Source: Nitrososphaeraceae archaeon (lineage in GTDB: Archaea > Thermoproteota > Nitrososphaeria > Nitrososphaerales > Nitrososphaeraceae). Taken from it: 64,000 nucleotides of DNA. A program made the position numbers and the translations under genes. The DNA lies in assembly GCA_031316115.1 (NCBI GenBank), contig JALDRC010000004.1:62001-126000 (forward strand), given 5' to 3'. Under the pieces are notes generated by a model. That model ran no database searches and was not told the DNA's origin. It saw only the letters and a program-made list of their open reading frames with translations. Shown in pieces: positions 1 to 64,000 of this stretch (position 1 is the first letter of the stretch; every line of letters starts with the position of its first letter).

Positions 1-755
1 CAATTATGCTTTTAATTACCTCTTTTATCATATTCTCAAATCAAATAGCAGGAACATATTCTCCAAACATTCTTTTAATACAGGAGAAGACAGTTTCTAC
101 AATCCATCCTTATCCATAGCTGACGCTATCTTTCCATTAACAAGATCAATTATCTGCATCTTCACAATCTTGTTTCTAAGATAATGATTGGTCTTTCTAC
201 ATCTCGAATTCTTTCTTACCTTTATTGCTGGCTTGATATTGTTAAATGATAGAAACTGGAATATTTTGTTGTTATCGTATGAACCATCTGCGATAGTCGT
301 ATCTATTTCTTTATTCTGCTTTATTGTGATATCTTCTATCAGTTTAGGAAATAATCTTCCATCATGTACTTTTTCACTGGTTACAAGTAATGACATTATT
401 CTCTTACTTTTGATATCTCCAGCAACATGTATCTTTAGATAACCTCTCTTGACATTCCATTTATGTCGTATCAATTCTCCTCTGTTTTAACTTTAATACC
501 AGTTGCATCAATTGCAATTACAAAATTATCGTTATTTATAATGGATTTATCATCACAAATTTTGATATTTAATTTGTTAATTCTTCTACAGATCCTACTA
601 TATTCTGGAATAGATGGTAATGTATTTGATGCATGTTTCCTTATTACGCCTTCAGTCTGTCTATATGGTAAATGAAAATATGCTTTCATGTTTCCAAGGG
701 ATATGATAAATGAATCTGGATAAACAAATATTAGACCTTTCTTGTATTTATTCAT
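1..755 (-). pseudogene. IS5-type transposase, frameshifted
   Basis: DDE transposase of the IS5 / DDE_Tnp_1 type in three frames. The N-terminal part (471-755) ends just after the first catalytic Asp (AIDATG). The middle part (97-474) carries the conserved RHKW...GYLKIHV stretch and the second Asp (IADGSYD). The C-terminal part (below about 100) reads WIVETVFSCIKRMFGEYV with the catalytic Glu. A one-base shift near 471-480 restores the usual RGE(L)IRHKW junction, and another shift lies near 100. All three acidic residues are still readable, so decay is recent, but no single frame can make the enzyme. The element runs off the left edge of the window. Confidence 0.8.
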
Positions 756-880
756 CTTTTATAATTCAATAGTCCAATTATCAATAACATCAAAATTAAG
801 TAATATTTCTCCTCTTTTTACCAGTGATTCATTGTATTTGTTCGAGTTCACATAATATGACTACAATGAGTTAGCTAAAT
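1..880 (-). mobile_element. IS5-family element, partial and decayed
   Basis: Mobile element carrying the frameshifted transposase at 1-755. Its 5' non-coding part extends to about 880, because 797-880 resembles 50676-50760, where another remnant of the same element lies. The left end is outside the window and I could not define the terminal repeats or a target duplication. Confidence 0.55.
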
Positions 881-1102
881 GTATTAGCAATGATGAATTA
901 CGCAACAAAGCAAATATCGCAACAACTTTATTAAAAACAAACACTAGGCATATGAAGTTTAATAATATACAATACATATTATGCGTACTATTTACTCATG
1001 TGGATTGTAAAATCTTGTTATCAATATTTTTCAAATCCTGAGATTAACTTTGTTTACTGTCATTTAAATAGTTTAAACACTTAGAAAATCAAGTTTTACA
1101 TT
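756..1102. other. Intergenic region upstream of cupredoxin gene
   Basis: The left part is probably the 5' end of the IS5-type remnant. The rest is AT-rich and holds no supportable gene. The right end should contain the promoter of the cupredoxin gene. Confidence 0.5.
1063..1070 (+). promoter_or_regulatory. Possible TATA box for the cupredoxin gene
   Basis: TTTAAATA lies about 33 bases before the ATG at 1103. That suits an archaeal TATA box with a very short leader. In such AT-rich DNA similar strings arise by chance, so this is weak evidence. Confidence 0.3.
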
Positions 1103-1621
1103 ATGAATAAGCGAAACAAAACACTCAGTAAGAAATATCAGAAAAAATTTCCGAAAATAAGAATAGTACTTTTAGGAATAATTCTCACAATTGGAGCTTT
1201 GATAGTGTATGGTGGAATTAATTCTTTAAAATCTTCTAACGGCAATTATTTTTCATCACCTCCAAGAAATATTTTTCTAAAAGCGTTATACTCTCCAACT
1301 CATGGATACGCATATACTAGTCAATCAACTGGTACTGCTAAGATATTAAACAGTGGTGCAGGTGCAAATAGCGGTAGTGGACCAACACACGGTCCTACGC
1401 TGACAATGAATAAAGGAAGAACTTTAGCAATTCATTTAATAAACGAAGATACGGGAAAACATTCCAATCATAATTTAAACATAGATGAATTTAATGTTCA
1501 TACGAAAGATTTAGGATACTTTCAAAGTCAAACAGTAACCTTTACTGCAAACAAAACTGGAACATTTGATTATTATTGTAGTATTCATCCTGAAATGACG
1601 GGTAAATTAATAGTGGACTAA
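1103..1621 (+). CDS. Membrane-anchored cupredoxin (type 1 blue copper protein)
   Basis: Predicted electron-transfer protein outside the cell membrane. A Lys/Arg-rich N-terminus (1-20) is followed by one membrane helix at about 21-41, a low-complexity linker, and a cupredoxin fold at about 75-172. The copper ligands are visible: His near 123 (SNHNLN), then Cys159, His162 and Met165 in YYCSIHPEM. Spacing Cys-x2-His-x2-Met is typical of plastocyanin-like small copper proteins, which ammonia-oxidising archaea use in place of cytochrome c (established for the group). The partner oxidase or donor cannot be told from this locus. The gene stands alone, and a second, larger cupredoxin lies at 57234. 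Confidence 0.85.
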   Translation: MNKRNKTLSKKYQKKFPKIRIVLLGIILTIGALIVYGGINSLKSSNGNYFSSPPRNIFLKALYSPTHGYAYTSQSTGTAKILNSGAGANSGSGPTHGPTLTMNKGRTLAIHLINEDTGKHSNHNLNIDEFNVHTKDLGYFQSQTVTFTANKTGTFDYYCSIHPEMTGKLIVD

Positions 1622-1659
1622 ACAAACCAAAATGCAGATAAATAATGCATTTCTAATAA

Positions 1660-2064
1660 ATGCGATGTAGGATGGAAATGGATCGAAATAATATTCTGTC
1701 AATATTAGATGGGTTTATTGAGCAGATAGATAAAATTAGAAAATTTCTTATAGGTGTTTCAATTTCCTCATTAATCCTTGCACCAATAGCAATTTCATTA
1801 GCCTCTTTCTTATTTACTCATCCATCATTCTTTAAGGTTTTGGAAGCAGAAAATGAGTTTGGATTAGGACTTATTTTTTTTATATCCATTGTTTTAGTCG
1901 TATCTATTTTACTTTTTATTGTTGGGATTATACAATATAAACGAATTAGTTCATGGCATAAAAAATATTTGATTTATAAAAAAGAACGAGATGACCGAGA
2001 TAGGTATATTTCTGAGAGATTTAATTGGAAAGCAGACAAAAGCGATGATGAATCGAAACAATAG
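1660..2064 (+). CDS. Hypothetical protein with two membrane helices
   Basis: 134-residue membrane protein, family not recognised. Two hydrophobic helices at about 30-53 and 70-92 form a hairpin, with a charged C-terminal tail (RDDRDRYISERFNWKADK) probably in the cytoplasm. It begins 38 bases after the cupredoxin on the same strand, so co-transcription is possible. In-frame ATGs at 1660, 1672 and 1678 are all possible starts; the last gives MDRNNILSILDG. Confidence 0.6.
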   Translation: MRCRMEMDRNNILSILDGFIEQIDKIRKFLIGVSISSLILAPIAISLASFLFTHPSFFKVLEAENEFGLGLIFFISIVLVVSILLFIVGIIQYKRISSWHKKYLIYKKERDDRDRYISERFNWKADKSDDESKQ

Positions 2065-2105
2065 TATTTTTACGTCTTTTCTATTTTTTTTATAACAATT
2101 TACTT

Positions 2106-2387
2106 TTATTTTCTCGGGAAAAATTTTTCATATGGTCCTAGGATTTTCGAGTAAAATTCTAACCCTTCAGGTGTTATCTTATAATATATTATCTGTTTTT
2201 TTCCTATAAATTTTTGTGTTTTTTCAATAAAATTATTTTGTTCTAACTCATCAAATATTTCTTTATGTTTTGTTAGGTTTAATCTACAATACAAAAGGAT
2301 AGATGATTGATTGATTTCTCCATACTCGATCAATTTAGTAAGGATGTCAATAATCAAATACACTCTATCTCTCTGCAATAACTTCAA
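2106..2387 (-). CDS. Winged-helix DNA-binding protein
   Basis: 93-residue protein with the layout of a small archaeal winged-helix regulator: helix 1 (RVYLIIDILTKLIEYG), a helix-turn-helix (SILLYCRLNLTKHKEIFDEL), a wing with Lys/Gln/Tyr strands (KKQIIYYKITPEGLEF) and a C-terminal helix. The phrase ITPEG followed by an aromatic segment is typical of the PadR/HTH_45-like families. Probably a transcription factor. Target unknown. It converges on the 1660-2064 gene and has no partner on its own strand. Confidence 0.65.
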   Translation of the reverse strand: MKLLQRDRVYLIIDILTKLIEYGEINQSSILLYCRLNLTKHKEIFDELEQNNFIEKTQKFIGKKQIIYYKITPEGLEFYSKILGPYEKFFPRK

Positions 2388-3585
2388 ATTTTATTTATAA
2401 TTGAAATCTTAAAAGGATTATTATGATATTTCAAGCATTATTTGATCAAACTTAATACTCTATTTAGTTTCGATTTTTCAAATAAATCAAATACTTTTTA
2501 AAAAATAAAGATATGGAGTATCATTAGAATATATTCAGAACTTTATATTTCTATTATGATAATTTAACAAATATTCAGTGTATGAAAAACAAATTTACTA
2601 TCGATCTTTGGTTAAGGATCCTTATTTTATTGCTGAATTATGATGTAGACTCAAAGATTTGATACTTAGTAAAAGTGAGTATGAAAATTTAGAAGTGAAT
2701 TTTTTCATAAAAAAACCTATGATTTTATTTTATAACAGCCATTTCAAATAAATTTTCTATTGCTTTTACAATATTATTTAAAGTTTATGGTGGAAAAATA
2801 CAAAAGACTTAAATTTGCTGAATACTTTCCCATTAGTATCATGAAGTAGACTATCTTAGCCTTTATGCATTTTAAATTAATAAAACTGCTGTTATCATAA
2901 AAAAAGTATTACTTTGTGAAGCAAATGTCCATTCCCGATAGTGAGCTAATTCCGTATTGTAATACTGTATAATTATTATAAATATCAATAAATCACTTGT
3001 TAAACGAATGGAGTATTTTACTTGCTTATTTTAATCAGCAATTGGAATATGAATTAGAATAGATGAATCAATGTAAATGGAAAATAGGATATTATAAAAT
3101 CCAGTTACTATATTTTTAAATTGTAAAAATGAAGCATTTTTCATTAATCCTATAGATAAAAAGACGTGGTACTGACACACAGTTCAAATACATTTTTTCA
3201 ATTATCCTCGGATTATGCCAGGATATTTAAAATAAACAACACATTTAAAATTGTGTATTATCCCACCACATGTGTTACACTCCTATTAAACACTTGTATT
3301 GTTGTCATTTAATTCAATGAGATGTGTACTCTTTGTTATTTTATTACTGTATGAATTGCTCATGTCTCGTGAATCTGGGTCATTCCATATCATATTAGTT
3401 ATGCCGTTTTCTTTAACACCGATTAACAAGTTGTAAATCATCCCCATTGGATAAATATCATTAGAAATAGAATAATATCATTAAGATGAATTACTGACTC
3501 CAATTTCTGTTTTCTTTAATTCAATTAGAAAATGAATACAATATTTATCAGAATTTTTTTATTCATAACATAACAAAAACGTGAT
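2388..3585. other. 1.2-kb gene-poor stretch
   Basis: Very AT-rich. A short frame from 2581 (starting MKNKFTIDLW) resembles the start of a winged-helix domain but stops after about 24 codons. I see no other supportable gene, RNA or repeat. Confidence 0.45.
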
Positions 3586-4020
3586 TTACCAGCCAGCTAT
3601 ATTTTTTTGGCCTATGATTTTGGAGGGTTTTATTTTAAAAAGTAGTTCCCCTTCTGAACTGTTTCTCTTGCCATAAAGTTCTGCTTTATCATTACCCATA
3701 TATCTTGCAGCTATTTTTGTGCCCCATTTCAAAAGTTCCTCTGGCAAATCATTGAATATATTCGCCACTCCATAAATAGTGACAAAAGAAAAAGGAGGAT
3801 TTTGGTCATCTACACATAAGCTGACTCTATTATCACGTTGTATATTTTTTGCTTTTAGGGATTTGTAATATGTGGTAAAAATAATATTATCTTCATTATC
3901 TAATGTAAACCATATCGGAACTAGATGGGAGGTTCCATCCTTGTTTATTGTTCCTAATTTACCCGTAAAAGTTCCATGAAGAAGAAAAATACGAATTTCT
4001 TCCCTCGTCATTTGTTTCAT
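3586..4020 (-). CDS. Pyridoxamine-phosphate-oxidase-fold F420/flavin-dependent oxidoreductase
   Basis: 144-residue split-barrel protein. It shows the usual order: N-terminal helix, GKLGTINKDGTSHLVPIWF, the strand IIFTT followed by SLKAKNIQRDNRVSLCVDD, and FVTIYGVANI. This matches the PPOX-class F420-dependent enzymes (Rv1155-like), small dimers that reduce cofactors or xenobiotics with F420H2 or FMN. F420 use is inferred from the family and from the fact that these archaea make F420. Substrate unknown. A second PPOX-fold protein lies at 39052. The gene stands alone. Confidence 0.8.
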   Translation of the reverse strand: MKQMTREEIRIFLLHGTFTGKLGTINKDGTSHLVPIWFTLDNEDNIIFTTYYKSLKAKNIQRDNRVSLCVDDQNPPFSFVTIYGVANIFNDLPEELLKWGTKIAARYMGNDKAELYGKRNSSEGELLFKIKPSKIIGQKNIAGW

Positions 4021-4150
4021 ATAATGGTGATGTAGATAATGACATAAGATTATTACTAGTATTTAAATTACCTGATAAAATACCTAAAAAAATTATGGAA
4101 GGATAGTTACAGTTAATAATTGAATGAATTGATTTCAATGAGATTTTAAT

Positions 4151-4620
4151 TCAAGAATCTTCATGTATAATTTCCATTTGTTTGACCTTCTGCTATTACC
4201 TCCTATCGCTTTCCAGTTCTGCTCTTTTCCTTAACTATGGTTTGTTTCCTAATTCAGGTATAGTTGGTAATACTCTATTCATACATTTATGAGATAGTGA
4301 CTCTTCCACATTGTTATAAAATACTGTAGAAGAGTAAGAGTTACAGTTGTATGCAATAAAAGTACTATTGAATTGTAATGTATTTATCACACTGGCCTTT
4401 ACTTCAAAGCTTTCCCCTATATTGAATTTAGCGAGTTAAGTTTATTTTTTAAGTATAATTCCTGTAACTAGTTTATTTGCTAAATCATCTAGATTTGAAA
4501 TCCCTGAATTCTTATAAGACTCGATAAATTAGGGAAGGATATCAACATTGCAAAGATATTGCTATCATGAGACAATAGTGTAATTTGAAATGTTCCACTG
4601 TAGTTTAGAAACTGCTCTGA
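4151..4620 (-). pseudogene. Decayed gene of unknown function with six in-frame stops
   Basis: Reading the minus strand, a protein-like frame runs from about residue string IESYKNSGISNLDDLANKL through GESFEVKASVINTLQ to HKCMNRVLPTIPELGNKP and ends at a TGA at 4151-4153. It is broken by TAA four times and TAG twice; one pair stands together just before a Gln codon (RR, TAA, TAG, CAG). An upstream piece (FLNYSGTFQITLLSHDSN) lies in another frame, so there is also a frameshift near 4530. The family is not recognised. No frame can give a full product. Confidence 0.5.
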
Positions 4621-5242
4621 TTAAATAAAATTTATTGTATTTTTATATAATTTTTTAAATGTATAATAATTGCAAACAAAATATTTGAAATAAAAATTTG
4701 TTAAAAAAGGTTATTTTATCGGATTTTGTCCTATTTGTGTTTTTAAATGAAAGATTATTAAATTAAATTAAATTTAGCTCCTGAAAAGTTAAAGAATAAT
4801 TATAATAACTATAGAGATCCTTTTTATCAACCACTAGAAGATGAATAATATTCAAGAATATTACTAACTATATCTAGATCAAAACTTTAAATTATTGAAA
4901 TTTAGAATTTATAATTTCCATCTGACTTATGCACAGAAAGATATAAAATCTTCATGATAAGAAGAATTTAAAAATACTTAAGATCAGTTAAATCTATCTA
5001 GATATACTTGTTTGTATCTAAGAATAGTGTAAAATATTTAATATACTGCAAACCTCCTTAAATTAGTTAATATCTAGTTTATATTTTTAGCAATTTAATA
5101 ACTCTTATCAAAGAGTAAATAATCTCATATAATATGTATTTTTTCTATGTTTCAAAAATATAAAATATTTTCTGCTAGAAAATCAAATAAGCAATCTTTG
5201 GAAGAATTTAAGTGTTGGATAAATGCGTGATGAAGTGATAGA
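4621..5242. other. Intergenic AT-rich stretch
   Basis: Nothing supportable as gene or RNA in either strand. Confidence 0.45.
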
Positions 5243-5551
5243 TTAATCCCCGCCCTTGATAGGATTATCAACTAATAAATTCACCCCTTGTCGCACTTCC
5301 TGGATATTCATTGTAATATTTGAAGCTATATCTATTGCATTTTCATTGTTTCCTGATTTTATTGCCTGAACTAATTCATTCAATTTATTTGTAGTGTTAT
5401 CTAATATATTGGAAATCTGTAAATAAACATTAGACTCTTCTTCTCCACCAGAAATAACTTGTCCAAAAGATTCTTTTGCCAACAAAAATGTACTGCTTGA
5501 AAGAACTATAGAACTAATTACAAATAGGAAGATAAAATGTATGTATTTCAT
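5243..5551 (-). CDS. Small secreted helical protein
   Basis: 102 residues with a clear export signal: MKYIHF, a hydrophobic core (IFLFVISSIVLSSSTFLLA) and a likely cleavage site near KESFGQ. The mature part is short, polar and predicted helical (LDNTTNKLNELVQAIKSGNN then IASNITMNIQEVRQG). Nitrososphaeria carry many such small secreted orphans. Function unknown. The gene stands alone. Confidence 0.65.
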   Translation of the reverse strand: MKYIHFIFLFVISSIVLSSSTFLLAKESFGQVISGGEEESNVYLQISNILDNTTNKLNELVQAIKSGNNENAIDIASNITMNIQEVRQGVNLLVDNPIKGGD

Positions 5552-5669
5552 TAACCTAAATGATAATTACTATTATTTAAAATAAGTGGTAGAGATTTTA
5601 GCAGATTCTTTAGATTAAAAATAATCTTACTAGTTCAACAGTTTTATAATATCTCAAAAATGTAAGATA

Positions 5670-6386
5670 AAGAACTTATAATTTATACATCAAAAAATAT
5701 AAGAACATTCTATTTATAATATGAAAATTTAACCTGAAAGATATAGAACATCTAACTAAATCGTATAATATTCTCTTTATCTATGCTATCTTGGTTTGAG
5801 TTTGAGGAACAATGACGACCATATTATTATTTAGGGATTAGAATAAAAATATATTTCTGTTTGAAATTTGATACAAAAGTTTTTTCTGTTAGATCAATAA
5901 AAGGAAACGAGTAAGCGTCTTTGCTATAGTTGAAACTATAATTCAGAGTGGTAAGCAACATTTCTGCTTATGGATATGTATCGAACTACTTCATAGATCA
6001 GGGCTTGGTATCTACATATGCAAAGATAGAAACACGTTTGTAGCAGAGAATTTTATCCGATCTCTTGTATCCAAATCTGCAAAACATGTTGTGTACACAG
6101 AAGGTGATACTTGGTATCCATAAGCATGTAACTTTTACATCTCAAACATAGATTACATTCACCATTGGAAAAAAGTTTGATTGAAAGAGTAATGCAGTAT
6201 TTTAAGGATAGAACAGAATGTTTTGATGAGTACTATTCTTGTGTCAAGAAGAGTAAAAACAATTGTGATCTGCAACATGTATACAATTGGATTAAACTAT
6301 TCAGTTATTCTAATAATACGATTCAAGAATCAGAAGCACAATCATATTCAGAATTGGAGGTGAATAAGTAGTAAGTTAACACATCC
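5670..6386 (+). mobile_element. IS6-family-like element, decayed copy 1
   Basis: Homologous along its length to the copies at 22799, 28039 and 46621. The start of the transposase (ATTCTCTTTATCTATGCTAT) aligns with the clear start in copies 2 and 3. The right end (GTTAACACATCC at 6375-6386) matches the degenerate terminal repeat. The left edge is estimated from the common length of about 722-724 bp and is not directly visible. This is the most diverged copy. Confidence 0.6.
5772..6371 (+). pseudogene. IS6-like transposase remnant, copy 1
   Basis: Fragments of the DDE transposase in several frames: CIELLHRSGLGIYI, FIRSLVSKSAKHVVYTEGDT around the second acidic position, then an in-frame TAA where the other copies have an acidic or Gln codon. 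The last part (6165-6371) reads LIERVMQYFKDRTECFDEYY, which contains the catalytic Glu region. It cannot give an active enzyme. Confidence 0.65.
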
Positions 6387-6611
6387 AAATTCAACAAATA
6401 ACTAAAATTGACTTTAGGACAAGCAATAATCCAAAAAAATCAGTACTTTATCCTTACCGTAGTCATAAATCAGTTCAAAATATGAACAGAACACTAAGTT
6501 GTATTAGAATTAATTCATTGGAGGAATTGATTTGTTGATCAATGATTTGGATTATAGAATATAATTATATCATTATTTATATATTCAGAAACCGTTAATT
6601 TATTATTTATA

Positions 6612-7451
6612 ATGACAAATAAAGATTCAAAGAGAATAGATAAGAATATAGAAGATACGAAGACAAATAGCGATTCTTTTCTATTACTTACACAATATAG
6701 TTCTGAAGCCTCCAAATTAATAAAATCATTTACAAAAAATTTTGTTTTTATCATACTAATTTTATCTGTAATTGCGGTACTTACAATTATTGATTTATTG
6801 AAGGATTTAGCTTTATTCAATATTCTCTCTGATACAACAACCGATGTTATAATAATTGTAGTAGCAATTTCTCTGATTCTATTCAGTATTTTAGTAGCTA
6901 GACCTTTATTTCGAACACGAAGAATACTGGCAAGATGGTCTAACCTCTTTGATCAAAACTCGATTAGAACTGGCATAATACTTTCAATAAATGACAAGAC
7001 TAAAGAAGAAATTTTGGTAGCATTATCAGAAACTATTGAACAAATTGCAACGCCACTACAAAATTATTTGGCCAAATCTGATTGTTCTGAATTCTACAAT
7101 GTCAGTATAGACGATACAATATTTGATATTTTGATAGATGGAGCAACAATCAAGGATATAGATTCAGTGGCTTTAAAAAATACTATTAGTGATTATGGAA
7201 GTGTATTAATTAAAATTGAAGAGAACACGATTAACAAAGATAGTACTCAAAAGTTTATACACTCTTTGAAAAATTATAAAAAACGAGGCAGGAAAATTGG
7301 TTTAGCGATTTTAATTGGAGAATCTGTTATTCAGGAAAGTTATGATTTCATTAATAAATCCAAAGATAAAATTACTGAGGAGAATATAATTCTAATAGAA
7401 AAACCTTCGAGAAATTCTGATTTAATGAATTTAAACAAAGTGTTGAATTAA
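6612..7451 (+). CDS. Hypothetical membrane protein with large cytoplasmic domain
   Basis: 279 residues, family not recognised. The N-terminus is hydrophilic (1-35). Two membrane helices lie at about 43-63 and 76-97, followed by a basic stop-transfer (RPLFRTRRILARW). The C-terminal 170 residues are soluble and mixed alpha/beta, with YGSVLIKIEE and RKIGLAILIGES as probable core strands. The gene meets the winged-helix gene at 7448 tail to tail with a 4-base overlap. The alternation of strands in the C-terminal part made me consider a nuclease-like fold, but no catalytic signature is visible. Confidence 0.65.
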   Translation: MTNKDSKRIDKNIEDTKTNSDSFLLLTQYSSEASKLIKSFTKNFVFIILILSVIAVLTIIDLLKDLALFNILSDTTTDVIIIVVAISLILFSILVARPLFRTRRILARWSNLFDQNSIRTGIILSINDKTKEEILVALSETIEQIATPLQNYLAKSDCSEFYNVSIDDTIFDILIDGATIKDIDSVALKNTISDYGSVLIKIEENTINKDSTQKFIHSLKNYKKRGRKIGLAILIGESVIQESYDFINKSKDKITEENIILIEKPSRNSDLMNLNKVLN

Positions 7452-7759
7452 GCTATATTTTCATTATTCATATTCCTAACAAATACTAAAAATTCATTAA
7501 TCCATTTCACATATGCATCAAATCCTTTTTCAGTAATTGTATAAAATTTAGTATTAGAAGTATTTATGGAATTTATATATCCATTTTCTTCTAATTTATT
7601 TAAAATCATAGCAATTCTGTCTGGACGTTGCTGTTTTATACTTATAATTTTTGTCATTATATGATATTTACTTACAGGGGTTTGTTTGGAATACAAGGAA
7701 AGATATTCTATTATTGATAACATTGTATACTCAGATGAGAATCTCTTAGACTTTTCCAA
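7448..7759 (-). CDS. Winged-helix transcription regulator
   Basis: 103 residues. Helix 1 (YTMLSIIEYLSLYS), a turn with SKYHIMTKI, a recognition-type helix (RPDRIAMILNKLEENGYI), a wing (SNTKFYTITEKG) and a C-terminal helix. This is the compact archaeal wHTH form; KLEENGYI...YTITEKG is diagnostic of the fold. Its target is unknown. The 3' end overlaps the 3' end of the membrane-protein gene by four bases, so the two are convergent. Confidence 0.7.
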   Translation of the reverse strand: MEKSKRFSSEYTMLSIIEYLSLYSKQTPVSKYHIMTKIISIKQQRPDRIAMILNKLEENGYINSINTSNTKFYTITEKGFDAYVKWINEFLVFVRNMNNENIA

Positions 7760-7864
7760 ACAATAGATCTAACTTTATAAAGGAAATAAGAAGTTATATT
7801 ATGTTTATGTATCGATTAAAATATGTGTGAATTTGATCTAAGGCGGAATTAACTTGCTTAGTAT

Positions 7865-8314
7865 CTAGATTTTCCTTATAACCTCCAGCTGTTTTTTATC
7901 CATTTTAATTTTATAGATTAAATATCCAGAGATAGCAACTATAATACCTTGAAGTATTTTTGTAATGAGATCATATTTACCGATATAATATTCTATACCT
8001 ATCATAGGAACTCCAACTGTACGAGATAATGCATATGTTATTATTAGTATTGTAGAAATTGTTATTAAAACAACATAAGGTAATATATTATCTGTTTTTT
8101 TTACTAAAATCCATCCTAATAGACCTAAATAGATTAAACCCGAACCGGCAAATAATGCAATCTCAACTTGAAGTTCTGGTATTTCACTTTCTAATCCAGC
8201 TTCAGCAAACTCTATCAAATGTGTATATTCATTGGAGGCTAAAATAAAATATATAGTCAAAGTTGACAGAGTTATTGCCGCAAGGAAAATAATTACAATA
8301 TGTATTGGCTTCAT
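7865..8314 (-). CDS. Hypothetical protein with four membrane helices
   Basis: 149-residue polytopic membrane protein. Hydrophobic segments lie at about 4-25, 50-70, 79-98 and 117-137, with a conserved-looking loop (SRTVGVPMIGIEYYIGKYD) between the last two. The first loop is acidic and faces outward if the N-terminus is inside. I do not recognise the family. It is on the same strand as the winged-helix gene 105 bases downstream, so joint expression is possible. Confidence 0.6.
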   Translation of the reverse strand: MKPIHIVIIFLAAITLSTLTIYFILASNEYTHLIEFAEAGLESEIPELQVEIALFAGSGLIYLGLLGWILVKKTDNILPYVVLITISTILIITYALSRTVGVPMIGIEYYIGKYDLITKILQGIIVAISGYLIYKIKMDKKQLEVIRKI

Positions 8315-8474
8315 TTTCTTGATTTGTTATAATAAAATAGAATAAAAATATTAATATAACAAAATTGTGGTGACTACTAACTAAGTTCCAAGATCATTTT
8401 TATAGAATCTTTTTATCTGAAAATATAATTATAAAATCAACTACAACTATAAAAAGGCCTATGGTAACGATATC

Positions 8475-8777
8475 CTAATTATTCAAAATCTTCATAATTT
8501 TAATGTCTTGTTTATTATGTTTAAGTGATGCTTGAAAATTGTCTTTGCTTATCATTTTAATTGCTTTTTCTATTCGTTTTTCTGCATCCGTTGCTTACTC
8601 ATTCTCTTCTATTTTATTTTCTATTCGTTATTCTACTCTAGAAAAATTCTATTTCGCATCTTTATCCTGATTTTCCAATAAGGTAAATGTTTGATCCGTA
8701 ATATTCAGTGAGATAGTAAATCCATTTTGTAGAGCATAGACGTACTAATTGGTAAACAAAACTACTATGATTAACAT
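8475..8777 (-). pseudogene. Secreted-protein pseudogene with four in-frame stops
   Basis: A 101-codon frame starting MLIIVVLFTN (export signal) is open apart from TAG, TAG, TAA and TAA. The readable parts (YVYALQNGFTISLNITDQ, RIENKIEENE, RIEKAIKMISKDNFQ) look like a small secreted coiled-coil protein. No frameshift is needed to read it from end to end. All four stops sit where Gln would fit, e.g. between EENE and ATDAEK. It cannot be translated in full by the standard code. Confidence 0.55.
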
Positions 8778-9154
8778 GGGTAAAGTTCTATTTTGAAGTA
8801 TTTTTTTTATTTTATAATTAATTAAGTTATGCTCATATATTGTCTTTATCTCGAATTTATAACCAAATTATTTTTTATTATTACCTTTTTTAGAAGCAAA
8901 TCCAAGATATAGGAGTGTATTTCTTGTTATGAAAATGTAATGGCATAATATATAGTAATTTTCAATAATTGTTACATGATGATAAAGAATAAAATAATAG
9001 ATCCAAAGCAAGTTTAGATTGTCAAAGTTAAAATTATCAAATGGGAATTTAATAAATTACAATAAAAAACAATTAACTAATAGTTTTTTTCTGTAATCGA
9101 TAACATAGTATAATCATATTTATAAGTTACTTAAATTTATACTTTAGTAAACAG

Positions 9155-9403
9155 ATGACATTACTTAAAAAATATATTCCTAATCGAAAATTATGTAAAC
9201 CTTCTCTCATATCATTAATAATAACAAGAGTTCATATATACAAAAAAATCATGGATCAGAATAATAATAATCAACTTGAAAAAATCAATTATGACCACTC
9301 AAAACAAGAATTCAATTACATATGGGCAACTCAGGATATAGATAGTAAAGAATTCTATAAAAAAATAAAAATCGATGAAATTTTTATTTCAAAATCTGGA
9401 TGA
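9155..9403 (+). CDS. Small hypothetical protein
   Basis: An 82-codon frame. The internal ATG at 9251 (MDQNNNNQLEKINYDHSKQ) may be the better start, giving 51 residues that end in KIKIDEIFISKSG. The upstream 32 residues are basic and less protein-like. No family recognised and no partner gene. It may be a real orphan or chance coding. Confidence 0.3.
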   Translation: MTLLKKYIPNRKLCKPSLISLIITRVHIYKKIMDQNNNNQLEKINYDHSKQEFNYIWATQDIDSKEFYKKIKIDEIFISKSG

Positions 9404-9900
9404 TTATTCTGCTAGTGGTTGAATATTTAGATCACCTTTGCACATTACAGGATTTAATTCTAAAATAAAATAGGATTCAATAATTATATATTGTGTTTAT
9501 AAATCAACTCTAATATCTGAAAATATTTAGAACTTTATTTTCATAAATGATCTATATGAATTTTTAATATAGAGTTAAATATGTTCTTGTTACTTCAATA
9601 GTATAACATTTATTATTTCCATAGTTTAAGTGAATATATGATATTATTGTAAATACAAATAAGAATCTGGATATTTTTAAGATTAATGATTTTTTGTTAA
9701 TTTATTTCTAGTTGTGTAATTCCCATTTTTGTCATCTCTTTCTTCTCGACATCATAGTATGTTATTTGGAATAAATCCCAGCAAATAAATTCATTAAAAT
9801 AGGATATACTATATTTAGCAAAGAAAAAATAAATAGAATATGATATTGATTTACATTATTTCTGAGCAGATAGAATATATTATTAGGTAAAAAACTATAA
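9404..9900. other. Intergenic region between two convergent genes
   Basis: AT-rich. A frame on the minus strand (9762-9953) is mostly a shadow at the 3' end of the NHL gene. I see no supportable gene. Confidence 0.45.
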
Positions 9901-11073
9901 TTAATTGCAAACATAGTTTGCCCGAAAATGAACATTTCCGCTATCACTAACATAGAGATATCCTTTTGGATCGATAGTTATATCATGAGGAATCAAGAAT
10001 TGGTCATCCTTGCATCCTAGTATTCCCCATTTAGATAGAAAATCCCCATCATTTGAAAATTTTTGTATTCTCACATTACGAGTATCTATTACATAAACAT
10101 CTCCAGAGTTATCAATTGCTATGCCATGATCTTCAATAAATTGACCATTTTGACCTCCCTTGGATCCCCACATCCCAAGAAACTTTCCATTATTATCAAA
10201 TTTTTCTACTCTAGAGTTTTCTCTGCCATCTGTGACATAGACATTATCCTTTGAATCTAAAGAGACATCATGAATGTGAACAAATTCTCCTGGTTTGGAG
10301 CCATATGATCCCCATTTAGTAATAAATTTTCCATTATTATCAAATTTTTGAATAACAGGATTTTCTTGATCTCCTACGTAGATATTACCATGGGAATCAA
10401 CACCTATTCCCCATGGTTTCATAAACTGTCCTGTTTTTGTACCTTTTGAACCCCACATCGAGATAAATGTACCATTCTGATCAAATTTTTGAACATGACC
10501 TGTCACATAATCGACTACAAATATATTATCTTTTTTATCTATTGCAATATCTTCTGGCTGGAAGAACTCGCCTTCTCCGTCGCCCATTTTACCAAATTTC
10601 AGGAGGAAGTTACCATTCTGATCAAATTTTTGAATATTACAAAGTATTGCATCACTGACATAGATATTTCCTTTTGAATCAGATGCTATTCCATGTGGAT
10701 GTAAAAATTCCCCTTTTTTTATACCTTTTATTCCCCAACTATCAATCAACTTTCCACTCATATCATATTTTTTAATATGATGGAAATTCATTAAATCATT
10801 GGATTGCTTACTTTCTTTAACATAATTATTATCACCCAGAACGTCTGCAGTGAATGTAAAAAACTCATTATCCTTTGTGGGTTGATTATATTCTTTAATA
10901 TTAGCAACTATTTCATTCACTAATTCAGAATCCTTGCAATTTTGTACTTTATTTAATTTTTGTTGAACATCTCCATAGACAAAAAGATATGGATTGATAT
11001 TATTAAACAAATATAAAAAAATAATGAAAAAAATGAAAATTACGTTTCTATTAGAAATATAAATAGTGATCAT
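9901..11073 (-). CDS. Secreted NHL-repeat beta-propeller protein
   Basis: 390 residues. An N-terminal hydrophobic signal (about 8-28) is followed by a linker and six NHL repeats with the pattern hGIxxDxxGNhYVxDxxxxxhQKFDxxGxFxxxWG, beginning near LHPHGIASDSKGNIYVSDA. The repeats form one six-bladed propeller outside the membrane. NHL propellers bind proteins, nucleic acids or sugars; here no ligand can be named. The last blade stops after YLYVSDSGNV and ends in an unusual short tail (HFRANYVCN), so the gene may have lost its final strand by a 3' frameshift. No operon partner. Confidence 0.85.
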   Translation of the reverse strand: MITIYISNRNVIFIFFIIFLYLFNNINPYLFVYGDVQQKLNKVQNCKDSELVNEIVANIKEYNQPTKDNEFFTFTADVLGDNNYVKESKQSNDLMNFHHIKKYDMSGKLIDSWGIKGIKKGEFLHPHGIASDSKGNIYVSDAILCNIQKFDQNGNFLLKFGKMGDGEGEFFQPEDIAIDKKDNIFVVDYVTGHVQKFDQNGTFISMWGSKGTKTGQFMKPWGIGVDSHGNIYVGDQENPVIQKFDNNGKFITKWGSYGSKPGEFVHIHDVSLDSKDNVYVTDGRENSRVEKFDNNGKFLGMWGSKGGQNGQFIEDHGIAIDNSGDVYVIDTRNVRIQKFSNDGDFLSKWGILGCKDDQFLIPHDITIDPKGYLYVSDSGNVHFRANYVCN

Positions 11074-11655
11074 TCTACATTAACTATATCATGATTGAAT
11101 AAAATTGAATTCTTGTTGAGGATTAACAATATTGGTCTTTGAATCGTATATTTTATTACTCCTGATCAAATGATTAAAAGGAGTTAACAGAAGAGTAGAC
11201 AAATTAGTAGATATACTAAGCTTACGAATATTTAATGGAAATATATTGGGAGATGGAAATACAGAAATATCTTTATGCTTTCTAGTCTTTTTTAAAGTTG
11301 ATTTCCATTCTATCATATGAGTTATTAAGAGTGGAGTTATATATATAAACAGATGTGAACTTGGTTAACAGTTATGTTAACAAATTTGTTATCTTTTTCA
11401 GTAAATATTATTATAAACATTTTTCAGTATGTAAGTGAAAATTCAACTGATTTCTATCTTGCACAACAATTAAGATAGAAATCATTATCTAAAGATAATT
11501 GAATCCTTATAATAGATAATTTTGATAATTATCAGATTTCATGCCATAACTGTTTAGGGTTAATTGACAAGAATAGTAGATCATTACCTGAATTAGTAGA
11601 TAAACCACATGATCATATCTTATAGACTGCTTTTCTGAATTAAAAATTTTTGGTA
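11074..11655. other. Intergenic region between NHL and HerA-like genes
   Basis: A 75-codon minus-strand frame at 11089-11316 is present but shows no domain or codon pattern that I trust. The remainder is AT-rich and featureless. Confidence 0.4.
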
Positions 11656-14115
11656 TTAATCTGAAACTTTTTTATCCTCTGTCGGAATCCATACAAGAGA
11701 AATTAATTTAACCGAAATATCTTTCTTTGCTAACCTGACAGTTATCGTTTCTAAATCTTCGAAACTATTTCTTATTTTATGATCCAAGGCAGCAATCTCT
11801 TCCTTAAACTCATTTTCTAAATCTATTAACTGGTGTTGAAATAAATCTCTTTTTCGAATGGCCTTCTGGATATCCTTCTTTTCTTTAGTAGTCTTTGCTA
11901 ATCTTCTCATTACGCTTGAAGAGTTGTTTCTAGAATATCTAGAAACCTTTCTTCCTAAAAATGCACCTATTAATGTGCCGCCTATTGAAATCGCTGTGTT
12001 AATATTTTGTTGATTGGATTGTTCTTGTTGTATTTCGACATCATATTGAGCTCTTTGAATCTTTTCTTGAATATTGCGTATTTTTGAAGAATATTTTTGT
12101 CTTAGTTTCTCAACGGTATTGTCTCTATTTTCTCTTATTAATGTTCTAATTCTATTTCTAAAATCACTTTCAGACTCTCCAAGCTTTGAAATTTCTTTCA
12201 AATCCTTAATTTTATACAGGCTAAGTTTTTGATTTTTATATAACCAATCAATAAAATCCTTTTCCCATCTATCATATTTTTCTGCTTTTGATGCGATCAA
12301 AGGCAATTCAGTGAAATTAGAACCTTCAGATTTTTTTTGAAGGTTTTTTAAATTTATATCTATTTCTTTGGAACTTGTCCAATCAACAGAGATCGGTTCA
12401 TTAGTAATTGGCGTTATAACCTGTAGTTCCATTGTAGTATCTATTCCCAATTTGGAATCGACGAAATTCAGCGATGCTACTCCGATTATTTCTGGTCTAT
12501 AATAAAATTTACTTTGTTTATTTATTCCCAGACTCTCAACAGGTATAAAATATTGAATAATTGGAGGAGGAAGTGTAGGTTGAGTTCTTGTAAGTTTAAG
12601 TTCATTATTACTTGAAATTTGATGAATATTATTTAGGGTTTTAGAAACAGTCTCTTTTATTTCTGTTTTCTTACCATTAATAGAGAATTCAGGTAATAAT
12701 TTTATATCCTTTATTAGTTCTTTAATTTGATTTCTTGTAATAGGTCCTCGTAAATAGGATAATGCCCACCTGGTCTGAAAGATTTCTAAACCGTCTTCAT
12801 GTGTATTACTCATAACAAAAACTCTGTTTTCTAGACCAGAAATTATTTGGTCTATTTTTTGCCTATTGAAATCTTTTGTACTATTTTGCGATGATCCTTC
12901 TAAACCATCTAATACTCGTGCTTTGTCTCTCTCTGTTTGCAATCGACCAATAAACCAAGTTCCTATGTTAGACAACCCTTTGTAGTCTAGGTCTACCGGA
13001 TTTTGTGTAGCTAAAACTAAACCTAATCCAAAAGCCCTCGCTTGTTTTAATAGGGTCAATAATGGTTGCTTAGATGGAGGATTTGCTACAGGCGGCAAAT
13101 ATCCAAAAATCTCATCCATGTATAAGATAGTTCTAAGGCTGGTAGTACCAGATTGTGTTCTCATCCATGATAAAATCTGATTTAAAAGTAGCGTTACAAA
13201 GAACATACGTTCATTATCATTTAGATGAGCTGTGTAGAAAATTGAGACATTTGGTTTACCATTCTTATCGTATAACAATTTTCCAATATCAAAATCTACT
13301 CCTTCAATCCATGATGAAAAACTAGGAGATGCTACTAGATTATTCAATGACATTACAAGTTTGAATCTATCTTTAGCTGGAAAAAAAGATTCAATATCCA
13401 AAACCCCTACTTTCTTCATTGGTGGATTTTGAATGGCATTTATTAAACTTGTTAGATCAAGATCCTTACCCTCTTTCCATAATGTTTCCAGTATAGTAGA
13501 TATAAGAATATGTTCTCTATCCTCTAATGGATTTGCTTGTATTCCTGCTAGGGTTAGTAAACTATTTACAGTATTTGATATCCTTTCTCTGAATAATTCA
13601 GAGTCTTCTAAAACCTCCTTGGACGGCACCGAAAACGACTTTACGATTGAGATAGGAATTCCTGCATTGCTACCAGGAGTGTATATGATAAAATTTGCTG
13701 AATTTCGTAGATCTTGAATACGTGCTTCTGGCTGCTCCCACTCAATTAATCCATTTTTCCATGTTTCCGCTTGATTTCTCGCGTATTCTTCTAATGAAAT
13801 TCCTTTTTTAGCTGCCTCTTGTTCATTTATCCATGGTAAGAAATTTTCTCCAGTTAATTGCTGAAAGTTGAGTAATAAATTAGGAATATCTCCTTTTGGA
13901 TCGATTATTATTAATGGAATGTCATCTATGATAGCTTCTTCGAGTAATACGGTGCATAGTCCTGTTTTTCCACTTCCAGTCATACCTAAACAAACAGCAT
14001 GAGTAAGTAAATCTCTAGAATCATACAAAACTAGTGATTCTTCTCTTGTTCTTGAATGTACGTTATACTTTTTACCTAGATAAAAAATGCCTAATTTTTC
14101 ATAATCTTCAATCAT
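11656..14115 (-). CDS. HerA/FtsK-type ATPase with C-terminal coiled coil
   Basis: 819 residues. Walker A is GMTGSGKT at 44-51. IIIDPKGD near 70 is the usual second strand motif of HerA (DUF87) ATPases. Walker B is ILYMDE ending at Asp334-Glu335, followed by the sensor region LVLATQNPVDLDYK. The C-terminal third differs from DNA-end-processing HerA. A basic coiled coil (about 640-690) and a Gly-zipper segment (NTAISIGGTLIGAFLGRK) are followed by a second coiled coil (KEKKDIQKAIRKRDLF). The ATPase should form a hexameric pump, but the cargo is unknown. No NurA nuclease lies nearby, which argues against the classical DNA-repair role. The nearest same-strand genes are the Psp genes, 670 bases upstream. 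Confidence 0.85.
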   Translation of the reverse strand: MIEDYEKLGIFYLGKKYNVHSRTREESLVLYDSRDLLTHAVCLGMTGSGKTGLCTVLLEEAIIDDIPLIIIDPKGDIPNLLLNFQQLTGENFLPWINEQEAAKKGISLEEYARNQAETWKNGLIEWEQPEARIQDLRNSANFIIYTPGSNAGIPISIVKSFSVPSKEVLEDSELFRERISNTVNSLLTLAGIQANPLEDREHILISTILETLWKEGKDLDLTSLINAIQNPPMKKVGVLDIESFFPAKDRFKLVMSLNNLVASPSFSSWIEGVDFDIGKLLYDKNGKPNVSIFYTAHLNDNERMFFVTLLLNQILSWMRTQSGTTSLRTILYMDEIFGYLPPVANPPSKQPLLTLLKQARAFGLGLVLATQNPVDLDYKGLSNIGTWFIGRLQTERDKARVLDGLEGSSQNSTKDFNRQKIDQIISGLENRVFVMSNTHEDGLEIFQTRWALSYLRGPITRNQIKELIKDIKLLPEFSINGKKTEIKETVSKTLNNIHQISSNNELKLTRTQPTLPPPIIQYFIPVESLGINKQSKFYYRPEIIGVASLNFVDSKLGIDTTMELQVITPITNEPISVDWTSSKEIDINLKNLQKKSEGSNFTELPLIASKAEKYDRWEKDFIDWLYKNQKLSLYKIKDLKEISKLGESESDFRNRIRTLIRENRDNTVEKLRQKYSSKIRNIQEKIQRAQYDVEIQQEQSNQQNINTAISIGGTLIGAFLGRKVSRYSRNNSSSVMRRLAKTTKEKKDIQKAIRKRDLFQHQLIDLENEFKEEIAALDHKIRNSFEDLETITVRLAKKDISVKLISLVWIPTEDKKVSD

Positions 14116-14785
14116 AAATCCAAAGAGTAAATAAAAGAATACTAAATATATTATATAGCTAACTTTTCCAATAATTTCCTGTTGAAATGTTTTAAGTGGT
14201 GAATAGACTTTGATTATGCTCTGTTTATAGTTCTGAATATTCGATGATTTACCTCTTGTATAACTACTTATTCAATTCAAGAAATCAATCCAAATCTTGA
14301 TAGATAATGTATAAAATAAAATAGTATTTTACTGATAAATATCTTAAATAGAACGCCGTATAACAAGACAAATGAAGTAGCAAAAATATACTGTAACTTT
14401 TCATTTCTCATGTGAAAGTACACAGTTTTGCAAATTCAAAAACCACCTTGTAAAGATATTTCACACCTACTATCGATCGTATAATAATCTGGTAAAGGCC
14501 TAGATAACGTAAAAGTAATTTGTTGCATTCAACAAAGGGTATGTATTAATACAATAATAATTAATTAAAGTATGTCTAATTATTAAATTTTTATGTTCAA
14601 TTAGAAATACAGTTAATCAGAGGAAAAATTTATTCTTATCCATTTATCAATTCTGATTGTAAGTTTCAAGATTAATTTCCAGACAAGCAATTAATTCAAT
14701 ACATAGATATATTAAAACAATATAGTAAATCCTTAGAAATTATATAATTATATCATATATCATCATATATAGCGAATATTGGCAT
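14116..14785. other. Intergenic region upstream of the HerA-like gene
   Basis: AT-rich with no supportable gene; it should hold the promoter of the HerA-like gene at its left end. Confidence 0.45.
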
Positions 14786-15493
14786 TTACAAATGGTTAAA
14801 GGGTATATTCCAAATAGGGTACCATTGAGATAAGTCCTTTTCGAATGGTATATCATTTGAAATTTCTTCCATTATTTTTACCTCCATATTATTATCTCGC
14901 TTTCTTTTATCATCTATTTTTGGAATTGCTGGAACAAATGGATAAAAATTATCTCTTTTGTAATTATATATAAGATACTGATACTTATTTTGATCCGTAA
15001 GTGCAAAAGTAGGATCATCATATGAACTTTTATTTGTATATCCACTTGTATATTCAAACACAGCAGCAAGTATTTGTCGAGAAAATCCCTTCTCATGTAC
15101 AGTATCTCCAATTGCATTAATTCCTGTTAAAAGATCTTCGATACTATTTCCTTTCAGGATAAACCAAAGATAATTATATTCATCTAACAAAGATTCAAAA
15201 GAAAATGATATTCTATTTTCGTTTTTTTTGTCTGATGCTATTCCTAAAAAATTTTCAATATACTTTTTCATTTCATGAAATGATTGAACACTCACATCCT
15301 TTACGCAAATTCCGCACCTTCCAGTAGATTTCATTCCTAATTCACTTTCCAATTTTCTCGAGGCTACAGATAATGAAGATATAGCTTCACTATCTATATA
15401 TGGATTGGTTAATGTGACGTCTGGAGAACCATATTTTGATGTCCGTTCTTTTGATCCTTCAAAAAATTGCCTAATCTTTTTAAAAAAATTCAT
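14786..15493 (-). CDS. pspAB: PspA-associated protein PspAB
   Basis: 235 residues matching my knowledge of the PspAB family, soluble partners of PspA in actinobacteria and archaea. Visible family marks are the early SLSVASRKLESELGM region, the central CGICVKDV, a long alpha/beta middle, and the closing phrase DLSQWYPIWNIPFNHL, whose WYP-W core is typical of the family end. Its biochemical role is unknown; in other organisms it sits in psp operons. It is 110 bases downstream of a 132-residue gene on the same strand and 2.1 kb from pspAA, a loose cluster that is not one operon. Confidence 0.75.
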   Translation of the reverse strand: MNFFKKIRQFFEGSKERTSKYGSPDVTLTNPYIDSEAISSLSVASRKLESELGMKSTGRCGICVKDVSVQSFHEMKKYIENFLGIASDKKNENRISFSFESLLDEYNYLWFILKGNSIEDLLTGINAIGDTVHEKGFSRQILAAVFEYTSGYTNKSSYDDPTFALTDQNKYQYLIYNYKRDNFYPFVPAIPKIDDKRKRDNNMEVKIMEEISNDIPFEKDLSQWYPIWNIPFNHL

Positions 15494-15603
15494 GTAATAT
15501 AGTTTTGATTGGTCATATCTGAATTTATCGCTTTAATAGTAATAGAATTATATATATGGAGAATGATTATGTTTGCATCTAATAAAAAAAAATATTAAAT
15601 AAT

Positions 15604-16002
15604 TTATACTTGTTTATTCGAACGATATAGATCTCTCATTGCAATAAACAATTCTTCTTTATCTATTCCATCCGCTGTATTAATTTGAGTATTTTGTTTT
15701 ATATTATCAAGCACTAAGTTAGTCAATTGATCAAGTTTATCTATGTCTTTAATCCCCGTAACCTCTGATAATTTTTTTACAATGTCATATCGATCAAGAT
15801 TTTCTTGATTTGAAGTAAATTGTTTTTTTTCCTCCTCGTTAAATTGTTCTGTAATATTTCTAGGAAGTGATTGTAAAATATTTGAAGCATTTTGTGGGGT
15901 AGATTTTTGAAGAAACATCTTGGTTACAGCTCCTGTAGCCATACTTGCAAGACGGGGATCTATGCCAAAGGATTTTGCTATCATTCCAACCATACTTTCC
16001 AT
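15604..16002 (-). CDS. Conserved-looking 132-residue protein beside pspAB
   Basis: Soluble, mostly helical protein. The first 40 residues (MIAKSFGIDPRLASMATGAV) resemble the start of DUF2780/DUF937-type small helical proteins, but the match is only by eye. The second half is polar (IKDIDKLDQLTNLVLDN). It lies 110 bases upstream of pspAB on the same strand, close enough for one transcript. The role may be linked to membrane stress by position alone. It is divergent from the Pro-rich repeat protein at 16371. Confidence 0.55.
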   Translation of the reverse strand: MESMVGMIAKSFGIDPRLASMATGAVTKMFLQKSTPQNASNILQSLPRNITEQFNEEEKKQFTSNQENLDRYDIVKKLSEVTGIKDIDKLDQLTNLVLDNIKQNTQINTADGIDKEELFIAMRDLYRSNKQV

Positions 16003-16370
16003 AATTTATTTAGTTAGTAAAGAAGTTAATAAAGATTCTTAATTGATTTTGGGAAATATAATTTCAATTACTATAAGCAGGCTAAAATCCGTATAAATTA
16101 ACAATTCCCATTCAATAACAGAGACTGATATGAGGTATTAATTTCTACAGTAAAAACTACCAGATATGTTACCCCTTAAGTGAGAATTTTCAAAAATAAA
16201 TATTCTTCTCTCTTTTGTTGAATCTTCAATACTAGAAGATTTTTTGTTTTAAATTTGATTTATATAAAAATACCTCAGCATTCCATTAGTTTTAGTACTC
16301 TGTAATTTGAACAAATTGGATAGTAGAACAATAAGTTAATAATGGTAATAGCATGATCAGGATTATATAA
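16003..16370. other. Divergent promoter region
   Basis: Shared upstream region of the 132-residue gene (leftward) and the Pro-rich repeat gene (rightward). AT-rich; no gene seen and no clear operator. Confidence 0.5.
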
Positions 16371-16823
16371 GTGTCAATATCTTCATCAAAACGTATATTA
16401 TTAGTAGCAATTTTAAGTATCCTATTCATTTCCATAATATTTATTGTTATTATTTTTACAGCAAGGGATGCGCCTTATATTAGCTATGATCCTGTTCCAT
16501 CTCCGTATCCAATAACGACGCCCTATCCAATTCCTATACCAACACCATCTCCATATCAGTTTCCATTTCCGGGACCATTTGGAGGAGATTATGATTTGGA
16601 ATATCCACCATTTGAAGACCAACCTCTCATACCAGAAAGAGATCTTCGATCACTTGATTCTCCTTTTTCAGGTGACTTTCCACCATTTGAAGACCAACCT
16701 CTCATACCAGAAAGAGATCTTCGATCACTTGATTCTCCCTTTTCAGGTGACTTTCCACCATTTGAAGACCAACCTCTCATACCAGAAAGAGATCTAAGAT
16801 TCACAGATGGATTATATGACTAG
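16371..16823 (+). CDS. Membrane-anchored Pro-rich protein with 25-residue repeats
   Basis: 150 residues from a GTG start. One membrane helix at about 9-30 is followed by a Pro/Tyr-rich stalk (PSPYPITTPYPIPIPTPSPY) and almost three copies of a 25-residue repeat, PPFEDQPLIPERDLRSLDSP followed by FSGDF. The repeats are nearly identical at DNA level. The protein is probably fixed in the membrane with the acidic repeats outside. No catalytic domain is present. It lies between pspAB and pspAA on the opposite strand and is followed after 55 bases by a small membrane protein gene. Confidence 0.65.
   Translation: MSISSSKRILLVAILSILFISIIFIVIIFTARDAPYISYDPVPSPYPITTPYPIPIPTPSPYQFPFPGPFGGDYDLEYPPFEDQPLIPERDLRSLDSPFSGDFPPFEDQPLIPERDLRSLDSPFSGDFPPFEDQPLIPERDLRFTDGLYD
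16605..16798 (+). repeat. 75-bp tandem repeat, about 2.6 copies
   Basis: Copies start at 16605, 16680 and 16755, each opening CCACCATTTGAAGACCAACC. The unit is 25 codons, so copy-number change would keep the frame. The copies differ at very few bases, which suggests recent duplication. Confidence 0.85.
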
Positions 16824-16878
16824 TAAACCCAAAAAAAAAAGATTTTATATATAGCCTAGCTCAAACCAAATATATGCA

Positions 16879-17052
16879 ATGGGAATAAAACTTACTCTTC
16901 AAGATTATGTTATAATAATAGTTTTGATTGTTGCTGCAGCAATAATAATAAAGCTGTTTAGTTCATTTATAATTATATTAATTATAGGATTGGTAGGATT
17001 TTTTATATATAAAATGTATGTTGAAAAGAAAAAAGTGAATAACCGTATATAG
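16879..17052 (+). CDS. 57-residue membrane protein
   Basis: ATG at 16879 begins MGIKLTLQDYVIIIVLIVAA; stop TAG at 17050-17052. Two hydrophobic helices (about 9-24 and 29-48) form a hairpin, with a basic tail (EKKKVNNRI). It starts 55 bases after the Pro-rich repeat gene on the same strand and faces pspAA. The hydrophobic pattern and clean frame make it credible. Function unknown; small hairpin proteins often accompany membrane-stress genes. Confidence 0.6.
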   Translation: MGIKLTLQDYVIIIVLIVAAAIIIKLFSSFIIILIIGLVGFFIYKMYVEKKKVNNRI

Positions 17053-17603
17053 TTTTGTAAATATTAACGAGGGTGAAAGATTCATTCAACAATCCTTATT
17101 TGTACGATTTCTAAGTTCAAAAGAATACAGATAACATGGTTTTTACCTACAGCAGGTTCAACTTCATTGATTGAAATCTTTTACACCTTCCAGTTCTGAT
17201 AGGTAGTATGAGAAATAAAATCAGAAACGAAATTTAACTCGAGAAAGAATAATATAATATGCAGTAAATTAGAGATCTTTAGTATCTTATAGACTGAAAG
17301 TCGTATAGTCTATAAATAGATATCAACTAGACAAAATTTAATAGAAAAAAGGGAGAACACATAATAAATATTGAAATTAATTTTAGAAAAAAGATTTGGC
17401 TACAGCCATTTGATTCATAAAAAGCTTAGCGAATTATCGTATTAAAACGAAATATAAAAAATCAACAAAAATCAAGGAAACAAAAAGGACATAGTTTGAA
17501 CGGTCATATAAAAGCAAATAATAACAATAATTTTTTATTAAACGACGTGAACATTATCTTATTGGAATATAACTAAACGAGATATGAAAATAAAAAATTT
17601 CTA
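17053..17603. other. Intergenic region between convergent genes
   Basis: AT-rich, with no supportable gene. It separates the small membrane-protein gene from pspAA. Confidence 0.45.
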
Positions 17604-17933
17604 TTAGTTATCTTTGATTAAACCTTCTCCAGCAAAGATTTTTTTGAGGTCATTTAGTGATATATCTAAGTCTGGTACTATGATATCTGATTCCATTATT
17701 TCAGTGTGTCCTATTTTTTGACCTTTAGAAGTCACAATGTCATTCATTTTTTGAATACTATCATAGATTTCTTTTAGCTCTTCACTGTCATCATCTTCAC
17801 TAAAGCTTTGGATTTTTTTAACAAGATCTACAATTTTATTATCAATTTCGTTTAGTTGTTCAATAGCTTGAGGATCAACTCTAAACTGACCATAAGTCAT
17901 TATTCTAACGATTTTTTCTTGATTAGCAGACAT
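17604..17933 (-). CDS. pspAA: PspA-associated protein PspAA
   Basis: 109 residues. The start IVRIMTYGQFRVDPQAIEQL matches the conserved opening of PspAA (IVRI...GQ.RV.......LN.LD), and the end PDLDISLNDLKKIFAGEGLI matches the family close. PspAA is a small soluble partner that binds PspA/IM30 coiled coils in actinobacterial and archaeal psp operons. It starts 22 bases after the pspA stop, so the two are clearly one operon. An acidic loop (EDDDSEELKE) sits in the middle. Its exact action is not known. Confidence 0.85.
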   Translation of the reverse strand: MSANQEKIVRIMTYGQFRVDPQAIEQLNEIDNKIVDLVKKIQSFSEDDDSEELKEIYDSIQKMNDIVTSKGQKIGHTEIMESDIIVPDLDISLNDLKKIFAGEGLIKDN

Positions 17934-17955
17934 TTGTACATGTTTACTCCTTATA

Positions 17956-18663
17956 TTAAGAGAGTTCTGATTTCAATTTTGCTAATTCTTCATCTACTGC
18001 ACTATTTAATGATACTTTTTTTAGTTCCTTTTCAATATCTGTGTCTTGGGGTTCATAAGTCTTAGTATAATCAGTCAGGATTCCCGAATCCAACATCTCA
18101 TCAAGAGCTTCCGCTTTTGCTTGCATTTTATCCGTTTTTTCCTCTACCCTACTAAGAATCATTCCTACGTCTCCCATTTCTTCAGAAATTCCAGATATAT
18201 TTTCTTTAATTCGTACTTGAGCTTCAGCTGCCGAATACTTTGCTTTCATCGTCTCTTTTTTGACTTTAAATTCTTCAATTTTTGAATTCAGACGTCTTTC
18301 TGCATCTTCTAATTTGACTTGATCCTTTTCTATCCCCTCTATTTGTTTATCTAATTCTTTTACCTGTAAACTTATTACACTCTTTCTTTCTAATGCCAAC
18401 CTTGCTAAATCCTCTCTATTTGCTTTTAATGACCTACGGGCCTGATCCTCAAGAGTTGTTACATTTGCTAAAAGTTTCGCTCTTTGCATTTCTATTCTTT
18501 TCTTTGAAGTAATAACTTGGCTAATGTCTCGTCTTAATTTGTTTATTAACTCGTGTTGTTTTTCAAAAGAATAGTTCAACATTTCTTCTGGATCTTCAAA
18601 TTTTTCTGCTACACTGTGTGCCTTTGCTTTAAAGATCGACATTATTCTTTCTAATAATCCCAT
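17956..18663 (-). CDS. pspA: PspA/IM30/Vipp1-family membrane-stress protein
   Basis: 235 residues, the usual family length. The N-terminal amphipathic helix (MGLLERIMSIFKAKAHSVAE) binds lipid. The conserved EDPEEMLNY motif follows, then a long coiled coil (about 30-185) with the family's LAR.AL-like section (EDLARLALERK). ESCRT-III-like PspA proteins form oligomers on damaged membranes and keep up the proton gradient. pspAA follows after 22 bases. The start ATG at 18663 fits the amphipathic helix exactly. Confidence 0.92.
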   Translation of the reverse strand: MGLLERIMSIFKAKAHSVAEKFEDPEEMLNYSFEKQHELINKLRRDISQVITSKKRIEMQRAKLLANVTTLEDQARRSLKANREDLARLALERKSVISLQVKELDKQIEGIEKDQVKLEDAERRLNSKIEEFKVKKETMKAKYSAAEAQVRIKENISGISEEMGDVGMILSRVEEKTDKMQAKAEALDEMLDSGILTDYTKTYEPQDTDIEKELKKVSLNSAVDEELAKLKSELS

Positions 18664-18728
18664 TTTGAATATTGATAATTTGTTTAAATGATATTAAAGT
18701 GTATTTGTTGTTGTGACTATCTTAATAG

Positions 18729-18863
18729 TTATGTAAATTCACCAATAATTGATTTTAATTTATTTATCATTTGCTCATCTGAATCTCTTTTTATGATTTC
18801 TGTGAAAATCTGTGTTGGTTGATAACTATAATGGGTCCTAAAAAAAGAAAAATCAAATAGCAA
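18729..18863 (-). CDS. Possible small protein upstream of pspA
   Basis: A clean frame from TTG (18863) to TAA (18729) reads LLFDFSFFRTHYSYQPTQIF then ends SDEQMINKLKSIIGEFT, 44 residues. It ends 66 bases before pspA on the same strand, so it could be the first gene of the psp transcript or the 3' remnant of a lost gene. The composition is protein-like. No family recognised and no ATG start. Confidence 0.35.
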   Translation of the reverse strand: MLFDFSFFRTHYSYQPTQIFTEIIKRDSDEQMINKLKSIIGEFT

Positions 18864-19084
18864 ACCTTCTAATATTGAACTTTAAAGGAAGGAGGTATGA
18901 AATATAAATTTTTTATACTTTTCAGAGTCAAGAATCTATAACAAAAAAAATAGAAAATTACAGTATAAAATATAGATATTAAATCAAATATAAAATTGAA
19001 AATACTTGAACATGTAATGTCAAATGAATTTATTAATAAGGAAATGGCCAAAAAATTGATACTTATGCCACAGTAAATAGGATA

Positions 19085-19549
19085 TTGTTTGATATAAAAA
19101 TTCCTCTTCATGGATTTGTTTTTATAAAATGTATGGATAAAAAGATAAATATTATTGGATCTATGGTAAAAATATTGAATCATACTATTATAGTCCTACT
19201 GTCTTCAATGCTATTTCTTTTCACAGGCTATTTTGTTTTTGCACAACAGTATGGTACATACCAAAGTGAAAATTTTGAAATATCAAATTTGAGCGCTATT
19301 TACAAGGGAAAATATATAGAAGACAAATATCAGATACTGGGAATAGTTAAAAACATAGGAAATGATACTTCTAGCGAAATAATTTTGATAGGTACTATTT
19401 TTGACAAAAACAACAATCTAATTGGAGTTTATAGAACAATCCCAATTTTGGACATTAGTAAACATGGAAATGATTCTCCATTTCGATTTGATATCTTTAC
19501 AAATAAGAGTTTGTTTGATCATTTCAACATAGAAATCGGCGGAAAATAA
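19085..19549 (+). CDS. Secreted FxLYD-like protein
   Basis: 154 codons; the real start is probably the ATG at 19133 (MDKKINIIGS) or 19163 (MVKILNHTII), because the export signal lies there (TIIVLLSSMLFLFTGYFVFA, then QQYGTYQSE). The mature part is one beta-sandwich: NLSAIYKGKYIEDKYQILGI, VKNIGND, and IILIGTIFDKNNNLIG. That is the order of the FxLYD/DUF3426-type extracellular domain. Likely a cell-surface adaptor. A decayed relative lies at 37212. No operon partner. Confidence 0.65.
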   Translation: MFDIKIPLHGFVFIKCMDKKINIIGSMVKILNHTIIVLLSSMLFLFTGYFVFAQQYGTYQSENFEISNLSAIYKGKYIEDKYQILGIVKNIGNDTSSEIILIGTIFDKNNNLIGVYRTIPILDISKHGNDSPFRFDIFTNKSLFDHFNIEIGGK

Positions 19550-20511
19550 TTCTTTTAGTTATTGTCGATACAAAAAAATTTTTTCTATTTAAAACGTAAA
19601 GCCTAGCTTTTAATATACAGTTGTATCAGCTTGCCCTACACAACCAAACTAATAACAAAAGGCAATCAAAAAAAATTTATCGACGATCCATAAGATGAGT
19701 TTAATGTACTCAAAGTTTTGTTATCCTAGTAATCTAATTAAATTAACAACAAACGGTAGTAAAATGGCAATCATTTCAAAAATAGTAATATCAGGATCAA
19801 AAATATATGTAAATACATTAAAATTTATTCGTAAATAAATGATCGATAACATAGGTAATCAAAATATGACGAACTAAATGAGAAGAAAATTAGATTTTCA
19901 TATGACCTTTTCCCAATATCTGAAAAATTATATCATAGAATCTAGCAGAAATAGTATAGTAAGCAAAAACATGAAATAAGACATAAAATGGATATCAAAC
20001 TGCACATGAAGTTATACAACGTAAAATACACCTAATTGATAGTTTGTATAAAATACAACATTTAAATTGTAAAACTATAATTATCAATTGGACACGTAGA
20101 TTTTCTTTCAGCTTAAATTTAGTATAAAAGTAGTTAAACTTTTCAAGGAAAATCTATTGTAATGTTATTACTTGTTCTCCCTTACTCACAGTTGTAATAG
20201 CATTATATTTAATGAATTGGAATGAAAATAAGTTGGACCTTCATATATCTTTCAATAAATGCAAAAAACAACACATATTACAAATTTGAAATTATATATA
20301 ACTTTTGAGCATGAACTAATGAAGTCGAATTTAAAAATCATGATACTGTGGACAATGAATAGAAAATTTTCCTCTGCGATTTTTATAAAAAAATATCATC
20401 TAACTTTATTAGGATATATCTTCACTAAAATAGTAACAAAACCATTTTAAATATCTTTGCTATTATAAAGTTATTGTTAAAAATAATAGTAAATTTGAAT
20501 TAGGTATAATC
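19550..20511. other. Nearly 1-kb gene-poor stretch
   Basis: AT-rich. A 63-codon frame at 20259-20450 shows no domain signs. Promoter elements for the RTX-like gene must lie at the right end, but none stands out. Confidence 0.45.
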
Positions 20512-21423
20512 TTGTTGTTAATTTTATGTACTGGTTCGATTGTTAACAACCAAGCTTTAGGTCAACTAGTGATTGATAATGAGGTATTATCATCTGACAA
20601 TAGTGGAGATCCCTCTATCACAAATAAAGTTAAATCAATTCCTCAAGTTCATGTTACTATCCAGGGAACGGAATTACCTGATAAACTGAAAGGTGGAGAT
20701 GGAAATGATAATCTGATTGGAAATGATGGAAACGATATACTACAGGGTAATGAAGGAGATGATAAAATAGAAGGAGAGGATGGAGAAGATGTACTGATAG
20801 GAGGAACCGGAGATGATAAGATCAAAGGTGGAGATGATGATGACGATATAGATGGTGGAGATGGAGAAGATGATCTAAATGGTGGTAAAGGTAATGATGA
20901 GATCAAAGGTGGAGATGATGATGACGATATAGATGGTGGAGATGGAGACGACAAAATCAAGGGTGGTAAAGGTAATGATGAGATCAAAGGTGGAGATGAT
21001 GATGACGATATAGATGGTGGAGATGGAGACGACAAAATCAAGGGTGAAGATGGTGACGACACTCTCAATGGGAATGAAGGAGATGACAAGATAGATGGCG
21101 GAGATGGAAATGATGTATTGAATGGAAATGAGGGGAGTGATGTACTTAAGGGAGGACCAGGTGCAGATAAATTCGTATGTGACATAGAAGATAAAATTAT
21201 AGATTACAATTCTTTAGAAAATGATAGAATTTTGGGGCAATGTAAGTATGAAGATAAAGGAACGATAGAACCCAAACCTATTCTTAAGAAAGAAATTCCG
21301 AAATCCATTCCATCTAAGCCTGTTTTCGAAAAAAATAGATTGTTTCCAAGTTCTCCACCCCAACAAGAGGATAAGGATATCTTTAAATACTCTATTTCAA
21401 AACTGAGACAATTATTTGAGTAA
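20512..21423 (+). CDS. Secreted RTX-like calcium-binding repeat protein
   Basis: 303 codons from a TTG start that opens directly into a signal peptide (LLLILCTGSIVNNQALGQ); no upstream ATG is available. Residues 55-215 are a run of about 17 nine-residue repeats of the form GGDGDDxhx, such as GGKGNDEIKGGDDDDDIDG. These fold as calcium-filled beta-rolls outside the cell. After GGPGADKFVCD comes a Cys pair (CDIEDK...LGQCK) and a Pro/Lys-rich tail. RTX repeats are common in secreted bacterial proteins; a short, enzyme-free version suggests an adhesion or matrix role. Confidence 0.8.
   Translation: MLLILCTGSIVNNQALGQLVIDNEVLSSDNSGDPSITNKVKSIPQVHVTIQGTELPDKLKGGDGNDNLIGNDGNDILQGNEGDDKIEGEDGEDVLIGGTGDDKIKGGDDDDDIDGGDGEDDLNGGKGNDEIKGGDDDDDIDGGDGDDKIKGGKGNDEIKGGDDDDDIDGGDGDDKIKGEDGDDTLNGNEGDDKIDGGDGNDVLNGNEGSDVLKGGPGADKFVCDIEDKIIDYNSLENDRILGQCKYEDKGTIEPKPILKKEIPKSIPSKPVFEKNRLFPSSPPQQEDKDIFKYSISKLRQLFE
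20826..21060 (+). repeat. Tandem repeats inside the RTX-like gene
   Basis: The segment GGTGGAGATGATGATGACGA followed by TATAGATGGTGGAGATGGAG occurs three times, at about 20826, 20910 and 20991, as part of a longer duplicated unit. Near-identity shows recent in-frame expansion. Confidence 0.7.
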
Positions 21424-21620
21424 CATTTCTTTTAAACTTGAATAGAAATAACGTATTAATCAAAGAGACATAGTTTAATTTTACTATTTTCCAATAAATA
21501 CTAATTATTGTCAATTCGTAATTAAAATACAATAAAGATGACATTTCTAGTGATTATAAATTGGTAATCTATTGCTTGTTTGAGCATAGTACTGTGAGTT
21601 ATTTTTAATACTATTCTTTT

Positions 21621-22700
21621 TTAAGGAGGATCTATTTCTCTTATTTCAAAGTCATAAAGATCGAAATCAAGATTATTTGTCTTTAAAATAACTTTAGGAG
21701 AACCCCACGATATAACAGCTCCTTTAGTTAGTGCACCACATTCATCCATTTTTGATTCTCTAAGATCTAGTGTCCATTTCCCATCATCTATCTTTTCGTG
21801 AACTTTAATATAAGGTCCTTTGCCTTCATTTTTAATGTCTACATAGCTCTCAAGTTTTACTTTAGTGTTGGTACCAAAATTATACACTATTGATTTAAAT
21901 CCTATTTTTTTATTATAGAGGTTACCTAAATCTATTTCCTTATTAGGATCATCTATAACATAATCAGCATGATATTGTTCCTTTTTCATCTGTAATTTTC
22001 CATCTAATGCAATATTATTGTGATAGCTTGAACCACCACAATATGCATTTGGGAAGTATTTAATCTCATCTTCTCCTTTGTTATCATGAAGAATAGAACG
22101 AGATACTATAGAGACAGATTGATCACTTTTTTCTGCATCCAACATTTTGAATATCATCGTAACTTCTAGATTCTTAAAATCACTGGGATATAACCAATAT
22201 CCTTTTTTATCTAATTCACTAAAATTCCATGTTTCAACTTTTTCCATCATCTCTTCCTGAGTTAAAACTCCAGCCTCTGTTGTGAAAAAGTCTATTCTTG
22301 TTGTACCCTTGCTTATCCTCCAGCTTCCATCTTCATTTCTTTCATCAAAAATTTCATTATTTTTCAATTCATTAACTTGTTTAAGGTCGTTGGGATTGTT
22401 ACTGTTAAATCTATAATATTCTCCATCAACAGTATCTTTATAAATAGGATAAATTTTTCCTTTCATTTCTAATTCGGGGATTGGAAGCAATCTGATGTTG
22501 GTAATCTCTGAAACTAATGTACTTATTAAAATAGAGGATCCGAAGATCGCAATTAATATATATTTATAATTAAGTTTCTTAAGAAATACAAATAATACTA
22601 TACCAATTATGAAAATAATTATAATATAATAATTTTTAAATAATCCTAATATTACTCCTAGCACAGTAAAGATTATTATTTCTAAAATAAGCCATTTCAA
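21621..22700 (-). CDS. Membrane-anchored surface protein with lectin-like domain
   Basis: 359 residues. Three hydrophobic segments in the first 75 residues anchor it. The remaining 280 are extracellular and beta-rich: TRIDFFTTEAG, WNFSELDKKGYWLYPSDFKN, VTMIFKMLDAEKSDQSVSIV, GGSSYHNNIALDGKLQM and the final LYDFEIREIDPP. The pattern fits a concanavalin/LamG-type or polysaccharide-lyase-like jelly roll as seen in several Nitrososphaeria surface proteins. No catalytic residues can be named. Carbohydrate binding is an inference. A single Cys pair is present. Confidence 0.55.
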   Translation of the reverse strand: MKWLILEIIIFTVLGVILGLFKNYYIIIIFIIGIVLFVFLKKLNYKYILIAIFGSSILISTLVSEITNIRLLPIPELEMKGKIYPIYKDTVDGEYYRFNSNNPNDLKQVNELKNNEIFDERNEDGSWRISKGTTRIDFFTTEAGVLTQEEMMEKVETWNFSELDKKGYWLYPSDFKNLEVTMIFKMLDAEKSDQSVSIVSRSILHDNKGEDEIKYFPNAYCGGSSYHNNIALDGKLQMKKEQYHADYVIDDPNKEIDLGNLYNKKIGFKSIVYNFGTNTKVKLESYVDIKNEGKGPYIKVHEKIDDGKWTLDLRESKMDECGALTKGAVISWGSPKVILKTNNLDFDLYDFEIREIDPP

Positions 22701-22798
22701 TTATTGAATTTAAAATTTCTATTTTCGCAAATATGAGTGTTCAATTTCCATGATGAATTTATTTAAAAAAGTAATAATTAGAAAAATACCAAATTAAA

Positions 22799-23522
22799 GG
22801 CTCTGTTAATTTAAGCAGTAAAAGATATAGCTCATAATGTTCTAGATATACCATGAATAAATAAGATTTGAAAGAAATAGAACGCCTAATTATATTGTAA
22901 TGTATTCTCTTTATCCGTACTTTCTTGGTTTAAGTTTACCTAATACATCTAAAGCATTGATGATATTTAGAAAGGAGAAGAGAAGTTATGTTTCAGTTTG
23001 GAACTGGATTCAAAGGTTTGGATCCTCTCTAATTTATATAAGAAAAAGAATATCTGCTTTTATTATAGATGAAACTATAATTCAGATAGTACATTAACAT
23101 TTCTGGGTATGGGTTTGTATAGAATCAATCCCCATCGGTATGCTTGGAATGTATATTTTAGAGGAGAAAATATGAATGATCATTGCTTAACAATTTATAA
23201 CTTCTCTTATATCTAAATATGGAAAACATACTTTCTATACATATTGTAGTACATGGTATGATGAAGGCTGTAACGTAATGGGATCGAAACACTATATACA
23301 TGCTCGATAATAGAAAAGTCTGATTGAAAGAGTAAACCAGTTTTTGAAAGATAGAATAGAAAGTTTTGATGACTATTATCCTTGTATCAAAGAAGAAGAG
23401 TGTAATCTATTTCATGTACATAACTGGATACAATTCTTTCAATTTATATGTACAATGATACTATAGCAAATAATAATCATTTTGAGTTTGAAAAGGAGAT
23501 GAATAGTATATTAACTTGAGCC
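22799..23522 (+). mobile_element. IS6-family-like element, copy 2
   Basis: 724 bp. The left end GGCTCTGTTAA (22799) and right end TTAACTTGAGCC (ending 23522) are inverted and resemble the well-known IS6/IS26 end GGCTCTGTTGCAAA. Copies at 5670, 28039 and 46621 share sequence and length. I do not see a clear 8-bp target duplication at the edges. Confidence 0.75.
22900..23520 (+). pseudogene. IS6-like transposase, copy 2, broken
   Basis: The start MYSLYPYFLGLSLPNTSKAL is intact; the first catalytic Asp is in FIIDETIIQI. The frame then stops at 23095. Further parts in other frames include SKYGKHTFYTYCSTWYDEGC, where the second catalytic Asp has become Tyr, and LIERVNQFLKDRIESFDDYY with the Glu. 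So it has lost both frame and an active-site residue. Confidence 0.75.
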
Positions 23523-23593
23523 CAATTTTTGTTTATTTATTTATTAATTATTTTTTTTCCGTTGTGAAATAGAAATTTAATATACCTATTCTC

Positions 23594-23827
23594 TTATTTC
23601 ACTTGGGTTACTTCAGTAATCCAATCAGGTTTTATATTGAATTTAGCGTGATGTTTTTCTACAGATTGTCTGTCTGGTGCTTCTAGTAAACAATAGAAAA
23701 TATCTGCTTCTCTATTAAAGAATATGTTAACGTGTCTTACTCCAAATTCATCAGGAGGTGCATTTACGATCTCTTGTACATCCTTGTCTACTTCTGGAAT
23801 TTTATGGACATCAAGAAAGATAGGCAT
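23594..23827 (-). CDS. DUF4242 protein, paralogue A
   Basis: 77 residues, the full length of a DUF4242 domain. Its marks are FLDVHKIPEVD at the start, NIFFNREADIFYCLLEAPDR in the middle (the conserved CLL.AP turn) and VEKHHAKFNIKPDWI near the end. Family members form ferredoxin-like dimers, and one (SCO4226) binds nickel. The His pair in EKHH could bind metal here. It is about 60 percent identical, without gaps, to the protein at 24835. Confidence 0.8.
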   Translation of the reverse strand: MPIFLDVHKIPEVDKDVQEIVNAPPDEFGVRHVNIFFNREADIFYCLLEAPDRQSVEKHHAKFNIKPDWITEVTQVK

Positions 23828-24834
23828 AGATTTAGAAATAAATATAATGATTTCCTTTAATTAATTTATCTAATTTTAGTTCATATAGTGCAGAATTCAG
23901 TAAAAGGATAAATAGGTAACCAATCGAATAACACTTTTAACAAGTTGTGATTTTTTTTGGTATGCGTAAGATAAGAGTTATTTTGGGAATCAAATAATTG
24001 AAATAGAGGGAGTTCTGAAAAGAAATCCGGAAAAGATAAGACTAGAAGTCAGCCAAGATGTGATTAGTATGTAACAATTATGTCAATTTAACTTTCAAGT
24101 CATAATAATAAAGATATGTTTTCAGTCAATAACTTAAATCATACCAAGAAAATACTCTAACAAAAAGATAACATAATCATATTTTAAGTATTTTACAACT
24201 TCTATATAATAGGATAAAAATATAATTTCTTTTTACCCTAGTTCTCAATTATTATGTTATAACGAAAACACTAATTATTTATTAAAATAGATTACAAATA
24301 GATTGTGTAATAAACATAATAGGTATTTTTATATGCTATATGTTTAAGTTGTGTGTCCTAACTAATACTAATGTCAAAATATTAATAAGATATAATACAA
24401 TATTCATTACACCATATCAACTAACAAAAGTTCCCTACAAATTATTTTTAATAAATATGTTTATCGCGCTTAATAGTCATTTTTTTTTGAAATCAAAAAT
24501 ATGAGAATTTATGTTAAAGAGATAGTATTAACAATATTGCTATTAGAAAAAATATCAATTCAGACTCAATTATCGTATATTCTCCATTGGTATCTATATG
24601 CTAAGATAAATTCGTATTTACTTGATATAATTTAATAGACAATTATTACTGGTACTAATTAAATAGCAGAAACAAGACAATAATGTGTAGTAACATAGAT
24701 ATTGTAAAAACAAAGACATTGTATGACTATAATATCCTTCCGATATGTTTGCATAGATGATTCCTGTGAATAATGATGGTAATTTTATACAGACAAATAA
24801 TTTGACATATATCTATTGACATTTGGATATCTGT
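23828..24834. other. 1-kb stretch between DUF4242 paralogues
   Basis: AT-rich with no supportable gene or RNA. Since the two flanking genes are paralogues in the same direction, this may be a duplicated and diverged spacer, but I see no clear repeat. Confidence 0.45.
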
Positions 24835-25068
24835 TTATTTAGCCTTTTTCACTTCGACTATCCAATCACATTCGATATTTATTTTTGAATGGTGTTTTTG
24901 TACAGCTTCCTTACTAGGAGCCTCCAACAGACAATAACATATATCTGCCTCTATATTTATGAAAAGATTCAGGTGACTAACTCCGAATTCATCAGGCGGG
25001 GAATTCATTAACTCTGTTACTTTTTTGTCGAGATCATTTAGCTTATGAACATCTAGATATACAGGCAT
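24835..25068 (-). CDS. DUF4242 protein, paralogue B
   Basis: 77 residues, same length as the protein at 23594 and about 60 percent identical to it. It keeps YLDVHKLND, the PPDEFGV motif, EADICYCLLEAPSK and VQKHHSKINIECDWI. An additional Cys in place of Pro (IECDW) and ICYC could affect metal binding. The two genes are the same way round with 1 kb between them, which points to an old tandem duplication. Function unknown; nickel or other metal binding is only inferred from the family. Confidence 0.8.
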   Translation of the reverse strand: MPVYLDVHKLNDLDKKVTELMNSPPDEFGVSHLNLFINIEADICYCLLEAPSKEAVQKHHSKINIECDWIVEVKKAK

Positions 25069-25568
25069 GAAAACATAATGAAGAAGAATTACTTTAACTT
25101 ATCTGTAAAAACTTCCAGATTTGGAACCAATGGTTATGAAGCAAGAAAATACAACCTTCTTTTCCTATCTAAAAATATAAACTCCCTTTTGGATATCCAA
25201 CGATCTATCCCTGCTCTATACTTTAATAAGAAACTTAAAATATTAATTAATTTTCCACCAAAATAAATTAGTAATATCATGATATCTGTTATCTATTAGT
25301 AAATCGTAAAGTATTTTTCCTATCGGTTAAAGTAATGAGTTCTGAATTTCTATTATTATTCTTTTTTTATATGTTATTTTTCAGTAAATTTTTTTAATTT
25401 ACATCTAAATTTTTTGTTATCTTTAGAAAGTCTCTTGTAGATCAAAATTATTATCCTAAAATGTTCTATGTTTATGGCTATCTTTCTGGCTATGTTAAGT
25501 TTTATTTGACTCTTATAATGAAAAATACCCACTAAGGAAAATTTAGAAGATGTTTAAAAATTATAGAT
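25069..25568. other. Intergenic region
   Basis: A 62-codon plus-strand frame at 25078-25266 has no domain signs. No other feature seen. Confidence 0.4.
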
Positions 25569-26180
25569 TCAAGATATATTTTTCTGCTTGGCGATTAGGT
25601 TGAGCGGAATAATGGTCAACCAGAAATATTGAGCTATATCAACATTTATCAGGGAAATTGGAATAGAAATAAAAAAAACAGACGGTGGAATGATCATTTG
25701 TATAAGTATATGCCTCCTCAAAGTAGGACTTACATCATTATCTACTATCCTAATCTTTTGTGCATATATCCAGTTAAAAGCTAAAGTTGAGCCAGCCAAA
25801 GAAAGAATAGATGCGTATAATATAAACACGGTAGAATAATTTCCATACTTTATATCTAACATAATAAATAGCGATATCAATGTAACAAAAAATAAAAACA
25901 AAAGATTAAGCCCAACCATGATAGGATGAGAACCAGTTATTTTATTGAAAGCCTGATGATATGAAATCCAATAGATAGCTATTACAGCAAAACTAATAGC
26001 ATAGCTCTCAAAATCAGGTATCATTTCCCATAATTTTGCTTGAAGCTGTTTTTCATCTAGATTGTTTGGTAATTCAGGTATTTGAATTGACAAAAGTACA
26101 ATAGTAATTGAGAATGCAAATATCGCATCGCTAAATATGACTATATGATCGAGCTTTACAACAGGTTTACTTGAGTTCAA
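25569..26180 (-). CDS. TMEM175-family (DUF1211) potassium-channel-like protein
   Basis: 203 residues with six membrane helices at about 12-31, 53-72, 84-103, 109-131, 150-172 and 175-193. The first helix carries the family mark FSDAIFAFSITIVLL (FSD motif), which lines the pore in bacterial and archaeal TMEM175 tetramers. The last turn is basic (AKQKNIS). It would leak K+ across the cell membrane. The first residue of the classical R-x3-FSD is replaced by His (HIVIFSD). The gene stands alone. Confidence 0.8.
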   Translation of the reverse strand: MNSSKPVVKLDHIVIFSDAIFAFSITIVLLSIQIPELPNNLDEKQLQAKLWEMIPDFESYAISFAVIAIYWISYHQAFNKITGSHPIMVGLNLLFLFFVTLISLFIMLDIKYGNYSTVFILYASILSLAGSTLAFNWIYAQKIRIVDNDVSPTLRRHILIQMIIPPSVFFISIPISLINVDIAQYFWLTIIPLNLIAKQKNIS

Positions 26181-26519
26181 TTGTTAACAGAATTTTGAAT
26201 ATTGTTATTTTAAAGTATTCTCTTGTCTCTATTTTTTCATTTTACACACAATAAAAGTTCAAGAAATTGTGTAAATCAAAAAAAAATTATCTTAAGGAAA
26301 CTACGATGTAATCGAGAAAAATACAGAGTTATACAAAAACATAGTATATGTTATAAATTCTAGCACCAACTTGTGGATAGTCTATTAAAACTGTTTTAAC
26401 TTTCTAATGAAACCAATATACGAAATCAAAAAATCTCATGTTGATGATTAGGTGAATTTACCTGTTGATTAGCGATAAAGAAAAATTAATTAAGAATTAA
26501 ATCCAAGTAACAGGGAGAC
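26181..26519. other. Divergent intergenic region
   Basis: Lies between the leftward TMEM175-like gene and a rightward secreted-protein gene. Promoters for both are expected; none is certain. Confidence 0.45.
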
Positions 26520-27146
26520 TTGTTCAATTTCTTTAACAAATATAGACAAAATATGAAGAATTCAAAAATGTCATTTTTAACTCCTGTATTTATATTATTT
26601 ATAGTTGTAATAGGTCCGGTTGTAGTATATAGTGATCCGTCCTCGATTGTTTTTGCATCTACAGGTATAAATAACGACACTAATTCGTCTTTATCATCTA
26701 TTCTTGATAATGACATATACACATTTGTAGAACAAAAGACAGCGATGTCTCAACCAGCTCCTGTAAAACATCCGGGACAACCATCTCATGAGGTAGTATT
26801 TGCTCTTCCTTTAAGAGATGATGGAAAGGTTTGGTCGGGAACGGCAACATTTACTGCAAGCAAACCAATAGAGGTAGAGATTCTTCATGCCTATGTTCCA
26901 AAGGAGAAACCAGACAAACGACACGGCGAACCATATCACGCAGTATTGCCAGGAAATAAGAGTATTGCCATTACCCATTTGAAAGACATAGTTGATGTAC
27001 CTATAGAAATAAATGGTACTGGAATAAGTTCTGGTTCGTTTAACTTTGTGGGAAATGCACTAGTTTTTCATAAAACAAATGGAGAACCCTTTACCGTAAC
27101 ATATACTGTTGATGGTATGGTTAAGGATCTTGGGGTTAATCAATAA
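26520..27146 (+). CDS. Secreted beta-sandwich protein
   Basis: Up to 208 residues from TTG at 26520; the ATG at 26553 (MKNSKMSFLT) is a likely start. An export signal (FLTPVFILFIVVIGPVVVY) is followed by a mature domain with HPGQPSHEVVFALPLRDDG, KVWSGTATFTASKPIEVEIL and a His/Gly-rich loop (RHGEPYHAVLPG). The closing strands read NALVFHKTNGEPFTVTYTVD. I know similar proteins among ammonia-oxidising archaea but no function. Several His residues could bind metal. No operon. Confidence 0.6.
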   Translation: MFNFFNKYRQNMKNSKMSFLTPVFILFIVVIGPVVVYSDPSSIVFASTGINNDTNSSLSSILDNDIYTFVEQKTAMSQPAPVKHPGQPSHEVVFALPLRDDGKVWSGTATFTASKPIEVEILHAYVPKEKPDKRHGEPYHAVLPGNKSIAITHLKDIVDVPIEINGTGISSGSFNFVGNALVFHKTNGEPFTVTYTVDGMVKDLGVNQ

Positions 27147-27324
27147 AATTATTTGAATCGGCAATTATTTTTCTTCAATCCAAAGTAAAATCATTATTTT
27201 ATTTAATTATAACAATAAAAACAAAAACAAAGATCTATCGCTTTACACACTCAATAGGATATGTTATCGTTGATTTATCTATCCAATTGAGATCTCTAGA
27301 AAAATCCCTTATTAACTTCTGCAA

Positions 27325-28038
27325 ATGAAAATTTTCTTCATTTTGATTTCAGTATCGATTGTTTTTTCATCTACTTGTTCTATAATAGAAATTGCAGTTC
27401 AAACAATTCCACCGTTTGTGATTGCTGGATTAAAATCTAGATTTGGTAATTTGAAGCTATTTGTGACAGTTAAGATAAATTCAATAAAGCTATCTAAAGA
27501 GATTTAAAATATCCATGAGGAATAAAAATATATTTCAAGGGAAAATAATATGAACAAACTTTTTGGATTCAATATCATAGTTATAAAGTATATTAATTAT
27601 AGGAATTTCATTAGTATCTAACATACCTAAACTTATTGCATTAGTGGAATAATATATATCAACAGAGGTATCAATGCTTGTTTATTCTACAGTTCCTATT
27701 TGAATCACATTGTTTGTGGGTTTTTTATGTTTAAAATTCACAAATTTACAATATTTAGGATATTAATATGAACTACTAGACTCATAGTTCTCATTTATCC
27801 TATGATTGAAACTTTTATTTAATTCAAACATCTATCTAAATCCTTTAATATAATTCTAATTCTGGGCTTATTGATAGATTTTACAAGTTCATAAATTAAT
27901 TTATTATATTCCCGAGATCTCAATTACCCGATATTATTTTGCTTTCAACAGGATTGTGGTTATTTATAGGTGGATTAATTTCCTTGACAATTAGTTTTGT
28001 ATTTGATAAGATAAGTACTAATAAATTTATATCAATTT
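27325..28038 (+). pseudogene. Remnant of an EamA/DMT-type transporter
   Basis: 27325-27507 reads MKIFFILISVSIVFSSTCSI then IEIAVQTIPPFVIAGL, which resembles the first helix and the P-P-F hallmark of DMT/EamA permeases. Further on (about 27950-28038) LWLFIGGLISLTISFVFDKI looks like a later helix. The middle is not readable in any frame. An IS6-like element begins directly after it, so insertion may have ended the gene. Assignment is by eye. Confidence 0.4.
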
Positions 28039-28760
28039 GGCTCTATTAAATTAAGCTGAACCAGATATAGCTAATAACATTCTATTGATCATACGAATCA
28101 AATCAAATTTGAAAGAAATAAAACGCCTAATTATATTGTAATGTATTCTCTTTATCCGTACTTTCTTGGTTTAAGTTTACCTAATACATCTAAAGCATTG
28201 ATGATATTTAGAAAGGAGAAGAGAAGTTATGTTTCTGTTTGGAATGGAATTCAGAGATTTGGTTCTTGTCAGATTCATAAGAGAAAAAGAGTAACTGCTT
28301 TTATTATAGATGAAACAATTATTAAGATCGGTATCCAACATTTTAGTTATGATTCTGTATTGAACCAGTTCAAATTCTGTAATTGGAATCTATATTTCTG
28401 AAGAGAGAAACGTGCTTGTAGCTTAAAAATTCCTCAGATCATTAGTTGCAAAATACGGAAAACATGTTATCTATACGGATGGTGTTACTTGGTATGATCA
28501 AGTATGTAACGTAATTGGATTAAAATACTATTTGCATTCTTCAATAGAGAAAAGCATGATGGAAAGAGTAAACCAGTTTTTGAAAGATAGAATAGAAAGT
28601 TTTGATGACTATTATCCTTGTATCAAAGAAGAAGAATGTAATCTAATCCATGTACATAACTGGATACAATTCTTTGTATCTACGTATAATGATACTATAT
28701 CAAATAAAAGTAATTTTGAGTTAGAAAAGGAGATGAATATTATCTTAAATTAATAGATCC
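28039..28760 (+). mobile_element. IS6-family-like element, copy 3
   Basis: 722 bp. Left end GGCTCTATTAA at 28039, right end near TTAAATTAATAGATCC ending about 28760. It is the closest relative of copy 2, with long identical runs in the first third of the transposase. The right terminal repeat has decayed more than the left. It abuts the remains of an EamA-type transporter. Confidence 0.7.
28141..28753 (+). pseudogene. IS6-like transposase, copy 3, broken
   Basis: The first frame (28141-28401) runs MYSLYPYFLGLSLPNTSKAL to FIIDETIIKIG with the first Asp. The middle then reads KYGKHVIYTDGVTWYDQVCN with the second Asp kept, in another frame. The last frame (28532-28753) has EKSMMERVNQFLKDRIESFD with the Glu. 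All three catalytic residues survive, but at least two frameshifts divide them. This is the best-preserved copy for rebuilding the ancestral enzyme. Confidence 0.75.
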
Positions 28761-28844
28761 CTTTTAGGTCAGATCTTTATAATAATTTTCAGATGTATTT
28801 TTAAGCTATAATATCTAATAATAAGATATATAGATAAATTAATA

Positions 28845-30041
28845 ATGTCAAAAATATTTCATGGTCTTATGTTTCGAATTTTTGTGTTGGGAATAATTAT
28901 TCCAATTTTATTTGTAGCAATAAATCAACTCAATTCAGATACTATGTTTGTGTATTCAAATGCAGATAGAACTTTTGTGTATGTTTCTAATGGTGATGAT
29001 GGAGATATTACAGTAATGGAGTTAAACCTTAACTCTGGAAATCTGAAATTGGTAGAAAAGGTACCTGCTGGTCCTAATGTAATGCATATGGCTTTGAGTC
29101 CTGATCATCATTTCCTTTATGCTTCTATTCGTTCAGAACCTTTCTCTGTAATTTCTTATTCGATTAATTCGGAGACCGGTAAGTTAACTCAGCTTTCGAA
29201 AGAATCGTTACCAGATAACATGGTATATATCTCAGTAGATAAAACAGGACGTTTTCTTTTATCTGTTTCCTATAGTGGTTCAAAAATTGCAGTAAACCCA
29301 ATAGCAAGTAACGGTGTAGTCCAACCAGAACCGATACAGTTAATCTCAACCGAATTAAAACCCCATTCAATTTTAGTCGACCAATCAAATCGATTTATAT
29401 ATGTACCTCATTTAGGAAATGATAAAATAAGAAAATTTTTGTTTGATGAATCTACTGGAAATCTTAAACCAAATAATCCTGATTTTGTCTATTCCAAAAA
29501 TGGTTCCGGACCACGGCATTTTGATTTTTCACCAAATAACAATTTTGTTTATGTATCAAATGAACTTGATGGTACTGTTTATGCATATGAGATGAATAAC
29601 AAGACAGGCATTTTAACTGAAATCCAAAGAATTTCGGTATTTCCACCTCCTAATATGACCGTAGAATCATCAACTACTTTAGGCAGAAATGATGTTAAAG
29701 ATGTATCAGATGGTGTAGATACTGCCATTAAAGTTGCTGATATTCACATAACATCTGATGGTAAATGGCTATATGTAAGTGAAAGAGCTACCAACACAAT
29801 TACCGCATTTTCTGTTGATTCTGCTTCTGGTAATTTGACCTACATTGGAAATTACAATACTGAAAAGATCCCTCGAGGAATTAACATTGATCCTGATGGT
29901 AATTTTGTAATAGCAGCAGGACAGAAATCTGATCATGTATCAGTATATGCTATAAATCGACAGTCTGGTGAATTGAAACTCTTGGATCGATATGAATCGG
30001 GTAAGGGTCCAAACTGGATTGAAATTGTGGAATCTAAGTAA
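28845..30041 (+). CDS. Secreted lactonase-type seven-bladed beta-propeller
   Basis: 398 residues. Hydrophobic signal at about 10-28. The rest follows the 6-phosphogluconolactonase-like (PF10282, COG2706) pattern: RTFVYVSNGDDGDITVMELN, HMALSPDHHFLYASIRSEP, PHSILVDQSNRFIYVPHLGN, GPRHFDFSPNNNFVYVSNEL and GNFVIAAGQKSDHVSVYAIN. Export argues against a role in the pentose-phosphate path; relatives outside the cell act on other lactones or bind ligands. The blade count is seven. An insertion of about 40 residues near 270 (STTLGRNDVKDVSDGVDTAI) is typical of the family. No operon partner. Confidence 0.85.
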   Translation: MSKIFHGLMFRIFVLGIIIPILFVAINQLNSDTMFVYSNADRTFVYVSNGDDGDITVMELNLNSGNLKLVEKVPAGPNVMHMALSPDHHFLYASIRSEPFSVISYSINSETGKLTQLSKESLPDNMVYISVDKTGRFLLSVSYSGSKIAVNPIASNGVVQPEPIQLISTELKPHSILVDQSNRFIYVPHLGNDKIRKFLFDESTGNLKPNNPDFVYSKNGSGPRHFDFSPNNNFVYVSNELDGTVYAYEMNNKTGILTEIQRISVFPPPNMTVESSTTLGRNDVKDVSDGVDTAIKVADIHITSDGKWLYVSERATNTITAFSVDSASGNLTYIGNYNTEKIPRGINIDPDGNFVIAAGQKSDHVSVYAINRQSGELKLLDRYESGKGPNWIEIVESK

Positions 30042-30233
30042 CTTTAACAATACGGACTTTTTTTTGGAATACTCTATTAATACGGTAAGATTTGAAGAAA
30101 AAGACATTCCAGTATAATATAATTACAATGTATCATCTATTGATTTATAAATCGAGATTCGACAGACCACTGTGGAATGAAATTATCCTAATATATATTC
30201 TGAAAAAAGATATAATATAAATACACACACCTG
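30042..30233. other. Intergenic region
   Basis: AT-rich; ATATAATATAAATA at 30209-30222 could serve as promoter for the small frame at 30234. Confidence 0.35.
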
Positions 30234-30359
30234 ATGGTAGACAAGGGAGAATTAAAAATATTGTATATAAATCAAACTACAAATAAGAAAGGAAGACAAC
30301 ATGAATATTATATTAACTATGATGAACATCCAGTAACATCTAACAGTGTAAAGAACTAA
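30234..30359 (+). CDS. Possible 41-residue protein
   Basis: ATG at 30234, stop TAA at 30357-30359. It reads MVDKGELKILYINQTTNKKG then ends HPVTSNSVKN. It is hydrophilic, with a plausible beta hairpin. A TATA-like string lies just upstream. Composition is more protein-like than its surroundings. No family recognised; could be a fragment. Confidence 0.3.
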   Translation: MVDKGELKILYINQTTNKKGRQHEYYINYDEHPVTSNSVKN

Positions 30360-30696
30360 CTACAATAATCTTGTAATATTGTATTAGATAATAGGATTTT
30401 TATAGATAGGAAAACATCATTACTTACAAATAAGAAACTAAATAGTATTGAACTTAAAAGATAAAAGGTATAATAAAAGATAGTTGAGATAAACATGTTG
30501 AGTATAACACACAATCTGCAGGATAAAGTTTGGTGTAATTGATTCTTCTATCGAGGATATTGGTGAGATACTTTATCTATGAATAATACATACCTACACA
30601 AACTTGCATATTTATATCGCAAATTCATTCTTTTCTTGTTATAAATCTCCCAACTATAGATCAGATATTATAACAATCACTATCTAAAATGAAAAG
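30360..30696. other. Intergenic region
   Basis: AT-rich, between convergent frames; nothing supportable. Confidence 0.4.
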
Positions 30697-33132
30697 TCAT
30701 CGGTAAAATTTTATCCCTTTATGTTCTAGCAAATTATATATTGGTATTTTGGCAAAGTCGACGATTACAAATTCTATCAACGAATATATCCATATGAATA
30801 TGGCTAACTCCCAACCAATCGCTGGGAGTAATATACCGTAGACTACAATCAGTGTTGCAATAATCTGTGTACCTAATACAGCTAAAAATAAATACATACT
30901 AGGTTTAATGGACCAAAAATGATACCTTGTTCTAGCTACAAATAAAAATAGGTGTCCAGCGATTGACAGCTTCAAATAGATCAATGATTGTAGTAGAGAT
31001 GAATCTAGTTGAAAAATATCTTTTCCAATATACAGAAGGATAAAAGTAGAAGCAACTCCTATTATTCCTAAAGTAGTTGCTATTCCTAATACTCTTCGCA
31101 TATGCCATCTTTCGGGTTTGGGAGAATATCTTACCTTATCATAAGCAATAGTAATAATAGGCATATCATTTAATACGACCAATAATACAATCATAATTGG
31201 AGTAATAGGATAAAAATTAAAGACCAGTATGGAAAGAGTTAAGAATAGAAGAATTCTGATCGTTTCCCCTATCCTATATATCACATAATTATTCATACGC
31301 TGGAATATTTTGCGACTTTCCTTTATTGCATCTATAATCACAGAAAGACCAGGTTGAGTAAGTACAATACCTGCTGCGGATTTTGCAGCATCTGTTGCCC
31401 CTTCAACTGCTATTCCAATATCGGCTTTTTTGAGAGCTGGAGCATCATTTACTCCGTCGCCAGTCATACCTACAATATGTCCCTTTTCTTGTAAAAGTTC
31501 TACAATACGGTATTTATGCTCGGGAAAGACTTGAGCAAATCCATCGGCATTTTCAACAATTCTTCTTTCCTTCTCTTCTGTTATTTGGAAGTCTTCTTTT
31601 TTCTTGTTTAGGCCTATCGATGATGCTTCAACTATATTTGTTCCAAGATTTACTTCTTTACAAATCTCTTTTGCAATTGCTATATGATCTCCAGTTATCA
31701 TTTTGACATTGATTCCCATTGATTGTGCTTTTTTGATAGTTTCTCTTGAATCTTCACGAGGTGGATCTGAAAGAGAAATAATTCCTGCAAATCGCCAATT
31801 TTCATTAGTATCATTTATAGCAACACCAAGAGAACGATAACCTTTGCTAGCAAGGATATCTACCTTCTCTTGTACTTTTGAAACTATTATTCTTTTATTG
31901 CCTGACAATGAAAGTATAACCTGAGGAGCGCCTTTACAGACTTTAAAAATAGCACCAGATTTTTGATCCAAAATTGTTGCCTCTGATCTCTTTGCTACTG
32001 GATCAAATGGTTTGAAGAAATTTGTTTTATAAAATCTAATTCTTTCATAGATCTTTACGGATTTGCACCTTTCTATGATTGCATTATCAATTGGATCGTT
32101 ATCTTCTTCTCTTGATGCAAGGGCAGCATATAGGAGTACTTCTACTTCAGTAATGGATGGATCAAAGGATTCAACTTCAACTATACTTAGCTTGTTCTTT
32201 GTGATGGTTCCTGTCTTATCCGAACAAAGGATATCTGTTCCCGCCATTTCTTCGATGGCTAAAAGCTTACTTACTATTGCCTGTTTTTTTGCAAGCATTG
32301 TAGCTCCAACAGCCATTGTTACTGACAGAACTGCAGGTAACGCTGCGGGAATTGCTGCAATAAGCAGGACAAGTGCAAATTGTAGTGTTTGAAGTAAACT
32401 CTCATGTCTAAACATTGCTACTAGAAAAATAAGTATTATCAGAAATACCGCAAAAGCGATAAGGTAATCTCCTATTTTTACTACAGCTTTCTGGAAATGA
32501 CTTTTTGTCTTGGCTTTTTCCACTAGTTTTGCAGTCTTGCCAAAATATGTATTCGCACCTGTTTTTACTACCAATGCAGTCATCTCTCCCTTCTGAACTA
32601 TTGAACCAGAATATGCTTCTTCAGAAACGTGTTTTTCTACTGGGAGAGACTCTCCAGTCAAAGCAGACTGATCTATAAGAAGGTAATTTCCATCGAAAAG
32701 TTTGACATCCGCAGGAACTATTTCACCAAGACGAATTCTTACTATATCGCCCGGAACAAGATATCTAGATGCCAATACAACCCACTTGCCATCTCTCAAT
32801 ACCTGTGACTTGGTTGCAAGCCTTTGTTTCAAAAGATTGATAGCATTGTCGGCTTTATGCTCATGCCAGAAAGATACTCCGGCATTCAAAAACAAAAGAC
32901 TAATAATTATCCAGAAATCTGTCCAATGGCTAATTATTGCAGAAATAATAGACGCAGCCTCTATCATCCATGGAATAGGACCCCAGAAATAACCTGCAAA
33001 CTTTTTAGCGGGATTCACCTTTTCCTCTTCAATCTCGTTGAATCCATATATTCGAAGACGTTTTTCTGATTCTGCAGAGGATAACCCCTCTTGGCTTGAA
33101 GATAATTTTTCAAATATATCTTCTACAGACAT
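30697..33132 (-). CDS. P3A-type plasma-membrane H+-ATPase
   Basis: 811 residues, the length of archaeal and fungal Pma1-type pumps without a regulatory tail. TGES at 159-162 (actuator), the phosphorylated Asp305 in SDKTGTITKN, FDPVAKRSEA near 378 (nucleotide site, typical of P3A) and MTGDGVNDAP with GDGVND at 558-563. In membrane helix 6, VVLNDMPIITIAYD keeps the Asp that carries the proton in plant and yeast pumps. It pumps H+ out of the cell using ATP. Ten membrane helices are expected. The base composition is slightly richer in G and C than the neighbours. It stands alone. Confidence 0.92.
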   Translation of the reverse strand: MSVEDIFEKLSSSQEGLSSAESEKRLRIYGFNEIEEEKVNPAKKFAGYFWGPIPWMIEAASIISAIISHWTDFWIIISLLFLNAGVSFWHEHKADNAINLLKQRLATKSQVLRDGKWVVLASRYLVPGDIVRIRLGEIVPADVKLFDGNYLLIDQSALTGESLPVEKHVSEEAYSGSIVQKGEMTALVVKTGANTYFGKTAKLVEKAKTKSHFQKAVVKIGDYLIAFAVFLIILIFLVAMFRHESLLQTLQFALVLLIAAIPAALPAVLSVTMAVGATMLAKKQAIVSKLLAIEEMAGTDILCSDKTGTITKNKLSIVEVESFDPSITEVEVLLYAALASREEDNDPIDNAIIERCKSVKIYERIRFYKTNFFKPFDPVAKRSEATILDQKSGAIFKVCKGAPQVILSLSGNKRIIVSKVQEKVDILASKGYRSLGVAINDTNENWRFAGIISLSDPPREDSRETIKKAQSMGINVKMITGDHIAIAKEICKEVNLGTNIVEASSIGLNKKKEDFQITEEKERRIVENADGFAQVFPEHKYRIVELLQEKGHIVGMTGDGVNDAPALKKADIGIAVEGATDAAKSAAGIVLTQPGLSVIIDAIKESRKIFQRMNNYVIYRIGETIRILLFLTLSILVFNFYPITPIMIVLLVVLNDMPIITIAYDKVRYSPKPERWHMRRVLGIATTLGIIGVASTFILLYIGKDIFQLDSSLLQSLIYLKLSIAGHLFLFVARTRYHFWSIKPSMYLFLAVLGTQIIATLIVVYGILLPAIGWELAIFIWIYSLIEFVIVDFAKIPIYNLLEHKGIKFYR

Positions 33133-33926
33133 AGTAAAATACAGTGCTCAACTATCATTTAATTCTAGAGATATATGATGATAAATTTTTTGATTGAAAT
33201 AATTTTTTAACTCGCTAGATCCATTGATTTTAGTGGTTATGTTATTTGAATTGTTTTGTAAAGTTGAACTTATTCTTTAGACCTTTATCGAGATCTGTTG
33301 TGAATACTTATTCGATAATCATTTTGGAACCAAAAATATGTCAGATTGATTTCACACACCAATGATTCAACTCTTAGTTTGGACATAGACTTTGAGTTTG
33401 ATATTATGGTTTGGAAAAATAACGAGCAAAGAAGGATAAATGTTATTTAAATTATGTATAACAAGTGGGAAAATTCATAACATCTCTATAACCAAAAATA
33501 TAAAAATAATTCATCTGCCTAGTTTATGGGATTAGAAAAGATATTACAAATATCCAAAAATGATGTGTCTATCATACTATACTGTCCATCATTTACATAT
33601 TTCCTAAATAAAATATTCACACATTTTATAACAAAAATATTAATTATAATTTGATAATCTATTTACTTGCTAGAATTGATAATCAGAAAATATAAACTTT
33701 TTAGTATATTTAATTCTAAAATTAAATTAATTTGCTATAATTCATTAAATCAAAAATATTTGGATAGAGTTTTTTGGACATAATTAAGGTACATTTTTTT
33801 AAATAGAATGATATAACGAATATTGCAAATAATTTACTTGTGATTAAAAAACATAGTAAATTACCATTTTATAACCCATCAATATTCTTTATATTTATAT
33901 TTATTACACTATAAAATAATGTTTTA
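33133..33926. other. 0.8-kb intergenic stretch
   Basis: Very AT-rich; the left end should hold the promoter of the H+-ATPase gene. No gene, RNA or repeat that I can support. Confidence 0.45.
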
Positions 33927-34949
33927 GTGAATGCTATGAGTACATATAACTCACAAGGTAGTCAACAAAACAATTTGCAGGCATTATGTAACAATTCTGT
34001 AGTAAATTGTTTAGACATATTTTTCTACATAAAGGAAGAAAAGAATGATACTGGAACAAATATTGGTTCAGTAATAAAGTTAATTCGACCAGATTGGAAA
34101 AATGGATAGATATCTTGTCCTCTCAGAATATACATAGCAAATCAGACAATTTGGAAAGGGTTGTTAATTGGTTAAATAGTGAGTTACAAAAAGTATGTAA
34201 AGGAAATAAAGTTTTTTTTCAGAATTATACTAAAATAGATCAAAATCAAACTTTTTATCTTGAAAATATTATCTGTAATAAACAAGGTACAGCCACTTCA
34301 AAGTATAACAATACAATAATTATAGGTGCGCATTATGATAGTAGATCGGCAAATATTTCCGATATTAAAATTAGTGCTCCGGGGGCAGATGATAATGCTA
34401 GCGGAGTTTCAGCACTATTAGAACTTGCATATGTTCTATCATCCATGCATCTGAATAATAATATTGAATTTGTTTTATTTTCCGGAGAAGAACAAGGTCA
34501 ATGGGGATCTCGTCATTATGTAAGAGTTTTAAATGAATCTCTAAATAATAATGCAGTTGTAGATCTTGAATTTGGATATGATTGGTTATCCACAACCTTC
34601 TAACCAATCAAACCAAATCATAATAGAACATGATGTTGGAAATAAACACTTGGGAAATGATAAAAATTCAAAACGAATAGCATTATTGATTCAACAAATA
34701 ACTACAGAGTATACAGATTTACAGGCCATACTAAATAAACTTGGAAATAGTGATTTTAATCCATTCGAAGCTTATGGTTACACCGTTATAGGAATGCATG
34801 ATGGAGGAGAAAAATTTAATCCTAATTATCATAAAAGCTCGGATACAGGTGATACTTTGAACATTAAATATTTATCTTCAATTACAAAGGTGATATTAGC
34901 TACAATTTTAATTCTTGATGAATTAAGTCAATATATGAATCCAAATTAG
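33927..34949 (+). pseudogene. M28-family metallopeptidase, frameshifted
   Basis: A zinc aminopeptidase of family M28 in pieces. The main frame (34094-34603) has the first ligands in IIGAHYDSRSA, the bridging Asp in APGADDNASGVSALLEL and the catalytic pair in FVLFSGEEQGQWGSRHY. It leaves frame near 34560; the next frame (34566-34949) continues exactly with NLDMIGYPQPSNQSN (Asp ligand) and ends with NPNYHKSSDTGDTL (His ligand). One base gained or lost near 34560-34570 explains it. The N-terminus (33927-34109) is a third frame. All metal ligands survive, so the loss is recent or a sequence error. Confidence 0.8.
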
Positions 34950-35502
34950 ATAATTACATAAATATTATAATGTCAACTATCTTTTCAAGGTTTTCAAGGA
35001 TTACAATCTTTCTTCCCAGATCTTATCCAAGAAACATAACTATTATTTTATCTATATTTAGATTGTAGATATCGCTATTTATTCCAAAAGATCATATTAT
35101 ATTTACAATGATTCTTATAATTGATGCAGGTTCATAAATTTATTTGGCTACATTAAAATATAGATTTACGAAAAGGAAATTTCTATTAGTAATATTTTTA
35201 TTATTAATAATTAATATGATATTTTTAGTAACAAGCCAAAAACTATTATTTGCTTCTATTAACTAATTATTTATTTTAGAATATTTATGCATTGAAAAAT
35301 TAATTTATTAATATTAAGAGATAATGTATGGTTAGCCTATCTATATATCTATTAATAGTCACTTATCTAACATAAAATGATATATCGTTAGAGTAATAAA
35401 ATTACATATATAAAAATAAAGTAAAATTTAAATACTAAATCCTAAAGATTAACGACTTTTGGAGAGGAGTAAAGAAATAAAAATAATATTAAACAATTAT
35501 TT
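34950..35502. other. Intergenic region
   Basis: AT-rich; no gene seen. It marks the left edge of the patch of small broken genes that follows. Confidence 0.4.
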
Positions 35503-35781
35503 TTATGAAATAGGAATAAAATCTTTCTCGTCAATCTCTATTGAACCGTACTGCCCACTTGTAGATATAGAACCAAATTTATTTACAAGACCCTCTGCCT
35601 CTTTCAATGCTTCGCCTTTTAGTTCTCCGAATTGTTTATTGTTGAGTCTATCAAGATTTGCAGTGCTCCAGAAAATCATTTTTCCCACATCGTCATTAGG
35701 CATGGGAGTTTGAATGACAGGTTTTGCTGCTCTAATCTGCTGTAGGTTAGTAACATCAATATCAACTATTATTTTATTCAT
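35503..35781 (-). CDS. Small hypothetical protein, plasmid- or virus-like
   Basis: 92 residues starting MNKIIVDIDVTNLQQIRAAK. Soluble, with KMIFWSTANLDRLNNKQFGE in the middle and an acidic end (SIEIDEKDF). The frame is intact and richer in GC than the surrounding DNA. No family recognised. The ORF is the first of a run of small genes on the same strand (35503-36880), the rest of which are broken, so it probably belongs to a decayed integrated element. Confidence 0.5.
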   Translation of the reverse strand: MNKIIVDIDVTNLQQIRAAKPVIQTPMPNDDVGKMIFWSTANLDRLNNKQFGELKGEALKEAEGLVNKFGSISTSGQYGSIEIDEKDFIPIS

Positions 35782-35808
35782 TTTTCTACTTTAACATCAT
35801 CCTTCTTA

Positions 35809-36084
35809 TTAGCGTAGTTCTTGAAACACTAGGTTATTCTCTACTTGTTTACAAAGTCTATCGATTTCAGATTCATATTGTTCTATCTTTTTGTCATTGT
35901 ACTCTTCGGCTAACTGCAGATCCTTTATTACTTCTTTAGCAGAATTCCATTGTACTAGTACGTGTTTGATAAAGTGGTACTGTGTTTCCTTTTACTGCTT
36001 GTGCTGGTTAATCTGTTCTAAAGTGTCTAAACTAACTCCTATTGTTGTCGTAGTTACTGGTTTGAACCTTCTGTGTCTACCCAT
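35809..36084 (-). pseudogene. Ribbon-helix-helix-like gene with one in-frame stop
   Basis: 92-codon frame starting MGRHRRFKPVTTTTIGVSLD. The strand TTTIGVSLDTLEQINQHK followed by ETQYHFIKHVL has the strand-helix-helix layout of RHH DNA-binding proteins; the rest is a coiled coil (EYNDKKIEQYESEIDRLCKQ). A TAA sits between NQHKQ and KETQ, exactly in the turn. No frameshift. It ends 27 bases before the 35503-35781 gene. Confidence 0.55.
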
Positions 36085-36124
36085 CTTTGTAAACTCCCCT
36101 GATAAACAAAAAAGTTATTTTTCT

Positions 36125-36720
36125 TCATCTTTATCTTCAACTTCACAATACTGTCAGTTTTACCACAGTTAAGACACGCATCCTCGAATACTACCATATT
36201 CCTATCAATTCGTTCCGTATACTCTACACTTTTCCATGTATGTTCTACAGTATTAGTTATACAATCAATTACTGCTGTAGATAATTCTTGATTCTCCTAT
36301 TGCGTTTAATGAAAGTCCATTTTGAACAATACTAGAAATATTATTGCATGAATAGCTAGTTTTGATAAATTATTAGAGGTTCCATTATTTCTTGTAGCAC
36401 ATCCTAAAAGCTATAGTCGTCTAGTTCGCAGAATTGTTGTCGCTGGGTCTTATTGGCCTGTTCTGCATCAATCTCTGCTTTTTCCAATATGTTTAGTTTT
36501 CTGATAGATTCATGCTTGTATTGGTCTGCTACTGTTGTGGTGTTGGTATCTCTCGTACTAATAGGAAGTTTATTTTATATTGATTGGACTAGACCTAAAT
36601 GGATAGCGTACTCTGCTACAGAAATGTGCTTGCTTTTGTCTTGATTATTATATGCATAGTGCCAACAATTACATAAGGTCGAGTCATTTTTATATTCTAC
36701 AAAGTAATACTATTACTTAC
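36125..36720 (-). pseudogene. Zinc-ribbon protein pseudogene
   Basis: The minus strand reads YKNDSTLCNCWHYAYNNQDK, SVAEYAIHLGLVQSI, a TAA, then NKLPISTRDTNTTTVADQYK and KAEIDAEQANKTQRQQFCEL, a TAG after DDYSF, and DVLQEIMEP. Two frame changes later it continues as QELSTAVIDCITNTVEHTWK and ends with VVFEDACLNCGKTDSIV. The CxC and CxxC pairs suggest zinc binding. The family is not recognised. Small Cys-rich proteins of this kind are common on archaeal plasmids and viruses. Confidence 0.45.
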
Positions 36721-36837
36721 AGACTCGGATTCTACGTAATAATCGTACGTGTTCCTAGTAGGATTGGAGTTCTGTGTTCTTTGAAAGACCCTGTTGAGAA
36801 GTGCCAGATTTCGACCGCGGCACTCTCGCAGAATCAT
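36697..36837 (-). other. 46-residue frame in a GC-richer patch
   Basis: Starts MILRECRGRNLALLNRVFQR and ends ESESVSNSITL. The patch has a clearly higher GC content than its surroundings and also holds a 9-bp hairpin (36799-36828), so the coding reading may be a by-product of a structured site. I cannot decide between the two. Confidence 0.3.
36799..36828. repeat. GC-rich inverted repeat
   Basis: GAGAAGTGCC and GGCACTCTC are complementary except for one bulged base, around a 13-base loop containing TTTCGACC. The stem is unusually GC-rich for this DNA. It could be a recombination or attachment site of the decayed element, or a fragment of a structured RNA gene. Confidence 0.45.
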
Positions 36838-36941
36838 ATTTTCTTCATTAATGAAGTTTTTGTTTTGAAACTAAATGTTTAATAGTTATATTATTCATTG
36901 CATAATATTTATATGTTATCTCATTATTGGTCATATTATGC

Positions 36942-36958
36942 TATGCATATAATGCATA
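36942..36958. promoter_or_regulatory. Perfect inverted repeat upstream of RHH gene
   Basis: TATGCAT-ATA-ATGCATA, two 7-bp arms around three bases. It lies about 45 bases before the RHH-like frame at 37002. RHH proteins commonly bind such short palindromes and repress their own gene, so this may be the operator. Confidence 0.4.
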
Positions 36959-37001
36959 AATAGACAAATATATTATTTACATATTAAGTATAAACTCAAT
37001 A

Positions 37002-37133
37002 TTGACCAGAAAAACAAGTATTAGCGAGGAAACCAATTCAGAATTAACTAAATTTGGAGTTTACAGTGAAATCATATATGATATAATTCGAAAGTGTATT
37101 GATGTCTATAAACGCGAACTACAATCCAAATAA
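37002..37133 (+). CDS. Small ribbon-helix-helix DNA-binding protein
   Basis: TTG start at 37002, TAA at 37131-37133, 43 residues. It begins LTRKTSISEETNSELTKFGV and continues YSEIIYDIIRKCIDVYKREL. This is the standard RHH layout: a short basic strand, SEETNSELTK helix, then a second helix after the GxYSE turn, as in antitoxins and plasmid copy-control proteins. It is the only intact RHH gene in the patch and runs opposite to the broken ones. No toxin gene is recognisable beside it, so plasmid control is as likely as an antitoxin role. Confidence 0.5.
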   Translation: MTRKTSISEETNSELTKFGVYSEIIYDIIRKCIDVYKRELQSK

Positions 37134-37211
37134 TATAATTATTATTCCAAAAAAAAATAACCCAAGAAGTTAGTTATTCTTCCGATTTTTCTATCTAGAC
37201 TTTAACAGGTA

Positions 37212-37677
37212 CTAACGATGAACAAATTGTTCAACATCAGTATTGTTTTTTTCTGCTTGTAACTCTGATTGAGAACTTGATTCAAAAACATTAGAATATT
37301 GGTTTGTATTTCCAGGAAGTTGCCAGGTTAGTGTTACGTCGTAGGATTCTGCTTGACTGCCAACATCATCGTCTAAATACATTTCAAAAGGTGCTTTCAT
37401 GTTTGGTTGAAGATCCCGTGGTTGTGTATAAGCATAAACACTTCCGATCATATCACATGTTCCATCATAAAAAGTTGCAATAACCTTTACAAATTTAACA
37501 TTATCTTATACATTGTTTTTAACCTGTCCAATAAATTTTGTTGAATATTCTCCTTCTTTTATTTTTGAACTTAGTAATTCTACTTTTTTCTGACTCTTGT
37601 CCAAAAGAAGAGTTTAGCGATGCCGAAAAAATTCCAGTGAAAAGAACAAACATTATTAATTCAAATGAGTATTTCAC
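37212..37677 (-). pseudogene. Secreted FxLYD-domain protein, broken
   Basis: GTG at 37677 opens an export signal (MFVLFTGIFSASLNSSFGQE). The frame then shifts by one base; the continuation reads VELLSSKIKEGEYSTKFIGQ, VKNNV, a TAA, DNVKFVKVIATFYDG, and goes on into the open segment 37212-37451 (MIGSVYAYTQPRDLQPNMKA, ending EQFVHR). The order strand-GQVKNN-VKFVKVIATFYD is typical of FxLYD domains. One frameshift and one stop, with the rest well kept, suggest recent loss. Confidence 0.6.
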
Positions 37678-37836
37678 AACGATAGTTTTATGATAAATTA
37701 AATAAAGTTTTTCTTAATTAATCGCTAACACTTCTTACACCAATCATTCAAAACATACCAAGGGATCAGATAAAAGGCTTACAATGCTGGAACTTGGAAA
37801 CAATTAACTAAGCACTCAACCAAAAATTAAGTCCTA

Positions 37837-38043
37837 ATGAGTACAGAGCAAGAGGTTACAAAGCAGTATGAAAGGTTATCTGACATTGTAGCAGAGTTAG
37901 GATGGAATATTCATGGTTCTCAATCTCACTACTTAGACATTTCAGAACTTATAGTAGTTTATTATGAGGTTCTTGGTAGTGCTGAACAAAGGGAACCAGT
38001 AAAGCAAAGATTAAACTATTATAGTTATAAATCCGATTACTAA
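37837..38043 (+). CDS. Small hypothetical protein
   Basis: 68 residues starting MSTEQEVTKQYERLSDIVAE. Soluble and helical, with an amphipathic second helix (YLDISELIVVYYEVLG). The frame is intact and starts with ATG. No family recognised. It sits in the patch of decayed small genes and has no partner; downstream DNA (to about 38150) looks like broken coding sequence. Confidence 0.45.
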   Translation: MSTEQEVTKQYERLSDIVAELGWNIHGSQSHYLDISELIVVYYEVLGSAEQREPVKQRLNYYSYKSDY

Positions 38044-38348
38044 GTGTAATAATAACGAAAACCAGAGTGGACAGAAGTATCTTATTGGAGATGTTGCGCA
38101 CAAAAGAATACTTCTATCTACTCATGGAAAGGTTTGTTTTTCGACACGACATGATGTGTGCGAGTATTATCTCTTAAAATATAGTATATTATAGCATTTT
38201 GTCTAATATTATTATTTCTGGTATATCTTGATTCATAAATGTTGATAATAAATCCAAGTTCATAATTTGCAAATAAACTTCAAAAGTCAGAGGAACAAGA
38301 AGCAAAGACTGGTAATCATATTATTTTATAAATAAAAAATATAGAAGT
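38044..38348. other. Intergenic stretch with possible coding debris
   Basis: The first 110 bases read like a broken continuation (PEWTEVSYW in one frame) but cannot be joined to a gene. The rest is AT-rich. Confidence 0.35.
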
Positions 38349-38594
38349 TTATTTGGCAGAATCACCTATTGATTGCTTTGCTTTGTCCAAGTGTGTTTTA
38401 GCATCTTCTGTATCTCCAGCATCAAGAGATTTCTTGGCTTAGTCTAGATGTTGTTTTGCTTCATCACACGTAGGAGGACAGATAATATCTGCCTCAGCAT
38501 TCTGGTCGGATATCCAAGATACAAACATAAGCGAAGATGCTACTAATATAGAAGATAACAATACTGTTGTTCCTTGTAGTTTTAATTTTTTCAT
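38349..38594 (-). pseudogene. Small secreted protein gene with one in-frame TAA
   Basis: 82-codon frame starting MKKLKLQGTTVLLSSILVAS (signal peptide). After cleavage, a Cys pair (ICPPTCDEAKQHLD), then TAA, then two helical repeats (AKKSLDAGDTEDAKTHLDKA). The repeat that follows shows Lys at the matching place (THLDKAK), so a Lys or Gln codon was probably changed. Everything else is open. Small secreted helical-repeat proteins of this type are common in ammonia-oxidising archaea. Confidence 0.6.
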
Positions 38595-38663
38595 TAGAAC
38601 TGTGATATCCTTAGTGATATTTATTCTTGTTTCAAAATAAAGTCAACAGTTTCGTTAGAAATT

Positions 38664-38822
38664 TTAATATAATACATGATTATCAGCCCATACTTCAAGA
38701 ACAGCACAGGTATAAACCGTCCTTGGAATGTTATGTGTATTGGCTGATACATAATGAATCAATTTTTGGAATTCGTCCTTCTTTTGTCAGTTGTTTTTGG
38801 AGCTAGCAGAGATATCATGCAT
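38664..38822 (-). pseudogene. Short broken gene with in-frame TGA
   Basis: 53-codon frame: MHDISASSKNN, TGA, QKKDEFQKLIHYVSANTHNI and PRTVYTCAVLEVWADNHVLY. The part after the stop looks like real protein. It belongs to the same run of small decayed genes. Family unknown. Confidence 0.4.
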
Positions 38823-39051
38823 TATCTCTACCTACTCTATTAATGTGAAATATTGCTTATCAATCTTTAAGTAAATTCAAAAGAAAAGGGGTTGCTGTTG
38901 CTATGACTAATTTTTTAGTTTATTAATCATTCAATCAATCGATTATATCTTTATTCCTTATACCATAAACAGAATATACAGTTCCTATATTCATCCCAAA
39001 GGGTAATTAATTCACATTTTATTAGTGTATCTTTGCAATATAAAGAGATAA

Positions 39052-39513
39052 TCATAATGATTCATTATTCCAAATTGTTACTTTTGTTGGATTGATACGA
39101 ATACAAGAATCTCCAATACCTATTTTCATATATTGAGGGTATTTTGAAACTAATAATTTATGAACATGTTTAAGGTTATATTTTTCATGGATTAATTCTG
39201 CCTTGCCCTTAATCAATATGTAAAATAAATCATTCCAATTCTCTGTATACTCATCAATCAACAGACAAACTTGAGGGTTGTGTTCAATATTTTTTACTCT
39301 TCTTAAATTGGAGGTTTTTGTAGATTTTGTTTTTTCATCAAGTGGAATAAAAAATGAATTTTTGTAATATACAAAAACTACAGGAATAGAATAAGGTTGA
39401 GAAGTTTTATCTACAGTAGAAAGCCTAGCAACTCTTGTTTTTTTTATAATTAACTTGATTTTTGAGCATAATTTCAATAAAGATATTTGTAAATGATGAA
39501 AATAAAAATACAT
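39052..39513 (-). CDS. PPOX-class F420-dependent oxidoreductase
   Basis: Up to 153 residues; the family usually starts close to IKKTRVARLSTVDKTSQPYS, so the first 20 residues may be upstream sequence. Core motifs: RVARLSTVD, IPVVFVYYKNSFFIPLDEK (flavin or F420 strand), KNIEHNPQVCLLIDEYTENW and FYILIKGKAELI. This matches the TIGR03668-like group, small split-barrel enzymes that use F420H2. Substrate unknown. It is not closely similar to the PPOX protein at 3586. No operon partner. Confidence 0.75.
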   Translation of the reverse strand: MYFYFHHLQISLLKLCSKIKLIIKKTRVARLSTVDKTSQPYSIPVVFVYYKNSFFIPLDEKTKSTKTSNLRRVKNIEHNPQVCLLIDEYTENWNDLFYILIKGKAELIHEKYNLKHVHKLLVSKYPQYMKIGIGDSCIRINPTKVTIWNNESL

Positions 39514-40421
39514 AGGAAGAAGCGTACTCTATAGTGAAATTCTGCATATCACCTACACAACCATGGATAGATCCTACAAATGAAAATGTTATCCAAATTG
39601 ACCAAAATGTAGAAGAAAAACAACGAATTTGTTTTTGGTAATTTAAAAAGATTAAAGAAATTAACACAAACGAAATATCTAGGATCTAAGTTCTATTGAG
39701 CCTAAACAACAATAGTCAATTCTTGTTCCTCTAACGCTTCTTAGCTTCTGGTCTGTATATATATTAGTTCGATTAAACTCATAACGAGTGTAATAGATGC
39801 AACTTTTCCTAATCCATTTATTCTAGTATATCAATCTTCAATAATATAGGTTTTGTCAGATGGATGAATGAAAGAATATTGTAGGATAAGATCATCAAAG
39901 GAATAATATCAAACATCAAAAATATCATTTGGAAACATAAGAATAATGCCAGAATCTTTTGGAAGCATTCAAGAAGGTTTGTACGAGAAAAGTTAACGTA
40001 ACATGTTATATCATCCGAGAGTATGATTGTTTCATTAAATAGTATACATTAAGATTCTAACAACTTAGTTTTTCCCTAAAAAAAACATTTTTCCAAATAT
40101 CATACCATGCTAATATTTGAGTAGGATTGATATTTTATCCAATAAATAAATAAGGTAAAATGATATATATGATTAAAATATGTTATATTCCTAATCTGGT
40201 CAAATTACTAAGGAATTTTATATGTCTACAATGTCTTTTCTCCAAATTAGGAAAAAATATTCAATCCTCAGATGCAATTAAAAATAATTTTTCAAGAATA
40301 TTATTTCAAAACTCCTCAGGAAGAAGATAAGATTTGTGACCATATGTTTTTCCTTATTATATGATAAATTTCCAAAATAGAAAAAATAATAACTGTTATA
40401 AAATATAAAAAATGACAAAAA
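39514..40421. other. 0.9-kb stretch with a short gene remnant
   Basis: On the minus strand at about 39702-39835 a fragment reads GLGKVASITLVMSLIELIYI then TRS, TAA, EALEEQELTIVV. It looks like the end of a small membrane protein with one stop. The rest of the region is AT-rich and empty. TTATAAAATATAAAA near 40396 may be the promoter of the glycosidase gene. Confidence 0.35.
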
Positions 40422-41822
40422 TTGATAAACATCGAAAAACTATTACACAATTGTGAATCTGTTTTAGAAAACAACTGGAAGGATAATTTCACTATTCCAG
40501 CTACTACTCTCTATCCTCATCAATGGAGTTGGGATGCAGGATTTATAGCAATTGGAAATTCATATAGAGATACAGATAGAGCTATAAAAGAATTAGAATA
40601 TTTGTTTGATGCTCAATGGAAAAATGGAATGATTCCACACATTGTTTTTAATGAAAAAGAAAAGACATACTTTCCTGCTGCTGAATTTTATGATATAAAT
40701 CGTTCATCAGATGCCCCAATACACATAGGTACTTCTGGTATGACACAACCCCCTGTTCATGCCATAGCCTGTCATTATATATATCAAAATTCTACCAATA
40801 CAGATCAGTCACTAGATTTTTTGAGAAGGATATTCCCCAAATTGATTAATTGGCATAGATTTTTAATGACCGAAAGAGATCCGGAACAATCTGGTCTAGT
40901 AACAATCTTTCATCCGTGGGAATCAGGATTGGACGATTCACCGATCTGGGATGAACCTTTATCACGTATAGTCATATCTAAGGGTGACTTGCCACAATTT
41001 AAGAGATTAGATGTCGTAGCAGTAGAAGGCGCTTCAGATACTATTCCAACCGATGAAGAGTACAATAAATTTATTTATCTTATAGAACTGATGAAAAAAT
41101 ACGAGTATAATCAGGAGGAAATGTATAAAAATTTTCCTTTCTAGGTCAAAGACATAATATTTAGTATTATACTTTATGAAGCAAATAAATATTTGTTGAA
41201 AATAACTGAGATTCTAGATAAGGATACTAATAAAGATACTACCAATTATAGACAACATAAAGATGATATTAATGAATGGCTTAAAAGAACGGAAAATAAT
41301 TTTAACAAGTATTTTCTTCCTTCTGAGTCGGAAGCAGATACAAGCGAATTAAGACTATATTATGACTTTGATCTGGTTACAAAGAACTGGATAAAAAAGA
41401 AGACAATCTCATCACTAATGCCAATATTTGGTGGAATCCTTACCAGAGAAGAAGTTGATATTATTGTAAAATGGATAAAACGTGCATATCATTCTGAAGA
41501 AGGGATGCGAATTAACGAACCATTATTACCAAGCACTGGTTTAAAAGTTGACTATTTTAAAGAGGTAACATATTGGAGGGGACCAGTATGGGTCAATGTC
41601 AATTGGATGTTTTGGTTAGGACTGCTAAAATATGGATACGAAAGAGAATCTGAAATTATAAGGGAAGGTATATTTGAACTCGTGCAAAAGCATGGAATTA
41701 GAGAATATTACGATCCATTCACAGGCAGAGGATTAGGAGGAAAAGATTTTTCCTGGACTGCTGCTCTTGTAATAGATATGATAAAAAACAATCCATATAG
41801 TAACATCGAAAAAGACAAGTAA
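40422..41822 (+). pseudogene. GH63-like glycosidase with one in-frame amber codon
   Basis: 467 codons in one frame with a single TAG at 41142-41144. The (alpha/alpha)6-barrel glycosidase type (GH63 / mannosylglycerate-hydrolase-like) is seen in YPHQWSWDAGFIAIGNSYRD, AQWKNGMIPHIVF, TSGMTQPPVHA, TIFHPWESGLDDSPIWD and, after the stop, EVTYWRGPVWVNVNWMFWLG and GLGGKDFSWTAALVID. The stop lies between NFPF and VKDIIFSIILYEANKYLLKI, where related enzymes continue without a break. No other lesion is present, so it is a recent nonsense change, a sequence error, or a readthrough site. It would act on alpha-glucosides or compatible solutes. Confidence 0.75.
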
Positions 41823-41971
41823 TGATCTTTATACATAAAGAAATATAAAATACAAAATATACAATAGATTAAATACTTTATTACATCTCTGATCGCAAAA
41901 TACTAAATTAAGATTTATTTTATATATATTTAATATAAAAAAGATAATTTAGGGATTATTTATTTATCTAT

Positions 41972-43345
41972 CTAATTTATAATCTTATTCGGAAATATTT
42001 CATAGATTTTACCATTTTTTGACTGTCCGTTAACTACGTATATTTTTCCATCGTAAGGATTTATTTCTATATCGGTAATTGTTCCAAAATTCTTTCCTAA
42101 AGTAACTGATTCTAATTCTTCGTCAACATCTGCTATCCTATCAGCCAAATCCCCTGAAAGATCCAATCCAGTCCTAGTTTCATTTAGATTAAAATGAAAT
42201 ATACGTCCTTGTTTAACTGAGCCTACCAAGAGGTCATTTTCATATTCTGGACCAAAAATTTTTGAATCTAAAAATGTGATTGCCGTTGGTGCTACAGTAT
42301 CTGCCCAAGTGAACACAGGATCATAATATTTTCCTTGTCCATTAAAGAGAATTAAATTATCTCTATCAAATTTTTTACCTTTAAAATTTTCATACTCCGA
42401 TGATAATCCCAAAACTTGTCTCCAACCTCCATTGAATCCTGGTAAAATGACATTAATTTCATCCCCGTAATTAGATCCATTTTCTGTTTCCCACAGAAAA
42501 CCAGTTAATGAATCAAAACCAATTCCAAAGCTATTTCTAATTCCATATCCATAATAATAATTTAAAAGTCCATGATCCCCTAATGATGGATTCTCAGATA
42601 AAACTGGATCACCCTCCATAGTCATACGTAATACTCCTCCACGTCCATCAGGTTCAATCCCATCATAAATATTTTGTGCTAATGTCATGTATTCTGGATT
42701 TCCTTCGCGATTAAGATCTCCAACGACTATGTACAAATTATTATCAGGTCCTAAATCGAGTACTCCTCCATTATGAGATGGTCCTGGTAAAAAAGGTAAA
42801 TCTAAGAGCATTGTTGGGTTGACTAATTTTCCATCAATTAAATCATATTTATAAAGCCTATTTCCTAAGATCTCGCCGTTATCAATATCTTGTGTTTCTG
42901 TATAAAATAAGAATACCTTTATTCCATTTGTAGATAGATTCTGTTGAGAATTTTCATTAGATTCTATATTCATAACGTTTTTTGGATTCAAAATAGCTAT
43001 ACCTAACAAGCCACGCTCACTCTCTGATGCAACATTTACATCCAAAACAGGTTCATTCAACATTTCACCATCAAGAATCCTTTTAACTTGTCCTGTATTT
43101 TTTTCAATAACTAAAAGATCATTTTCACTAAGAAAATCGATCCCTGTAGGAAATTTTAGATCTTCTGTTATAATTCCTACTTGTAGGTTTTCGTCATAAA
43201 TTAAAGGAGGTTCTTTTTTAGCACCAAAAGCATTGTCAAAATCATAGGGTAAACTTAAAAAGGTTAAAATCAATATGCTCAAAACAAAAAAATTGTCCAA
43301 ATCAAATTTACTGATTGAAAAGTTAGATTTACTTACAATATTCAA
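41972..43345 (-). CDS. Secreted PQQ-type sugar dehydrogenase propeller
   Basis: 457 residues. Hydrophobic signal at about 18-38. The body follows the glucose/sorbosone dehydrogenase fold (GSDH, PF07995): GIITEDLKFPTGIDFLSEND, LLGIAILNP, LPGPSHNGGVLDLGPDNNLY with the conserved active-site His, RNSFGIGFDSLTGFLWETEN, and APTAITFLDSKIFGPEYEND. In this family soluble enzymes oxidise sugars with PQQ; archaeal members may use other alcohols or not bind PQQ. The Arg and His residues that bind PQQ appear to be present (SHNGG, GYGIRNSFG). The gene stands alone. Confidence 0.85.
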   Translation of the reverse strand: MNIVSKSNFSISKFDLDNFFVLSILILTFLSLPYDFDNAFGAKKEPPLIYDENLQVGIITEDLKFPTGIDFLSENDLLVIEKNTGQVKRILDGEMLNEPVLDVNVASESERGLLGIAILNPKNVMNIESNENSQQNLSTNGIKVFLFYTETQDIDNGEILGNRLYKYDLIDGKLVNPTMLLDLPFLPGPSHNGGVLDLGPDNNLYIVVGDLNREGNPEYMTLAQNIYDGIEPDGRGGVLRMTMEGDPVLSENPSLGDHGLLNYYYGYGIRNSFGIGFDSLTGFLWETENGSNYGDEINVILPGFNGGWRQVLGLSSEYENFKGKKFDRDNLILFNGQGKYYDPVFTWADTVAPTAITFLDSKIFGPEYENDLLVGSVKQGRIFHFNLNETRTGLDLSGDLADRIADVDEELESVTLGKNFGTITDIEINPYDGKIYVVNGQSKNGKIYEIFPNKIIN

Positions 43346-43417
43346 ATCTATTCCATATACGGTAAATAGACTTATTAAGGTTAAAATCTATCGATTCCAA
43401 AATCGTTATTTAATTAA

Positions 43418-44299
43418 GAGTCTATCCCAAAAATAGATAGGATTATAGCTCGTTTGTTTCCTAACATATCAAATAATGTTTAAGAGTAAAAAGTATGTTA
43501 GAACTATTACTCGTATTCCAGATGATTTATGGGATGAAATTAAAAATATTCTACCAGATGAGAAACCAGAGAATACAATAGGAAGACCAATTGTTCCCTA
43601 CAGAAAAGTACTTGATGGAATAGTCTTTGTACTAAGAACTGGATGTCAATGGAAAATGTTACCCAAAGAATATGGTTCAGGTTCTACATGTCATAGAAGA
43701 TTTCAAAAATGGATGCAAATAGGTATATTTGATCTAATTTGGATCAGATTACTAAAATTATATGATAAAAAGATAGGAATCAAATGGAATTGGCAATCAC
43801 TTGACAGTATCTCTATAAAATCATCTTTAGGGGGGTGATGACTGGTCATAATCCTACAGATAGAAGTAAATTAGGTAGCAAAAGACATATTTTAACAGAT
43901 AAAGATGGTATTCCTCTATCTACTTTTATAACATCTGCCAATACTCATGATGTTACTGTTGCAACAAATACAATAGATAATATTTTTATCAAACGACCAC
44001 TACCATCCAAATATAAACATAAACAAAATCTATGTCTTGATAAAGCATATCATTCCAAGTGGAACAAGAAATCATCAAAAGATATTATAATCCACATATA
44101 CGTCACAGAAGAGAAGAAATCAAATTATTGCATAGAAAACATCCTGCTAGAAGATGGATTGTAGAGAGAACAAATTCATGGCATAACAGATTCAGGAAAT
44201 TGTTCACAAGATATGAAAAGAAAGATGAGAACTACTTTGGTCTTGTTGAATTGGCTAATAGTCTTATCATTTACAGGAGGTTAATTTTGGGATAGGCCC
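43418..44299 (+). mobile_element. IS5-family element (ISL2/IS427-like)
   Basis: 882 bp. Terminal repeats GAGTCTATCCCAAAA (from 43418) and, inverted, GGGCCTATCCCAAAA (from 44299). The 3-bp sequence TAA is present on both sides (43415-43417 and 44300-44302), a target duplication of the TNA type that fits the ISL2 group. One transposase gene fills it. It is the least decayed mobile element in the window. Confidence 0.85.
43476..44295 (+). pseudogene. IS5-family transposase in three frames
   Basis: ORF A (43476-43838) is the DUF4096-like N-terminal domain and ends LDSISIKSSLGG with the first Asp. ORF B (43835-44164) starts at a run of six G and reads MTGHNPTDRSKLGSKRHILT and CLDKAYHS with the second Asp. 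ORF C (44059-44295) reads VEQEIIKRYYNPHIRHRREE and IVERTNSWHNRFRKL with the Glu. The A/B shift at GGGGGG matches the -1 programmed frameshift known for this IS group. The B/C shift is in a normal coding segment, so it is a true lesion. Confidence 0.8.
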
Positions 44300-44986
44300 T
44301 AATTCTTGATTCAATGCTCATTAAAAAAAAGAAATTATGATTAAAAATTTATTCCAAAAAATTAAAATATAATCTTTTTCAATTTAAGAAAAACTATAAT
44401 TTCTATAAACATTAAGGTAATTTGTATAAAATGAAATATTTGTTATCATAAGTTAGGATTTCAATACAGCAGATATGGCGAGGCTATTTCCTGAGTTAAT
44501 CTCAATCGTCTCTGTTGATATATTAAACAGAGCAATAGCATTAATATCTTCTATTGTCTTTTCTTCCCCTGTTATTGGATCTATTCCTGCCATCTTATCA
44601 TCAAAATTCACTGTAAATATTGCATTATTTTTATTCAAGCTTTGTATTTTATCCATTGGTACCATTGCACCATCATTCTCATCTCCATCTCTCTCTATAT
44701 GCATGACTACAAATACCAGGTTTACATCATCGGGTAGGATCAATGTAGAACGACCATCTTGTAGTGTACATGGATGAAAATCAGCAATCAATACTGGTGT
44801 TTTTGGTCCTATTGGTCCTACTAAAGGAATTGAACTAGATTGTGTGAGGCATTTGCTATTTTTGTATTTTATTATTTTTTTAGTATGGAATTGATGTTTA
44901 GGTTCATCTTCGCCTTTATCGAAAATTGTCTTTATATGATCTATAACATCATCATCAGGGATGTCTTCTCCAGTGTTAGCGCCATC

Positions 44987-45199
44987 ACTGTCTGCTTCTT
45001 CACTACCGGTGTCTGCTTCTTCACTACCGGTGTCTGCTTCTTCACTACCGGTGTCTGCTTCTTCACTACCGGTGTCTGCTTCTTCACTACCGGTGTCTGC
45101 TTCTTCACTACCGGTGTCTGCTTCTTCACTACCGGTGTCTGCTTCTTCACTACCGGTGTCTGCTTCTTCACTACCGGTGTCTGCTTCTTCACTACCGGT
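44987..45199 (-). repeat. 21-bp tandem repeat, ten units
   Basis: The plus-strand unit GGTGTCTGCTTCTTCACTAC plus C repeats with 21-bp period; starts are at 45008, 45029, 45050 and so on to 45176. Nine units are identical; the outer ones vary. Towards 45199-45290 units of 18, 24 and 20 bp follow; the 20-bp unit breaks the frame. In the gene the unit codes for GSEEADT. Confidence 0.9.
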
Positions 45200-45297
45200 G
45201 TCACTTCTTCACTGGGTGTCTAACGCTTCTTCACTACAGGTGTCTGCTTCACTGCCACGGTGTCTGCTTCTTCACTACCGGTGTCTGCTTCATTTTT

Positions 45298-45366
45298 AGA
45301 GCTGTCTCCTTTATCGGAGCTGTCTCCTTTATCGGAGCTGTCTCCTTTATCGGAGCTGTCTCCTTT
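45298..45366 (-). repeat. 18-bp tandem repeat, nearly four units
   Basis: AGCTGTCTCCTTTATCGG is repeated, coding for DSSDKG on the minus strand. It directly precedes the 21-bp repeats in reading direction, so the two repeat blocks form one long acidic stalk. Confidence 0.85.
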
Positions 45367-46044
45367 CTCTGCATCACTTTGAAAAGTCATAATAGAATCT
45401 ACAACACCAGCAAAAGAAAGATTTTCGTTAGAAGGTATGTTACTCGAATTAACTTTGCTTCTTTCAGATGGAAGGTCATTTGTCATCTTTACAATGAGAT
45501 CGTCACTTTTAGCATCGTTTGATATAACTGGATCCAAAGTTGCTGATATTAGATCTCCTATTGATTCAGCTATCTGACCATTTAAATTTACATTAAAACA
45601 GAATTCTATTTCGTTTTTATCTATATTGAAACTCCTATCAGTAAATCTTTCTATTCCTTTACTTATTGGATTTATAGTAGATCCTTGGTCATCATTAGTA
45701 ACCTTGGATTCTTGGTATATTTCATTATTAATACCATTAAGATTTAAGTTGCTATTGCGACACTCTGTCTTTTGAATATTCACATCAGGATATTGGTCTT
45801 TAGAGTAGAAATCTTTAAAGGATGAAAATTTATCAATGGATGAAGAATCAAAAGACTGTGTAGGAACTTTTAAGAGATCATAATTAGATTCTGTTTGTTG
45901 ATTGGCATAGTCAGCAAATACGCTTAGAATAATAAAAGTAGAGGAAAATAAGATTGTGGTTATGGTTACAACCGACAGTACTAATACTGTGGTGGATAAA
46001 AAAAAGGATTTCGATAAGGTTTTAAATAAATTCTCATCATTCAA

Positions 46045-46620
46045 CGGACTAATAAAATGGAATGTTTTAAAGAATATATAAGATACTAATGATCTTTATA
46101 TATATTTCAAATATATTGTTGTTTTAACATATTTTTTTGAAATAACTACGATTTGATATTTAGAAAAATTTTTTTATGAATAAACTATTAAATAAATTAA
46201 CTAATGATTTTTAGTCATCTTCATGATTTAAATATATTATTTATTAATTAACGTTGATCTTAAATCAGACACCTTTTTAAATTAAAGTTTTTGATTCTTT
46301 TTTTTGATAAACAGAAATAGCTTTGTCAACTACATTTAGATTTATTATACTATCAAGGAATATCAAGAAACCTAGCTTGGTCAAGTATCAAACCATATAA
46401 ATGTCAGTATTTAATCTAACTAAAGACATTTAAGATACATATTTGTTTGGAGTTACAAATAATAGTTATAATGACCATAACAATCAACCAAAATTCATAT
46501 TAATGCCTAATTGTTGTAACCATAATTAATTTAGTTTCCTAATGGATAGGTAATTTTAATCAAAGTGTTATTCAATACTATTCAAAATACTTCTTGCAAG
46601 AAAATGACAGTAATCTAAAG
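46045..46620. other. Intergenic region
   Basis: AT-rich with no supportable gene; holds the upstream region of the repeat-rich surface protein. Confidence 0.4.
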
Positions 46621-47344
46621 AGGTTCTGTCACGTTAAGACCATTTCACCTCCAGTAGTAGATAGTAATTCCGTTCTCGCTTTAGCATTATATAGAAAAAT
46701 GCAGAGTTTGATCCGATGGTATACTTGTTGTAGATCACAATATCTCTTTTGTAATTTTATATAGGAATAGTAATTATCAACATATTCAGTACTGTCTTTA
46801 AAGTATTCCATTATTCTTTCAATCAATCTTTTCTCAAAATGTAAATAAGTTTTTTAAATGTAAAACCTTGCATCCCCATTGATATCACGTGCTTCCTTCA
46901 GCATATATGACATTTTTTAATTATTTCTCCCAAGAGTTCTGATAAAATTCTCTGCTACAAACATATTTCTCTCTTCTGATATATAGATTCCAAATAGATC
47001 TGTAAAGATATTCTACACTGTTCCTTAACCAAAAGTGATGACTGCAAATCTGAATTATAGTTTCCTATATGATGAATGCTGATACCTTTCTTCTCGTAAA
47101 GATCTGATATGAACCAACTTTCTGAATGAATTACCTCCCAAACTGCAACATAACTTCTATTCTGATCCTTAAACAGTTCCAGTGCTTTAGATGTATTTCG
47201 TAACCTCAAACCAAGAAAGTACAAATACAATGAATAGATTACTATACATGTGGATGTTCTATTTCTTTAAAATAATCTAATTAACGCAGATTAGAAATAC
47301 GACATTCACAGCTAAAGCTCTTTCGTTAACTTAACAGCATCTCA
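46621..47344 (-). mobile_element. IS6-family-like element, copy 4
   Basis: 724 bp on the minus strand. Ends AGGTTCTGTCACGTTAA (from 46621) and TTAACTTAACAGCATCT (to 47344) are inverted relative to each other with about 11 of 17 matches. Length equals that of copy 2. Internal sequence is about as diverged as copy 1. Confidence 0.65.
46629..47245 (-). pseudogene. IS6-like transposase, copy 4, broken
   Basis: 47230 downward reads MYLYFLGLRLRNTSKALELF and then a run (GISIHHIGNYNSDLQSSLLV) in which the first catalytic Asp region is lost. The last part (46629-46826) reads MIERIMEYFKDSTEYVDNYY with the Glu region. At least two frame changes separate the parts. Confidence 0.65.
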
Positions 47345-47507
47345 AATTGTATTTATATATATTTTTAAAAAGTCAGATAACTAGTAGTTTTCAAAAGCCA
47401 GAATTGAACTCATTTATCGGTATTATTTATGTAAGTAAAAACTATTATACATAATACACAAATTGATTTAACATTTTGCATTAATATTTCAAAAAAAGTT
47501 TATTATT

Positions 47508-49568
47508 GTGATATCAAATGATAAACCCACAATTTTAATTTTCTCTATCTTTATCATGATATCATTTTTGTTATCATTATTTTATTATCAATATCATATA
47601 ATAATTACAGAAGAGATTCGTGAACTTGCTACTTCAGATGTCAAATCAAATATAGAAATCCAAATTCATGACCTTTCAAAACTATTGGATGAAAATATAG
47701 ATTCAATACTTGATAACCTCAAAATTGTTGCAAATAATGAAAAATTTGACAGTCAAGAAATTAGAAAATCAGAACTTGCAAGTTTGAGTACTGATGCAGC
47801 TACTGATTTAGGTGATTTATATATTTGGATAAATAAAGATGGAGAGGAAGTATGGTCTAGTGAAGGTGATTTCTATTTTAATTTAAATGAAATAGATGTA
47901 AATAGTCAGGATTTCTTTTATACTCCAAGGGATACACTCAAACCTTCAATAGGAAGTGTGTTTTTTGATTCCAAATATACTAATTTAGAGGGATGGTATG
48001 TCTCGTATCCTATAATATCAGAAAAAGAGATCACAACTAGTGACTACAGTGACAAAGGTAATGATAATAATTCACATCAGCTTCAGGGAATTACTCAAAA
48101 AGAATTTAATGGAGTAGTGATGGCACTAATCGACGCTGAAACTTTGGGACAATTTTTACAACAAAAAATTCCTCAAAAATACGATGCATCAATAAATCTT
48201 TTTGACATGGATGGAAACATAGTATACTCTACTGATCCTTTTTTTATGACAAAGGACATATATAGCCTTGATCTAGACAACCCTTTAGTTACTAATATTC
48301 ATAATTCTGTGATATCTCTTTTGAATTCCTCTTTTTATAACGATAATTCTGTTGTATATGATATTCCAGAAAGAAAAGTGTCGATAGCGTATCAACCTGT
48401 ATATTTAGATTATAGTCAGCATAAACAAGAACAAAAATATCAACCGTTTACAATATTGTCATTAAGCGCTACTCATAAACTCGCAAATGATGTATCTTAT
48501 CTATTAGATCAAGAAAGACTTTTTAGTATTTTGATTATAGTAGCTATCTTTATTGTTAGTATAAGTATAGCTCTCATTATAGTAATTTGGAACAAGAGGT
48601 TAAAAAATATTGTAAAATTTAAAACTTTACAATTAAGACAATCTAATAAGAATTTACAATCATCAAATAGACAATTAAAATTACATGACAAATTGCAAAA
48701 AGATTTCATAAATATTGCAGCACATGAACTTAGAACCCCAGTTCAGGTAATCTCTGGATATACTGAAATGATCATCGAAGATATAAAAAAATATGTATCC
48801 AAAAATAACAAAATGGATAAAACCAACATTAGAAACGATAAGAACGGAACAACGAACGAAATCTCAATCATTCCAAGAATAGATGCGATGGTTAAAGCTA
48901 TAGATAGAAACTCGTCAAGACTCTATAAATTGACTAGTGACTTAATAGATGTAATTCAGATAGAACAAAACAAATTAGAACTAAAAAAAGACAGGTTTGA
49001 CCTTAATGAAAATATTGAAGACATTATCCAAGATTTCAAAAAATTAAAATCTTTATACTATGATAATTTAAAAGATGTAGAAATAATTTTTCACAAATCA
49101 GAAACTTCAATCATTGTCGTTGGTGATAGAATGAGGATAACTCAAGTGATTTTTAATCTCTTAAGTAATTCTTTAAAATCTACCGAGACCGGAAAAATTA
49201 TAGTATCAATATACAAACGAAAAAAAAATGAAAAATACATTTCAAATAGCCCTGCAAACTCATATGATAATTCTCTCATTAGTAATAAAAAGATTCAGTT
49301 AATCTCAAAGCACAAAATTGCTAATTATCATCATGATATTAGTTCTGAATACGAAATCATTGTTGTTGTTAAAGATACAGGTTCAGGTTTAAGTTCAGAA
49401 ATTAAATCCAATTTATTTGAAAAATTTTCATCAAAGTCAGAAAAAGGAATAGGTCTGGGTCTATATATTTCTAAGAAAATTATTGAAGCTCATAACGGAA
49501 ACATATGGGCAGAAAATAACCACGATTGTAAAGGTACAACATTTACTTTTACTTTACCATTAAAATGA
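47508..49568 (+). CDS. Sensor histidine kinase with dCache-type domain
   Basis: 686 residues from a GTG start. Membrane helices at about 9-29 and 338-360 enclose an extracellular sensor of some 300 residues with PAS-like halves (GDLYIWINKDGEEVWSSEGD and ASINLFDMDGNIVYSTDPFF), a dCache type. The cytoplasmic part has a coiled linker, HisKA with His406 (INIAAHELRTPVQV), N box (ITQVIFNLLSNSLKSTETGK), G1 (VVVKDTGSGLS) and G2 (GIGLGLYISKKIIEAHNG). It should phosphorylate a response regulator; none is adjacent, which is usual in Nitrososphaeria. The inserted Asn/Ser-rich loop in the ATPase domain (KKNEKYISNSPANSYDN) is unusual. Signal unknown. Confidence 0.9.
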   Translation: MISNDKPTILIFSIFIMISFLLSLFYYQYHIIITEEIRELATSDVKSNIEIQIHDLSKLLDENIDSILDNLKIVANNEKFDSQEIRKSELASLSTDAATDLGDLYIWINKDGEEVWSSEGDFYFNLNEIDVNSQDFFYTPRDTLKPSIGSVFFDSKYTNLEGWYVSYPIISEKEITTSDYSDKGNDNNSHQLQGITQKEFNGVVMALIDAETLGQFLQQKIPQKYDASINLFDMDGNIVYSTDPFFMTKDIYSLDLDNPLVTNIHNSVISLLNSSFYNDNSVVYDIPERKVSIAYQPVYLDYSQHKQEQKYQPFTILSLSATHKLANDVSYLLDQERLFSILIIVAIFIVSISIALIIVIWNKRLKNIVKFKTLQLRQSNKNLQSSNRQLKLHDKLQKDFINIAAHELRTPVQVISGYTEMIIEDIKKYVSKNNKMDKTNIRNDKNGTTNEISIIPRIDAMVKAIDRNSSRLYKLTSDLIDVIQIEQNKLELKKDRFDLNENIEDIIQDFKKLKSLYYDNLKDVEIIFHKSETSIIVVGDRMRITQVIFNLLSNSLKSTETGKIIVSIYKRKKNEKYISNSPANSYDNSLISNKKIQLISKHKIANYHHDISSEYEIIVVVKDTGSGLSSEIKSNLFEKFSSKSEKGIGLGLYISKKIIEAHNGNIWAENNHDCKGTTFTFTLPLK

Positions 49569-50509
49569 AAATCAACTAAATATTTTCATTATTATTTGGA
49601 ATAATCTTATAAGATTATATCTATCTTCATATTACACAATTATGTTTTTAATATTTATTCAATCTGATTTATTGGGATTTTTAAAAAATACCACCCTCAC
49701 ATTACATATTATATTCTAGTATTACTACTAAACCATAAAAATCTTTTCTAAAATCATTATTCATATCATAGAAGAATCTTAATATATAGATGGCTGGTTT
49801 CATTTTCTCAACAATTATTACTTCCTAAAAGCTACCAGAAAAAACAGTTTAAGTATTCATATGAATCTACCTTTTAATGAGAATTTAAAAGTACCTAATA
49901 ACATTTGCATAAGGATTAAACTAGTTATTAAAAAGATTTTATGTTCAAAAGTTGGTAGACATTCTGGAAACATAGTCAGAATTATTGTTTTTACATTTAC
50001 ATTTACTTTTCCTAGTGTCTCTTTAAAACAAATAATGTTACTAGCTTGAAGAATGATAAATAAAAAATATAAATTATCATATAGCAATATATCTAAATAA
50101 ATATTAAAATATTTGTAGAAAATAATTAGCAATTATTTCTATGGATTTTACTTGTATTGGTCATTAGAATTAATTCTACATAACTTATAATCTGATCTTC
50201 CAAACGTTTCTTTAATCGCTGTTCTTATTATGAATGAAGGTTCTTATTACAAATTCAGTAAATTTTATAAATTTAACATTAAATTGTTTTATTACTTTTA
50301 AATCTCCGCTGTTTTTTACAATCATAATGCAACTAAGACCTTACTATTATTTTAACTGAAATCACTTCTGTTCAAGTAAATGAAAATCTTTTTAAATTCT
50401 ATTAATCATTTGTGATTGTTATAAATCCTACTTATGCTGTTCTGCGCTACTCATTTAAAAAATCTGTCATTCTATTTAAATTGATACTTCTTATCTATTA
50501 GTTATGTGT
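49569..50509. other. Nearly 1-kb gene-poor stretch
   Basis: AT-rich. Frames at 49857-50132 show no domain or start signals worth calling. No RNA structure noticed. Confidence 0.4.
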
Positions 50510-50760
50510 GTTGGATCCATTTCCCTAACCACACCTTCAGTTTACGTAGAAAACATACGAGGGTATGCCTTGATAAGTCATTTGATAAATGAATATAGAT
50601 ATGTGGATTTTCTACCTTCTGTTTCTATCCATATTATTTAGCTCTTATAGTTCATTATCCTATGTAGCAAATAAATAATATTTCTCTTCTTTTTACCAGA
50701 AATTTGTTGTATTTATCTCAGTTTCCATTATATGATTACAACATGTTGGTAAATTTGTTT
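50510..50760 (-). mobile_element. Remnant of the IS5-type element found at 1-880
   Basis: The strings ACACCTTCAGTTTACG (near 50534) and ATATTTCTCTTCTTTTTACCAG (near 50676, shown here by its core CTTCTTTTTACCAG) align with 640-880 of the window. Only the 5' end and the first third of the transposase can be seen, with no open frame. Confidence 0.5.
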
Positions 50761-51027
50761 CGGATCATGAGTTGTGTAACACAGCATAGATTCAAATAAG
50801 ATTAGGCGAAAAATGTTTTTAGAAAACCATCACGTGATATATTATTTTAACAATCATCTTTTAATGTTATTTGATATCTTTTATAAGGCACGTTTCAATG
50901 AAAATACTAATTAGTTGTATTATGTTGAAAGTAAAAATCTAATCTATAAAATATAAAGATAGAATTTGAAAAAATATTTTCTTATTCCAAGTTGTTATAA
51001 TTATTAGTAAATAATGATGAGTTAATT
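50761..51027. other. Intergenic region
   Basis: AT-rich; nothing supportable. Confidence 0.35.
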
Positions 51028-52395
51028 TTATGACATTGAAACAATAGGTATACTTGTATAGAGTATCTCATGATTTCCAGGGGTATAATCTTCCCATATA
51101 ACATAGATATAGTTATCCGAAATGGCAATAGAAGGACATTCAGAATTACCAGTATTATTACTTAAATTCAATATTTTTGTATATATATTATCTTGATTAG
51201 TAGTGAATAATGACAACAATATATCTTCATTTTGTTGAGAAAATGTATTTTGCCAAACTATATAAGAAAGTTTATTGTTAGTGGCCGATTCTACATTCAT
51301 GGGATACTTTATAAGTTCATTTAACTCATCCTGATTATTGATGTTATTATTCGATATTATTTGGGTAATTAACCTTGGATCTGTAAAGGTTTTGCCGTTG
51401 TCAATACTTTTGACATAATGAATATTGTCAATCTTCTTTGATAGAAATCCTCCCCAAATAACAAAGACTTCATTTTGATTGACTCCTATTTGTGATTCTC
51501 CAAAATCATGATCACTTAATTTAATAATATTGTCAAAATTGGAACCATTATCAGAACTTTTTACAAAATATATTCCAGTATTTTTCTTGTTTTCATCATT
51601 CCATGATACATATACATAATTCTTGAAAGAATTCACTTTAGGAAATGAATCAATAGTTGTATTATTTACCAGTTCTACTGAATTGTTAAAAATGTCACCA
51701 TTATCGTTACTAGCCCTAAAAATAATACTGCTATCATTACCTTTTGTACTCCCTTGAGGTGTATCTTGCCAGACAACATATACATTTTCATCAAAACTAG
51801 AGATTTCTGGTTTAAAAGAATTTTCTGAATTGTTACTTATGTTTTTTGGCTGAGTAAAAGTGTTCCCATTGTCGATACTTTTTGTAAATATTATTTCCTT
51901 ATTATTGTTAGATCCGATATTGTCTGCCCAGACAATAAATATACCATTCTCTGATGCTGCAATCTGAGGATGTTCAGAAAAACTAGTATTGTTACTTAAA
52001 TTAATTGGATCGCTAAATGTTTTGCCTTTATCTTCACTCTTTATAAAGAAAATATCATAGTTGTGTTTAGGAAAACTTTTAGTAACCGATTCTTGCCATA
52101 CAACATATACATCATTTTTAAATGCCTGTATCTGTCCATAAATTGAATCTTCATTATTATTTGTTAAGTTTGTTATGTTTGAATGAGGATAATTAATTAG
52201 TCTTTTATCATTTTTTTCTACAAGTTGTTCAAACAGATTATTTTTAGTAAATTCCGTAATAGTTGTTTCTTCAATTGCATTTAGATCATACCCACAACTT
52301 AAGGAAATTAAAACAAATATTGTTAAAATACAGTTTATTATTAAAATCCTAGTTAATGAGTTATACAAAATTCTAATATATATATAATAATTCAT
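51028..52395 (-). CDS. Secreted sialidase-like BNR-repeat beta-propeller
   Basis: 455 residues. Export signal at about 15-38. The mature protein has repeated Asp-box motifs S-x-D-x-G-x-T-F: SEDKGKTFSDP, SIDNGNTFTQP, SNDNGDIFNNS, SSDNGSNFDNI and SIDNGKTFTDP, each followed by a strand such as VYVVWQD. That is a six-bladed propeller. The Arg triad of true sialidases is not evident, so an enzyme role is doubtful; binding of polymers or adhesion is more likely. Such proteins are frequent in Nitrosocosmicus-like genomes (from my knowledge). No operon partner. Confidence 0.8.
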   Translation of the reverse strand: MNYYIYIRILYNSLTRILIINCILTIFVLISLSCGYDLNAIEETTITEFTKNNLFEQLVEKNDKRLINYPHSNITNLTNNNEDSIYGQIQAFKNDVYVVWQESVTKSFPKHNYDIFFIKSEDKGKTFSDPINLSNNTSFSEHPQIAASENGIFIVWADNIGSNNNKEIIFTKSIDNGNTFTQPKNISNNSENSFKPEISSFDENVYVVWQDTPQGSTKGNDSSIIFRASNDNGDIFNNSVELVNNTTIDSFPKVNSFKNYVYVSWNDENKKNTGIYFVKSSDNGSNFDNIIKLSDHDFGESQIGVNQNEVFVIWGGFLSKKIDNIHYVKSIDNGKTFTDPRLITQIISNNNINNQDELNELIKYPMNVESATNNKLSYIVWQNTFSQQNEDILLSLFTTNQDNIYTKILNLSNNTGNSECPSIAISDNYIYVIWEDYTPGNHEILYTSIPIVSMS

Positions 52396-52915
52396 ACTAA
52401 TGAAATAAATAAAGAATATAGATATTTCAATATATCGTAATTATATTTATCAGATTACAACGTCATTATTACAAAATTTTTTACTTGTCTAATGAAATAA
52501 TTTTTCTATCTGGGTATATCTTTATAGATATATCAAAACATTTCATTCAATTTGTATGGATATATGGAATAGTATAGTATTGAGTGGGAGTGAGATTAGC
52601 ATAATGACTATCACATAATATATTAACATTGTAACAGATAAGACTAATGATATAGATCTATTATTTGAATTGTTTAGTTTTGTTTATCGAAATTTCGCCG
52701 ATTCTAAAAATTATATCTTGCAAAAAAATCAGTATTTCGAAAATTACTAAATAATGGTTATTGTAGATCAAAATCAAAGATCTGTATTCCAACGTTTTTT
52801 AATGATACCTTCTTAACAAACCTTCCAATGTATATTTCATAAGATATGTCGTGAATGCGTGCATTTATCTGTCGCGAGCTGCCATATAATCCATCACATG
52901 AAACAGTAGATTATA
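52396..52915. other. Intergenic region with possible Cys-rich debris
   Basis: Just before 52916 the plus strand reads FQCIFHKICRECVHLSVASC in frame with the next gene but a TAG intervenes. It may be the lost N-terminus of that gene. The rest is AT-rich. Confidence 0.35.
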
Positions 52916-53197
52916 TTGAATACCAGTTACAATACCCAGTCTCCCCTACTTCCTCCAATAAATATATCTTATGAGAATTTGGAATCAACACTTAGAAAAA
53001 TTCAACCATTTAGAACTGCTATATTGTTAGGAGAATTAAGATGGAATTCATATAAATTGAAACTTGAAAAAGAGGGTAGAAAAATACTCAGTCAGATGTT
53101 TTCAATTCCATCACTGTATAATACTGCTTGTACTTGTTCTATAAAGCCAATCAGAATAGCATCCTATTTTCATGTCTTTAATGCTTTATCATTATAA
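52916..53197 (+). CDS. Hypothetical protein, perhaps a truncated gene
   Basis: 93 codons from TTG, soluble: ENLESTLRKIQPFRTAILLG then a basic helix (ELRWNSYKLKLEKEGRKIL) and a Cys-containing end (NTACTCSIKPIRIASYF). Upstream, in the same frame but behind a TAG, a Cys-rich segment can be read. It may be the 3' part of an older zinc-finger gene. No family recognised. Confidence 0.35.
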   Translation: MNTSYNTQSPLLPPINISYENLESTLRKIQPFRTAILLGELRWNSYKLKLEKEGRKILSQMFSIPSLYNTACTCSIKPIRIASYFHVFNALSL

Positions 53198-53491
53198 ACT
53201 ATTATATGAGAAAGGAGAGGACACCAGTAAGTAGTATACTATTGATTTCAAATATAACAAGGATATTATTTTAGATGATAGGGTTTTATTGGTAACTGGG
53301 ATTACAGATAATAGAACTTAATCATAATTTGATAAACAATAAACAATGAACAGTGATTCTATCTATTTGAGTAACTCGTGTATATTTGATAATTGGACTA
53401 GGGAAAAATAAAAAATCTAGCCTAGTTGTGGAAATTAAAAATATTTAAAATAAAAAACCTTTTATTTTATAACAAATAGGTATACTACGAG

Positions 53492-54700
53492 ATGAAAAAT
53501 AATGAAAATTATATATATATTTTTTTATTTTTTATAGCGACTTCACTTTTAGTAATCTTTTCAACAGACAATAAAATATATAGTCAAAATGAGACAAGCA
53601 ACAATACAATTAGTTCCCAAGAAATCGGATCAGAACTTAATGAAGTTAGATTTGAATCCTATACAGACAATCTAAACTCATATAGTTTAGACTATCCATC
53701 AAATTGGGATATTGATAAAGATAGTCTAGGAACTTTAAGAATCCAATCACCTTTGGAAAATGAAACCGATCCTTATGTGGATGTACTTCTAGTTACTATC
53801 AATAATATCACTGAAGGATTTAATGGACAAACTACAGATATGTCGTTTAATGAGTTAGTGAATAGAGAAATGGACTATCTTAAATTGGTTAATGATTTTG
53901 AGTTAATTGATTCTAGTAATATTAGTTTAAAAAATATTACTAGTCAAGCACATAAATTTGTATATACATACAGCGATCCTTCGATAGGAGATGCAAAAGC
54001 TTTAGACATTATGATTCCACATAATAATCAAATATACTATCTCTCTTATATTACAAAGCCAATGGACTTTGATAAAAATATTAAATTTGCTCAAAAGGTT
54101 TTTGACTCATTTAAGTTTACAAAAGAAGCAAACGAAGATAATGATTATTTATCAGAAGAGTTGTTAAGTAACCTGAATGAATTACCAGAATTACCAAATG
54201 GTAAATTTGATGCGCTTAAATCTTTCGAGGACACTCAATTATTGTTAGATTTTGGGGAGAGTATATCAAATAGTATATTTAATAATACTTCATTATTCTC
54301 TGCATTAGGTTATAGTTTAGTAGATAATATTAAAGTAATTGGAGCGGAGATAGTTGACAATAATTCTGTTAATGTAACTTTAGAACATGATTTTACAACT
54401 ACTACGAATGCTCCCTCTGTAACTGTTGTAGTTTATAAAATTGATATTGATGTACGGGATTTGTTCTCCTTTTTAACTTCAGATGTATCGAATGCTGATT
54501 TATTTGAATCAAGAAACTCATTTCAATTCGAAAATATACCCATTTTTGATGTAATTAGTAATTTTAAGATAGGTAGTAACGTAATTGGACAAGGATGGAG
54601 TTCTCCAGTGGATATACCTATAAAAGTCAAGAATAGTGAATTTGCGCAAAAAGGAGCAGATACATCGATCTTATTAATTCAAGTTATTCCTATGGGATAG
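53492..54700 (+). CDS. Secreted PsbP-like protein
   Basis: 402 residues. Signal at about 6-28. Residues 50-200 show the PsbP/PsbP_2 pattern: SYSLDYPSNWDIDKDSLGTL, NITEGFNG, a long helix (SFNELVNREMDYLKLVNDFE), and HKFVYTYSDPSIGDAKALDI then ending in IKFAQKVFDSFKF. The remaining 200 residues are a beta-rich second domain (NSVNVTLEHDFTTTTNAPSV; DVISNFKIGSNVIGQGWSSP). PsbP-like folds in archaea have no known function; many are exported. No Cys residues. The gene stands alone. Confidence 0.7.
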   Translation: MKNNENYIYIFLFFIATSLLVIFSTDNKIYSQNETSNNTISSQEIGSELNEVRFESYTDNLNSYSLDYPSNWDIDKDSLGTLRIQSPLENETDPYVDVLLVTINNITEGFNGQTTDMSFNELVNREMDYLKLVNDFELIDSSNISLKNITSQAHKFVYTYSDPSIGDAKALDIMIPHNNQIYYLSYITKPMDFDKNIKFAQKVFDSFKFTKEANEDNDYLSEELLSNLNELPELPNGKFDALKSFEDTQLLLDFGESISNSIFNNTSLFSALGYSLVDNIKVIGAEIVDNNSVNVTLEHDFTTTTNAPSVTVVVYKIDIDVRDLFSFLTSDVSNADLFESRNSFQFENIPIFDVISNFKIGSNVIGQGWSSPVDIPIKVKNSEFAQKGADTSILLIQVIPMG

Positions 54701-55275
54701 CCTATTATTTTAATTACTTCATATTTTTAAGAATTTTTTAGAATTTGAACAAAAAATGAGAAAAAATTAATTGGGAATCGGGAAAGTGTTAGATTTCAGT
54801 TTATAATTTAAATTTTTGATAAAAATCACTTGTTTAATAAATCATTATGTACAAATAAAAAGGATTTTTTATCGTTTTCAATTTTTATTATAATAAAACT
54901 AGTTCCAATCGTTAGCATAATAGATATGTTCTTAATATTGGTTTAAATATATGTTTAAAACATTTAAGTATATACAAAAGTATACTAAGCACTTATTAAA
55001 ACTATGATATCATACAAAATTAGCAGTATACTGTATTATAATAAATATTTACGATGGTAATTGAAAATTTTATTTTCATATATATATGTCATGTCGGATG
55101 GGTTAAATACTAAGATTTTGTGGTATAAATTATTCAGGAGATAAGGATCAAACAGATTATATAAGCCATGATTATTTGGCAAGTATTACGAAATGTAAAA
55201 ATCAAGAAACATCACAATACTCTCTTCAAAGAAACAACAATATAAAAATTATAGGTAACAGATAATACTATTTGA
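54701..55275. other. Intergenic region
   Basis: AT-rich; the right end precedes a TTG-start gene. No feature supported. Confidence 0.4.
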
Positions 55276-57126
55276 TTGATAAAAAAAAGAAAAGGATTTA
55301 TTCTTTTGATATTGTCATTAATATTTATATTTTCATTTATATATTTATTATCTTGGAATAATAATTACTTCAATATTTTATCGTTATTATCAAATAATGT
55401 TCTAGTAAAACCTATAAATTTAACTTCTGGTAGTAATCCTCAAAGTATAGATCAAGAAAAAGAACAGACGGTAGATTCTGAAGAAGTAGCATCAAAACAG
55501 ATTCCTAAAAAGTTTATTAACCATCTGTGTGGAACTACTTTTCCCAAATCTACATATTTTATAAAAGAATATTCAATCCCATATTTCTGTTCGCAACCTG
55601 TTGGAATAGTAGTTAATACAGATCAGCAAAACAAGGAGGTAAATGAACAACAAAAGGTAAATGAAACTATATGGATAGCCGCTACTTGGACAGGCCACAT
55701 AATTTTATTTGATCCTGAAAAAGGTTCCTTTTCTGAATTTATAGAAATTCCTAATTGGAAGACTGAAGATGTTTTTGGTTCTATGGTATGGGATATGAAA
55801 TTTGACAAAAATGGAAATCTATGGTTTACTGATCAGCTAAATAATGCAATATGGAGATATTTTGTTTATGATAAAAAATTTGAAATGTATAAAATTCCCA
55901 CAAGAGGGGCATACCCTTCATCAATTGCATTCGACTCCCAAAACAGAGTTTGGTTTTCTGAAATATTTGGTAAACAGTTAGGTATGTTGATTCCTTCAAA
56001 GGTAGAAAATAACACAACAAAAGGAATAATAGAATATGACTTTAAAGATAAGATAAATCAAAAATTTGTCACTATGGGACCATTAACTATCACCAAGAAT
56101 AAGAACATCAATAATAATTCTGTTACTAGAGATATTGATGGTCCTAATAGTATAATTATGGATAAAAAAGATCAAAAATTACCGAGCGAAATAATCTGGT
56201 TTAGTACGATGGATTATCCTGAAGTAGGATCAGTTGTTCGTTTTGATATAAATACAAAGGAATTTAAGGTGTTTGAACTACCTAAAAACGCAGGAATTCC
56301 AGTTGGAATTGTAGAAGATGATCAAGGAAGGTTATGGATAAACGATCATGCAACAAATTTATTCTTTATGTTAGATACAACAACTGGAAAAACAAAACAA
56401 TTTTCTACATCTCTTCCATCAACTAGAAACAGTACAACAACGTTACCATATTTTAATGAATTAAGAGATGAAAAGTTATGGTTTAACGAGCATGAAGGAA
56501 ATGCAATAGCGTACTATGATATAAAGAATAGTACTTTGGTGGAATATCATATTCCTACGAGAAGTAAAATATGGGGTAACACCTCGAATCCTCTAAAATT
56601 TACTATTGACAGTAATGGATCAATATGGTTTACAGAATGGACAGAAAATAAGCTTGGACTTTTAGAATCGTCCAAAATAGGCAAGATACCTATAACAATG
56701 AACCTGTCTAAAAATAAGATGATTTTAGATTCTTCTGATTCTAATAAAGTTGATTTTGTAGATATTTTAATATTTAATAATATTGACAGTAAAACTGATA
56801 ATAAAAGTAAAGGTATTTTTGAAACAAATTTGGTCAATAATAAACAAGTAAAAATGATAGTTTCATCGAGTTTATCAAAATCTGGTAAATTATGGAATGT
56901 AACAGGTAATTTTAGCGATAACAATTTTTTTATGTCTGAAATATCAAGTAATGACCAAAAAATAGGGGAATTAGAACATAATGATCAGGAGAACCAATTT
57001 AAAAAAATTAGACTCGGATTAAAACCTGAAGAGGGTTTAATTCCAGGAAATTATACTTTAACTATTAGTGCAAGATATGACAATAGTATAACGTTATCCA
57101 AAATTATTGATTTAGTAGTTATATAG
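55276..57126 (+). CDS. Secreted Vgb-like (streptogramin-lyase-type) beta-propeller
   Basis: 616 codons from a TTG start that leads directly into a membrane segment (about 7-25). A Cys-containing part (NHLCGTTFP; PYFCSQPVG) comes first. Then propeller blades follow with the hallmark NLWFTDxxxNAIWRY: VWDMKFDKNGNLWFTDQLNN, PSSIAFDSQNRVWFSEIFGK, PVGIVEDDQGRLWINDHATN, and FTIDSNGSIWFTEWTENKLG. The C-terminal 120 residues form a separate beta-sandwich. It ends 107 bases before the cupredoxin gene on the same strand, so the two may act together outside the membrane. Lyase activity is doubtful. Confidence 0.8.
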   Translation: MIKKRKGFILLILSLIFIFSFIYLLSWNNNYFNILSLLSNNVLVKPINLTSGSNPQSIDQEKEQTVDSEEVASKQIPKKFINHLCGTTFPKSTYFIKEYSIPYFCSQPVGIVVNTDQQNKEVNEQQKVNETIWIAATWTGHIILFDPEKGSFSEFIEIPNWKTEDVFGSMVWDMKFDKNGNLWFTDQLNNAIWRYFVYDKKFEMYKIPTRGAYPSSIAFDSQNRVWFSEIFGKQLGMLIPSKVENNTTKGIIEYDFKDKINQKFVTMGPLTITKNKNINNNSVTRDIDGPNSIIMDKKDQKLPSEIIWFSTMDYPEVGSVVRFDINTKEFKVFELPKNAGIPVGIVEDDQGRLWINDHATNLFFMLDTTTGKTKQFSTSLPSTRNSTTTLPYFNELRDEKLWFNEHEGNAIAYYDIKNSTLVEYHIPTRSKIWGNTSNPLKFTIDSNGSIWFTEWTENKLGLLESSKIGKIPITMNLSKNKMILDSSDSNKVDFVDILIFNNIDSKTDNKSKGIFETNLVNNKQVKMIVSSSLSKSGKLWNVTGNFSDNNFFMSEISSNDQKIGELEHNDQENQFKKIRLGLKPEEGLIPGNYTLTISARYDNSITLSKIIDLVVI

Positions 57127-57233
57127 ATGACAGAGGTTAACAAGATAAAATAGATAAAAAGATGAAACTAAAATTCATAATTACTGAATATAAGTGCGAA
57201 AGCCTATTATAATAAAAAGACATAATATATCAA

Positions 57234-58325
57234 ATGCTTCGTTTTTTCAATCAAGAGTTTCAATGTTATTTTTTTGTTATAGGCATCGCTTTTTCATTTA
57301 TTTGTATTTCATATTTTTTATTTTTTGATACAAATCATCCAATTATATATGCACAACAAGATAATAATCAGAATTTTACTAAAATACATACAGTAACTAT
57401 TCCTAAAGGAGCTTCAAATCCATCTATTGACATAACTAACCTGAAAGAACGTAGTTGGTATTTACCATCAAAACTAGAAATTAATTCTGGAGATATAGTG
57501 AAATGGATAAATGATGATAAAGAATCTCATACTGTTACTTCTGGAGTGGGTTCAGGTATGCAAGGTCTTCTAACCAATAAATTAGGAACACCTAATGGGT
57601 ATTTTGATAGTGGTTTATTCGGCTCAGGTGAATCATGGTCATACAATTTCACAAATAAAAAAGGGGTTTTTTCATATTTTTGTACTTTGCATCCATGGAT
57701 GATCGGAGCGGTTAAGGTAAATGAATCTCCCATAAATGTGTTACAAGGAGAAGAAAAGGATAAAATTAATACAGTTATTCCAGATTACCCGGTAGATGCT
57801 CAAGGAAATAAACTCTCTAGATTTCCTGTTCACACCTTCTCTAATGATGGAAAATACGATATAGATATGGGATGGAGTCCTCAGGTACTTACGACTAATA
57901 CACAGTCTACATTTCTGATTGATTTTTACGAAATGCCCTCTAATACAAGAGCTCATCTATTACCTTTTGACTTTGTGATCATACAAAATAACAAGACATT
58001 AGACGAAACTTCTGGTATGGCAAATGTTGGTGCTGATGCTCTAAAATATACTTTTTCTAATCCTGGACCAGTTACCATCAGAATTGAAAATGTAGGAAAT
58101 ACTCCTTCCTATACAGAATTTAATACATTAGTATACAGTAATACTAATTTGACTTCCACATCAAATTCTGAAAAACAAGATTCAGAAATTACCTCATCTG
58201 TTGGGCAGTTTAGTACAGGACTCCTATCTCCTATTTTTCTTGTTCAGCTTACATACGCAATAATATTTTTAATCCCAGCAGCTGTAGGAGTAATAATTTT
58301 GTTATACAAAAAAGGTAAAATATAA
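57234..58325 (+). CDS. Membrane-anchored cupredoxin protein
   Basis: 363 residues. Signal or anchor at about 12-31; mature start near AQQDNNQ. The first domain is a type 1 copper fold with His99 (DDKESHTVTSG), Cys150, His153 and Met156 (SYFCTLHPWM). A second, beta-rich domain covers about 180-310 (FPVHTFSNDGKYDIDMGWSP; FEMP-like YEMPSNTRAHLLPFD). A C-terminal membrane helix at about 336-358 ends in KKGKI. Such two-domain cupredoxins are well known in ammonia-oxidising archaea as probable electron carriers. It follows the propeller gene after 107 bases. The redox partner is unknown. Confidence 0.85.
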   Translation: MLRFFNQEFQCYFFVIGIAFSFICISYFLFFDTNHPIIYAQQDNNQNFTKIHTVTIPKGASNPSIDITNLKERSWYLPSKLEINSGDIVKWINDDKESHTVTSGVGSGMQGLLTNKLGTPNGYFDSGLFGSGESWSYNFTNKKGVFSYFCTLHPWMIGAVKVNESPINVLQGEEKDKINTVIPDYPVDAQGNKLSRFPVHTFSNDGKYDIDMGWSPQVLTTNTQSTFLIDFYEMPSNTRAHLLPFDFVIIQNNKTLDETSGMANVGADALKYTFSNPGPVTIRIENVGNTPSYTEFNTLVYSNTNLTSTSNSEKQDSEITSSVGQFSTGLLSPIFLVQLTYAIIFLIPAAVGVIILLYKKGKI

Positions 58326-59058
58326 TATGCAGATAATAGATTGTGGAATTTATATAACATCGGGGATTTCACTAGAGGATACTAAACAAATCATTACTTA
58401 ACAATTAAATGTAAAAAATCTACAAAAGATTTTCTTTTATTGATAATGAATAGATGCTTACTTCAACACAAAAATACAGTTTTATTCATTTGTATGGTAT
58501 GTACCTGGATAAATCAAAAAAATAATAATTCCATCATAATATTTGGAGCCTAAAACATAATTGCTATTTTTAGTGGATAATATTTTATAATATCATACAA
58601 TATCATAATCATCATAATGCTTCGAAGACATATCTATGTAATACTATTTCAGCAAGTAATAATAATAGTTAAGAGCTTGAACAGTATGCAATAAAAAAGT
58701 TAAAATGAATTTGCAAAAAAATGTTTTTTTGGATTTAATTCATGTATTTATTAGCAATCAATTGGAAATTATCATCAGTTATCTTCAATATTTTATGTTT
58801 TTATCTTTGGATGCATAAAAATACAATATTTATCTAAATTTAAGAACAAAGAATAAATAAATTTAGTAATAGTCTAAACATTAAATGCTTACGGTTCATA
58901 TTATTATTAAATATCCTTGTTTTTCTTATCATAAATTTTAACGAAAGATAGGATTTTCTTATTTCATTTATATCAAATTGAAACAGATTTTCATGGAATT
59001 TCAAATAAAGGAATGGACAGAATTCATATTGGTGTGTCAATATTTAGTAGGATCAAGA
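58326..59058. other. 0.7-kb intergenic stretch
   Basis: AT-rich, between convergent genes. A minus-strand frame at 58840-59040 has no domain signs. Confidence 0.4.
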
Positions 59059-59550
59059 TCATAACAATTCAGTATCATACTTTCTAGATATATTCCTGAT
59101 ATCATCATGAGTGATTTTTCTTTTAGGTTCTGAGAAAATATCTGGTACTTCTGTTCCAGCTTCCATAAAGAAATTTTGAAACCACCCTTGATTAATTAAA
59201 CATATTAATTTACTCATATCGTTATTGATATTTCTTAGAGAATGAGGTGTACCTTTTTTTACCAGTAATTCGTCTCCTTCATTTGCTACCATTTTTTTAT
59301 TGCCGTACTGTACCTCTACTTTTCCATCGAGAACAAGAAAGAATTCATCTATAGTCTTATGTAAATGTAAAGGAATCAGAGAATGGGGTTTGAAGTATCC
59401 TTCAATAAGGATATATTTTCCACCCGTTTCCTCACTACTTTTTACTATTATATTATATGTGTCAAATAACCACAAGATTTTCTCTGAGATATTCTTGTAA
59501 TTACTATTTTGAATTGTCATTTTATTTATTGGATAAATGATACTATTCAT
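59059..59550 (-). CDS. Cupin-domain protein
   Basis: 163 residues. Cupin motif 1: HSLIPLHLHKTIDEFFLVLD followed by GKVEV, giving H-x-H-x5-E-x5-(L)G; motif 2: DELLVKKGTPHSLRN with the second His. It is a single-domain, soluble metal-binding beta-barrel. The metal and ligand are unknown; related proteins bind small carboxylates or act as dioxygenases. The first 20 residues may be added if the start is the ATG at 59550; an ATG at 59520 is also in frame. Confidence 0.8.
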   Translation of the reverse strand: MNSIIYPINKMTIQNSNYKNISEKILWLFDTYNIIVKSSEETGGKYILIEGYFKPHSLIPLHLHKTIDEFFLVLDGKVEVQYGNKKMVANEGDELLVKKGTPHSLRNINNDMSKLICLINQGWFQNFFMEAGTEVPDIFSEPKRKITHDDIRNISRKYDTELL

Positions 59551-60109
59551 ACTAATAAAATTTTAGATCTGAAATAATTCTTGATATTGAATTATAATGC
59601 GTGGTTATCCTATCTCTATTATTAATCAGTCAACTAATAATAAAGAAATCACTAGAGTAATTAGATCTATATAATTAATTCTTAGTTCTAGTTTGTTGAA
59701 AATAGAATAAAACTATTTCTAATATCAAAGAAAATATTAAATTTCTTCAAGGTTAATAGTCATATCCAGCAAAATCCCAAAGTATGATGAGTAATAATAG
59801 GTAAATGAACAATACAAGAATGGATAGGTAGACAAAGCATTGTTGTCATCCAATTCTGCTTTGTTACACAATTATGAAAATCGATAATATGATATAAAAT
59901 TTTGACAGAAACTAATTAGCCAATGTATTTCTGATATAAATATAAAATCATGTTTTTGAAATCAAAGGTAACAAAAATCAGAGTTGTGCAACAAGAAATT
60001 AAAAGTGCTATGTATCCTATGTAAATGATAATGAATAGACTTCCAAGAGGAAATATACCTTCAATGATAAGCAAAATGAGGATAAAAAAATTAATACACA
60101 ATTAATTTC
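59551..60109. other. Intergenic region
   Basis: Contains a 61-codon minus-strand frame (59916-60101) with two hydrophobic stretches, MCINFFILILLIIEGIFPLG and YIGYIALLISCCTTLIFV. It might be a small membrane protein but I cannot separate it from chance in AT-rich DNA. Confidence 0.35.
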
Positions 60110-60464
60110 ATCTTGAAGTAATTGTTCATATAATTCTTGAAAGTCGAAATTTTTTAACAAATTTTGTGCGTTATTCAATAATCTTTCTTTATCTACTCCA
60201 AATAATTTATCTCCAATCTCTTCAAGTTATTCTCTATCTACGCCTTCCAAAATTCCTCTAATTATTCGAGGAGTATCTATAGGAAAAGACAAATCATTAG
60301 ATCCTCTATTTTTTCATATAAAGAATTTTTATCATTAGATCTTGATGATAGTAATTTTCTCTTTCTTCTTGATATACAAGGGCTTGACCTTTTAATATTC
60401 CTGAAGACGTAGTAAATAATAACCTAAAGATCAGAACAAAAGCTAATGTTATAGTACGCTTCAT
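60110..60464 (-). pseudogene. Secreted protein pseudogene
   Basis: ATG at 60464 opens a signal peptide (MKRTITLAFVLIFRLLFTTS) and QALVYQEERENYYHQD. After frame changes the same strand reads NDKNSLYEKIEDL, then PRIIRGILEGVDRE, a TAA, LEEIGDKLFGVDKERLLNNA and QNLLKNFDFQELYEQLL. So it was a secreted helical protein, now broken by at least two frameshifts and one stop. Confidence 0.5.
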
Positions 60465-60908
60465 TATTAGTAAAATATCAAATCAAATATATTCCAAATG
60501 GATTGAGATAATCTTCTATATCATAAATATATTGTAAAATTTAAGTTGAATGAATTATAATCAAATGTTAGTTTCGTTAATTAGTATTTATATAATAGAG
60601 TTATTTTATCAAATTATAAAATTATAAACTCATTATTTTTATGTAATATTATTATTCAATTAGATAGATAGAAACTCAAACTCTTACTCTTTCTCCACAG
60701 TAACGATAGAGTAATAGACCTAAATCCTCTTTATATATAAGTTATAAACAATATTGTGACTTTATTAATGGTATAAATAATATAAACAAAACAAAAAATA
60801 ATTAGATTATAAAATTATAAAATTATAAAATATAATTGCTTTTTAGTTTAGAATGGATACTAATTAATTATTAGTTAGAGAAAATCTAATGATTAAATAA
60901 AAAAGATT
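60465..60908. other. Intergenic region
   Basis: Very AT-rich, with short runs such as AAATTATAAAATTATAAAAT at 60807-60826 that repeat a 9-base unit. No gene. Confidence 0.4.
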
Positions 60909-61222
60909 AGTTGTTTGCTATAATACCCTCCAACAGCAGTTGATTCTGCTTCAATCTTTATATTTAATTTATGTAGTCTTCAACGGTCCTAGACTGCTTC
61001 TCATAGATCTCTTCCATGAAAGGAATGGTATCACGCCATTCTAACCACAGCCTACATATTTAGTTGATCAAGTCGTCAATTGTATCATGTCTCCTTTCAT
61101 CCTTGCAACTTTTTTATCTAGTTCCAAGGATAAGTGTGAATCTTTATTTCATTAATTCTTGAATCGTCTGTATTATCATAGTTTTCCTGTGCTTGTTTTA
61201 TTATTTGCTTTAATATTTTCAT
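60909..61222 (-). pseudogene. Decayed gene of unknown family
   Basis: ATG at 61222 reads MKILKQIIKQAQENYDNTDD and SRINEIKIHT; other frames continue with LELDKKVARMKGDMIQ, then LCRLWLEWRDTIPFMEEIYE and KQSRTVEDYIN, and end IKIEAESTAVGGYYSKQL. It has at least two frameshifts and several stops. The residue pattern is that of a real protein. It lies upstream of the SDR gene on the opposite strand. Confidence 0.4.
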
Positions 61223-61418
61223 ATTAAACAAGTACAATTTGTAAAACATTTCATTGAAATATACTCCTTTTTTATAAGGTGATTTGGATTCAAATAACGT
61301 TTTGGTTCATTGTATATCAGTAGGAATTAGCTTGTGGATCATATAAGAACATTTAAGAATATTCAAATTCTGAGTTGTAGAAATAATCTTTTTTACCCCA
61401 ATATAATTATTACATTCT

Positions 61419-62147
61419 ATGGAGGATCATAGTAATAATAAGTATGATTTTTCAAATAAAATAGTAGTTGTAACAGGCGGAACGGGAGCTTTGGGAAGTT
61501 ATATAACAAACGCCTTTCTGCGATCCAATGCTCAAGTTGTAGCTACTTTTGTTAAGGAGAGAGAAAATTCTCAGCTCGAAAGAGAAGGTAAATTGAAAGC
61601 AACGTTAATCAAAGCAGACCTAACAAATGAAGAGGAGGTGAAAAGGTTGGTGTCCAATGTTTTAGAACAGTATAATCGTATTGACATTCTGGTAAATGTT
61701 GTTGGAGGATACATAGGAGGTAAACCAATAACTGACCTTGAAGAAAGAGAGTGGGATTTAATGATGACATTAAATTTAAAAACGGCATTTTTTATTAGCA
61801 AATATGTAACTAGACACATGTTAAAGTTCAAATATGGAAAAATAATTCATATTGGTTCAAGAAATGGCCTACACTCTGAGGGATATGATTCAGCTTACTC
61901 AGCTTCTAAATCAGGATTAATAAGGCTCGTAGAATCATTAGCTGAAGAAACAAAAAAAGCAAATATTAATGTAAATTGTATACTACCAAGCATAATAGAC
62001 ACACAAGCAAATCGCAAAGCAATGCCAAATGCAGAATTCGACAAATGGATAAAGCCTGAAGATCTGTCGGATGTAATATTATTTCTAAGTTCAGATAAAG
62101 CAAAGACCATAACTGGAGCTGCAATACCAACCTTTGGAATAAATTAA
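61419..62147 (+). CDS. SDR-family NAD(P)-dependent oxidoreductase
   Basis: 242 residues, a normal length for a classical short-chain dehydrogenase. Cofactor loop TGGTGALG at 19-26; NVVGG at about 93-97 in place of NNAG; catalytic Ser147, Tyr160 and Lys164 in IGSRNGLHSEGYDSAYSASK. The end GAAIPTFGIN fits the C-terminal extension of FabG-like enzymes. The Asp-Leu after the third strand (KADLTNEEEV) is standard. Substrate unknown; FabG-like reduction of 3-ketoacyl or sugar substrates is possible. The gene stands alone. Confidence 0.88.
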   Translation: MEDHSNNKYDFSNKIVVVTGGTGALGSYITNAFLRSNAQVVATFVKERENSQLEREGKLKATLIKADLTNEEEVKRLVSNVLEQYNRIDILVNVVGGYIGGKPITDLEEREWDLMMTLNLKTAFFISKYVTRHMLKFKYGKIIHIGSRNGLHSEGYDSAYSASKSGLIRLVESLAEETKKANINVNCILPSIIDTQANRKAMPNAEFDKWIKPEDLSDVILFLSSDKAKTITGAAIPTFGIN

Positions 62148-62813
62148 ATGTTAGCAAATATGGATGTGTTGGTCTTAACCTAGGAAATACATGCTCTTAA
62201 AGTTTAACATACAAATCCAAGATATTTAGAAAATATTTCAATCTATTAACTAAAAAATCATTATTCAAGAATTATTATTGGTTTTTCAGTAATTACATCA
62301 AAATAGGAAAATCTGTATCAATATATGGATCTTGTTAAGTTAATATAATATTTCCATCCTTTAACCAAAAATCATAATTGTTATTTGTTCTAATGTCATT
62401 CTAAATAGAGAAAATGATAGTAATAATTTTTATTTTCCTTCTTCTGCCTTTAACAATTGATTTTGGAATAACAATATATTTTTCATTAATTTCTGTTCAG
62501 AAAAATTTACATCCAAATCAATAGATGATAAATCTAGTGCCTATTCTAAGGATTTATAAATAATTATATCTGGATTTTATCCATACGTTTTTTTAGATTG
62601 TTTTGGCGCGTTTGCTGGTTAAAGTTGCAGAATATTAATATAATTTATCAGAACAACAACACCAACCAAGAGAAGAACATGAGTTAACTAAGTTCTAACA
62701 TAGTTAAATAAAAGACAGATGAATTATATGATTATTAAAGATCTAGTAAAAAAATCACACTGTCCTCAAATGACGACAATAATAGAATCCATAGATACAA
62801 GCCTATTTCTGTC
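62148..62813. other. Intergenic region left of the hairpin
   Basis: AT-rich, with no gene or RNA that I can support. Confidence 0.4.
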
Positions 62814-62870
62814 ACCCATGCCCAAGTCCTGCTAGAACGGTCTCAGTGCTATACCGTTCTGGGTATGGGT
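62814..62870 (+). ncRNA. Candidate structured RNA (two-stem hairpin)
   Basis: A GC-rich element in very AT-rich DNA. The outer stem pairs ACCCATGCCCA (62814-62824) with TGGGTATGGGT (62860-62870): 11 pairs, one of them G-U. The inner stem pairs GAACGGT (62835-62841) with ACCGTTC (62853-62859): seven perfect pairs. An 11-base loop closes it. A ten-base bulge (AGTCCTGCTA) lies only on the 5' side. In AT-rich genomes such islands are often RNA genes. It does not fit tRNA, 5S or C/D-box RNA; a guide RNA with one-sided pocket or a protein-binding site are possible. The strand is not certain. Confidence 0.5.
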
Positions 62871-63352
62871 TGATCCTATAGAAAAATATTAAGAATATAT
62901 CAGCTAAACGAAAGTATTGTTAACACATTTTCGGATTAACACAGATGAGTAGTAAAGAATATCTTTTATTTGACTATGAAAACATTCAGTCAATATTAGA
63001 TTTATTGTTACATCTAGTACTGTTGCAACTGCTACTAAAATTATTTAAAGTATTCAAATGCTCAAGAATTTCCTATTTTGATATTTAAGATTTCTTATGA
63101 AAAATAATTTGAACCAGATCAAAGTTAATAAAATTTTACCAATTTTTGTAGTGAGTTTGATATTGAATTCTACCTGTGCAATAATTATATAATCTCATAG
63201 AGCATTCACATTTTAAGTGTTTTATCTACTTATTTACCCTGATTAGCAAAGATCTGCATATTCAGTTACATAATTATAATCTTCTTGTCTATTGTTCTTC
63301 TTGTTGTTTATGTCGTTGATCATATTATTCTATTTTCAACCTATTTGTTTTA
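62871..63352. other. Intergenic region right of the hairpin
   Basis: AT-rich; includes the upstream region of the gene at 63353. No gene supported. Confidence 0.4.
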
Positions 63353-63742
63353 ATGACATTTACTAGGTCATTTACAATAAAAATATATCACAGAATACCT
63401 AACAGGAATTCAGATATGTACAAGGAAACTAAAGATATTCCGTTTGAAACTCATTTAGTTCAAATAGATGAAATCATTAAAGGTAGACTTTTAGAATTAA
63501 GAAAATTTGTAAATTCTTTAGGAAATAATGTTATCGAAGAAGTCAGACCACACAGAATATCATATTCAAAGACAATAGTGTTTCGTGTTTTTTTAGATAT
63601 TCAACCCATTAACAATGAACTAATTCTATCCATCAAAAGAGATAGAAGAAATCCTGCTAAAATATTTAAGATATCATGTAACAATCATGACTTGAATGAA
63701 ATAAAAAAAGAAATTGAATATGCTTATAAAAATATCAAATGA
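63353..63742 (+). CDS. Hypothetical protein, DUF5655-like
   Basis: Up to 129 residues; the ATG at 63416 (MYKETKDIPF) may be the true start. The core LLELRKFVNSLGNNVIEEVR, then SYSKTIVFRVFLDIQPINNE and LILSIKRDRRNPAKIFKI, resembles DUF5655-type domains found at the end of some nucleases and as stand-alone proteins. Likely soluble and basic. The match is by eye and weak. It converges on the acylphosphatase gene, with 18 bases between the stop codons. Confidence 0.55.
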   Translation: MTFTRSFTIKIYHRIPNRNSDMYKETKDIPFETHLVQIDEIIKGRLLELRKFVNSLGNNVIEEVRPHRISYSKTIVFRVFLDIQPINNELILSIKRDRRNPAKIFKISCNNHDLNEIKKEIEYAYKNIK

Positions 63743-63759
63743 TCGATAATTTATCGATC
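63741..63759. terminator. Palindrome between two convergent genes
   Basis: GATCGATAA-T-TTATCGATC, a perfect 9-bp inverted repeat. It overlaps the TGA of the left gene and ends one base before the stop of the right gene. The position suggests termination or 3'-end protection for both transcripts, though archaeal termination depends mainly on T tracts. Confidence 0.4.
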
Positions 63760-63760
63760 T

Positions 63761-64000
63761 TCAATAGACGATTTTAAAATCAGTGTATTCCCCTATAAAT
63801 CTCTCATAAAGTATTTCAACTTTATCTACTCTACTATCCTGGGGTCCCTTGTGACACCATTCGACAACTTTATCTACATCTGACTTTAAACCTTCTAAAA
63901 TACTTTCAACATCTCCATTTTTGAGATTTCTAACCCAACCAGTTACATTATTTTCTGTAGAAATTTCTTGAAGATGTTTCCGGAAATAAACTCCTTGAAC
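63761..64000 (-). CDS. acyP: Acylphosphatase, partial (N-terminus beyond window)
   Basis: 79 residues visible. It opens with VQGVYFRKHLQEISTENNVT, which holds the phosphate-binding loop and catalytic Arg (VQGVxFR), followed by GWVRNLKNGDVESILEG with the catalytic Asn (GWVRN). The close is KVEILYERFIGEYTDFKIVY. Acylphosphatases split acyl phosphates such as carbamoyl- or 1,3-bisphosphoglycerate. About ten N-terminal residues lie outside the window. Confidence 0.9.
   Translation of the reverse strand, partial: VQGVYFRKHLQEISTENNVTGWVRNLKNGDVESILEGLKSDVDKVVEWCHKGPQDSRVDKVEILYERFIGEYTDFKIVY

Follow-up and report, generated by a model that had tools for sequence, protein, structure and literature searches.

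The window, i.e., the whole stretch of 64,000 nucleotides analysed here, is part of contig C15 in a genome of 3.16 Mb. All seven open reading frames described in the initial annotation were confirmed at their positions. They are listed below together with the gene of a predicted secreted protein, which was not mentioned there:

11656-14115, minus strand: bacterial-type ATPase of the HerA/FtsK superfamily, 819 residues; DUF87, 28.9 bits (cut-off 23.2)
14786-15493, minus strand: pspAB; Pfam PF22742, E=1.5e-46; convergent with pspA-pspAA in relatives
15604-16002, minus strand: 132-residue helical protein; remote resemblance to DUF2780/DUF2267; linked to psp genes in no other genome
16371-16823, plus strand: p150, a 150-residue, single-pass, Pro-rich repeat protein (EDQPLIPERDLRSLDSPF); one N-terminal hydrophobic segment; 75-bp repeats
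16879-17052, plus strand: p57, a 57-residue, two-helix membrane hairpin; two hydrophobic segments; psp-linked in close relatives
17604-17933, minus strand: pspAA; Pfam PF22743, E=6.1e-22; follows pspA in relatives
17956-18663, minus strand: pspA (PspA/IM30, ESCRT-III-like membrane remodeller); Pfam PF04012 PspA_IM30, E=5.2e-29
19085-19549, plus strand: predicted secreted protein; divergent from pspA; a 65% identical relative adjoins pspA in genome G011

The identities of pspA, pspAA and pspAB stand, with Pfam matches well over cut-off. The location of pspA and pspAA in one operon, previously taken as observed, is plausible because pspAA adjoins pspA with a gap of only 22 bp. Remodelling or sealing of damaged membrane is established for the PspA family. 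PspA was detected in 18 of the 41 relatives, PspAB likewise in 18, and the two co-occur (Fisher p=4e-7). The commonest psp layout in these genomes is a pspA-pspAA pair convergent with pspAB; an M48 peptidase gene of a single family is present on nine of their psp contigs. The layout matches the PspA-PspAA/metallopeptidase-PspAB arrangement given in the main text of Ravi et al. (2024, mSystems, PMC11237479) and, accordingly, the psp core of the window is of an already known type. As in the systems covered there, PspA, PspAA and PspAB are all clustered in the window. The M48 gene is located beside pspAB also in relatives from the same family, but the window genome has its M48 gene elsewhere, on contig C17, and no metallopeptidase gene adjoins the psp locus within the window. 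The adjacent membrane metallopeptidase is an accompanying feature of PspA-PspAA-PspAB systems and is absent from some members. The additions in the window cluster are p57, p150 and the secreted protein; a term search of the main text of Ravi et al. (2024) retrieved none of these as partners.

Two other small genes were observed at psp loci of relatives. Eight contigs share, upstream of pspA or pspAA, the gene of a membrane protein of about 100 residues that is different from p57 and p150; its copy at L106:9754-10071 is without a Pfam match. In three relatives, a dodecin gene separates the hairpin gene from pspAB (L094:4066-4281; L095:9775-10041; and L096:1510-1725, the last with a Pfam E of 2.4e-22); it is absent from this place in the window.

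The earlier description of two membrane proteins encoded on the opposite strand also holds: p150 combines one hydrophobic segment with Pro-rich repeats, and p57 possesses two such segments. Neither protein gave anything over cut-off in Pfam or the other profile libraries searched. The 25-residue repeats of p150 are near-identical (DNA unit of 75 bp, 99% matches), and a related motif is present in one to three copies in p150 relatives. Since positive residues precede the hydrophobic segment, the repeats probably face outwards. The p150 gene is psp-linked in five genomes with differing gene orders. Namely, its homologs are divergent from pspAB in G001, G002 and G004, while the one in G011 is divergent from pspA, with one gene between. 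The contig of G005 stops at pspAB, and this genome is excluded from the count. Weak matches in the Nitrosopumilaceae-like family f9 (E 1e-5 to 1e-3) were not relied on because their coverage is largely limited to the hydrophobic and Pro-rich part.

The hairpin gene p57 lies within or close to the psp cluster in six genomes representing three genera. In G001, G002, G005 and G011, its homologs are part of the psp cluster. In the first three genomes they follow pspAA, between pspAA and pspAB; in G011, the p57 relative stands beside the Pro-rich gene close to pspA, and the p150-p57 pair is divergent from pspA. In G006, some 0.8 kb separate the p57 relative from the M48 gene, and 1.7 kb separate it from pspAB. 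Six more genomes (G008, G014, G016, G020, G021 and G023) have p57 relatives away from psp loci, so the link is not universal; the homology itself is soft, since p57 is short and hydrophobic. One of the unlinked hairpin genes (L285, in G020) is near a band-7/prohibitin-like gene, the latter recognised by eye only.

Both p57 and p150 are thus psp neighbours in close relatives of the window genome. Their order and orientation vary while membership in the cluster is kept, which argues for a functional tie. All genomes with this linkage belong to one family and mostly to one genus, and among such close kin part of it may be inherited synteny. Several of the relatives are fragmented metagenome-assembled genomes, and in G002 and G005 further linkage may extend past the contig ends. 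The gene of the secreted protein was found beside pspA in two genomes only, those of the window and G011. Its listed start codon is TTG, and the true start may be downstream. This protein is a possible member of the psp module.

Also, the window contains at 20512-21423 (plus strand) a gene for an RTX calcium-binding nonapeptide-repeat protein, here in an archaeon (HemolysinCabind, E=2.4e-40, eight stretches), with tandem DNA repeats of 81 bp. The gene at 9901-11073 (minus strand), downstream of the ATPase, encodes a beta-propeller protein with NHL repeats and a signal-like N-terminus.

The 132-residue gene is present near pspAB, as had been noted. The encoded protein has no match over cut-off in Pfam (DUF2267, 14.2 bits vs 29.8) or in the other profile libraries searched, and the DUF2780/DUF2267 similarity among its relatives reaches at best 17.7 bits, which is below threshold. 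The structural model is helical (pLDDT 73), and a fold search returned nothing significant (best E=0.74). Assignment to DUF2780/DUF2267 was rejected on these grounds. Close homologs were found in G002 and G004 (two in each), G011 and G018, apart from psp genes and the ATPase. All 5 genomes that encode the protein also have PspAB (p=0.011 across the 41 genomes; p=0.14 inside the family), a pattern that shared ancestry can account for. At the psp locus, the 132-residue protein is a bystander.

The ATPase was correctly recognised as a HerA/FtsK-type enzyme with a coiled coil. It belongs to the HerA/FtsK superfamily (DUF87) by its DUF87 match, HerA-type fold and Walker motifs; Walker A (GMTGSGKT) is invariant, as is the DE of Walker B (ILYMDE). 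In the AlphaFold2 model (mean pLDDT 81.6, pTM 0.58), the C-terminal part has two long helices (residues 649-719 and 733-783) on either side of a Gly-containing stretch. HerA translocases came first in a Foldseek search (e.g., PDB 4d2i and 9x1m; best E=1.5e-14), and the best 50 matches were all HerA translocases except one DndH domain. Query-normalised TM-scores are low (0.26-0.35) because only the ATPase core aligns. Thus, the predicted core fold and DUF87 are shared with HerA-type translocases, but the window ATPase differs by its extra C-terminal coiled coil, the lack of a HAS-barrel match in the Pfam scan and a low equivalog score. The NCBIfam equivalog of HerA proper, the partner helicase of NurA, gave 22.6 bits against the 970 required. 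The Pfam scan yielded DUF87/TrwB/HerA_C-type matches only and no MIT or AAA+ domain; the libraries searched yielded no name for this ATPase family. A nucleic-acid motor is its natural reading, and protein substrates are also possible. The gene is probably transcribed separately, given its distance of 670 bp from pspAB and the presence of ctatataatat, a TATA-like box, some 40 bp upstream of the start codon. Two other candidate roles were rejected. As to defence, PADLOC matches to HerA/mad8 were partial and low-scoring, and the commonest neighbour families included no defence family. As to a gene of plasmids or phages, the former gave a single partial match and the latter none.

A neighbourhood survey revealed no conserved linkage of the ATPase or the 132-residue protein with psp genes in relatives, the outcome named beforehand in the initial annotation as speaking against its proposal. 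The ATPase is beside psp genes in no relative and is missing from every psp contig of the relatives examined; in G002, G005, G010 and G019 it sits among unrelated genes. A class-wide search gave strong ATPase matches in 19 of 300 genomes, partial and more distant relatives included. Of the 12 Nitrososphaeria genomes with the close ATPase family, nine are without PspA (G010, G019, G209 with a fragment only, G277 and five f9-family genomes), and only the window genome, G002 and G005 are PspA-positive. The control for the PspA search was positive in 9 of 14 control genomes. The ATPase, in turn, is absent from 15 of the 18 PspA-positive relatives, and the two proteins show no association over the 41 relatives (Fisher p=0.64).

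A pattern scan recovered a sample of at least 80 loci of this ATPase family, mostly bacterial, from many bacterial phyla and with 42-59% identity. Archaeal profiles, which may miss divergent bacterial PspA, detected no PspA, PspAA or PspAB in the available flanking sequence, at most 10 kb, around 86 loci. PspA was also not among the families listed by Pfam scans for 122 immediate ATPase neighbours, and these neighbours included no recurring nuclease partner. Only 16 of 40 ATPase-bearing bacterial genomes have PspA over cut-off. The ATPase is probably an accidental neighbour of the psp genes in the window and most likely works alone as an independent nucleic-acid motor. Several other genes were seen near members of the family. 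DUF4332 helix-hairpin-helix-type genes occur in f9 archaea (L207, L208, L209 and L211) and at two bacterial loci (L132 and L155), and a dodecin-like gene, recognised by eye, adjoins the ATPase in L207, L210 and L211. DUF2780 genes lie directly beside the ATPase at L131:5638-6033, L133:3356-3736 and L175:7642-8097, in three orientations; these loci are from Chloroflexota, Ignavibacteriota and a proteobacterium.

The ATPase tree was inferred by a quick method and midpoint-rooted for drawing. In this tree, the Nitrososphaeraceae-like ATPases form one clade grouped with those of Anaerolineae-type Chloroflexota (SH-aLRT 95), and the f9 ATPases group with those of Ignavibacteriota and KSB1 (support 99). 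The ATPase was probably acquired from bacteria, with a Chloroflexota-like donor most likely for the Nitrososphaeraceae-like enzyme. The tree suggests two separate bacterial-to-archaeal transfers; the AU test does not reject one archaeal clade (p=0.44), which leaves one or two transfers.

Taken as a whole, the locus is in our view likely a Psp cluster of known type to which small membrane proteins are linked and at which the ATPase is a bystander. The broader module proposed earlier is retained in part: p57 and p150 stay with the psp genes in several relatives, but elsewhere neither the ATPase nor the 132-residue protein is linked to these genes. The role initially suggested for the ATPase, taking PspA filaments apart in the way Vps4 acts on ESCRT-III (here with the 132-residue protein cast as adaptor), could draw on the adjacency of the ATPase and psp genes on one strand in the window genome, on a coiled coil that could bind PspA helices and on reports of AAA+ ATPase genes close to pspA in some bacteria (PMC11237479). 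The resemblance to Vps4/CdvC is that of an ATP-driven motor gene beside an ESCRT-III-superfamily gene, in the window genome alone; the window ATPase is of another class, without an MIT domain and with no conserved genomic or phyletic tie to PspA. Linkage in zero relatives, the many archaea that have the ATPase and lack PspA or the reverse, and a HerA fold with neither an MIT nor an AAA+ match leave a Vps4-like role without support. In view of occurrence and linkage, we reject the ATPase as a PspA disaggregase and assign this explanation almost no probability. A somewhat larger, still small chance is given to a separate pair of the ATPase and a small DUF2780-like protein, placed beside psp by chance, with the 132-residue gene as a diverged version. 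True DUF2780 genes do adjoin the ATPase in three bacterial phyla and three orientations, these being the only DUF2780 genes in 1.4 Mb of ATPase flanks, and the 132-residue family has sub-threshold DUF2780/DUF2267 similarity. DUF2780 proteins may be genuine partners of this ATPase family. However, such pairs are seen at just 3 of 82 ATPase loci. In no other archaeon does the 132-residue gene adjoin the ATPase, the profile of its protein retrieves none of the bacterial DUF2780 genes, and pspAB separates the two genes in the window.

The module may, on the other hand, consist of PspA, PspAA and PspAB only, with p57 and p150 as passengers carried along by inherited synteny. The unlinked p57 relatives in six genomes and the restriction of the linkage to one family, mostly one genus, speak for this explanation. 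We regard it as unlikely, since order and orientation differ among G011, the window and the group of G001, G002 and G005, yet the genes remain clustered. Following the preferred interpretation, a known-type cluster with linked small membrane proteins, p57 and p150 are most likely lineage-specific additions in this Nitrososphaeraceae-like branch. PspA would polymerise where the membrane is damaged, on its inner face, assisted by PspAA and PspAB as soluble partners. The hairpin protein p57 could serve as a membrane dock or anchor for the psp set, and p150 as an outward stress sensor or spacer; the specific assignment of p57 as anchor and p150 as sensor is tentative. Jointly, the two might fill the job of the enterobacterial PspB and PspC, which are likewise small membrane proteins encoded with pspA. 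They would be unrelated to PspB/PspC: p57 and p150 are without a domain match in Pfam, and the supposed resemblance is one of role only. The ATPase and the 132-residue protein would remain outside the psp module. That p57 and p150, perhaps with the secreted protein, constitute an unreported archaeal PspA sensing and docking unit, which replaces PspB/PspC in one Nitrososphaeraceae-like branch, is an idea we put forward with some reserve.

These results remove a false lead, the Vps4-like motor for PspA, and the ATPase family emerges as a HerA-like motor of its own, widespread in bacteria. Little is known about the Psp partners of archaea, and the true neighbours, p57 and p150, can now be told apart from the chance ATPase. 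These two proteins make up a brief, testable set of candidates for membrane-damage sensing in these archaea.
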